Positions 1 through 33,884 of a stretch of DNA of 33,884 nt are shown piece by piece; the first letter of the stretch is position 1, and every line of letters begins with the position of its first letter. The notes beneath the pieces are model-generated. The model ran no database searches. It saw only the letters and a program-made list of their open reading frames with translations, and was not told where the DNA came from. Source of the stretch: a virus; IMG/VR virus record IMGVR_UViG_3300031758_000291, positions 1 through 33,884 of that record. One strand, written 5' to 3'. The position numbers and the translations under genes were made by a program.

Positions 1-300
1 GCAGCCTTCATGCCGTGGAAGAAGGATGTGTGGGAGTGCGAGGATCAAGCCCGCGCCCTGCTGCATGAATGCCAGCGCCGTGCCGCGAATGAAGGCTGCT
101 CCTGGGCCTGCGGCATTCTGCGTGGGGATGACAGCCGCACGCATGACATCAACCCCATGCTGCATGTGTGGCTGTGGGCCATCGTGGAGAAACCCGGCGC
201 GACACGCTTTCCCGAGTGCCGCGTCATGTGCTACGACGCCACCGCGCAAGCATGGGCGGATCTGCGGGACATCAACGACGTGGACTTTTCAATGACATGA
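1..300 (+). CDS. Papain/transglutaminase-like phage protein, 5' partial
   Basis: The reading frame is open to the window edge. The first ATG is at 10, but the conserved-looking WECEDQA segment comes right after it, so the true start probably lies upstream. From that ATG I see a Cys (residue 10, ECEDQA), a His (MLHVW) and an Asp (CYDAT) in the Cys-His-Asp order of papain/transglutaminase-like phage proteins with CDDxA motifs. The family link is from memory and the catalytic role is inference. It overlaps the next gene by ATGA, so it belongs to the same late, lysis-associated operon. It could equally be a non-catalytic, lectin-like fold. Confidence 0.65.
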   Translation, partial: AAFMPWKKDVWECEDQARALLHECQRRAANEGCSWACGILRGDDSRTHDINPMLHVWLWAIVEKPGATRFPECRVMCYDATAQAWADLRDINDVDFSMT

Positions 301-764
301 ACTTTACCCCTCGCATCGCCCTGCATCGCGGGACCGGCTTCGTGGGCTGGGCCATTCAAAAGCAGACCCGCAGCGTGTATTCGCACGCCAGCATGCTCAT
401 TCCCGGCACGCGGGACCGCATCATCGAAGCCCGCGAATTTCAAGGCGTGCGCTTGCACACGCTGACGGAGGACGAGCTGCGGCACATCGACTGGTTCGCC
501 GTGCCGGACATGACCGTGGACCAATACGAGCGCAGCATCCAGTTTGCGCTTCAGCAGCTCGGCATGCCTTACGACTACTGGAGCGTGGCGCGGTTCCTGT
601 CCAAACGCCCTGCCCGCGAGAACGGCAAGTGGTTCTGCTCCGAGCTGGTGCATAAATCCCTCTCCGAGTCCGGCGTGCGCCTGCTGCACCGCATTCCTTC
701 CGCCGAGATTTCCCCCGGCATGCTGAGCTATTCCCCACTCATCGCCCAAGTGTCACCGCCATGA
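297..764 (+). CDS. YiiX/YebB-like NlpC/P60 permuted papain-fold hydrolase
   Basis: A 155-residue protein. The start at 297 overlaps the upstream stop (ATGA); the frame extends further upstream but would then run deep into the preceding gene. It shows the permuted NlpC/P60 order: His30 in YSHASM near the N-terminus and Cys114 in WFCSELVHKS near the C-terminus, with a Glu right after the Cys pair. Known members cleave amide or thioester bonds in peptidoglycan peptides or lipids. In this position, two genes before an amidase, a role in cell-wall degradation during lysis or entry is likely but inferred. There is no signal peptide. Confidence 0.82.
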   Translation: MNFTPRIALHRGTGFVGWAIQKQTRSVYSHASMLIPGTRDRIIEAREFQGVRLHTLTEDELRHIDWFAVPDMTVDQYERSIQFALQQLGMPYDYWSVARFLSKRPARENGKWFCSELVHKSLSESGVRLLHRIPSAEISPGMLSYSPLIAQVSPP

Positions 765-970
765 GAGTCCTGCATTCGTCCTTCCTCATTATGGTTTCGT
801 CATTCCTCGCGTCTTGCGCAGGCGACATCGCGGGCCTTTCCCGTGACGAACGCCTGACCCTCTACGGCACCGCCGCCACGCTGGCCGGCAAGCCGGAGAT
901 CGCGGCCATCGCCTACGGCCTGCGCAAGCCGGTGACGAGCGCCAAACAACCCAAGGAGGTGCGGCCATGA
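761..970 (+). CDS. Small lipoprotein, possible outer spanin
   Basis: A 69-residue protein with a short hydrophobic N-terminus ending in a lipobox LASC, Cys19, followed by Ala-Gly-Asp. It should be exported and lipidated. The mature part is about 50 residues and rich in Ala, Lys and Pro. It overlaps both neighbours by ATGA. A tiny lipoprotein beside a single-span membrane peptide and an amidase suggests an Rz1-type outer spanin or another lysis accessory; that assignment rests on position only. Asp at +3 after the Cys would favour retention in the inner membrane in Enterobacteria, but here Ala-Gly precede it. Confidence 0.7.
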   Translation: MRVLHSSFLIMVSSFLASCAGDIAGLSRDERLTLYGTAATLAGKPEIAAIAYGLRKPVTSAKQPKEVRP

Positions 971-1053
971 CCGGGCTGGTGCTGGCATTGGCTTACATCG
1001 TGGGCTTCGCGCTCGTCGTGTTCGGCGTGTTTTACCTCATCAACAAGACCTGA
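967..1053 (+). CDS. 28-residue single-span membrane peptide, holin-like
   Basis: The ATG at 967 overlaps the upstream stop (ATGA), and the TGA is at 1051-1053. The peptide is one hydrophobic segment (about residues 3-24, rich in Leu, Val, Ala and Phe) followed by a short polar tail ending NKT. The size and position, between a lipoprotein and an amidase, suit a minimal holin or pinholin, or an inner-membrane lysis partner. No family assignment is possible at this length. The tight translational coupling is the best evidence that it is a real gene. Confidence 0.6.
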   Translation: MTGLVLALAYIVGFALVVFGVFYLINKT

Positions 1054-1080
1054 AACTTGAAACCTTAAACTTCAAACTTT
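1053..1080 (+). repeat. Four heptad repeats, AAACTTN family
   Basis: Four consecutive 7-bp units: AAACTTG, AAACCTT, AAACTTC, AAACTTT. They fill the gap between the stop at 1053 and the amidase start at 1085. They lie in the amidase leader and there is no Shine-Dalgarno motif in it. Confidence 0.85.
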
Positions 1081-1084
1081 CTGC

Positions 1085-1651
1085 ATGAACATCTTCCTTG
1101 ACCCCGGACATGGCATGTCCAACCGCAAGCCCGGCGTGTATGACCCCGGTGCCACGGTGCGCGTGGGGAAGGAGGACGTGACGGAGGCGGGAATTGTCAT
1201 GGCGTGGGCGAATGAACTCCGCGCCCTGCTCATGGCGCAGGGCCACACGGTCATCCGCAGCCGCAAGGACATGCTCGATCCCGCTCCGCTCGGCGATCGC
1301 GTGGAGGATGCGCATCATTACAAATGCGATGTGCTGGTAAGCCTGCACTGCAACGCGGCGAATGGCAAGGCCAACGGCACCGAGACGTTCTTCCGGGGCG
1401 AGCGGAATCGCGCCTTTGCGCAGCGATGCAACGATGCCGTCGTGCACGCGCTCGGCACGCGCAATCGCGGCGTGAAGACCGAGAGCGCCAGCCAGCATGC
1501 CCGCCTCGCCGTGCTGGCCTTCCCCCGCGCCGTGCTCATCGAGCTGGGCTTCATCGACCACCCCGGCGACCGCGCCCTGCTGCTCGATCCCAAGCGGATG
1601 CTGCAAGCCTGCGATGCCCTCTGCGATGCCATCACCGGCATCAACTCCTAA
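1085..1651 (+). CDS. N-acetylmuramoyl-L-alanine amidase (Amidase_3), endolysin
   Basis: A 188-residue single-domain protein of the zinc-dependent Amidase_3 (AmiC/CwlV) family. It opens with LDPGHG (His9) and continues with Glu34, SLHCNA (His88) and IELGFID (Glu153). These are the three zinc ligands and the catalytic Glu in the expected order. The enzyme cleaves the bond between muramic acid and L-Ala in peptidoglycan, releasing progeny phage. The length equals a bare catalytic domain: there is no cell-wall-binding repeat and no signal peptide, so passage through the membrane would need a holin such as the 28-residue peptide just upstream. The leader consists of heptad repeats and has no clear Shine-Dalgarno site. 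Confidence 0.93.
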   Translation: MNIFLDPGHGMSNRKPGVYDPGATVRVGKEDVTEAGIVMAWANELRALLMAQGHTVIRSRKDMLDPAPLGDRVEDAHHYKCDVLVSLHCNAANGKANGTETFFRGERNRAFAQRCNDAVVHALGTRNRGVKTESASQHARLAVLAFPRAVLIELGFIDHPGDRALLLDPKRMLQACDALCDAITGINS

Positions 1652-1676
1652 CTCATCACTTCTAACACTTCACATT
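1649..1676 (+). repeat. Degenerate heptad repeats, TAACTCA/TCACTTC family
   Basis: Four 7-bp units (TAACTCA, TCACTTC, TAACACT, TCACATT), more degenerate than the array at 1053. Again they occupy exactly the gap between a stop codon and the next ATG (1678). Confidence 0.55.
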
Positions 1677-1677
1677 C

Positions 1678-2445
1678 ATGGCCTTCGATCCCCAAGAACC
1701 GACCGCTTTTCAACTCGTCGCCACTCCGGTGGTGGAGGAGCGGTCCTGCTTGGTTTTCGTGCCGCAGAAGAAATTACTGAACAGCACCTCAATTGCCCGT
1801 GGCACCACGCTGGCGACGTTTTGCGGGGCGAACCAACTGGCAAACATCGGTGAAGGAATCACGCATGGTTATGGCGACTACACCCTGACGGAGCCTGCCG
1901 ACGCGCCGAGCGGTTATCTCGGCTTCTATTTCTGCAAGCCGAAAACAGCCGAGCAGGCGGGCACGGCGATCCGCAGCTACTACGACGTGGAGCCGAGTTA
2001 TTACTGGCCCCCGGTGCTTCAGCAAATCGACACGCTGCAAAAACCTGACGGCACCTATTCCCTCAAGCCGACATTCAAAGAAAGCTACGACGGCCCGACG
2101 CGGATTCTGGTGCAGGAGTTTTTCAGCCCTGACCCGTTTACGATTTCCGCGCCCACCGTGATGCGGCCGTTGAGTTTTGACGGCGTGCTGCGGGCGAACC
2201 TGCTGCCGTATGATCTGAACATCGGCAGCCTGCAACTGCCGCGCTGCCTGCGGGGAAACTACACGATCAGCGTGGCGCTCGATCCGCCTGTGACGATTGG
2301 CTCGATCACCTGGCTGAACGCGGTCATGAGCATTCCCGCAACGAATTTCACCGACTGGCCCGCCAGCCTCGTCATTGACGACCGGCAGCGCCAGGTGAGC
2401 GGCGGCTGGCTGCGCCGCACTGTGACCGCTTACCCACCCACCTGA
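1678..2445 (+). CDS. Phage structural protein, unknown fold
   Basis: A 255-residue protein with no recognisable enzymatic motif. It is rich in Pro, Thr, Tyr and Trp with many predicted short strands, and has no signal peptide or membrane segment, a profile typical of tail, baseplate or fibre components. It begins MAFD, like the next gene at 2451. The position between the lysis cassette and the polyvalent protein, in a co-directional run of small beta-rich proteins, supports a virion role. The start at 1678 follows the heptad repeat leader directly. I do not recognise the family. Confidence 0.75.
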   Translation: MAFDPQEPTAFQLVATPVVEERSCLVFVPQKKLLNSTSIARGTTLATFCGANQLANIGEGITHGYGDYTLTEPADAPSGYLGFYFCKPKTAEQAGTAIRSYYDVEPSYYWPPVLQQIDTLQKPDGTYSLKPTFKESYDGPTRILVQEFFSPDPFTISAPTVMRPLSFDGVLRANLLPYDLNIGSLQLPRCLRGNYTISVALDPPVTIGSITWLNAVMSIPATNFTDWPASLVIDDRQRQVSGGWLRRTVTAYPPT

Positions 2446-2450
2446 TCCTT

Positions 2451-2789
2451 ATGGCCTTCGACGCAAAACCTTCCACACACTTCGGCGCGGGTTACTCCGT
2501 CGCCAGCAACAGCATCCGCTTCAACACCAACGACGCGGCCAGCAACAAGACGCTGACCACGCTGACGGACGCCGAGGCCGACCCGACCACGGGCGATTAC
2601 CGCGAGGTGGTGCGGGCGCTGCTTTACAAGATCGGCACCGACTGGGATGCCACCGCCAGCGCCGACCGCCCGGCGAAAATGACTTTTGCCCGCAGTCTCT
2701 CAGTGGAAAGCAGCAGCGGCAACCTGGTGGAGTCCTACATGGTATCCTTCCAAGTCGGCATCACTCGCGGCAATGTCGCCGCTGAATAA
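2451..2789 (+). CDS. Phage structural protein, unknown
   Basis: A 112-residue soluble protein starting five bases after the preceding stop. It starts MAFD-AKPS and is rich in Thr, Ser, Ala and Asp. The middle contains TTLTDAEADPTTGDYREVV and the end SYMVSFQVGI, suggesting a small beta-rich virion protein. It shares the MAFD start with the 255-residue gene upstream, but the sequences diverge after that. No catalytic motif. Function unknown; a tail or decoration component is the likely class by position. Confidence 0.75.
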   Translation: MAFDAKPSTHFGAGYSVASNSIRFNTNDAASNKTLTTLTDAEADPTTGDYREVVRALLYKIGTDWDATASADRPAKMTFARSLSVESSSGNLVESYMVSFQVGITRGNVAAE

Positions 2790-2796
2790 CACCGCC

Positions 2797-3330
2797 ATGA
2801 GTCCCTTTAACGCCCACGGCCAACTCGACACCGGCAGGCTTTTCCAGCCCGCCGCCCCGGTCATGCGTCCCGGCGATGGCGTGAGGCTCGGCGGCGTGAA
2901 CGGCGTTTACACCGTGAACGTGGATGTGCCGCAGCAGACCACGCAAGCGCAGGAGGATGCCGCTGAGTTCTCAGGTGCATGGGCCCCGACCGTTTCCGGG
3001 CTGTCGCTCGAACTCACGCCCGGCAGCATCAACGATGGCGTGACGACTTTTCTGCCGGCTGTGACCGGGCTAAGCCTGAACAGCGGCATGAATTACATTT
3101 ACCTGCGCTGCACGCTCGACCACACCGAGGTGGATGGCTATGTGGTCGGAGGCACGATCACGGCCGCGTCGATTCAAGTCTCATCCACAACGCAGGCCAG
3201 CGATGCCACTTATGGGCGCATCCTGCTCTGCACCGTGAACACCAGCACCGGAGACATCACGCGCTATGCATGGTTCAATTTCTCCGCGCAGGTGCGAACA
3301 CCGCCGACCTTTTACTACTGGTATTCATGA
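2797..3330 (+). CDS. Probable virion/fibre protein, unknown
   Basis: A 177-residue protein. The ATG at 2797, seven bases after the preceding stop, is preferred over an in-frame start at 2686 that would lie inside the upstream gene. It is rich in Gly, Thr, Ser and Val, with a YTVNVDVPQQTT segment near residue 40 and an aromatic C-terminus (TFYYWYS). The composition fits a fibre or tail appendage protein. It ends in an ATGA overlap with the next gene, so the two are probably made together. No known domain recognised. Confidence 0.75.
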   Translation: MSPFNAHGQLDTGRLFQPAAPVMRPGDGVRLGGVNGVYTVNVDVPQQTTQAQEDAAEFSGAWAPTVSGLSLELTPGSINDGVTTFLPAVTGLSLNSGMNYIYLRCTLDHTEVDGYVVGGTITAASIQVSSTTQASDATYGRILLCTVNTSTGDITRYAWFNFSAQVRTPPTFYYWYS

Positions 3331-3710
3331 CGATCACGACCCCCAGCAGCGATGGTTATGTGCCGCCGTTTGGCGAGGCGTGCGTGTTCGATGTGGACAT
3401 GGCGATTGGCAGCAATGCGCTGTCGTTAGGAGGTGCCCAGCTCGGCGGGCCTGGAGGCGTGGGCGGCAGCGGAACGCAGTTCGCCACGGGGCGGTTTGTG
3501 GTCTCCGGCTGGAACTCCTACACCAACACCAGCGGCTCGGCGGAAACCTACACCATCACGCAACTGGCCTCCAAGATCCCGGCCAAGCTGATTTTCACCA
3601 TCGACGGCAACGAAGCCACCCTTTCCTTTGGCGGCCCCACCACCACCCAGACTTTGACGGTGAACGATGGCGAGTCCGTCGAAGGTCTGACCATCGCTTG
3701 TTATTACTGA
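3327..3710 (+). CDS. Probable virion/fibre protein, unknown
   Basis: A 127-residue protein starting at the ATGA overlap at 3327. The central Gly-rich stretch (LGGAQLGGPGGVGGSG) is followed by a Thr-rich beta-type C-terminal half. This looks like the glycine-rich tip or hinge of a fibre protein. Translational coupling to the 177-residue gene upstream suggests a shared complex. Frames running upstream of 3327 overlap coding sequence and are not credible. No family recognised. Confidence 0.75.
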   Translation: MTITTPSSDGYVPPFGEACVFDVDMAIGSNALSLGGAQLGGPGGVGGSGTQFATGRFVVSGWNSYTNTSGSAETYTITQLASKIPAKLIFTIDGNEATLSFGGPTTTQTLTVNDGESVEGLTIACYY

Positions 3711-3770
3711 AGCCGCTTTGCAACGCATCATTTCTTGTTATCATCCACCTCAACAGCATCACTTCTTCTT

Positions 3771-4721
3771 ATGGCGACTCCCTCCATCTTCAATCGCGGT
3801 TATTCGGGCGGCATCGCGGCTCGTGGTCCTGTGCCGGTGGGGCGTGGGGCGTATGACCTGAACCGGGCCGCCGAGCAGACCTTCCGCCGCACGGGGAACC
3901 CGGCCATGCTCATGTCGATGGACTTCCGCAATCGCCTCGATGAACGGCGCATGATGCCGATGATGCCGCCGAGCCTGCCGCCGAGCCTGCCGCCGACCAT
4001 GCAGGCAGGAATGCCTGCAACACCCTCCGCGCCAGCGGAGCCCAAGGGGAACTGGGTGCCGGGTTTTGGTGGATCGCAGATCTTTGTCAGGGACCAGCCC
4101 GCCGCGCCTGCGCCCGCGCCGATGATCCCGGCCATGCCGGAACCGCCCGCGCTGAATCCTCCCGCCGCCCGTGCGCAGCCGCAGGGCATGCAGGCAATGC
4201 CGCCGCCCATGCCGGTGATGCCGTGGCAGGGGCTTTCCGCGCCCGGAGCGCCGGGCATGGATCGCGCTTTTGGTGGCAGTGTGCCGTTTCAACCGCTGCC
4301 GCCCTCGACGCTGGGCGGTGCCACGGGAGTGCCGCCGCCGCCTGCGCTGGACTTCCGCGCTTTGCCCGGGAATCCGAACTACGGCGTGCCGGTGGTGAAT
4401 GGGGAGGTGCAAAAGCAATTCCTGTCCATGCCGCCCGCGCCTTCGCGCAATGCTCCGCTTTCCGCCGAGGAGATGGGCCGCATCACCGCCGCAGGCTTTG
4501 AGCCTTACGAAGTCGGCGGCCAGTTCTTCGACGCGAACGGCCTGCCCTACCTGCGCCGCATCGCGGCCCCGATGGAAACCGTGCGGATCAACGACGACGG
4601 CACGCAGACCATCACCCGCAAGCAGCCCGTGGGCACCACGCCTGCGCCTGCGGCGGTGAAGCCGCAGGCGAAGAACCTGCCCAAACCTGCCAGCTCCTTC
4701 CTTTCCAGCTTTGGCCTTTGA
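3771..4721 (+). CDS. Proline/alanine-rich protein, unknown
   Basis: A 316-residue low-complexity protein. The ATG at 3771 is chosen because the codons before it form an AT-rich, non-coding-looking leader (3711-3770). Residues 60-210 are dominated by Pro, Ala, Met and Gly, with PPSLPPSLPP and several PAPAPMIP-type runs. Residues 220-290 are more regular and could fold (around EEMGRITAAGFEPYEVGGQ). The C-terminus is Lys-Pro-Ser rich. It directly precedes the giant polyvalent gene (six bases) and could be a chaperone or linker for it, or an internal virion protein. This is inferred from position only. Confidence 0.75.
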   Translation: MATPSIFNRGYSGGIAARGPVPVGRGAYDLNRAAEQTFRRTGNPAMLMSMDFRNRLDERRMMPMMPPSLPPSLPPTMQAGMPATPSAPAEPKGNWVPGFGGSQIFVRDQPAAPAPAPMIPAMPEPPALNPPAARAQPQGMQAMPPPMPVMPWQGLSAPGAPGMDRAFGGSVPFQPLPPSTLGGATGVPPPPALDFRALPGNPNYGVPVVNGEVQKQFLSMPPAPSRNAPLSAEEMGRITAAGFEPYEVGGQFFDANGLPYLRRIAAPMETVRINDDGTQTITRKQPVGTTPAPAAVKPQAKNLPKPASSFLSSFGL

Positions 4722-4727
4722 TTTCCC

Positions 4728-7700
4728 ATGTCCTACACTCCCGACCAGCTCGAAGCCGATGTGGGTTTCCTCACCAGTCTGCCGCAGTGGCAGGATGAAA
4801 CCAAGCGCCCCGAGTTCATTCGTGAGGTGGCGACCAAGGCCCGCACGGAAGCCGACCCGGACACGCACCGGCAGCTTGTCGGCGAGTTGTGGAATCGGGC
4901 GCAGGGCGGCATGGTTCAGCGTGGCGTGGATTTTGTGCAACGCAGCGCGGGCGAAGTTCTGAAAAGCATCCCTGCTGCTCCGGCTGCCGGGATGCTGGCG
5001 CTGAGCGATGCCGTGGGCGCGACGAACAGCGGCAGCGGCACCCGGCTGGAACGCGGACTGGTGGACACGGCGGACGCTGCCGCTCAACGTCTCAAGCGTT
5101 CGCCGATCAGCCTCATGCTGCCGCAAACCGGCGTGTTCGGCATGCTGGCGGACAAAGTTCTGCCAGACGCGCAAGCCGCCCGAGATCAAACAATCGACGC
5201 GCTGCGCCGTGACCTGGATGCCGGGGCGCATCCGCCAGGACTGGAACGCTGGTTGAGCGGGGATGACGCGCCCGATGCGGAAACGAAGCCGTGGGTGGAC
5301 GCGCTCACCCGTGGCATCGCCACTCGTGCCGTGGCTGCGGATCACGGCGGCAAACCAGACCCGCAGAAAATCACCGAATGGCTGCAAAGCGACCGCAATC
5401 CTGCGTTTCTCGACAGCGACACGCCAGGCGTGCCCGGACCGCGTGCGCTGCTGGCGGATTATCTCGTCACCCGTGACCCGACAAGCTGGGAGGCGTTCAA
5501 GGCCCGCGTCACCGAGACAGACAGCCAGCGCACGACACGCCTGCGCCGTTTCGCGGCCGAGGCGCCTGAGTTCACGGCAACCGTGGCCGCCGCGCCGAAG
5601 GATTCGCTGGCGCAGGAAATGATGACTCGCAGCGCGGACATGCAGACCAGCCCGCTGGATCTCGCCACCGCCGCGCTGCCCGCGCTGCGCAGTGTGCGGA
5701 TCTTGAAAGCGGCGACCGCAGGCGCTCAAGGTCAAGGCTTGCTGCGGCGTGGACTCGATGACGCGGCCCGCGAGTTCGGCCAGGAGGCAGGCACCGAAAT
5801 GCTGAGCAATCCAAACGCCAGCACCTCACAAATTCTTGAAGCCGGGGCAATGGGTGGCGTGGGGCAGGCTGCTGTCAGCGCCCCGTCTGCTGTGGCCGGC
5901 ACCGTGCTGAACCGACTGCAATCCCCTTCTGCCAGCGTAACTGACAGGACCGCCACGCCCCCGGCCAATCAAACGGTGCCGGATGCGTTTGGCGGTGCGG
6001 GTTCGACTCCCGCCGCTGGCGCTCCTTCCCCTTCCCCGCTGGGCGGCATCGCCCGCAGGGCCGGGACGGTGGATGTCGCGCCGCTGGTGCCGGGGCTGGA
6101 GGAGGACACGGGGGCGCTGACGGCGCAGGACGTGCAAGACTTGGAGAGGGGGAGAGGGGGAGACACTGAGACAATCAGACAAGGAGACAATCAGACAGGG
6201 CGGCAGGCGATTTTGACGAATGTGCCGGACGCGGTAACGCAGCCGGACAACGGACCCGCGCAAACCATCACTGGCTCCAATGTGCAAACGGGCACTGATG
6301 CATCCTCCGAAGCAACGCGAAGGATGGAAATGCCAGTGCCGCCCCCGACTGCGGACGCAGGTGCCGGGGCGGGCGCAACCGTGCCGGATGCGCAGGGGGT
6401 AGGACAAGAACTGTCCGACGCTTCCCAAGTCTCCCCGTCTCCGTCTCTCCCAGTCTCCGAGTCTCCTGCGCCTCTTATGCTGCCGAGCCGGAACTTCACG
6501 GGCGGGCTGGCGCAGCAGCTCGAAGGGAGCGCGGCCACTCTTGGCCGCAATGCAGCGCGAGGCACCAGGAACCCAGAACCCATCACCACTAACTCTTCAC
6601 TCTCGTCTGCCTACGCCCAAGCCGCCCGCGGCAGCAGCAGCGCGATGGTGCCGATCTCCCGCGTCTATGAGCAGGCGAAGGCGCAGAACGCGGCGCTGAC
6701 GGTGCCGCAGTTTCTCGCCGATGTGCAGGCGGCGGACCAGCGCGGCGAGGTGCTGCTGGAGCCGTTTGATTCCCCCGCAGGCTTGCAAGCGGCGGGTGAG
6801 TTTGTGGTGCGGAATGCCAGCGGGGTGCCGAGTGTGAATATGGCGGTGCCGTCGCCGCAAGGAATGACGAATGAGGAAGGACGAAGGACGAATGGCTTGC
6901 GGAATCCGGCCGAGCGTGGCAGCGGTGCCGTCATGGCATCCCAATCTGGGGCCGCCCAAAATGCAGAGCCTTCGCCGGGCGGTCTTTCTGAGGCGGAGAT
7001 GGTGGGTAAATTATTGGCCGATAAGATCGGCGTCATGCGGAGCGATGCCTCACGATATGATCCTCCAAGTGAATTGTGGCAACGGCCACGTTTTCAAAAC
7101 CGGGCGATCCGTGTGGCAAAATTGCCAGGCCGCGACGCCTTGAGAGCGTATTTTGCAGACAAGACAACGCTTGATTTTGAACCGCCAACAAGATCAGATG
7201 GAAAGCCTTTGTTTGATGTTAGCAGTTATAATGCAGACGGTGGTTTTCGCGCGGCAGTGATGTCTGAAAGTCCACAAACTCGGTGGAAAAATTCAGTAAT
7301 TACTCGAACATTGACAAACGATAGAACTGCTTATGCCGAGTTTGTTGGGTTTGTCTGGCCTGCATCCACTGGATATATGATGCAGCCTTTATTTGCTGCT
7401 TCTTTGGCTAAAGAGAAAATGATTGATGATCTGTTGGGACTGGCGCAGGCAAACCAGTGGCCCTATGGAATACATGAAAATCCAATTTCAGGAGCAGAAA
7501 GAGATGTGATTTATATCGACACGCCTGCTGGGCAGTTGTCGTTTCATGATTCAAGTCGGCGGGGCCAAATGCCTCCTTATCAGGGGCGCTGGGACGGTTT
7601 GACTGGTGCAACAGCCTTTCGTTTGCATCAGCTTTTTAACGATGAAGCCGCCAAGGTTTCCCAAGGCGGCTTCCAGAAGCAAGAGTCGGCAGAGGCTTCT

Positions 7701-10700
7701 GCGTTCGGTGGCAACGTGGCCGGTATCAATGCTGACGAATCCCCTGCCCCTGTCAACCCTGAATCCTCGCGTGCTGAAGGTGGCACGCTCGCCTCCCCCG
7801 CCGAACTCAAAGCCGCGCAGGCGGCGAACGAATCCAAGCTCTCGGCGCTGGGGCTGCCGGTGAAGCCGGGCACGAGGATCTGGGCGGCGGCGAAGATGCG
7901 GACGGCGCTGGGGAAGATCGCCAAGGATGGCAGTTATCCGGCGACGATGCGGGCGATGGCGGACCTGCTCACGCGGGTGAATCTGGACAACCTGCTGCTG
8001 AAAGTCGAAGCCGATGCGCGGCTGAACTTTGCCGGGAAGTATCAACCCTACAACGACGGGCGCGGTGAGATCAGCCTGAACACCCGCGTGACGGGCCGGG
8101 GTGACACGGACATCGTGCAAAGCCTGGTGCATGAGCTGCTGCATCATGCGACGTATCGCGCCCTGCGCAGTCCAAAGAACGCGACGCAGAAGGGGGCTAT
8201 CGCCGATCTCGAAGCCCTGCGCAAACGTGCACTGGCCGCGCTCTCCGCGCAGGAGCAGGGCCGCCAGTTTGACTACGAGCTGAGCAACACGGACGAGTTC
8301 ATTGCGGCGCTGTTCACCCGGGCCGATTTCCAGACCGCGCTGGCCGGCATCCCCGCCGACTCCGCGCCGAAGTCCCTCACCCAGCGCATCCGCAGCGTGC
8401 TCGATGAAATTTTCCGCGTGCTCGGCGAGCTCGTGACCGGCAAGAAGGTGGAACCCGGCAGCGTGCTGGAGGCCAGTTTCTCCGCGACGTTGAGGCTGAT
8501 GGAGAACGGCCGCCTGAGCGTGCAGGCCCGCATCGGCAATGCCGTGATGACCCAAGGACCGGGGCCGGTGACCATCCGCGCCGCCGCCCTGCTGGCCGTG
8601 AAAGCCTACCACGGCACACCGCACAAGGTGGACAGGTTCAGCACCAGCAAGATCGGCACGGGCGAAGGTGCGCAGGCGTATGGCTGGGGGCTGTATTTTG
8701 CGGAGAGTAAAAGTGTGGCTGAGTCCTACAAGGAGGCAGGCGTTGACATTCGCTTGCGTGGACTTTCCCCAGAAAGTAAAGCCTTTCTGGGGGTGGAAGA
8801 GCCGAACCTCTACACCGTGGAACTGCTGCCGGACGAGGACGAGTTTCTGGACTGGGACAAGCCGCTGGCCGAGCAGAGTGAGAAGGTGAGGGCGGCGCTG
8901 AGTAATGCTCCCCAAATCATTAAAGATTTTGCGCAACGTGTCGAAATGGAAGGAGGGGCTGCATCGAGTGTTTATAATTTTGCCTCGCACGCAGGCAGGC
9001 GCGGTGATGTTTCAATGGAGGCAGCATCGCAATTATTTTCCTCCCTAGGCATCCCCGGCATCAAATACCTCGACGGCGGCAGCCGTGCGAAGGGCGACGG
9101 CTCGCGGAACTTTGTGGTGTTTGACGAGAAGCACATCCGCATCACCGAGGAGAACGGCCAGCCGGTGGAGGGGTGGCAGACCGCCCCTGTGGGCGGAATG
9201 ACGAATGGCGAAGGACGAATGACGAATGAGGCGGCGCTGCTGAATCCGGCCGAAGGGCCGCCGATGCTCGAGAACCGCAGCCGCATGGCTTTGTCGGAGC
9301 AGGAGCAGCGGATGTATGAGGCGCAAACCAATGCGGGCATGCTGGCAGAAGCCGAGCAATGGCTGGCTGGCGTGGACAATGAAACGGCGGTGCGGCAGAT
9401 CGAAACGGGACTGCCCCCGGCAGGACTGCGCAGCGATCACCTGCCCGCGCTGACCGAGCGCACGCTGCAACGGCTGGCGGCGGCGGCGACGAGAACGAAC
9501 GAGATCGAGCGCCTGCAAGCCTCGGCGCTGCTGGATCGCGCTTTCACCGCGCATCAAGACATCATCAACCGTCGTGCGGGCACGGCGCTGCAACAAGTCG
9601 GCGCGGCGAATGACCGGCTGGCGCTCATCATGCCGATCATGGGCGCGAAGAAGACGCTCATCGACCGGGCGGAGGCGGTCGTGAAAAACCGTTTTAAGGG
9701 TGGCGCGGATGGGGTGGTGGAAAGGCTGAATGCAATTTTAGGCCAGTCTGGAACCGAGGCGAGCAGCCAAATAGCGCAGGCAGTTCAGGGAACACTGGAC
9801 CTTGCCCCGCCCGTCGATGCGACAGTCGCCCGCGCTGCTACGAATGCCGTGACTCAGGCGGCCAAGACTTACTTTGGCGGCACTTTGCCAGCCCGCGTGA
9901 AAATCGTGCATCAAGAGCGAGCCGACTGGGATGCCCGCATGAATGGCAGTGTGCTTGAGTTGAATGCGGCTGCTTTGGAGGCGTCACAAGTGGCTGGTAA
10001 AATCGAACATGAAATTGGGCACCTTTTGTTTCAAGACCCGGCCATGCGTCAATATTTTGACACGCTTTGGAATAGTCTTGATGTCAATGAAAGGGCGCAG
10101 ATCGAAAACATCACCGCCGTGTTGTATGACGCGGTGGATCGTAATGAGGAAAGCAGCGTCCGCGCTCTGGATGCGGTTCGCCAGATCGTGGAGGCCAAAA
10201 ATCCAAGTTTGTGGCAGCGATTTGTCACCTGGCTGAAACAAGCCTGGGAACGCTTGACGGGGCGTATGCCGCGTGATCCGCGCCGACTGGCGGCGGTGAT
10301 GATTGAAACAGGCGTGGCGCGGCTTAAAGGCGCGGACGGTCATGTGGCTGGAATCCGCGAATCAAAACGCTCAGATGCGCTGAAAGTTCGCTCGCCTCAA
10401 CTTGCCAAAATGCTGAACAACCTGCGCCGGAAGATGTATCCGGGCATGGACTGGACGGAAATATTCACCGATCTGCCGAGCACGCAGAAGCAGCGGCAGC
10501 TTGCCATTTACCAGCGGCTCATGCAGGACGAGCGGCTGCAAGGGCTGACGGCGCAGGAACGGCTGGACCTGACGAACGAACTCGACAAGGCATGGCAGCG
10601 TGAGCGGCGCGAGGTTTTCAAGCGGGAGCTGCGCAAGGCGGGCATCCTGGGCGAGAAGGACGCGGGCGACCGGCTGAAGGTGACGAACGCAATGCCAAAG

Positions 10701-12824
10701 CTGCTGCGGCTGGTGAACCTGGGCATGTTCAACTCGGCGATGTTCCGCGAGGTGATCGCGCCGCAGTATGGCCTGAAGGTGATCGACTCGACCACGGCGG
10801 CCCGCCTGCGCGGCATGGCGGAGGCAGCTTATGCGCAACCGGAAGGCGTGCTGCGGAATCGCAAGCTGGGCGAGCTGCTGAACGCGATGCAATCCGCGAC
10901 CGGCAGCACGCTGGCGGAGCTGGTGAATAGCTACTGGACGGCGGCGGTGCTGAGCGGCACGCGGACGCAGTGGGACACCTGGATGGCTTTCACCAACGGC
11001 ATGGGCACGAATTTGCTGCAAGCGGCCGGGCTGCTGGCACGCGGCCGTGGCAAGGAGGCGGTGGCGGCACATGCGGCGTGGTGGCGCGGGCTGCTGGACG
11101 GCATGCGCGAGAGCCTGCAAATCCTGGCGAAAGGCGATTACTCCGTGCTGAAACGATTCGGCACGGATCTGAACAAGGCGCTGCAAGGCGAGAGCGGATT
11201 CCGCCCGGTGCCGCTGGGCGAGAGCCTGTGGCAGAACGGGAACACCTGGCAGAAATACTTCATGGCTCCCGTGATGATCTGGACGGGCCGCCTGATGGCC
11301 GCCGCCGACCATGTGAACAACACGGCGACGACGGCGGGAGCGATGGCGGTGGCACGGGCGCTGCATCCTGAGTTTTACGGACGGACGACGTTCAGCGAGA
11401 CGGACCGGGCCAATGCACGGGCGCAAGCTCTGCGCGAGGTGACGGGCGGCGCCGAGCCGGTGACGGCGGCGGACAAGGCGACGGTGAGCGTGCGCGTGCG
11501 TGAACTGCTCTACGGAGCCATGCGCGAGCCGGAGCGGCTGGAGGCAAACGAGATCGGCGACATGGCCGCCTTCCAGAATGATCCGACGGGCATCTTCGGC
11601 ACCATCTACGCGGCGATGAAGGCCGGGCTGGGCACGGTGCAGCGTGGCATGGAGGACTATGCGCAGGACATGCAGGCGAGCCAATGGACACGGGCCGCCG
11701 CTGGCCTGATGGCGGGCAGTTTGCACGGGCTGACGGGCACGCGGTTCATGCGCTTCGGCTTTAACTTTGGCGCGGAGCTGACGCGCTATGTGCCGGGCAC
11801 GGCGCTGCTTGACAAGACTTTCAAGGGCGCGGTGTATGGCCGCGATGCGGGACCGATGCAGCGCGAGCTGCTGCTCGGGAAGAACGTGATCGGCCTGATG
11901 CTGGGCAGCACGCTGGCGGCGCTGTTCCTGAACAGTGACGACGATGACGAGGGCTGGCAGATCGAGGGCGACTGGAGCGGGCTGACACCGCAGCAGGTGA
12001 AGGAGCGCATGAGCGCCGGGCTGGAGCTCATGACGATGTGGAAGCGCGACGGCGACACGGTGCGCCGGGTGTCTTATAAGCAATGGCCGACGATGGGCCT
12101 TTTCGCGGTGGTGGGCGGCATGCTGGACGAGAAACGCCACAAGCCTGCGCAGTTTGCCCAGCACGGCACGGCGGGCCATCTGGGCCGCGCTCTGGGCACG
12201 GGCATGCTGCAAATCAAGAACGTGTCCGCGATGCGGAATTTGGTGGAGCTGTTCGGGGGCACGCGCTTTGCCGGTGATCCGAGCACGGGCATCATTGACG
12301 ACGTGGTGAAGACGGCGACGAACTTTGCCGGTGGCTTCGTGCCCACGGCGCTGAAGGACGCCGAGATCTGGCAAGACCCGCGCAATTTCAAGGCCGAGGG
12401 CTGGCTCGAAGAACTGCAACGCAGCACGCCGATTGCCCGCCGCTTTGTGAATGACGGCCGCCCGCAGCTCAACCTGCTGGGCGAGGAAGTGAAACTGCAA
12501 CGCGCCCCTTGGAGCCGGACGATCACGAGCGTGGAAAGCAGCGAGGCCAGCCGCGTGCTGGGCGCTCTGCTGGGCCGTGGCCTCAACCTGCCGCAGCCGA
12601 GCGATGCCGTGCTGGTGGTGCAGAACGGCGTGAAAGTGCCGCTGGAAACGCTGGGCCGCGAGAAGGTGTGGCAATACGAGAAGGCCGTGGGCACCGCCTA
12701 CAAGCAATGGCTGGCCACCGAAGGCAGCGCACTGCTGCAAATGCCCGTGAAGCAGGCCGCCAAAGTGATCGAGCAACGGGCTGCGAGCATCAAGCGCCAG
12801 GCGCTAGCGCGGGTGGTGCGGTGA
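4728..12824 (+). CDS. Giant polyvalent protein: two HExxH motifs, ART domain, LPD-type C-terminus
   Basis: A 2698-residue multidomain protein of the phage polyvalent class, i.e. many effector and structural domains in one chain, thought to be packaged and injected. Seen: an N-terminal helical region (1-400); low-complexity linkers coded partly by short tandem repeats (about 425-720); an unknown AT-rich domain (about 760-970); a metallopeptidase-like motif HELLH at 1135-1139; an ADP-ribosyltransferase-like domain at about 1290-1475 with YHGTP, YGWGLYFAES and NFVVFDEKHI, matching the ART type of polyvalent proteins; a second HExxH (HEIGH) at 1761-1765; then about 800 mostly helical residues with a hydrophobic segment near 2380-2400 followed by an acidic run. 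The C-terminus resembles large polyvalent-protein-associated domains. Host targets are unknown. Catalysis by any domain is inferred. Confidence 0.88.
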   Translation: MSYTPDQLEADVGFLTSLPQWQDETKRPEFIREVATKARTEADPDTHRQLVGELWNRAQGGMVQRGVDFVQRSAGEVLKSIPAAPAAGMLALSDAVGATNSGSGTRLERGLVDTADAAAQRLKRSPISLMLPQTGVFGMLADKVLPDAQAARDQTIDALRRDLDAGAHPPGLERWLSGDDAPDAETKPWVDALTRGIATRAVAADHGGKPDPQKITEWLQSDRNPAFLDSDTPGVPGPRALLADYLVTRDPTSWEAFKARVTETDSQRTTRLRRFAAEAPEFTATVAAAPKDSLAQEMMTRSADMQTSPLDLATAALPALRSVRILKAATAGAQGQGLLRRGLDDAAREFGQEAGTEMLSNPNASTSQILEAGAMGGVGQAAVSAPSAVAGTVLNRLQSPSASVTDRTATPPANQTVPDAFGGAGSTPAAGAPSPSPLGGIARRAGTVDVAPLVPGLEEDTGALTAQDVQDLERGRGGDTETIRQGDNQTGRQAILTNVPDAVTQPDNGPAQTITGSNVQTGTDASSEATRRMEMPVPPPTADAGAGAGATVPDAQGVGQELSDASQVSPSPSLPVSESPAPLMLPSRNFTGGLAQQLEGSAATLGRNAARGTRNPEPITTNSSLSSAYAQAARGSSSAMVPISRVYEQAKAQNAALTVPQFLADVQAADQRGEVLLEPFDSPAGLQAAGEFVVRNASGVPSVNMAVPSPQGMTNEEGRRTNGLRNPAERGSGAVMASQSGAAQNAEPSPGGLSEAEMVGKLLADKIGVMRSDASRYDPPSELWQRPRFQNRAIRVAKLPGRDALRAYFADKTTLDFEPPTRSDGKPLFDVSSYNADGGFRAAVMSESPQTRWKNSVITRTLTNDRTAYAEFVGFVWPASTGYMMQPLFAASLAKEKMIDDLLGLAQANQWPYGIHENPISGAERDVIYIDTPAGQLSFHDSSRRGQMPPYQGRWDGLTGATAFRLHQLFNDEAAKVSQGGFQKQESAEASAFGGNVAGINADESPAPVNPESSRAEGGTLASPAELKAAQAANESKLSALGLPVKPGTRIWAAAKMRTALGKIAKDGSYPATMRAMADLLTRVNLDNLLLKVEADARLNFAGKYQPYNDGRGEISLNTRVTGRGDTDIVQSLVHELLHHATYRALRSPKNATQKGAIADLEALRKRALAALSAQEQGRQFDYELSNTDEFIAALFTRADFQTALAGIPADSAPKSLTQRIRSVLDEIFRVLGELVTGKKVEPGSVLEASFSATLRLMENGRLSVQARIGNAVMTQGPGPVTIRAAALLAVKAYHGTPHKVDRFSTSKIGTGEGAQAYGWGLYFAESKSVAESYKEAGVDIRLRGLSPESKAFLGVEEPNLYTVELLPDEDEFLDWDKPLAEQSEKVRAALSNAPQIIKDFAQRVEMEGGAASSVYNFASHAGRRGDVSMEAASQLFSSLGIPGIKYLDGGSRAKGDGSRNFVVFDEKHIRITEENGQPVEGWQTAPVGGMTNGEGRMTNEAALLNPAEGPPMLENRSRMALSEQEQRMYEAQTNAGMLAEAEQWLAGVDNETAVRQIETGLPPAGLRSDHLPALTERTLQRLAAAATRTNEIERLQASALLDRAFTAHQDIINRRAGTALQQVGAANDRLALIMPIMGAKKTLIDRAEAVVKNRFKGGADGVVERLNAILGQSGTEASSQIAQAVQGTLDLAPPVDATVARAATNAVTQAAKTYFGGTLPARVKIVHQERADWDARMNGSVLELNAAALEASQVAGKIEHEIGHLLFQDPAMRQYFDTLWNSLDVNERAQIENITAVLYDAVDRNEESSVRALDAVRQIVEAKNPSLWQRFVTWLKQAWERLTGRMPRDPRRLAAVMIETGVARLKGADGHVAGIRESKRSDALKVRSPQLAKMLNNLRRKMYPGMDWTEIFTDLPSTQKQRQLAIYQRLMQDERLQGLTAQERLDLTNELDKAWQRERREVFKRELRKAGILGEKDAGDRLKVTNAMPKLLRLVNLGMFNSAMFREVIAPQYGLKVIDSTTAARLRGMAEAAYAQPEGVLRNRKLGELLNAMQSATGSTLAELVNSYWTAAVLSGTRTQWDTWMAFTNGMGTNLLQAAGLLARGRGKEAVAAHAAWWRGLLDGMRESLQILAKGDYSVLKRFGTDLNKALQGESGFRPVPLGESLWQNGNTWQKYFMAPVMIWTGRLMAAADHVNNTATTAGAMAVARALHPEFYGRTTFSETDRANARAQALREVTGGAEPVTAADKATVSVRVRELLYGAMREPERLEANEIGDMAAFQNDPTGIFGTIYAAMKAGLGTVQRGMEDYAQDMQASQWTRAAAGLMAGSLHGLTGTRFMRFGFNFGAELTRYVPGTALLDKTFKGAVYGRDAGPMQRELLLGKNVIGLMLGSTLAALFLNSDDDDEGWQIEGDWSGLTPQQVKERMSAGLELMTMWKRDGDTVRRVSYKQWPTMGLFAVVGGMLDEKRHKPAQFAQHGTAGHLGRALGTGMLQIKNVSAMRNLVELFGGTRFAGDPSTGIIDDVVKTATNFAGGFVPTALKDAEIWQDPRNFKAEGWLEELQRSTPIARRFVNDGRPQLNLLGEEVKLQRAPWSRTITSVESSEASRVLGALLGRGLNLPQPSDAVLVVQNGVKVPLETLGREKVWQYEKAVGTAYKQWLATEGSALLQMPVKQAAKVIEQRAASIKRQALARVVR
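6141..6196 (+). repeat. Seven octad repeats inside the polyvalent gene
   Basis: Seven 8-bp units with an AGAC/AGAG core at exact 8-bp spacing (for example GGGGAGAC, ACTGAGAC, AATCAGAC, AAGGAGAC, AATCAGAC). They are translated in frame as a polar linker rich in Gly, Asp, Thr and Gln. Same family as the intergenic array at 15071. Confidence 0.85.
6421..6468 (-). repeat. Six octad repeats, reverse orientation, in the polyvalent gene
   Basis: 8-bp units with GTCT/CTCT cores (GTCTCCCC, GTCTCCGT, CTCTCCCA, GTCTCCGA, GTCTCCTG), the complement of the GAGAC family at 6141. Translated as a Ser-Pro-Val linker. Confidence 0.8.
6564..6605 (+). repeat. Six heptad repeats, ACCCAGA family, in the polyvalent gene
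   Basis: 7-bp units ACCAGGA, ACCCAGA, ACCCATC, ACCACTA, ACTCTTC, ACTCTCG, grading into one another. Translated as a Thr-Ser-Asn-Pro rich linker. Confidence 0.7.
6862..6913 (+). repeat. Five GAATGAC-family heptads plus shared tail, copy 1
   Basis: GAATGAC, GAATGAG, GAAGGAC, GAAGGAC, GAATGGC (6862-6896), followed a few bases later by AATCCGGCCGA (6903-6913). Both the heptads and the tail recur at 9196-9253 in the same gene. Translated as MTNEEGRRTNG followed by NPAE. Confidence 0.88.
9196..9253 (+). repeat. Five GAATGAC-family heptads plus shared tail, copy 2
   Basis: GAATGAC, GAATGGC, GAAGGAC, GAATGAC, GAATGAG (9196-9230), then AATCCGGCCGA at 9243-9253. It lies directly after the ADP-ribosyltransferase-like domain, as an interdomain linker (MTNGEGRMTNE, then NPAE). 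Confidence 0.88.
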
Positions 12825-12851
12825 GTTGACAAGCATGGTAGGGTGGAGGCC

Positions 12852-13157
12852 ATGAAACGCTTCACCCTTTCCCTGCTGGTGCTGACGGCGCTGGCGCTGC
12901 ATGCCAACACGCCCCCGAGTCCCGACGCGGCGCAGGTGATGCGCTACCAGTGCGTGGCCGGCACGGTGCACGGCCTGACGAAAGCCGAGGACCGGCCCGC
13001 CACCTTCCGCATCGACACCGCCACCGGCAAAACCTGGATGCTGCAAGCCGTGCCCATGAACACGCCGAATGGCGTCATCATTGTCTCGACCTGGATCGAG
13101 GTTCACGAGACGAACGGGGAACTGTATCGGGTGGCGATGCAGAGCATGAGCAAGTGA
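12852..13157 (+). CDS. Small secreted protein, unknown
   Basis: A 101-residue protein. The ATG at 12852 is preceded by GGTGGAGG; a GTG at 12843 is the alternative. It begins with a classic signal peptide (MKR, then a Leu/Ala-rich core to about residue 19, with HAN-type cleavage). The mature part of about 80 residues contains two Trp and a YQCVAG segment with a single Cys. It lies between the polyvalent gene and the attachment site, a usual location for lysogenic-conversion (moron) genes; that role is inferred. No family recognised. Confidence 0.75.
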   Translation: MKRFTLSLLVLTALALHANTPPSPDAAQVMRYQCVAGTVHGLTKAEDRPATFRIDTATGKTWMLQAVPMNTPNGVIIVSTWIEVHETNGELYRVAMQSMSK

Positions 13158-13236
13158 AATGTATCTAGCTGAACGTCTAGCACCGTGACTTTTGCGCTGG
13201 AGTCCTTGTTTTACAAGGCATGCACGATTCCGCGCA

Positions 13237-13285
13237 ACGCATTCTGAATCTGTTATTCAAGGTTCGAATCCTTGTGAGGCAACCA
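13237..13285 (+). other. 3' fragment of tRNA-Gln(CTG)
   Basis: Anticodon loop TTCTGAA (13242-13248, anticodon CTG) in an imperfect stem, a short variable loop, a T arm CAAGG-TTCGAAT-CCTTG (13258-13274), the acceptor strand TGAGGCA, discriminator A and CCA (13283-13285). No D arm and no matching 5' acceptor strand (TGCCTCA expected) exist upstream, so this is not a working tRNA but the identity block that would restore a host tRNA gene on integration. Confidence 0.8.
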
Positions 13286-13302
13286 CTCCAAAAGGGGTGG
13301 TT
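13281..13302 (+). terminator. Hairpin following the tRNA fragment
   Basis: A 9-bp stem AACCACTCC/GGGGTGGTT with one G-U pair and an AAAA loop. It overlaps the CCA end. Probably the host tRNA terminator, carried along in the attachment site. Confidence 0.65.
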
Positions 13303-13471
13303 TATGGCCTGAAACGGGCTGGAAGGGCTGATTTACAAGGGTTTGAGGGGTGAGTTGTGGTCCAGAGGTGTGTCAAAAGCTGATTTTAATTATTTTCATT
13401 TATGTTGATTTATGGCGGCGGCTCGTCTAGCAGTTCGTCTAGCAGGATCAAACCACCTGCCCCACCATTCA

Positions 13472-13702
13472 ATGAAACTCCCCGATGAATTGACTCCGCA
13501 GGAGCATGGCGTTATTAAAACGGCTCTGCTGGAATTGGAAACACGCAACGCTGTCTGGCTGAAGGACTCGCATTGGTCGCCTGAGATGCGGGCGGGTTTG
13601 CAGCGGGATATGGAGCAGGCTAGTGCGCTGCGCGAGAAGTTGCGCGAGGTGTATCTGGTGCCGATGGCACGCCATTGGAGCAAAGGGAGGGCGGCACGAT
13701 GA
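13472..13702 (+). CDS. Small helical protein coupled to the integrase; possible directionality factor
   Basis: A 76-residue protein from the ATG at 13472; an in-frame ATG at 13412 would run through the right-hand 12-bp repeats and is less likely. It is mostly helical and charged (LELETRNAVWLKDSHW, then MEQASALREKLREVY) with a basic C-terminus (HWSKGRAAR). It ends in an ATGA overlap with the recombinase. Coupling to int and nearness to attP suggest an accessory or excision factor. No HTH motif is evident, so this is inference from position. Confidence 0.7.
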   Translation: MKLPDELTPQEHGVIKTALLELETRNAVWLKDSHWSPEMRAGLQRDMEQASALREKLREVYLVPMARHWSKGRAAR

Positions 13703-15054
13703 AAACGGCTCTGGGATCATACTCGATTTATCGGCAGCCAAAGGCGCGGGCGGAGGGGCTGCCTCAGTTTGAGTGGAAGTGGGTCGTGCGGTTCTTTGTC
13801 GGGACGGGCAAGCCGCTGACGAGATCGAAGCACCCCTACCCTATTTGTGATAAGTGCTTGGCGGAGGTGGGGAATCCGGTGGAGACGCGGCCGAATTGCG
13901 GGTGCCAGGTGGTGGTGCGGAAGTGGGCGGAGTTGTTTCTGAAGACGCACACGGCGATGCTGCAACGCGGCGAGATGGACCGGCTGACGGAGCTTTTAAC
14001 GCCGAAGCAGTTCACGTCACCTGCGGAGGTGCTGGCGGTGTATCGGGAGCGCGGGCCGGAGGACCGGGTGCAACGGTTGAACTTTCTGGCGGCGGTGTTT
14101 GAGCAGACGACGGGGAAGGACATTTCATGTGTGAGGTGGGAGGATTTGACGGCGGACCTGAAGCTGGACTGGGCCGAGCTGCGCCAGGAGGCTGGCCGCC
14201 GCGGCTGGCTGGGGCTGGGTGCTGGCCGGAACATGCCGGCCAATGGTTGGGCGATGCTGCGTGAGCTGAAGCGTGCGGGCAAGCTGCCTGCGCTGGACGA
14301 TCGCACCGAGGCGGCATGGAACACGACGGTGAACACTTACATGACGAGCATCAATTCCATTTTTGGCGAGAAGGCGCGGACGAAGATCCTGCGGGGGCTG
14401 AACGTGCCGCCGCTGGCGGAGTTTCTGGGCTGCCGTCTGGCTTTGCCTGCGCCGAAGGGGCACAAAGAAATCGAGGCGGGTGTGATGGCGCGGATTGATG
14501 CGGCGCTGCCGGTGCTGCGGGCGGAGGATGCGCGGGTATGGTTGTTTGAGCAGCTATGTGAGGAGACGGGCATCCGCCCAGTGTCGGTGCGGCGGCTGGT
14601 GCCGGGTGATCTGCGGGCGCTGACGACGGCGGAGGCGGCGGAGTGGAGGTCACGCATGGCGGCGGAGTGGCGCGTCGAGGAAGCGGATCTGTGCGAGTTT
14701 GGCGGGCTGCTGCGGGTGGCGGCGGCGAAGCATGGGGCGGAGATCCTGACGCCCATCTCGGCGGAGGTGGTGGCGGTGGCGCTGGCGGTGCAGACGGCGG
14801 GCAGCCTGATCGGTGCCAGGCATGAGACGGAGGGCCGCCAGCTTCATGCGCGGCTGAATGCGTTTCTGCGCGTCTGTGGCGTGTCGGGCACGCAGGCGGC
14901 GTATTTGCTGAGGCATCGCAAGGGGCAGCTTCTCCGTCGTTTTGGTGGCAAGGCAGCGGCGGCGGCGGGCCTGGGCCATACGAGCGAGGCGATGGCGGGA
15001 CGGTATAGCCGCGAGGATCGCGTGGTGCCTGCGGTGGGCCTGCGGGTGGCGTGA
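13699..15054 (+). CDS. int: Divergent tyrosine recombinase (phage integrase)
   Basis: A 451-residue protein. The ATG at 13699 has AAAGGGAGG upstream and overlaps the previous stop. The C-terminal catalytic signature is readable: Arg293 in ETGIRPVSVRRL, Arg405 in YLLRHRKG, His427 in GLGHTS and the nucleophile Tyr436 in GRYS, nine residues after the His. In the HxxR box the usual His is Tyr402. Residues about 45-70 carry a Cys cluster (CDKC, then NCGC) that looks like a zinc ribbon, unusual for this family. Beside the tRNA-Gln fragment it is the obvious integrase for that site. It is closed by the terminator at 15138. Confidence 0.85.
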   Translation: MKTALGSYSIYRQPKARAEGLPQFEWKWVVRFFVGTGKPLTRSKHPYPICDKCLAEVGNPVETRPNCGCQVVVRKWAELFLKTHTAMLQRGEMDRLTELLTPKQFTSPAEVLAVYRERGPEDRVQRLNFLAAVFEQTTGKDISCVRWEDLTADLKLDWAELRQEAGRRGWLGLGAGRNMPANGWAMLRELKRAGKLPALDDRTEAAWNTTVNTYMTSINSIFGEKARTKILRGLNVPPLAEFLGCRLALPAPKGHKEIEAGVMARIDAALPVLRAEDARVWLFEQLCEETGIRPVSVRRLVPGDLRALTTAEAAEWRSRMAAEWRVEEADLCEFGGLLRVAAAKHGAEILTPISAEVVAVALAVQTAGSLIGARHETEGRQLHARLNAFLRVCGVSGTQAAYLLRHRKGQLLRRFGGKAAAAAGLGHTSEAMAGRYSREDRVVPAVGLRVA

Positions 15055-15070
15055 GTGGAGATGGGAAGTA

Positions 15071-15134
15071 ATCGGACAGGGAGATATGGAGACAGGGAGA
15101 TATGGAGACAAGGAGACAGAGAGATAGTAAGACA
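15071..15134 (+). repeat. Eight octad repeats, NGGAGAYA family
   Basis: Units at exact 8-bp spacing: ATCGGACA, GGGAGATA, TGGAGACA, GGGAGATA, TGGAGACA, AGGAGACA, GAGAGATA, GTAAGACA. They lie between the int stop and the terminator. Same family as the in-frame arrays at 6141 and 6421. Confidence 0.9.
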
Positions 15135-15137
15135 GAG

Positions 15138-15167
15138 AAAAGCCGCAGGACTGGTCCTGCGGCTTTT
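15138..15167 (+). terminator. Perfect bidirectional rho-independent terminator
   Basis: A 13-bp perfect stem AAAAGCCGCAGGA/TCCTGCGGCTTTT with a CTGG loop. The A-tract and T-tract make it work for both strands. It separates int (plus) from the convergent modification operon (minus). Confidence 0.95.
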
Positions 15168-15175
15168 GATTTTCT

Positions 15176-15232
15176 GGAATGTTTCCGGTTTTGCGGGTGC
15201 TAACCGGAAATGTTGTCTGGATAGTTCTTGTT
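15176..15232 (-). repeat. 58-bp dispersed repeat, copy A (inverted relative to 27002)
   Basis: Read on the minus strand this matches 27002-27059 at roughly 80% identity with one single-base gap. Shared blocks include AACAAGAA, TATCCAGAC, TTTCCG and GCAAAACCGGAAA. This copy also contains a perfect 9-bp inverted repeat TTTCCGGTT/AACCGGAAA around an 11-base loop. A 13-codon ORF (15200-15241, minus, starting in an ATGA overlap with the gene upstream) reads MSHNKNYPD and then four more codons, echoing the NKNYPD tail of the methyltransferase that ends in copy B. Confidence 0.85.
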
Positions 15233-15237
15233 GTGGC

Positions 15238-15999
15238 TCATGCTGCGAGCCCTAGCTCGCGGGGTGGTAGCGCCTTGCCTTCGAGCCAGTGGCCGAGCGC
15301 CTTTGCTTGTCTGCCATTTTCGGTGCCTTGCATCCATCCGGTGCCGTCCACCGATTCGACTCTCCATCGTTCGCAGATGTGGAGCCTTTCGACTTCATTC
15401 ACTCGCCCCACATGCACGCGGGCACCTGTCCGCGCCCACATTGGCAGCGAGCGCCATTTCCATTCCGTGGTGCCTCCTATGAAGATCACTTCGGCATTCG
15501 CGGGGATGTCTGCGGGCGTCATCCCATCTTGCACGGCGATTGCCAGCGGCCACCCGTAGCGAGCTGCGACGGGTGCATATTGCTCCCACTTTGCCAGCGT
15601 GGCCTCGCGGTCTGCCACGACATCGGGCACGAGCACCCATTTAGGTGTCAGTCCCTGGGCTCTCACGTTGCCGAGCATTGCCAGCCATGCTGCTTCGTCC
15701 CACGGTCTGCCTGTTGTCCAGCTCGCGAAGGCGTCATTGTCGAGTGCGAACGGCATCCATGGCCGGAGCTTCGTCTTCTTCATCGCGGACGGCCCGACGA
15801 GCCAGCCGATGCGGCCATCGTAGCGGCCTGCCCAATAGTGGACGATGGCGCTGGAGTTATTGGACGGCATGACCATCAGTTTCCGCTTCTCATCGCGTGC
15901 CATGATCTGCGCCCAATGCAACCCGCCACAACCAGACGCTGCATGGAATGCCGCAGGGGCATCATGCGCAAGGTCGAAGGCTGGAGGTGCGGCATCCAT
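15238..15999 (-). CDS. DpdA/TGT-like TIM-barrel protein, putative deazapurine DNA modification
   Basis: A 253-residue protein; the ATG at 15999 lies three bases after the upstream stop, and Met33 (15903) is an alternative start closer to the conserved part. Motifs: ALDND at 85-89, VPDVVAD 124-130, QDG 157-159, IGGTTEWKW 174-182, VHVGRVN 195-201 and SVDGTGW 216-222. I recognise this pattern from phage proteins related to tRNA-guanine transglycosylase, called DpdA-like, which exchange guanine in DNA for 7-deazaguanine bases and so block restriction. No preQ0 synthesis genes (folE, queC-E) are in the window, so the base would come from the host. Catalysis is inferred from family. Confidence 0.62.
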   Translation of the reverse strand: MDAAPPAFDLAHDAPAAFHAASGCGGLHWAQIMARDEKRKLMVMPSNNSSAIVHYWAGRYDGRIGWLVGPSAMKKTKLRPWMPFALDNDAFASWTTGRPWDEAAWLAMLGNVRAQGLTPKWVLVPDVVADREATLAKWEQYAPVAARYGWPLAIAVQDGMTPADIPANAEVIFIGGTTEWKWRSLPMWARTGARVHVGRVNEVERLHICERWRVESVDGTGWMQGTENGRQAKALGHWLEGKALPPRELGLAA

Positions 16000-16002
16000 G
16001 AG

Positions 16003-16668
16003 CTATGCGTTCGCCATACACGCCAAGCGCAGCAGCGCGTCCCGAAAGCGAATCGGGGTAGCGTTGGCCTCGCGGGGTGACAGCGTTGGTTTGTTGCGGT
16101 CTTTGCCGCGTTGGTCTTGAAATCCGATTTGGTGAGTGCCGACAGGTTTCGACCAGTCCATTTCCTCCGGCTGTCCTTCGCCGCGCCAGTAGAGCCATGT
16201 CCGCTTTGTCGCTCGATGGCCGTATGCCGATTGCCAGACTTCGCACACCCAACCAATCCCGCTTCGCGTCCACTTGCCGCGTTCCGGCGCGTTGAGATTG
16301 TAGGCGAGCCATGCTCGCGTATTTGCCGGATGTTCCAGCACTCCACCCCAGCAGTTCACTGCAGCGAGTGCCGCCGCGAAGCATCCGCCGTCGTTCATCG
16401 GGCGGTTATGCTCGCCGCCCCATCGAGCGTAGTTTGCCACTCCGAGGTTGCCGTATCGCTGGCACGGCGGGTGAGCCACGACCGGCAGCGGGCCGTTGTA
16501 TAGTCTGGCATCGCGGCTTTCCGGCCATGCGTCCACCCATGCCAGGTCGGAGTAGCATCCGTCAGGTTGCACGAACAGCGCAGCCACAAATGGCGAACAA
16601 TGCGCTGCACCCAATGCCTGCCGCGCATCGCTTTCCGGCAATTCGATAGTCTGTTGAGCGGCAGTCAT
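16003..16668 (-). CDS. PPCQ-motif DNA methyltransferase-like phage protein
   Basis: A 221-residue protein starting in an ATGA overlap with the gene upstream. It has HPPCQ at 66-70, the catalytic-loop motif of C5-cytosine methyltransferases, and LEHPA at 111-115, resembling the ENV-type motif. It lacks a clear N-terminal FxGxG SAM motif and is shorter than a normal C5 methylase, so substrate and chemistry are uncertain. The conserved Trp/Cys-rich centre (GWVCEVWQSAYGH, TWLYW) is typical of a phage-restricted subfamily. Three bases before a DpdA-like gene, it probably takes part in the same base modification. It could be a non-methylating relative. Confidence 0.62.
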   Translation of the reverse strand: MTAAQQTIELPESDARQALGAAHCSPFVAALFVQPDGCYSDLAWVDAWPESRDARLYNGPLPVVAHPPCQRYGNLGVANYARWGGEHNRPMNDGGCFAAALAAVNCWGGVLEHPANTRAWLAYNLNAPERGKWTRSGIGWVCEVWQSAYGHRATKRTWLYWRGEGQPEEMDWSKPVGTHQIGFQDQRGKDRNKPTLSPREANATPIRFRDALLRLACMANA

Positions 16669-16859
16669 GGGTGAGCTTGTGCGTTAGAGCCGCCAAAATG
16701 CGCGTCTAGGACTGCGCCGGGTTTGTCTCCCAGAGCGGCCCGCGTTTCTGGGAGGATATGCACTGTGAGTTTGATCTTGCCCAGCGCCGGACGCCCAGCG
16801 CCGGGAGCCCGTTTGCGGGGCTCTCCGGCCTTGGTGAGTTGTGGCTTTTTGCGGCTCAT
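16665..16859 (-). CDS. Small ribbon-helix-helix-like DNA-binding protein
   Basis: A 64-residue protein; the ATG at 16859 overlaps the upstream stop (ATGA), preferred over a longer upstream frame. A basic N-terminus (SRKKPQLTKAGEPRKR) with a GRPALGK segment is followed by KLTVHILPETRAALGDKPG, which has the strand-then-helix look of RHH repressors. It ends in an ATGA overlap with the methylase-like gene. Probable role: autoregulation of the modification operon. The fold assignment comes from pattern only. Confidence 0.65.
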   Translation of the reverse strand: MSRKKPQLTKAGEPRKRAPGAGRPALGKIKLTVHILPETRAALGDKPGAVLDAHFGGSNAQAHP

Positions 16860-17122
16860 GCCCAGTTGACCTCCTCGCAATTGTTCAGGCGCTTGAGTTC
16901 GGCTTCCAAGTAGTCGGCACCGTCGGCGGAAAGGCATTTTTCATCGGTGCCTTGATCGCCGTCCACGAAGTGATATTCGGGGTTGAGCTGAACGCGGTCG
17001 CTGCCTTCTGAGTGGCTGACTTCTGCCATTGCTGCGCCGGAGATGAAGATTTTGGAGATGCGGAGTTTGTTCATATTTTTGTGAGTTGAGTTTGTGTCTT
17101 GCTCGTCTTGAGCATGAGTCAT
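16856..17122 (-). CDS. Small acidic protein, first gene of the minus-strand operon
   Basis: An 88-residue protein. The start at 17122 is chosen because GAGAGG lies five bases upstream on the minus strand; an internal Met at 17074 is the alternative, and an upstream in-frame start at 17167 has no ribosome site. It contains ISGAAMAEVSHSEGSDRV and an acidic C-terminus (YLEAELKRLNNCEEVNWA). No membrane segment or recognised domain. It is translationally coupled to the RHH-like gene. Function unknown. Confidence 0.65.
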   Translation of the reverse strand: MTHAQDEQDTNSTHKNMNKLRISKIFISGAAMAEVSHSEGSDRVQLNPEYHFVDGDQGTDEKCLSADGADYLEAELKRLNNCEEVNWA

Positions 17123-17223
17123 TATCGCCTCTCTATTTCCTACGTCAACAATTATTTCACACGTCACGAATTATTTTTCGGGGTCGCTGGTTGCGGCTCT
17201 AACCAAGTGCTGGTGGCAACGGC

Positions 17224-17495
17224 TCATTCACCCCTGTCCTCCATTCCACGCCCTCCGTTCGCCGTCGCCACAGCTCCAACGTTCGGCTTCTTCCACACGC
17301 CGGGCTTCACCCATTGCTTGCCTTGGGCCGCATACTCGGCAGCGCCAGCAGCATCGCAGAGAGCCATCTGTATTGCGTCGAGTAGAAGTTTGCCATTTTG
17401 CGGAGGCTCACAGCGAAAATCGCCAAAGCCGAACCATCCGCTGCACCCTCAACGGCTGCCGCCGTTGCCCGTTTCATTGTTTTCTTCTTTGCCAT
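17224..17495 (-). pseudogene. Probable frameshifted small gene
   Basis: The frame starting at 17495 (MAKKKTMKR) reads credibly for about 21 codons, then turns into an out-of-frame-looking tail ending at 17307. Shifting the frame by -1 near 17430-17440 restores a much more protein-like sequence (GWFGFGDFRCEPPQNGK, later EYAAQGKQWVKPGVWKK) running to a TGA at 17224-17226. In that second frame a stop lies just upstream and no start codon precedes the good region, so it cannot be an independent gene of the same length. Either a real indel, a sequencing error or programmed frameshifting. No slippery heptamer is visible. Confidence 0.5.
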
Positions 17496-17597
17496 AGTCG
17501 TCAGTGTTTGCGGTGCCTATTCCCCGGCAGCCGTCGCCTGACGCTGATCGTTCGGCCCCTTGCACGATCTGGCGGATCGGGTGCAGCGGGTGGGTGG

Positions 17598-17957
17598 TCA
17601 TGGGCTGGCGTCGGTTTTGTGGGTCGCCGGGGTTTCGTTGAGGCTGATGGTGCTGGCGTCGGGCTGATTTTGTCGCACCGCGTGCGCCTCGATGTAATCC
17701 CGTATCGCCGTGGCAATAAGCTGCTGCGCAGGCACATTTTCAGCACGAGACAAATCAAGGAGCTGTTGCAATTCGTCGATTGCTAGCGTGATTTTTGTGC
17801 GACCCAGCAACTTTTCCGTGGCCCATTGGGGAATTTGTTCCGGGCTTCGCTCCCAGCGAGATATTGACGTGTGGTGAACATCGCCAAGCAATGCGGCAAC
17901 CTCAGTCAACGTGAGGTCGTGGGCTTTGCGCCAGGCGATGAGTTGTGGGCCGTTCAT
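17598..17957 (-). CDS. Cro/CI-type HTH repressor
   Basis: A 119-residue protein from the ATG at 17957; another in-frame ATG at 17975 adds six residues, and neither has a clear Shine-Dalgarno motif. The N-terminal 60 residues are an XRE-type helix-turn-helix (WRKAHDLTLTEVAALLG, then SISRWERSPEQIPQ). The C-terminal part has an LLDLSRAENVPAQQL...AIRD pattern that recurs in the divergently transcribed 63-residue protein. There is no RecA-type autocleavage domain, so induction must work in another way. Likely the lysogeny repressor, acting on the palindromes between the two genes. Confidence 0.78.
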   Translation of the reverse strand: MNGPQLIAWRKAHDLTLTEVAALLGDVHHTSISRWERSPEQIPQWATEKLLGRTKITLAIDELQQLLDLSRAENVPAQQLIATAIRDYIEAHAVRQNQPDASTISLNETPATHKTDASP

Positions 17958-18051
17958 GCATTGAAAATGCCGCATTTTTGCGCGTTATGCAAATTTTAGT
18001 TGCTTGTTTCTGCCTTTAGCTCAAAATAGCCATGATTTTGAGCGTATAACT
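17958..18051. promoter_or_regulatory. Divergent control region with operator palindromes
   Basis: An AT-rich gap between the repressor (minus) and the small gene at 18052 (plus). It holds a perfect 25-bp palindrome GCTCAAAAT-N7-ATTTTGAGC (18019-18043) and a second one AAAATGC-C-GCATTTT (17964-17978) that overlaps the repressor start. A possible rightward promoter is TTGCTT (18000-18005), 17 bases, AAAATA (18023-18028), with the -10 inside the large palindrome. The promoter call is weak; the palindromes are certain. Confidence 0.7.
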
Positions 18052-18243
18052 ATGCAAGCCTTGATTCCCTTATCCTTGACCGAGTGTTTGGCGCCACGTG
18101 AAGTAGGTGCTTTGTTGTCGATGTCAGAGGCAGAAAACCGTCCTGTTGAGGATTTGGTTGTTTTTGCTATCCGCGACCTGCTCGAATCTCGTAAGAAGTT
18201 GCAAGTGGAGGGCCGTGGTGGTGACGCTGCGAACCCGCAGTGA
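18052..18243 (+). CDS. Small Cro-like/antagonist protein sharing the repressor's C-terminal module
   Basis: A 63-residue protein. The ATG at 18052 sits eight bases after the operator palindrome, with no Shine-Dalgarno motif. Its core LLSMSEAENRPVEDL...AIRDLLES closely parallels LLDLSRAENVPAQQL...AIRDYIEA in the divergent repressor, but it lacks an HTH. That suggests a shared oligomerisation or ribbon-helix-helix-like module, letting the small protein pair with or titrate the repressor, or compete for the operator. It is the first gene of the rightward early operon and overlaps the next by GTGA. Confidence 0.68.
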   Translation: MQALIPLSLTECLAPREVGALLSMSEAENRPVEDLVVFAIRDLLESRKKLQVEGRGGDAANPQ

Positions 18244-18374
18244 TCGCGCTCGCTTTGTTTTTTGCCCTGGCTGTCTGCGGGCTGGCTGCGTGGAATGTGA
18301 TCCTGCCGCCGCGAGATTATCGCGCCGATGATTTCGAGCTGTCGAATTTGCGCACGAAGGAGGACCGGCCATGA
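18240..18374 (+). CDS. 44-residue single-span membrane protein
   Basis: The GTG start at 18240 overlaps the upstream stop (GTGA), and the TGA at 18372-18374 overlaps the next ATG. Residues 2-22 are hydrophobic (IALALFFALAVCGLAAW), followed by a polar, charged tail (PPRDYRADDFELSN). Position in the early operon and tight coupling on both sides argue that it is translated. It could be a superinfection-exclusion or membrane-anchoring peptide; nothing in the sequence shows which. Confidence 0.6.
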   Translation: MIALALFFALAVCGLAAWNVILPPRDYRADDFELSNLRTKEDRP

Positions 18375-18568
18375 GCATGTCTGCCGAAGGTTTGAGGATT
18401 TCCCGCCTGCTGTCCAGGAGCGCAGGCGAGGCCGTGAGGGTTCCCCGTGCCGCGTTGGTTGAGGGCGGCACGGGGAACAATGCGTGCGGCTGCGTGCAGG
18501 TGCGGCGTGTGTCCCGTGATCGCAAGGGCCGCCGTATCGTTGAGCGCTGGACCGAGGCGGCGCGATGA
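18371..18568 (+). CDS. Small basic protein, unknown
   Basis: A 65-residue protein with an AAGGAGG ribosome site upstream of the ATG at 18371 and ATGA overlaps at both ends. Rich in Arg, Gly and Val (RISRLLSRSAGEAVRVPRAAL, a Gly-Gly-Thr-Gly-Asn turn with two Cys, then VRRVSRDRKGRRIVERW). The basic, beta-like composition suggests nucleic acid binding. No recognised family. Confidence 0.65.
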   Translation: MSMSAEGLRISRLLSRSAGEAVRVPRAALVEGGTGNNACGCVQVRRVSRDRKGRRIVERWTEAAR

Positions 18569-18897
18569 CGTGGCCGGGCCTGCTGCTGTGTGCGGCGGCC
18601 CTTTTCTTTTTTGACGAACCGATGAGTGATGAACTGACAGCTCTACGCAGACGCGGCCGCCCGGCTGGGCCTGAGCCGCTATGCACGGTGGCAGAGGTCG
18701 CTGAGGCGTTCCGCGTGCCGCTCCAGACTGTCTATGGCTGGACGCGCCAGCGGTGCGCCGATGGCAAGCCTGTGCTTCCCGTGCGCAAGCTGGGCCGACT
18801 GGTGCGCGTGCGTGTGCGGGATCTGGATTTGCTCGATGAGCGCCTGGCGTGTCGGCCCGCCGTTTCTTTTTTTGTGAAGGAGGGGCAAGATGACTGA
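18565..18897 (+). CDS. Excisionase/AlpA-like HTH_17 protein
   Basis: A 110-residue protein. The start at 18565 is coupled to the upstream stop; an internal ATG at 18622 would remove a hydrophobic 19-residue lead coded partly by a poly-T element. From residue 40 on: CTVAEVAEAFRVPLQTVYGW, then a wing ending VRKLGRLVRVRVRDLD, the MerR/HTH_17 winged helix common in excisionases and AlpA-type regulators. Likely a recombination directionality factor or early regulator. The C-terminal codons overlap another dispersed poly-T element (18844-18874). Confidence 0.72.
   Translation: MTWPGLLLCAAALFFFDEPMSDELTALRRRGRPAGPEPLCTVAEVAEAFRVPLQTVYGWTRQRCADGKPVLPVRKLGRLVRVRVRDLDLLDERLACRPAVSFFVKEGQDD
18844..18874 (-). 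repeat. Dispersed A7-GA-G/C repeat, inverted partner of 19401-19430
   Basis: Read on the minus strand: C, seven A, GAAAC, then GGCGGGCC and GACACGCCAG. The 18-base 3' half is identical to that at 19401-19430. Related poly-A/poly-G elements lie at 18595-18613 (minus), 19521-19546 and 21122-21146 (plus). Confidence 0.82.
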
Positions 18898-18914
18898 CTC
18901 TCCAATGCTGGCCG

Positions 18915-19103
18915 GTGGTGTCCTGCGTGCTTCCTGTGGAGCAGTTTGCGGGCGCATTACTCATGCTGCCGCAGCCAGCCAGGGAATGGATTCAGCGGCG
19001 GCGGGAGAATTTGCATTGTCGGCGGCTGGCCTGGGCGCGGCTGGGATCGGTGAGGCGCATGAGGGTGGAAATGGGGCGGAATCCGGCGAGACTAGATTTG
19101 TAA
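18915..19103 (+). CDS. Small Arg-rich protein, start uncertain
   Basis: Reading from GTG at 18915 gives 62 residues: VSCVLPVEQFAG, then LLMLPQPAREWIQRRRENL and a basic tail, convincing as protein. Upstream, a strong ribosome site (AAGGAGG, six bases before ATG 18890) points to a different frame, whose translation (MTDSPMLAGG and on) is not protein-like past ten codons. Either translation starts at a weak CTG/GTG in this frame, or a one-base shift lies between 18905 and 18920. Function unknown. Confidence 0.45.
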   Translation: MVSCVLPVEQFAGALLMLPQPAREWIQRRRENLHCRRLAWARLGSVRRMRVEMGRNPARLDL

Positions 19104-19136
19104 TCTGTTGTTTACTCATCGTATCACTGGGGGAAA

Positions 19137-19346
19137 TTGCTGGACACGGCTCTGCTAGACGGTTGGCTAGCTGTTCAGCGGTGGCAGGTGGTGCCGATCT
19201 GCTCGGTGGCCTGGCTGAATTTCAGGAGGGGGGGAGGGGGTCGCGGGCGCGGCGCGAGCGCGTGCTCTCAATACATCGGCAGCCAAAGAAAATTTTCACA
19301 TTGCCCCAGCCTATGCACGCCATGCGATGCCCGCAGTGCCTTTTGA
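19137..19346 (+). CDS. Questionable small ORF (TTG start)
   Basis: From TTG at 19137 (GGGGGA just upstream) the first 33 codons look credible (LDGWLAVQRWQVVPICSVAW), and the LxVQxWxVV pattern echoes the preceding small ORF (LTLQCWPVV). After a G7 and a G5 run at about 19228-19240 the product becomes Gly/Arg/Ser rich and unlikely. It may be the start of a gene whose frame breaks at the G runs. Confidence 0.25.
   Translation: MLDTALLDGWLAVQRWQVVPICSVAWLNFRRGGGGRGRGASACSQYIGSQRKFSHCPSLCTPCDARSAF
19153..19173 (-). repeat. Third TCTAGC pair, inverted
   Basis: Read on the minus strand: a CTAGCC unit and CGTCTAGCA with their CTAG cores 12 bp apart, as in the two pairs flanking the tRNA fragment at 13162 and 13424. 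CTAG is rare elsewhere in this window. Confidence 0.55.
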
Positions 19347-19546
19347 GTCACTGCATTGACTGCCTTGAAGTGGGATGCCCCTACCCTGCCGGGATGGTCG
19401 CAAAAAAAGAGGGGCGGGCCGACACGCCAGCGGCGGCGGCGGCTGTGTCCGCATCGCGGTGTCCGCAGTGTCTCATCGCGTCTCCCATCGACTGCCAAGA
19501 GCGCCCGTGTGGATGGCCGGAAAAAAAGAAGGGGGGCGCGGCATGA
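19313..19546 (+). CDS. Cys-rich protein with duplicated CPQCL motif
   Basis: 77 residues from the ATG at 19313 (a second ATG is at 19322). Two copies of one pattern are seen: RCPQCL-x4-IDC-x4-C-x-YP and RCPQCL-x4-IDC-x4-C-x-WP, each followed by a KKEG or KKKGG run encoded by the dispersed A7 elements. Each copy has C-x2-C plus two more Cys, fitting a small zinc knuckle. It overlaps the next gene by ATGA. The duplication apparently included the poly-A element. Function unknown. The frame extends upstream to 18890, but that part is not protein-like. Confidence 0.5.
   Translation: MHAMRCPQCLLSHCIDCLEVGCPYPAGMVAKKEGRADTPAAAAAVSASRCPQCLIASPIDCQERPCGWPEKKKGGAA
19401..19430 (+). repeat. Dispersed A7-GA-G repeat, plus-strand copy
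   Basis: C, seven A, GA, GGGGCGGGCC, GACACGCCAG. Inverted match to 18844-18874. In frame it codes KKEGRADTPA in the duplicated CPQCL protein. Confidence 0.82.
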
Positions 19547-19845
19547 GCGCGGCGAATCTCGAGCTTTGGCAGACGGCACCTGCGACGGCGGCGGTGCGTG
19601 AGCGGCCGGTGCAAGAGCTGCTGCATTGCCAGCGCGAGATGGACGCGCTGAGCGAGCAGATCCGAGTGATTGATGACTTGCTGCGTGATCCTGAAGTTTG
19701 CGAACTCGACCGCCTGGCGCTGGCGATGGAAAAGGCGGTGGCGAAATGCCGGCTGCTGGCCTGCGCGAACATCATCACCGCCTGCGAGGAAACCATGCGC
19801 AGGCAGGCCGCACGGATGCAGGCGCGGCACGGCTTCCTCCTTTGA
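19543..19845 (+). CDS. Helical protein, unknown
   Basis: A 100-residue protein starting at the ATGA overlap at 19543. It is almost entirely helical, with a likely coiled coil at residues 25-60 (LLHCQREMDALSEQIRVIDD) and a Cys/Ala-rich helical second half (KCRLLACANIITACEETMRR). Upstream in-frame ATGs fall inside the preceding Cys-rich gene. No family recognised. Possible early regulator or replication accessory, by position only. Confidence 0.72.
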   Translation: MSAANLELWQTAPATAAVRERPVQELLHCQREMDALSEQIRVIDDLLRDPEVCELDRLALAMEKAVAKCRLLACANIITACEETMRRQAARMQARHGFLL

Positions 19846-19861
19846 CACTTTCTCTCAACCT

Positions 19862-20134
19862 ATGAACGAACTCGAATCTAAACCCATGCCGCTCGCTTCC
19901 GCCGTCCAGGTGGTGAAGTGGCGGGCTAACTCCACGACGGGCGCTATGGAGCCGTGGCCGGTGGCAACCATCGAAATCGACATTGCGGGCAAAGTCACCT
20001 TCAAGGGCGACGCCAGCAAAGCCTACGAGACGCTGCTGCGGGCCACCCGCAAAGCCGCCTCACGGCTGGTGGATCAAAGCATCCGCGAAGCCATGCACGA
20101 AGCGCAACAACTCAAAGCTGACTCCGACCTGTGA
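19862..20134 (+). CDS. Unknown small early protein
   Basis: A 90-residue protein from the ATG at 19862. The N-terminal half looks beta-rich (SAVQVVKWRANSTTG, IEIDIAGKVTFKG) and the C-terminal half helical (LLRATRKAASRLVDQSIREA). It ends in a GTGA overlap with the next gene. A second in-frame start upstream lies within the preceding gene. Function unknown; it belongs to the operon leading into replication. Confidence 0.72.
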   Translation: MNELESKPMPLASAVQVVKWRANSTTGAMEPWPVATIEIDIAGKVTFKGDASKAYETLLRATRKAASRLVDQSIREAMHEAQQLKADSDL

Positions 20135-20619
20135 AAACCTCCCCTTCTCGACCCCAAAAACCTGCCGCGAAAAAACATGGCGGCGGCCATGAGTATGTGC
20201 TGGCTGTCGAAAAGCTGCTGCCAGCCGAGCGTGTCATTGCCGGTCCTTATCTGGTTACGCACGAGATGCGGCACATTCGCAGCGAGGAACAAGGGCTGGC
20301 GGCCAAGGCGCTTTCGGTCCAGACAAAAAACGGTCACAAGGCGCGGATCGTGATGCACCAGGGCCGGGCGTTTGTGGTCCGCCCGCGTGAGGGCTGGGTG
20401 TCGGCGGGCAAGCACGGGCTGCCGCGCACGGCCAAGGCGGTGCCGATGGTGGGGCAGGTCTGGGTGAGCAAGGAGCACGGCACGGCCCGGATCACGAACC
20501 TGACCCGCGACAGCATCGACTACCAGCTTGAGGCCGCCAAGGAGGGCCACCGCAACAAGGTTTCCCCGCTGAACTGGTTCACGAAACACTTCACCCCGGC
20601 CCAGAAATCCCATGCATAA
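20131..20619 (+). CDS. Unknown early protein with a GxVW/KOW-like segment
   Basis: A 162-residue protein with a GTG start at 20131 overlapping the upstream stop. After a basic, disordered lead (SRPQKPAAKKHGGG), residues 20-90 are mixed alpha/beta. Residues 105-150 contain GQVWVSKEHGTARITNL and a KVSPLNWFTKHF ending, an arrangement seen in small beta-barrel phage proteins that bind nucleic acid. The latter comparison is weak. It overlaps the DUF1376 gene by eight bases. Function unknown. Confidence 0.72.
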   Translation: MKTSPSRPQKPAAKKHGGGHEYVLAVEKLLPAERVIAGPYLVTHEMRHIRSEEQGLAAKALSVQTKNGHKARIVMHQGRAFVVRPREGWVSAGKHGLPRTAKAVPMVGQVWVSKEHGTARITNLTRDSIDYQLEAAKEGHRNKVSPLNWFTKHFTPAQKSHA

Positions 20620-21586
20620 ATACTGGCGACACATCGGCGATTACGCGAAGGACACGCGCCACTTGTCCATTCTGGAGCATGGAGCCTACACGCTCATGCT
20701 GGACTGGTGCTATGCTTCGGAAAAGCCGCTGCCAGTGGATGAAAAGGTGCTGTTCCGGTTGTGCGGCGCGTTTGAAAAAGCGGAGCAAAAGGCCGTCATG
20801 GCCGTGCGCGACGAGTTCTTTGTCCTTGAATCTCAAGGCTGGACGCAAAAGCGCGTGATGGAAGAGATCGGAGAATACCAGGACAAGAAGAGCAAGGCGA
20901 GCAAAGCGGCAGACATGCGCTGGCAATGCGAACGCAATGCGGATGCATTACAAACGCATAGCGTCCGCAATGCGAACGCAGATGCGAACGGTATGCCTCG
21001 CGTGCGCGTTCCAGCAACCAGCAACCAACAACCATCAACCAGTTTCTTGCTCGCACCTGACGGTGCCGAGCCGCCGCCGAGCGCCGAGGCTTCCGCCATT
21101 GACCTCGCATCCGATCCCCAGAAAAAAAAGAAAGGGGGCGCGGCGGATGAAGGTTTGGCATGGGCGGCTGAAACGGGCTGGCGTGGCTTTACGGATACGC
21201 TGATGAGTGAACTGGCCGAGGCTTACCCGGCCTGTGATATCCGCAGGCAAATGCTGGCGATGGAGCAATGGCTGAAGGCGAACAAGGCGAAGGCTAAAAA
21301 GTCGAACTGGAGGAAGTTTGTCACCAACTGGCTTGCCAAGGAGCAGGATCGCGGCGGCGATTTGCGAGGCCGCACACCATCGCAGGCATTCATGGCCGCG
21401 TATGAGTCGAGAAATGACCCGCCGCCACGCATGATCGAATCGCCCCCGGAAGGCTACGAGGCGGCGATGGTGGAGCTGTGGGGCGAGGGGTGGCAGGAGA
21501 CGGTGCCCGCGTGGGCGCAGATGGTGGCGAGTGACAAGGCGCAGGTGCGCAAGTGGCTGGCGGAGCATGGAAAGGAGGCCGCATGA
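20612..21586 (+). CDS. DUF1376 replication protein (helicase loader-like)
   Basis: A 324-residue protein. The N-terminal 90 residues match DUF1376: KYWRHIGDYAKDTRHLSILE, then Y-TLMLDWCY and PLPxDEKVL. Next comes the Asn/Ala/Arg repeat typical of the family (NADALQTHS, NANADANG), a linker coded by heptad repeats, and a poly-A element coding KKKKGGAAD. The C-terminal 120 residues are helical (MLAMEQWLKANKAKAKKSN, WRKFVTNWLAKEQ), as in primosomal proteins that load helicase. Directly upstream of dnaB and coupled to it, it is probably the initiator or loader. Replication role inferred from context. Confidence 0.82.
   Translation: MHKYWRHIGDYAKDTRHLSILEHGAYTLMLDWCYASEKPLPVDEKVLFRLCGAFEKAEQKAVMAVRDEFFVLESQGWTQKRVMEEIGEYQDKKSKASKAADMRWQCERNADALQTHSVRNANADANGMPRVRVPATSNQQPSTSFLLAPDGAEPPPSAEASAIDLASDPQKKKKGGAADEGLAWAAETGWRGFTDTLMSELAEAYPACDIRRQMLAMEQWLKANKAKAKKSNWRKFVTNWLAKEQDRGGDLRGRTPSQAFMAAYESRNDPPPRMIESPPEGYEAAMVELWGEGWQETVPAWAQMVASDKAQVRKWLAEHGKEAA
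21011..21045 (+). repeat. Five CCAGCAA-family heptads in the DUF1376 gene
   Basis: CCAGCAA, CCAGCAA, CCAACAA, CCATCAA, CCAGTTT. Translated in frame as a Thr-Ser-Asn-Gln-Pro linker between the DUF1376 domain and the C-terminal domain. Confidence 0.85.
21122..21146 (+). repeat. Dispersed A8-GAAA-G5 element
   Basis: Eight A, G, AAA, five G, CGCGGCGG. Translated as KKKKGGAA in the interdomain linker of the DUF1376 gene. Related to 19521-19546 (A7-GAA-G6-CGCGGC). Confidence 0.7.
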
Positions 21587-23238
21587 GCGATTTCCCGAAC
21601 AAAGAAAAGCTCGTTTCCACCGAGGAGCGGCTGGCGAGGATCAACCGGGCGCTGCCGTTTTCGGATGAGGCGGAAAAAGGGGTGTTGTCGTGCTTGATGC
21701 AGGACCCGGAGCGCATTGCGGAGGTGCGGGCGAAGCTGCCGGTCGAGGCGTTTTACCATGTCGGCAGCCGGACGTTGTTCGAGGTGATGCTGGAGATGCT
21801 GGACAAAAACCTGCCGGTGGAGCCGGTGGCGCTGACGCATCGGCTGCGGGACCAGGACAAGCTGGAGCTGGTGGGCGGCGCGGCGCAGGTGACGGAGCTT
21901 TACACCTTCGTGCCGATCGCGGCGCACTACCCGCACTATGTCGGCATCATCCGCGAGAAGTGGGCGCTTCGGCAGACCATTCATGCATGCGCTGAGAGTA
22001 TTGACGAGTGCCTGGCACATGGCAGCGAGGACACGAGCGAGGATGTGACGACCGTGGTAGGCCGTGCCGAGGGGCGCGTGTTTGAGTGCGTGCAGGCTTT
22101 GCAAGCCTCCGGCGAATACTCAACCGGCCCCGTGCATGCGAAGCGTGGCGTGATGGACTGGCTGGAGCGGACGGAGCAGACCATTGCCAATCGTGGCAAG
22201 ATCATGGGCATCGAGACGGGTATTCTGGAACTCGATCAGACCGTGCATGGACTCGATGACGCGCAGGGCGAGATTGTCGTCATTGCCGGCCGCCCCGGAC
22301 AGGGCAAGACCGCGATGGCAACGACGCTGATTCACAACCTTGCCGTCGAGCGAGCAGTGCCGGGACTTGTGTTCAGCGCGGAAATGAGCGCGGTGCAGCT
22401 TTACGACCGCATCATCTTGGGCGGCGCTGGCATCGACACATCCAAGGCCATCACCGGCATGTTTTCGCGTGACGATCAGGATGGCATGCGCACGAAGCTA
22501 CGGCAGGTGCAAGGCAGTCCATTGCTCATCAGTGACGGATCAGCCATTTCCACCGCCGACATTCGCAGCCAGGTGCAGGTGGCGAAGCGGCAGCATGGCA
22601 TCCGCTGGATCGTGGTCGATCATTTGCACCTCATCAAAGCCGTCAGCAAACGCGGACTGAAAGACGAGCGCGAGGCGCTGGTGGAGGTGATGGAGACGCT
22701 GCAATTTGTGAAGAAGTTCTACAAGCTCACGGTGCTGCTCATGGTGCAGCTCAACCGTGAAACCGACCGCAACGCGGGCAAGCCGCCGGTGCTGGCGGAT
22801 CTGAGCGGCAGCGCGGCGATTGAATGGTATGCAGACCACGTTTGGATGCAGCACCGCGATCCTTATTTCTTTGGCTGGCACACGCTGAGCGCGGAGAAAA
22901 AGAAAGGCTGGATGGACGCGGTGGAGCCTCGCCGGATGCGGAATCCGCACTGCTGGAGCGCGGGCGAGAAGTATCAGCCGGACGAGGGCGGGTGGGCGCG
23001 GGAGGACTATGAGGAGGACGCCAAGATTTATGTGCGCAAAAACCGGCGAGGCCCGACGCCGGAGCTGCATGTGCGCTTCGAGCCGGAGCGCACCTGGTTT
23101 TCCTCACGCATGCCCAAGCTCAACTCCACCGACTGGCGCGACTGGCAGTTCGGCAGCTACGCGATCCCCAAGAAGGAGACGACCGAGAAACGCGGCCGTC
23201 CGAAGCAAAGCAGTCTCGATGAAGATTTCCCGGATTAA
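21583..23238 (+). CDS. dnaB: DnaB-type replicative helicase
   Basis: A 551-residue protein. AAAGGAGG stands upstream of the ATG at 21583, which overlaps the preceding stop. The N-terminal DnaB domain (residues 20-120, SDEAEKGVLSCLMQDPERI) is followed by a linker and a RecA-like motor: Walker A GRPGQGKT at 236-243 and Walker B IVVDHLHL with Asp346. QLNRETD and the sensor region follow. It unwinds DNA 5' to 3' at the phage fork. The last 100 residues diverge and carry charged, Trp-rich sequence. No polymerase or separate primase is in the window, so host enzymes are probably recruited. Confidence 0.92.
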   Translation: MSDFPNKEKLVSTEERLARINRALPFSDEAEKGVLSCLMQDPERIAEVRAKLPVEAFYHVGSRTLFEVMLEMLDKNLPVEPVALTHRLRDQDKLELVGGAAQVTELYTFVPIAAHYPHYVGIIREKWALRQTIHACAESIDECLAHGSEDTSEDVTTVVGRAEGRVFECVQALQASGEYSTGPVHAKRGVMDWLERTEQTIANRGKIMGIETGILELDQTVHGLDDAQGEIVVIAGRPGQGKTAMATTLIHNLAVERAVPGLVFSAEMSAVQLYDRIILGGAGIDTSKAITGMFSRDDQDGMRTKLRQVQGSPLLISDGSAISTADIRSQVQVAKRQHGIRWIVVDHLHLIKAVSKRGLKDEREALVEVMETLQFVKKFYKLTVLLMVQLNRETDRNAGKPPVLADLSGSAAIEWYADHVWMQHRDPYFFGWHTLSAEKKKGWMDAVEPRRMRNPHCWSAGEKYQPDEGGWAREDYEEDAKIYVRKNRRGPTPELHVRFEPERTWFSSRMPKLNSTDWRDWQFGSYAIPKKETTEKRGRPKQSSLDEDFPD

Positions 23239-23257
23239 CCAAGAACCAAGAACGAAG
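23237..23257 (+). repeat. Three AACCAAG heptads before a start codon
   Basis: AACCAAG, AACCAAG, AACGAAG, then two bases and the ATG at 23260. They overlap the stop codon of dnaB by two bases and form the whole leader. Confidence 0.82.
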
Positions 23258-23259
23258 CT

Positions 23260-23841
23260 ATGAAAGCAAACGAACTTACAATCTTCAAATCCGATGACTT
23301 GGTGCGTTGCATCACTGATGGAATCGCCAACTGGAAAAAGGCAGGCGACATGGTGGTGAATGCCATCGACCACGGAGGCATGAGCCTGCAAAGTATTGCG
23401 GACTCTTGCGGCTCTGAGTGTATCACAGTGGAAGTTTTGGCGCAATTTGAAAGGATTGGGCGCAAGCAGGTGATGCCGCAGGTGTTTGCGTTGCCGTGTG
23501 CGGCGCAGAAATACCTTGAGCGCCTGCCCTACTCCGAGCAGCAGCGTCTTTTGTATGGCGCTGTTCCTGTGGTGCTCATTAAGGATGGCAAGGTAGATGT
23601 GCTGGAGGTGTCAGTGAAAAACCTGACCCGCTACCAATGCAAGCAGGTGTTCAACAGCGGAGGAGTGCGCAGCGTGGAGGCGCAACGCGCCTGGCTGGAA
23701 AGCGAGCGCGAGAAGAAAACGGCGCAGATGTCCAGCCCGCGTCAGGTGCCGTGGATCGTGAAGCAGGGCAAGGTGGTGTTCACGGAACCTTGTGAAATCA
23801 ACCGGCATGATCTGGCAACCATTTTGAGTCAAATTGCATGA
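23260..23841 (+). CDS. Unknown protein downstream of dnaB
   Basis: A 193-residue soluble protein. The N-terminal half is helical (DDLVRCITDGIANWKKAG), and a central segment YSEQQRLLYGAVPVVLIKDG leads to helices and a basic C-terminus. The last strand (PWIVKQGKVVFTEP) suggests a small folded tail. It starts right after three heptad repeats, without a Shine-Dalgarno site, and ends in an ATGA overlap with the next gene. No family recognised. A role in replication or recombination is suggested by neighbours only. Confidence 0.75.
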   Translation: MKANELTIFKSDDLVRCITDGIANWKKAGDMVVNAIDHGGMSLQSIADSCGSECITVEVLAQFERIGRKQVMPQVFALPCAAQKYLERLPYSEQQRLLYGAVPVVLIKDGKVDVLEVSVKNLTRYQCKQVFNSGGVRSVEAQRAWLESEREKKTAQMSSPRQVPWIVKQGKVVFTEPCEINRHDLATILSQIA

Positions 23842-24266
23842 AAACTAAACTGCGAAGACAGCGCAGCGAACGCAAGTTTGCCAAAGTTGCACGTTTGCCA
23901 GAAAACCAATGGGCAAAAAATAATAACATTCGATGGAGAGTCAGTGATTATTTTACGGGCGAACGCCGCCGTTCGTATTTCAAAAACGAAGTGGATGCTC
24001 GTGCCTTTGCAGCGGCGTTAAATGCGGAGTTTGCCAGCGTGCCACCCAAAGAGATTTATGCAGCGTGGGCTTTCGTTGATGAGTGGCTACGGCATTTCGG
24101 TGGAGGCTCGCTGCTAGAGTTAGGCAAAGCGAGAATCTTGGAGCTTCAGCAAAGCCGTCCATCAAGTAGCAAGCAAACCAAAAGATTTATGCAGATGCTT
24201 GCTGCTGGTTTTGACATCAAAACCAAAGCCATTGGTGCTTCAAATCTAATAAGCAAGAACCACTAA
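23838..24266 (+). CDS. Stand-alone integrase N-terminal-like DNA-binding protein
   Basis: A 142-residue protein. Residues 30-75 (IRWRVSDYF, GERRRSYFKNEVDARAF, AAALNAEF) have the W-x-V...G-R-R...F...A-x-x-F layout of the arm-type DNA-binding domain of phage integrases. The helical part after it (WAFVDEWLRHFGGGS) could be part of a core-binding domain. No catalytic domain follows. Codon use is more AT-rich than in its neighbours. It could bind recombination sites without cutting, regulate excision, or be a remnant of a truncated recombinase. Assignment is by pattern only. Confidence 0.6.
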   Translation: MKTKLRRQRSERKFAKVARLPENQWAKNNNIRWRVSDYFTGERRRSYFKNEVDARAFAAALNAEFASVPPKEIYAAWAFVDEWLRHFGGGSLLELGKARILELQQSRPSSSKQTKRFMQMLAAGFDIKTKAIGASNLISKNH

Positions 24267-24290
24267 CCAATAACTCATAACTAATAACAC
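24263..24290 (+). repeat. Four ATAACTN-family heptads before a start codon
   Basis: CTAACCA, ATAACTC, ATAACTA, ATAACAC. They start inside the preceding stop codon and end four bases before the ATG at 24295. Confidence 0.82.
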
Positions 24291-24294
24291 ACCC

Positions 24295-24711
24295 ATGCCT
24301 AACAAACTAAACGCCTACCTCGACCCGCTGAAACTTCAGGGCGCGGTTTTGATGACCCTGAAAGACAAGACCGGCGCACCGACCGAGTGCCTGGTGATCC
24401 CGTTGAAAAACTCGCGGATTCGCCGGGCGGAACGATCTGGCAAGCTCGGGTTGTCCATCGACCTGGTGCCGAATCGGGATGGCAAAGACGAGTTTGGCAA
24501 CACGCACTGGATCAAGGAAAGCACCACGAAGGCGGAACGCGAAAGCGCCACGCCGCCGAATCTGCCGTTTCTTGGCAATGCCCGCGAGTATGACGCTGCC
24601 ACAGGCGGCCAGCGCACGGCGCGGCCTGCCGGTGGTGTGCTGGTGACGGGCGTTGGCGGCGATTCAGCGCCGATGGCGGAGGGGATGGAAGACGATGAGA
24701 TACCGTTTTGA
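24295..24711 (+). CDS. SSB-like single-stranded DNA-binding protein
   Basis: A 138-residue protein. The body is beta-rich (QGAVLMTLKDKTGAPTECLV, KLGLSIDLVPNRD), followed by a flexible Gly/Ala/Thr linker. The last residues EGMEDDEIPF match the acidic tip of bacterial SSB (DDDIPF), which docks replication and repair proteins. The core does not look like a standard SSB OB fold, so this may be an independent phage SSB that copies the tail. It sits at the end of the replication block. The leader is heptad repeats. Confidence 0.72.
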   Translation: MPNKLNAYLDPLKLQGAVLMTLKDKTGAPTECLVIPLKNSRIRRAERSGKLGLSIDLVPNRDGKDEFGNTHWIKESTTKAERESATPPNLPFLGNAREYDAATGGQRTARPAGGVLVTGVGGDSAPMAEGMEDDEIPF

Positions 24712-24751
24712 CCGCAACACTCTCCCATGAGGAGGGCGTAAAGGAGAAACT

Positions 24752-25276
24752 ATGACACCTACGACATCACCGCCCTCCGAATTGGGAGCAGCACATGGTT
24801 CAGCCTGGAAGGTGATCTTTTTGGACATTGACGGCGTTCTCTCATCATTCGGCCTTCGTGGACTTTGCGGAACGAGGCTCGACCTATTCGCCGACATCGT
24901 GAAGCAGACGGGCGCGGAGGTGGTGCTATCATCAACATGGAGATATCCACACTGCCGTGATCAACGCATGAGGCTGCAACAGGAACTTGGAAAGCGAGAT
25001 GTGGAGTTCTTCGGCATGACTCCGATTGTTGGGACGAATCGCGGTCAAGAAATTAAGCAATGGCTCAGCTCAGCCAGTCGCCGCCATCAGATCAACTTCG
25101 TGATTCTCGATGACGATCCGAACAATGAAATGGGCGAGCTAAAACCAAATCTTGTCAAATGTGACGGATACTCAGGACTCACGCCCGACATCGCCGCAGA
25201 GGTGGTGCGTCGGCTGAACGCTCAATCTCTGCCAACCCTGGGGCACGACCAGGGCAACACGACAAAGGCCCAATAA
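24752..25276 (+). CDS. HAD-superfamily phosphatase-like protein
   Basis: A 174-residue protein with a strong ribosome site (AAAGGAG) before the ATG at 24752. FLDIDGVLSS (Asp25, Asp27) is the HAD nucleophile motif. LSSTWRY follows at about residues 60-66 (motif II Ser/Thr), and ILDDDPN at about 118-124 is the acidic motif IV. It lacks a cap of usual size, as in the short HAD proteins associated with nucleic-acid repair or nucleotide metabolism. Likely a phosphatase on a nucleotide or a nucleic-acid end; the substrate is unknown. First gene of an accessory block of lower GC than its neighbours. Confidence 0.82.
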   Translation: MTPTTSPPSELGAAHGSAWKVIFLDIDGVLSSFGLRGLCGTRLDLFADIVKQTGAEVVLSSTWRYPHCRDQRMRLQQELGKRDVEFFGMTPIVGTNRGQEIKQWLSSASRRHQINFVILDDDPNNEMGELKPNLVKCDGYSGLTPDIAAEVVRRLNAQSLPTLGHDQGNTTKAQ

Positions 25277-25277
25277 C

Positions 25278-25688
25278 ATGACCGAAGCAAGCACACTAAC
25301 AATGACCCAAGACCAGCCCCAGAGGTTGGCAGCAGAGCCGGGTTGTCCTCCCGAATGGCTGGAAGAGATAGTCGAAACTATCGGCATTACCGATGGCGTC
25401 GATCTCGTTGAATGGCACCTAGACCAGACGGGCGACTACATCGTCAAAATCGAATACGGCGAGGAAGAAATGAGCTTCCGCGCGGGCACAGATGGCGAGA
25501 GCCACGGCCAAGACTACGATGGCACAATCATCGACATGACCACGACGGATCAAGTGCAGTGGTGGTGCGCTGGTGAACTCTACACGCGGCTCCAAAGGGC
25601 CAAGCGCAAGATCGAGGACTTGGAGGCGAACGGCATGGATGAGAGGGCGCGAAGCTCGACATCCTCAACCACTCACAGCACACTATGA
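25278..25688 (+). CDS. Acidic protein, unknown
   Basis: A 136-residue protein starting two bases after the HAD gene. Rich in Asp, Glu and Thr. GCPPEWLEEIVETIG opens the folded part, and beta strands follow (VDLVEWHLDQTGDYIVKIEY). QWWCAGELYTRLQRAKRKIEDLE is an amphipathic helix near the end, before a Ser/Thr-rich tail. It overlaps the next gene by ATGA. The strong negative charge suggests a DNA mimic or regulator, but nothing shows it. No family recognised. Confidence 0.7.
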   Translation: MTEASTLTMTQDQPQRLAAEPGCPPEWLEEIVETIGITDGVDLVEWHLDQTGDYIVKIEYGEEEMSFRAGTDGESHGQDYDGTIIDMTTTDQVQWWCAGELYTRLQRAKRKIEDLEANGMDERARSSTSSTTHSTL

Positions 25689-26044
25689 GCGATCCTTCTC
25701 CATCTAATTGTTCTGCCTGCCCTCAGTGCCGAGGGTTTACGATCATTCTGGACTTCCATGGGCGGAGCTTGGGGCAATGCGACATGTGCGAAGGTGCTGG
25801 CATGATGCCTGAGTGCGTTTCCAGGTGGCACGCCTATGGCCAAAGGCTCAAGGCTGAGCGCATCTTTCGAGGCATGACACTTCGGGCGGCAGCTAGGCAT
25901 CTTGGCATAGACGCCTCCAATTTGTCAAAGATGGAACGAGGAATGATCGCGCCTCGTTGTCTTTGGCAGAACGTCCCAACTGTGGCGACGGAAGGGGCGG
26001 GAGAAAGCCCCACCGAAGCCGCTCAACTCTCAAGCCAAGATTAA
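25685..26044 (+). CDS. Zinc-finger plus HTH regulator
   Basis: A 119-residue protein. Two CxxC pairs (Cys12/15, Cys32/35) form a DnaJ-like or rubredoxin-type zinc knuckle. Residues about 52-90 are an XRE-type helix-turn-helix (RLKAERIFRGMTLRAAARHL, then IDASNLSKMERG). The C-terminal 30 residues are probably disordered. This order, zinc site first and HTH second, is common in small phage regulators. It is coupled upstream by ATGA. It may control the accessory block or the adjacent methyltransferase. Confidence 0.75.
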   Translation: MSDPSPSNCSACPQCRGFTIILDFHGRSLGQCDMCEGAGMMPECVSRWHAYGQRLKAERIFRGMTLRAAARHLGIDASNLSKMERGMIAPRCLWQNVPTVATEGAGESPTEAAQLSSQD

Positions 26045-26045
26045 T

Positions 26046-26312
26046 ATGGATACTCCAGCAAGCCCCCCTTCCGTTGCCACCAGTGGCGTGTTATGCGCCG
26101 ATGCCCTGCCGTCCCCAGATGACGAGCAAGCGTATTCCGATTGGCTCGACACGCTGACAACTCAATGCACGTGTGAAGGCGTCGATAAGCCGTGTGACGG
26201 CCTGCTGGCTGGCGGTCTCTGTGATGACCTGCATCTTTGCTCTGATGCTTTCGCTGCTGACCTGGATTCGCATAACGCAGAGGTATCCCACACGAAGGGC
26301 GAAAACAGATGA
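26046..26312 (+). CDS. Small Cys-containing acidic protein
   Basis: An 88-residue protein starting after the HTH gene and ending in an ATGA overlap with the methyltransferase. Six Cys are present (one near residue 17, then CTCEG, KPCDG, LCDDL, LCSD), with many Asp. They could form a small zinc site or disulfides. There is no signal peptide, so the protein is presumably cytoplasmic. Other frames over this stretch are less protein-like. Function unknown. Confidence 0.55.
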   Translation: MDTPASPPSVATSGVLCADALPSPDDEQAYSDWLDTLTTQCTCEGVDKPCDGLLAGGLCDDLHLCSDAFAADLDSHNAEVSHTKGENR

Positions 26313-27022
26313 TGACTACAGGACAAACTCCGCCGCCCGAAGTGTTGGGATCACCGTCTTGTTCGGCGTTGCTGGATCTCCGCCTTGGTGACTGCATGGA
26401 AATCATGGCGACCTTCCCTGATGGCCACTTCGACCTCGCAATCGTCGATCCGCCATACGGCATCAATGCGGGGGCAGTGAAGAAGTATTGCAGCAAGAAC
26501 GCCAAGACATACAACCCGAAGCCGTGGGACAGCAAGACACCCGATCAAGGCTACTTCGATGAGCTAATGCGAGTCTCCAAGAGGCAGATTGTGTGGGGCG
26601 GAAACTACTATGCGAGCAAGCTGCCGGACAGCCGTGGATGGATCTTCTGGGACAAACGCAAGTATGTGGACAACTTCGCCGATGGGGAACTGGCATGGAC
26701 AAGCTACGACCGCAACCTGAAAAAGGTGACTCTCCAGCATCACGGATTCCTCACTGCCGACGTGGACAGCGCGATCCACCCGACGCAAAAGCCTGTATTC
26801 TTGTATCGGTGGGTTCTGGAAAACTACGCCAAGCCCGGCGACCGCATCCTCGATACGCACATGGGAAGCGGAAGCATCGCCATCGCCTGCCACTATGCGG
26901 GACACCCGCTGACGGCCTGCGAAATCGACCCAGAATACTTCGCCGACGCCTTGGATCGCATCCAACGGGAGACGCGGCAACTCGATCTTTTTTCTTCGCC
27001 GAACAAGAATTATCCAGACTGA
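26309..27022 (+). CDS. Beta-class DNA methyltransferase (N6-adenine or N4-cytosine), orphan
   Basis: A 237-residue protein. The catalytic motif DPPYG (47-51) comes first and the SAM-binding motif THMGSGSIA (183-191) comes last, which is the beta-class order. HPTQKP near residue 155 is the conserved motif before the SAM site. The product transfers a methyl group to adenine N6 or cytosine N4. There is no restriction enzyme next to it, so it probably shields phage DNA or alters expression. The C-terminal residues NKNYPD are encoded inside the 58-bp repeat that also occurs at 15176-15232. Confidence 0.9.
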   Translation: MMTTGQTPPPEVLGSPSCSALLDLRLGDCMEIMATFPDGHFDLAIVDPPYGINAGAVKKYCSKNAKTYNPKPWDSKTPDQGYFDELMRVSKRQIVWGGNYYASKLPDSRGWIFWDKRKYVDNFADGELAWTSYDRNLKKVTLQHHGFLTADVDSAIHPTQKPVFLYRWVLENYAKPGDRILDTHMGSGSIAIACHYAGHPLTACEIDPEYFADALDRIQRETRQLDLFSSPNKNYPD

Positions 27023-27059
27023 CTTTTCCGCTCAACACCTGCAAAACCGGAAATATTCT
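27002..27059 (+). repeat. 58-bp dispersed repeat, copy B, ahead of the IntI-like gene
   Basis: Covers the last six sense codons of the methyltransferase and the leader of the IntI-like gene, ending seven bases before its ATG. It matches 15176-15232 (minus strand) at about 80%, with a shared 13-bp block GCAAAACCGGAAA. It contains a 6-bp inverted repeat TTTCCG/CGGAAA. Candidate recombination site or remnant of a past rearrangement. Confidence 0.85.
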
Positions 27060-27066
27060 AAAACTT

Positions 27067-28071
27067 ATGAACCTGCGTGATACACTGGAACAAGTTCGGC
27101 TGACGTGCCGCATGCGGCGGTTGTCGAGGCACACGGAAGAGTCTTATGCTGGGTGGATCGTGCGGTTTGCCAGGCATGTAGCCAGCAGGGCGGAAGAGTC
27201 ACGGGAGGAGCGGGTGCGGAGTTTTCTCGAGCAGATGGCCCCGTGTTGCTCGGCATCGACGCAAAACCAGGCTTTGAATGCCATCGTGTTCTTTTACCGC
27301 GATGTGCTGCGGCAGCCGCTGGGTGATCTGGGGAAGTGGGCGCGGGCGAAACGGCCGGCACGGCTGCCGTCGTGGCTGAGTCCTGACGAGATGCGGCGTT
27401 TGTTCGATGCGATGACACCGGGGCCGCGACTGATGGCGCAGGTGGCGTATGGCAGCGGCGTGAGACTGGCGGAACTGCTGGCGCTGCGGGTGAAGGACAT
27501 CGACCTCGATGCGTGCCTCATCACGGTGCGCGGCGGCAAGGGTGACAAAGACCGTGTGACATGCCTGCCTCGCTCGCTGGTGTTCACGTTGCGGGCGCAT
27601 TTGGAGCGCATTCGGTTGCTTTACGATGCCGACCGCCAGGCGGGGGCGATGCCGGTGTATCTGCCGGACCAACTGGAGCGCAAATATCCAAACGCAGGCC
27701 GTGAGTGGCCGTGGTTTTGGCTGTGGCCTGCGGCGAATGAAAGCACCGATCCACGCAGCGGCATCGTGCGCAGGCATCACATCCATGAGGACACGCTGGG
27801 CAAGGCGCTGAAGAATGCCCGCCGTCGCTGCGGACTGAGCAAACGAGTCACGGCGCACACGCTGCGTCATAGCTTTGCCACGAACTTGCTGGCGAACGGC
27901 GCGAGTATTACTCAGGTGCAGGAATTGCTCGGGCACAGCAGCGTGGAAACGACGCAAATTTACACGCACTGCATTCCGCAGTTTGCCCGCAGCATCACGA
28001 GTCCGATGGACACGCTGCCGCAACCTGAGAATGTCGTGCCGTTTGAAGCGCAAGCAAGGAGGGCGGCATGA
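27067..28071 (+). CDS. intI-like: Integron-integrase-type (IntI-like) tyrosine recombinase
   Basis: A 334-residue protein; the ATG at 27067 is preferred because the longer frame runs through the methyltransferase gene. Catalytic residues: Arg133 (SGVRLAELL), His264 and Arg267 (AHTLRHSFAT), His290 (LLGHSSV) and Tyr299 (TQIYTH). Residues about 198-244 carry the extra IntI segment: LERKYPNAGREWPWFW, then DPRSGIVRRHHIHEDTL, nearly as in class 1 integron integrases, and the end has SPMDTL. This insertion separates IntI from XerCD and phage integrases. No cassette array or attC is visible. It is followed directly (ATGA) by the terminase small subunit, so it is embedded in the phage transcription unit. 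Confidence 0.88.
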   Translation: MNLRDTLEQVRLTCRMRRLSRHTEESYAGWIVRFARHVASRAEESREERVRSFLEQMAPCCSASTQNQALNAIVFFYRDVLRQPLGDLGKWARAKRPARLPSWLSPDEMRRLFDAMTPGPRLMAQVAYGSGVRLAELLALRVKDIDLDACLITVRGGKGDKDRVTCLPRSLVFTLRAHLERIRLLYDADRQAGAMPVYLPDQLERKYPNAGREWPWFWLWPAANESTDPRSGIVRRHHIHEDTLGKALKNARRRCGLSKRVTAHTLRHSFATNLLANGASITQVQELLGHSSVETTQIYTHCIPQFARSITSPMDTLPQPENVVPFEAQARRAA

Positions 28072-28691
28072 GTGAGCTGGTGACAACGGAACTGGGGCTG
28101 GCGGTGCCGCCGAAACCTGCGGAGGCGTGGCGGGAGCACACGACGGAGCGGTGGCGTGAACGTGACCCGGAAGGGTATGAGTTCGCGTTGTATCTGGTGC
28201 GCGAGCTGGGGCTCACGAACAAATCGAAGATCGAGGGCATGGTGAGCCAGCATCGCCAGGCGCGAGGACTGGACGGCATTTCACGCAACAGCATCATCGC
28301 GTTGTTCAACGACACGCGGGAGTTCAAACCCGGAGAGATTGACGAGATCATCCGGCGACGCTCGGCGCTGCTGACGGCGGATGCGCTCGACAAGGTGGAG
28401 GAGCTGCTTTACTCCGCGAAGGCCGCGAAGGACTTGGGCGCGGCGAGCATGGCGCTGACGGCGGTTTACAACGTGAAGCAACTTAGCAGCGGCGGCGCGA
28501 CTCGGATTAGCGGGACCACGCAAGACAGCGCAAAAGCGAAGACGTTTGATGACTTCGTGAAGATGGCGCAGGAGCGCATGAAGCTGAAGGAAGCTGAAAG
28601 GGTGACGGAGGTGGAGGTGGTGCCGGTGAAGGAATGTGAAACTGAAGCGGGCAGGAGTGCCCGCGCTCCTCTCCAAAACAAAACTCTATGA
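28068..28691 (+). CDS. Probable terminase small subunit
   Basis: A 207-residue protein. AAGGAGG lies before the ATG at 28068, which overlaps the IntI-like stop. The N-terminal half is helical, with an HTH-like stretch (LGLTNKSKIEGMVSQHRQ, then GISRNSIIALFNDTRE). A helical middle (EIIRRRSALLTADALDKVEE) could oligomerise, and the tail is charged. It is directly upstream of the large terminase and overlaps it. It would recognise the packaging site. No sequence family is firmly recognised; the call rests on position, size and helical pattern. Confidence 0.65.
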   Translation: MSELVTTELGLAVPPKPAEAWREHTTERWRERDPEGYEFALYLVRELGLTNKSKIEGMVSQHRQARGLDGISRNSIIALFNDTREFKPGEIDEIIRRRSALLTADALDKVEELLYSAKAAKDLGAASMALTAVYNVKQLSSGGATRISGTTQDSAKAKTFDDFVKMAQERMKLKEAERVTEVEVVPVKECETEAGRSARAPLQNKTL

Positions 28692-30673
28692 GCACGGACG
28701 AAACCAGAATGGCGTTTGAACTGCTGGCGGAGACGCAGCGGCCGCATGGGATGCTGGCGGCGTTGTCGGCGGATGAACTCATGGCGCTGGGGCCGGAGGA
28801 TGCGATGCGCGCGGTGCAGGCGCGGGAGGAACGCATTCGGGAGGCGGCGGATGATCCGTTCAATCACGGCTGGTTCTTCCGCTCATGGGATGACATTCTG
28901 TGGGAAACGTGCCGCCTGCGTGTGGCGAATCCGGGCGTGCCCTGCACGATGGGCGTCGGCGGCTCGAATGGCTCCGGCAAGACGCAAGCCCTGGCGCGGT
29001 TCTACACGCTGGCGATGGAGCAATGCACGCCGGACATGCCGGAGCATCAACGCACGTTTTGGACGTTCAGCTACGACGACGATAAGAGCGCCGAGGTGGT
29101 GGAGGCGGCGATTCGGTTCTGGCAGCCGAACGAATACAAGACCGAGACGGGCCGCCTCAAGAAGATGGCGAACCAGAAAATGGCCTATGATCGCGCAGGC
29201 GGTTTCACGAACAACGAGTGCGCGGTGATGAGCGGGGCGGTGTGCCGGTTCAAGACCTGGGCGCAGGACATCGGCAAGCTGGAAGGTCCGCGCCCCACGA
29301 CGGCCTGGGCGGATGAAAGCGTGCCGGTGATGGTGCTGGAGGCGGTGGAAAACCGCCTGCTGACGGCGGCGGAGTTCACGCATGAAATGATGCCGAAGTG
29401 GAAGGAACTGCTGGCGCAGAAGGAGCGTGACCCGGAGCTTTGGTTTCCGCGTGAGCTGATCGGCCGCCTGATGGTGGCGATGCAGTTCGTCACCTACACC
29501 TTCCGCGACGGTTACACGGAGACGGTGCGCTGGTTCATGGACAAGGCGGTGACGATGAAGGAGATCGAGGCCGATCCCGAGCTGCTGCCGCGTTGCGACG
29601 ATCAGGGCCGTGTGCTCGGTGGCGAGAAACTGCCGTGCGTGGTGCATTGCGCCATGCCGACGCGGCGCTTTGTGTGGATCTATGCGTGGCAGAATCCGCT
29701 CGGTGGCAACTGGGAGGGCATGAAAAAGGCCGAACTCAAAAGCCCGCGAGCGAAGAAACTTTGGAAATGCTACGGCATCGCCGAGGGCACGGCGGATTCA
29801 CCGTTTCCGAACTTCAACGTGCAGGTGCATGTGCGTCCGGTTCCGGCCTGGCTGCCGCCGTATGAGATGGGAACGTGGTGGATGTCGCAAGACCCGAACG
29901 CCAGCGGCGGGCGTGCGTGGTTTCAATTGTGGGCGTTTGTGCTGGGTGAGGCGTTTGGCAAGATGCACCCCGGTGACATTCTCATCGCGCACGAATACCC
30001 GCAGACGAACGACATCGTGAGCGTGCCGGGCGCGGCGATCTACACGGGCGAGGACTGCGAATGGGCGCAGACGGGCGGCAAGAACGGGCTGGGTGTCAAA
30101 GGCAACGCGCAGAAGCAATGGCCCTGCGGCTATGCGTTCCGCGCCGCTGAGATCCGGCGCATCGAGGCGAAACTGGCGGACTGGCAGGGCGTCAAGGACA
30201 TGCGCGGCAAGTTTGAGCGCAGCATGCTCGACCTCTACGGCCGCCGCATTTCCGACAGCCGAAGCACGAACACGCAGGTGGAAGGCCAGGAGGAAAGCAA
30301 AACCATCATCGAATGGATGGAGGAAAATGATCTGTATTTCAGCCAGGCGGGCGGGAATGCGGCGGCGGACAACGTGCTGAGCGGTGAGCAGAACATCAAC
30401 AGCATGCTCATGTGGGATCGTGAGCGCGGCATCATCCAGCCAAACGGCTGGATTGAGTTCGATCCTCAGCACGGGCGCGGCCCCGGCCTGTGGATCGCGC
30501 AGCATTGCACGAACCTCATCGGCGCGTTGCAGAATTATCCGGGCTACGCGGTGAGCGGCAGCAGCGGCAGCGCGTGGAAAGACCCGATTGATACCCTGCG
30601 CATTTTGCTGGCGGCGCAACCTGTGCATGTGGACCGGCAGCGGCAGGGATGGCAGGGGGGGGGGAGTTTTTGA
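28688..30673 (+). CDS. terL: Terminase large subunit
   Basis: A 661-residue protein. Packaging ATPase: Walker A GGSNGSGKT at 91-99 and Walker B TAWADES with Asp209-Glu210. A C-terminal RNase H-fold nuclease is likely, starting at about residue 395 (WWMSQDPNASGGRAWFQLW), where an acidic residue in the first strand would hold metal; a further HEYPQTND segment follows. It cuts concatemers and pumps DNA into the prohead. It is longer than most terminases, by about 100 residues. The last codons run through a G10 tract (30655-30664), giving WQGGGSF at the end. Confidence 0.88.
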   Translation: MSTDETRMAFELLAETQRPHGMLAALSADELMALGPEDAMRAVQAREERIREAADDPFNHGWFFRSWDDILWETCRLRVANPGVPCTMGVGGSNGSGKTQALARFYTLAMEQCTPDMPEHQRTFWTFSYDDDKSAEVVEAAIRFWQPNEYKTETGRLKKMANQKMAYDRAGGFTNNECAVMSGAVCRFKTWAQDIGKLEGPRPTTAWADESVPVMVLEAVENRLLTAAEFTHEMMPKWKELLAQKERDPELWFPRELIGRLMVAMQFVTYTFRDGYTETVRWFMDKAVTMKEIEADPELLPRCDDQGRVLGGEKLPCVVHCAMPTRRFVWIYAWQNPLGGNWEGMKKAELKSPRAKKLWKCYGIAEGTADSPFPNFNVQVHVRPVPAWLPPYEMGTWWMSQDPNASGGRAWFQLWAFVLGEAFGKMHPGDILIAHEYPQTNDIVSVPGAAIYTGEDCEWAQTGGKNGLGVKGNAQKQWPCGYAFRAAEIRRIEAKLADWQGVKDMRGKFERSMLDLYGRRISDSRSTNTQVEGQEESKTIIEWMEENDLYFSQAGGNAAADNVLSGEQNINSMLMWDRERGIIQPNGWIEFDPQHGRGPGLWIAQHCTNLIGALQNYPGYAVSGSSGSAWKDPIDTLRILLAAQPVHVDRQRQGWQGGGSF

Positions 30674-30733
30674 ATGACGAAATCAGAATGAGGAATGACG
30701 AAAAGCAGCAACCAACAACAACACACAACACGA
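30672..30733 (+). repeat. Nine heptads of two families in the leader after terL
   Basis: GAATGAC, GAAATCA, GAATGAG, GAATGAC, GAAAAGC (30672-30706), merging into CAGCAAC, CAACAAC, AACACAC, AACACGA (30706-30733). The first family equals the in-frame arrays at 6862 and 9196; the second resembles the array at 21011. The ATG of the next gene lies at the end. Confidence 0.85.
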
Positions 30734-31008
30734 TGAAAGACACTTGGGAATACTGTCAGCATGATGTGAACTGGCCGAAGGTGGCCGGGGAGTCGGTGGA
30801 TCTGCCGCAGCAGTGGCATGCGCTGGAGCTGGGGCAAAATGGGTGGGAACTGGTTTCCACGGTAAGGACGCCGAGCGGCACGGTGAGCAGTTTGTTCAAG
30901 CGGCGGGTGGCAGACTGCAAGGCGGCCATGGTTCCTGCCGGTGAAACGGTGAAAACCGGCACGGCGGAAGCCGCGCCCTCCGTGAAGAAAGGAGGGCGCA
31001 AGGCATGA
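30733..31008 (+). CDS. DUF4177-like small protein
   Basis: A 91-residue protein. The ATG at 30733 is chosen because the frame upstream is heptad repeat. WEYCQHDVNW opens, then HALELGQNGWELVSTV and SLFKRR: this is the pattern of DUF4177-type proteins (Y-E-Y, L-x-x-x-G-x-x-GWELV, FKR). The last 25 residues are a Lys/Ala-rich tail. The function of that family is unknown. It lies where phages often carry a portal gene. Confidence 0.72.
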   Translation: MKDTWEYCQHDVNWPKVAGESVDLPQQWHALELGQNGWELVSTVRTPSGTVSSLFKRRVADCKAAMVPAGETVKTGTAEAAPSVKKGGRKA

Positions 31009-31274
31009 GTGCGATCACGTTACGCGACTTTGAGCGGGAGATTCGCACGCTCATCCGCAGCCGGCATGGGATCGCTATTAGCCTGACCTATGAGCAGGTG
31101 AAGGGGCTTCTCAAAGCATCGAACCTCTCGCACGGCGATGCGTTCATGCGGAAGATCCGGGACAACGGCATGCTGCGACCGCTGCCCGCGCCGCCTGTGG
31201 CCGGTCATGCGCGGTATGGCGTGGATGCGGTGGTGCGTTTGATTGTGAACCTGAACGGAGGCTCGATGAACTGA
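31005..31274 (+). CDS. Small protein, unknown, morphogenesis region
   Basis: An 89-residue protein with AAAGGAGG ten bases or so before the ATG at 31005, overlapping the preceding stop. Mixed helices (LRDFEREIRTLIRSRHGIAI, then YEQVKGLLKASNL), with a Pro-rich loop (LRPLPAPPVAGH) and a final helix or strand. The profile is compatible with a small DNA-binding or head-associated protein. No family recognised. Confidence 0.7.
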   Translation: MSAITLRDFEREIRTLIRSRHGIAISLTYEQVKGLLKASNLSHGDAFMRKIRDNGMLRPLPAPPVAGHARYGVDAVVRLIVNLNGGSMN

Positions 31275-31275
31275 C

Positions 31276-31629
31276 ATGTCCGCGAAACGCAAACCGACGA
31301 CGAAACCCGCCGCACTGCCGCTGGTGGTGAATCTGGCGGAGATGGGACGAAAGCCGGAATGGGCGGCAGTGACGGGAGCGTTCGCCAGCCTGCCGGAAAG
31401 CACGCGGCATGTGCTGCTGCACTGGCTGGCTTTCCATCTGGGCAGCGCCAGAACGGACCATGAGAGCGATCCGCTGGCTCCGGCGAGTTACCGGGATCAC
31501 TGCTGCGGGCGGGCTACGACAGCAAACCAACTGCTGGCGGAGGCGCGGGCGCTCATGCTCGGACAGCCGGAGGCGGTGAGCCGTGCGCTGAAGGTGTATT
31601 TCGGCGCGGGCAAAGAAGAGCAGGAATGA
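31276..31629 (+). CDS. Small protein, unknown, morphogenesis region
   Basis: A 117-residue protein starting one base after the previous stop. A basic N-terminus (SAKRKPTTKPAALP) is followed by helices (LPESTRHVLLHWLAFHLG) and a C-terminal helix (LLAEARALMLGQPEAVSRAL). Two adjacent Cys (DHCCGRA) are odd. No family recognised; a head-completion or assembly factor by position. Confidence 0.7.
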   Translation: MSAKRKPTTKPAALPLVVNLAEMGRKPEWAAVTGAFASLPESTRHVLLHWLAFHLGSARTDHESDPLAPASYRDHCCGRATTANQLLAEARALMLGQPEAVSRALKVYFGAGKEEQE

Positions 31630-31699
31630 TTTTCTGTTTGCCGCTGTTTGCGACAGCGGGCGGTAGCCGTGGCGCGGGCGGTGGTGGCATGCTGCGGGC

Positions 31700-32869
31700 A
31701 TGGCTGAAAAACACATCAAGGCGTCTGCCACGCCTGCCGCCGCATCCACGGGGTCTCCGAAGGCTGCGGTGTCGTCCGTGCCCGCAAAACCGTCTCTTGC
31801 CGGAGCTTCCGCGTCGTCCCTGGAGGACGAGCTGATGGCCGGGATGGGCGTGACGTTTGTGGGTGTGCCGGATGGAGGAGACGAAACCGATTCACCCCAG
31901 GCAGAGGCATCCGAGGCGGCAGCCGAGGACACCGAAACCCCAGGAGAAACGGAGCAAGACAGTGATCCTGCCGAAGCTGAGAACGCCGACGAACCCGATG
32001 CCGACGAGGCAGCGGAGGAGGTGGCCGACGAGGCGGAAAGCAAGCTCGGAAGCTATGAGCAAAGTGTGGTGGACTCTCTGAAATCGCATCCCGATTTCAA
32101 AGGCGTCGCCAAACGAGTGGCAAAGGCGTTTGAACTTTCCGTGAGCCGCCGCGAGGCGCTGAAGGAGAAGGAAAGCGAACTGGCCGCGAAGGAAACGACC
32201 GTGAAGGAACTGGAGGCCCGCTTGCAGGAGACTGCGGAGAAGGTCGCCGCCGCTCCGGCTGGCCCCTTGGCTCATCTCGCCGACGAGCAGGCTCTCAGCG
32301 GCGAAGTCGAAAAGTGCGTGGAGTTCCTGAAGTGGGTGAAAAACACCCCTGATGCAGCGAGCCATTACCGCGACACTGCCGACCAGACCGCCGAGGAGCA
32401 ACTGGAGGCGAATCAGCGTTACGCGCTTTATGTGCTGGAGAACCAGGGCAAGCAGCGCGAGGTGCTGAAGCAGCGCCAGACCATCCGGGCCGAGGTCAAG
32501 CAGCAGCGTCGGACGCTGTTCGATCCGAGGCACGAGGATCACAGAACGCTGACCGAGCTTTACCAGTCCGATCCGCGCACCCGCAGTGATTTTGACCAAT
32601 GGATCGCCGACGCCCTCCGTGGCCGGCAGATCCGTGAGGCAGCGGCGAAAGCCCCGGCCAAGGAATCGCCAGCGGCGAAAGCTCCGCTCAAGGAAGTGAA
32701 GAAGGTTTCCAAGGCCGATCTGCCCGCGCCCAAAACCGTCAGCTCCCTGCCCCTCCGTGGCGGTGTGCTCGGTGACGCGGAGAAAGCGGCGGCCAAGCTC
32801 AAACAAGGAGGACGCCTTTCCTTCGATGAAATGGCGGATTCCGGTCTCATGTCCCGCCGAGTGGCGTGA
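31700..32869 (+). CDS. Scaffold-like acidic coiled-coil protein
   Basis: A 389-residue protein directly before the capsid gene. After a Ala/Ser/Pro lead, residues 55-115 are strongly acidic (EAAEDTETPGETEQDSD and similar). Residues 135-205 form a likely coiled coil (EALKEKESELAAKETTVKEL). A charged helical region follows, and the last 30 residues (KLKQGGRLSFDEMADSGLM) could bind capsid protein. This matches scaffolding proteins of tailed phages, which fill the prohead and then leave. A protease domain is not seen. The 70-base gap upstream (31630-31699) holds no gene I can support. Confidence 0.75.
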   Translation: MAEKHIKASATPAAASTGSPKAAVSSVPAKPSLAGASASSLEDELMAGMGVTFVGVPDGGDETDSPQAEASEAAAEDTETPGETEQDSDPAEAENADEPDADEAAEEVADEAESKLGSYEQSVVDSLKSHPDFKGVAKRVAKAFELSVSRREALKEKESELAAKETTVKELEARLQETAEKVAAAPAGPLAHLADEQALSGEVEKCVEFLKWVKNTPDAASHYRDTADQTAEEQLEANQRYALYVLENQGKQREVLKQRQTIRAEVKQQRRTLFDPRHEDHRTLTELYQSDPRTRSDFDQWIADALRGRQIREAAAKAPAKESPAAKAPLKEVKKVSKADLPAPKTVSSLPLRGGVLGDAEKAAAKLKQGGRLSFDEMADSGLMSRRVA

Positions 32870-32901
32870 CGCTTTTCATCCATCCCTAACTCATTTCTGT
32901 T

Positions 32902-33884
32902 ATGTCCAAAATTCTCGATACCGATTTCAGCACAACCACGTTCCGCGAACGTGACGTGAAGAAAAACCCCGTCATTCTCATCGGCACGCAATGCCCGGTG
33001 ACTTCCCGCATGCGCAAGGCTCCCAAGCCGCTTTCCTCCACACCGGAGTGGGTGGTGAAGACCTACGCCACGCCCGTCACCACCGGCACCATTGAAGGAG
33101 CCGCCCCGACCTCCGCGAACGCGGAAGACAACCTGAGCAACAAGGGCTTGCTCAAGTCCCGCTTCATCAAGTCCCGCCGCTTTGTGATGGTTTCCGACGA
33201 GGCCAATCTCATGGCGAAACAGTATGGCGTCAGCGCCGCCACCGTGTTCGCCGACAACCGCACCGACAAGGGCGTGGAGATCCACCGCGACATCGAGGCC
33301 GTCACGCTGAAGGATCAGGAATCCGTCGCTCCGGTGGCGGACACCACCGCGTCTGTCACCCGTGGCATCCCGCGCTGCCTGGCGAATGGCAACGGCAACT
33401 TCACCGATGCCGACACCACGCCCGCCGCCGCCTACCGCACGCCCACCGGCAGCATCATCAACAACAAGGCGAATGCCAGCGATGTCACCGAGGCGGACAT
33501 TCGTGGCGCTCTTCAGAGCGTGGCGGAAACCCGCAAGATCGACAGCACCAGCTTCCTGGGCGTCTGCCGTCCGGCGATGCGCAGCCAGTTTGCCAGCTTC
33601 ACCTTCACCGACACAAACGGCTCCACCAGCAGCAACTTCCCGCTGCGTCGCTGGAACCAGACCGAAGGCGAGATTGCCAGCATGGTGACGCGCTACAACA
33701 GCGACTTCGGCCCCATCGACCTCATCACCAGCCACCTCATCGACAGCACCTGCCACATGCTCGGGCTGGACATGGACGCGCTGGAGATCGGCTATGCCCT
33801 GGCTCCCACCTATGAGGAGCTGCCCCGCGACGGTGCCAACCAACGCGGCCAGTGGCAGGCCATCTATGTGCCGATGGTTCTCAA
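32902..33884 (+). CDS. Major capsid protein, SU10-like (DUF5309 type), 3' partial
   Basis: The frame opens at the ATG at 32902 and runs off the window end with 327 codons. Early region: PVTTGTIEGAAPTS, then KSRRFVMVSDEANLMAKQYG, and EIHRDIEAVTL followed by TRGIPRCL; this series is the pattern of the SU10/DUF5309 group of HK97-fold capsid proteins. Later: GVCRPAMRSQFASF and LITSHLIDSTCHMLGLDMDAL. It forms the icosahedral shell. No Shine-Dalgarno motif is seen in the AT-rich leader. Family assignment from memory; role strongly supported by the scaffold gene before it. Confidence 0.72.
   Translation, partial: MSKILDTDFSTTTFRERDVKKNPVILIGTQCPVTSRMRKAPKPLSSTPEWVVKTYATPVTTGTIEGAAPTSANAEDNLSNKGLLKSRFIKSRRFVMVSDEANLMAKQYGVSAATVFADNRTDKGVEIHRDIEAVTLKDQESVAPVADTTASVTRGIPRCLANGNGNFTDADTTPAAAYRTPTGSIINNKANASDVTEADIRGALQSVAETRKIDSTSFLGVCRPAMRSQFASFTFTDTNGSTSSNFPLRRWNQTEGEIASMVTRYNSDFGPIDLITSHLIDSTCHMLGLDMDALEIGYALAPTYEELPRDGANQRGQWQAIYVPMVL

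What the first reader, a model, noticed from the sequence alone, without database searches (positions are those of the whole stretch)
15238..17122. Minus-strand operon for probable DNA hypermodification
A DpdA/TGT-like protein and a PPCQ-motif protein are coupled behind an RHH-like regulator, convergent to int. If the DpdA-like assignment holds, the phage inserts a 7-deazaguanine base using host-made precursor, since no preQ0 genes are in view. The pairing with a methylase-like protein lacking a clear SAM loop is unusual and might produce a new modified base.
Basis: partly seen in the sequence, partly recalled or inferred. Interest (0 to 1): 0.72.

Follow-up and report, generated by a model that had tools for sequence, protein, structure and literature searches.

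The report
Compact phage DNA-base-swapping enzyme as cargo
A phage carries, in an exchangeable cargo slot next to its integrase, a small enzyme that very probably swaps guanines for 7-deazaguanine bases (most likely in its own DNA, using precursor from the host); the methylase-like gene beside it is an unrelated fellow passenger and not a partner.

Summary
The minus-strand genes are real. The 253-aa protein Q (15238-15999) is a compact TGT/DpdA enzyme. Its AlphaFold model matches tRNA-guanine transglycosylases best, and it shares with phage 9g DpdA three aspartates (two presumed catalytic), the GG pair and the DpdA-type histidine. Relatives of Q form overlapping operons with queD (about 20 loci) or queC (2 loci), or follow a Vut_1/YhhQ-type preQ0 transporter gene. 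So 7-deazaguanine chemistry is well supported; DNA as the target is likely but inferred. No queC, queD, radical-SAM or transporter gene was found in the window or its longer twin contig, so host-made precursor is the best guess.

The PPCQ protein P (16003-16668) is C5-cytosine-methyltransferase-like, lacks the SAM loop, and is widespread. It is not a partner of Q: among 50 Q records it occurs only in the window and its own twin, and none of 50 P records holds Q. A joint new base is therefore unsupported. The RHH identity of the small upstream gene was not confirmed.

The P-Q operon lies in a swappable slot (15233-17279) at a repeated palindromic element beside the integrase. The phage also carries an integron integrase.

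Verdict: a new variant of a known kind.

The parts
15238..15999 (-). Q: compact DpdA/TGT-like transglycosylase, 253 aa (conserved core from about residue 41)
   Evidence: phrog_15826 E 4.7e-33; AF2 pLDDT 83.6; best structural matches TGT, Z 14.7; D87, D126, G175, G176, H196, D218 shared with classical DpdA; profile match to DpdA E 1.2e-6, shuffled controls >= 0.083
16003..16668 (-). P: minimal C5-cytosine-methyltransferase-like protein, 221 aa (PPC, EHP and Q..GH..K motifs; no FxGxG SAM loop, no target-recognition domain)
   Evidence: phrog_12600 E 9e-56; AF2 pLDDT 90.5; top fold matches are C5-MTases but weak: Foldseek E 7e-3, Z 8.8
   Evidence: ORF listing; no Pfam or PHROG hit
16856..17167 (-). 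upstream ORF of unknown function, up to 103 aa, first gene of the operon
   Evidence: ORF listing; no credible Pfam or PHROG match
17121..17148 (-). promoter-like sequence TTGACG-16-GATAAT ahead of the operon
   Evidence: consensus scan, 10/12 matches, only hit in the region
15138..15167 (.). bidirectional terminator-like hairpin, 13-bp stem, between Q and the convergent integrase-like gene
15182..15226 (-). repeated palindromic element at the 3' end of the cargo (TTTCCGGTT...AACCGGAAA)
   Evidence: DNA fold z -5.7; exact family in 8 IMG/VR contigs, one of them this phage's twin; degenerate copy at 27008-27050
15233..17279 (.). cargo slot: this segment is replaced by other genes in relative L205, while flanks stay 83-99.7% identical
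13675..15054 (+). convergent integrase-like ORF, 459 aa
   Evidence: tyrosine-recombinase boxes read from sequence; no model match; identical protein beside the same element in L205 and L208

Best explanation
Q is a compact DpdA-type transglycosylase. By TGT chemistry (inferred), Asp218 attacks C1' of a guanine nucleotide and expels guanine; the pocket lined by Asp126, Gln157 and Gly175/176 then installs a 7-deazaguanine base (preQ0 or a derivative). The target is most likely phage DNA, giving resistance to restriction. This phage appears to make no precursor and would draw on the host's queuosine pathway. P is an independent C5-methyltransferase-like gene that shares the transcription unit only because both were loaded into the same exchangeable cargo slot beside the integrase. 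Shown here: fold, conserved residues, operon links of relatives to preQ0 genes, cargo swapping. Inferred: reaction, DNA as substrate, host precursor, anti-restriction role.
For: Fold: AF2 model with core pLDDT above 90; the best matches are nearly all TGT (2qzr Z 14.7, rmsd 3.6 over 212 residues). Residues: D87, D126, G175, G176, H196 and D218 are the only columns invariant across the 8 Q-family and 4 classical DpdA proteins aligned. Profile: A5 vs DpdA E 1.2e-6, Prob 90.7; 40 shuffled controls E >= 0.083. Context: queD directly adjacent in 19 loci, mostly with 4-nt overlap and in either order; queC-Q in L023 and queC-queD-Q in L026; a weak PTPS match directly upstream in the L052 record; Vut_1 transporter gene directly upstream in Bhagsy and ReqiPine5. 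Precursor: no QueD, QueC, Vut_1 or radical SAM in window or twin; 7 of 8 genomes holding Q relatives have QueC and 8 of 8 have TGT. Independence of P. Cargo slot.
Against: No direct evidence that the substrate is DNA. Q lacks about 90 C-terminal residues of 9g-type DpdA. There is no significant profile match to bacterial TGT or to nt-1 DpdA2 with the thin alignments used. Some DpdA-only phages are unmodified (Orion, according to PMC8306585). Many Q records are fragments, and the window's host is unknown.
Confidence: 0.72

Rival explanations
1. Q modifies tRNA or another RNA instead of DNA, for example to raise queuosine-type modification during infection.
For: Best structural matches are tRNA-TGTs. 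PMC6884629 proposes a tRNA-boosting role for phages that carry preQ0 genes without DpdA.
Against: Q has the His of DpdA and profile similarity to DpdA but not detectably to TGT. It ends about 35 residues after the presumed catalytic Asp, so it lacks the Zn-binding C-terminal part (CxCxxC...H) that is invariant in the TGT alignment. Hosts of relatives already have TGT.
Confidence: 0.1
2. Q attaches or recognises a 7-deazaguanine on a protein, like Cap10 of type IV CBASS.
For: Cap10 (9ntn_B) is among the structural matches, Z 14.3. PMC11996544 shows that the TGT fold has been remodelled for protein deazaguanylation.
Against: A Q-family profile search of PDB sequences returns no Cap10. Q keeps the presumed nucleophile and substrate aspartates of DpdA. 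QueD partners make a free base precursor. No conserved protein partner was found.
Confidence: 0.07
3. P and Q act in sequence to make a new hypermodified base.
For: Adjacent and probably co-transcribed here, 3 nt apart.
Against: Pairing exists only in this one phage: P in 2 of 50 Q records (window and twin), Q in none of 50 P records. P has no fixed partner. L003 and L004 carry a 96% identical Q without P.
Confidence: 0.04
4. Q is a degenerate or binding-only protein (decoy or regulator) without catalysis.
For: Compact size; in the Escherichia phage phiG7 record the relative is split into two ORFs.
Against: Presumed catalytic residues invariant over wide divergence; dN/dS 0.05-0.14.
Confidence: 0.05

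Closest known systems
DpdA of Enterobacteria phage 9g (phrog_887; PMC6884629)
   Same: TGT-type motif order, Asp residues, GG, His196; linked to preQ0 genes
   Different: Q belongs to a separate family (phrog_15826), is about 90 residues shorter at the C terminus, and is 16-18% identical to the four classical DpdAs
Short 'DpdA-like tRNA-guanine transglycosylase' of actinobacteriophages (Sonali gp81, Bhagsy gp55, Majeke gp54)
   Same: Same family, phrog_15826 (Sonali and Bhagsy tested); already named DpdA-like by annotators
   Different: About 31-36% identical to Q over the aligned part; the Bhagsy copy follows a Vut_1 transporter gene; Sonali also has a classical DpdA and QueC
DpdA-only phages such as Salmonella phage 7-11 and Pantoea phage MED16 (PMC6884629, PMC8306585)
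   Same: DpdA without preQ0 genes; their dADG-modified DNA is a precedent for host-supplied precursor
   Different: Their DpdA proteins were described in other subgroups; not compared here
Vibrio phage nt-1 DpdA2
   Same: Phage preQ0-inserting enzyme of the TGT superfamily
   Different: 464 aa, reported to lack His196, no profile match to Q
Cap10 of type IV CBASS (PDB 9ntn)
   Same: TGT fold, Z 14.3
   Different: Acts with Cap9 on a protein N-terminus; no sequence match to the Q profile
Microvirus Ebor Gp8 'putative DNA methylase' (PMC11980548)
   Same: Same family as P
   Different: 163 aa; activity also untested
C5-cytosine methyltransferases (M.HaeIII, M.HhaI, DNMT3)
   Same: Fold and PPC/E/Q-K motif positions of P
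   Different: P lacks FxGxG and the target-recognition domain

Membership tests
9g-type phage DpdA | TGT-like TIM-barrel fold | tested here: met
   AF2 model and VIA-align Z 14.7 to TGT
9g-type phage DpdA | catalytic/substrate residues D, D, GG, D | tested here: met
   D87, D126, G175, G176 and D218 invariant with 4 classical DpdAs
9g-type phage DpdA | conserved His196 | tested here: met
   H196 aligned with 9g H196; importance of this His taken from PMC6884629
9g-type phage DpdA | membership of the same sequence family (phrog_887/7068) | tested here: not met
   Q hits only phrog_15826; classical DpdAs hit phrog_887/7068. So Q is filed as a sister family, not as 9g-type DpdA
9g-type phage DpdA | inserts 7-deazaguanine into DNA | not testable with these tools
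   needs LC-MS
compact DpdA-like family (phrog_15826) | profile match and conserved motifs | tested here: met
   E 4.7e-33; motifs in A5
compact DpdA-like family (phrog_15826) | linked to preQ0 genes in relatives | tested here: met
   queD adjacent in 19 loci, queC in 2; Vut_1 in 2 phages. Not so in the window itself
DpdA2 (nt-1) | sequence relationship to nt-1 DpdA2 | tested here: inconclusive
   hhalign E 0.26 against a single sequence; Q has the His that DpdA2 is reported to lack
bacterial tRNA-guanine transglycosylase | Zn site CxCxxC...H in the C-terminal part | tested here: not met
   invariant in the TGT alignment; absent from Q, which ends about 35 residues after the presumed catalytic Asp
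Cap10 (type IV CBASS) | sequence match and gene partners Cap9/CD-NTase | tested here: inconclusive
   no PDB sequence match; no CD-NTase search made
C5-cytosine DNA methyltransferase (P) | motif IV PC catalytic Cys | tested here: met
   C69 invariant in 47 sequences
C5-cytosine DNA methyltransferase (P) | motif VI Glu (ENV) | tested here: met
   E112 invariant, in EHP context
C5-cytosine DNA methyltransferase (P) | motif I FxGxG SAM loop | tested here: not met
   sequence has LFVQPDGCY at the expected place; no helix between strands 28-31 and 45-48 in the model
C5-cytosine DNA methyltransferase (P) | fold | tested here: inconclusive
   top hits are C5-MTases but weak: Foldseek E 7e-3, Z 8.8

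The most novel reading that the evidence does not exclude
The P-Q operon is a mobile cassette. The phage carries its own integron integrase, and a repeated palindromic element that is not a canonical attC marks both the 3' end of the deazaguanine cargo and the end of the N6/N4-methyltransferase gene just ahead of that integrase. Phages of this group would trade DNA-modification genes one cassette at a time by site-specific recombination.
Probability: 0.3. Interest if true: 0.7.

Novelty: new variant of a known kind. Interest (0 to 1): 0.46.

Why it matters
Proteins of phrog_15826 are 'unknown function' in PHROGs and 'DpdA-like' by name only in some annotations. The overlapping queD/queC operons and the residue signature shared with classical DpdA make a 7-deazaguanine role directly testable. 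At about 205 residues this may be the smallest transglycosylase core of its kind. Some phages (Sonali, R29Z) encode both this form and a classical DpdA, which raises the question of two targets or two bases. The cargo slot beside an integrase, in a phage that also carries an integron integrase, suggests a route by which anti-restriction genes are traded.

Tried and rejected
Direct Pfam and NCBIfam hits for Q or P: none. Sequence search of PDB with either protein or profile: nothing credible. Profile match of Q to bacterial TGT or nt-1 DpdA2: not significant with 4 and 1 sequences, so inconclusive. P-Q pairing as a conserved module: rejected. Canonical attC sites (RYYYAAC...GTTRRRY) near the element or near the integron integrase: none by simple regular expression. 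Rfam on the window: no match. Relatives could not be drawn for a virus record. folE, queF and amidotransferases were not searched by dedicated models in the 50 records; a Pfam tally of 36 window and twin ORFs showed none.

Full report
OBSERVATION. The minus-strand cluster is real. Order of transcription: an ORF of up to 103 aa (17167-16856), a 90-aa basic ORF (16937-16665, probably starting about 16859), P (16668-16003, 221 aa), Q (15999-15238, 253 aa). The junctions are 4-nt overlaps or a 3-nt gap. One promoter-like sequence precedes most of the cluster (17148-17121) and a 13-bp bidirectional terminator-like hairpin (15138-15167) separates Q from the convergent 459-aa integrase-like ORF. Q shows dN/dS 0.05-0.14 and P 0.13-0.14 against relatives, so both are under purifying selection. 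The RHH label for the small ORF is not backed by Pfam or PHROGs.

WHAT Q IS. No Pfam or NCBIfam model hits. PHROGs puts Q in phrog_15826, function unknown, E 4.7e-33; short proteins of Sonali, Bhagsy, ReqiPine5, ZS04 and others belong there too, some annotated 'DpdA-like'. Classical DpdAs fall in phrog_887/7068. An alignment of 21 diverse Q proteins keeps P70, D87, N88, P125, D126, Q157, D158, G159, G175, G176, K181, H196, R199, N201, D218, G219. Profile comparison with four classical DpdAs gives E 1.2e-6, probability 90.7% over 144 columns; 40 column-shuffled controls gave E 0.083 or worse. When 8 Q-family and 4 classical DpdA proteins are aligned together, only D87, D126, G175, G176, H196 and D218 are invariant. 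By established TGT chemistry these correspond to the catalytic and base-recognition residues, plus the histidine that PMC6884629 names as conserved in DpdA and missing in DpdA2. The AlphaFold2 model (mean pLDDT 83.6, core above 90) has many TIM-barrel matches in Foldseek; after realignment the top rows are nearly all TGT, led by 2qzr with Z 14.7, rmsd 3.6 over 212 residues. Cap10 of type IV CBASS is also there (Z 14.3).

CONTEXT OF Q. 103 IMG/VR stretches encode close relatives. In 19 of the 80 fetched loci queD lies directly against Q, mostly with a 4-nt overlap, downstream in 17 and upstream in 2; queC directly precedes Q in L023, and L026 has queC-queD-Q (Pfam checks). Another record (L052) has a weak PTPS match directly upstream. 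Several of these loci are near-identical contigs, so the number of independent events is smaller than 19, but the two orders of queD and the separate queC cases are different arrangements. In Bhagsy and ReqiPine5 a Vut_1-family gene, the family of the preQ0 transporter YhhQ, directly precedes Q. Sonali and R29Z carry both a classical DpdA and a Q-family gene. This ties the family to 7-deazaguanine metabolism. That DNA is the target follows from similarity to DpdA and is not shown here.

PRECURSOR. The window (G000) and a 42,580-b contig (G001) are near-identical, differently cut copies: window 1-26279 corresponds to the end of G001, identical wherever compared, and window 26352-33884 matches its start at 97%. 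Neither has PTPS/QueD, QueC, radical SAM (QueE) or Vut_1. Among eight genomes (mostly MAGs) whose contigs hold Q relatives, seven have QueC and all have TGT. DpdA-only phages with deazaguanine DNA are known (PMC6884629, PMC8306585), but one tested member, Orion, was unmodified (PMC8306585). Host-supplied preQ0 is therefore plausible for the window, with the host unknown.

WHAT P IS. HPPC, EHP and Q..GH..K are conserved. The model (pLDDT 90.5) matches C5-cytosine methyltransferases first, but weakly (Foldseek E 7e-3, Z 8.8). In Ebor the relative is called a putative methylase and its activity is untested (PMC11980548).

P AND Q ARE NOT PARTNERS. P is found in 2 of 50 Q records, the window and its twin, and no Q in 50 P records (no internal positive control in that set). 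P has no conserved neighbour. L003 and L004 have a 96% identical Q without P, and DNA identity to the window is 93% over 15230-16011, almost exactly the Q gene.

CARGO SLOT. Relative L205 has the identical integrase-like protein and keeps 83-99.7% DNA identity on both sides, but window 15233-17279 is replaced by other genes. The left border is at a palindromic element (15182-15226) with a strong hairpin (z -5.7) that recurs, exactly, in eight IMG/VR contigs including this phage's twin. In L003/L004 two copies, one or both degenerate, bracket Q. A degenerate copy at 27008-27050 follows an N6/N4 methyltransferase gene and precedes a gene scoring as integron integrase (TIGR02249, E 6e-106, above its cut-off). 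Integron integrase genes also sit in the slot of L206 and L210. No canonical attC was found. Integrons in phages are known (PMC9892861). Whether this integrase, the phage integrase, or plain homologous recombination moves the cargo is open.

VERDICT. The TGT/DpdA assignment is close to certain; a role in 7-deazaguanine chemistry is very likely; DNA as substrate is likely; host precursor is the best guess; a joint new base with P is unlikely. The finding is a new variant of a known kind: a compact DpdA sister family with preQ0-gene operons in relatives, here as swappable cargo.

Noticed in passing
window 27067-28071 (+): Integron integrase gene (TIGR02249, E 6e-106, above cut-off) in the phage, with intact catalytic-region boxes by eye; no canonical attC found nearby.
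   Followed up: partly
window 15182-15226 (-) and 27008-27050 (+); L204-L211: Repeated about 42-bp palindromic element at the 3' end of cargo genes, often giving ORF ends NKNYPDNISG or NKDYPEHISG; the exact form occurs in 8 IMG/VR contigs.
   Followed up: partly
L206 4880-5902, L210 1838-2851: Integron integrase genes inside the same cargo slot of related phages; a truncated remnant appears in L211.
   Followed up: partly
window 26309-27022 (+) and L200 762-1466: N6/N4 DNA methyltransferase (PF01555). The twin's copy starts MDAAPFQLEITTDAPAAFHAPSC, like the start of Q (MDAAPPAFDLAHDAPAAFHAASGC), suggesting swapped coding regions behind a shared 5' end.
   Followed up: partly
L181 (Sonali), L187 (R29Z), L183 (phiG7): Phages that carry a classical DpdA and a Q-family gene; in phiG7 the latter is split into two ORFs.
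   Followed up: partly
L183 4001-4458 (phiG7) and PP627280.1 (SHIN8): Q-family matches lie across two annotated ORFs in two Escherichia phages, possibly pseudogenes or sequencing errors.
   Followed up: no
L182 3935-4576 (ZS04): A Q-family protein annotated 'DarB-like antirestriction protein', probably misnamed.
   Followed up: no
L083 4046-4702 (Persinger): A P-family ORF of 218 aa that is not annotated as such in the record.
   Followed up: no
window 24752-25276 (+): HAD_SAK_2 domain protein (RNA-repair type HAD), E 1.3e-23.
   Followed up: no
L003 6024-6941; L186 4589-5506: PAPS-reductase-like genes near Q in L003/L004 (by eye) and directly after Q in ReqiPine5 (annotated).
   Followed up: no
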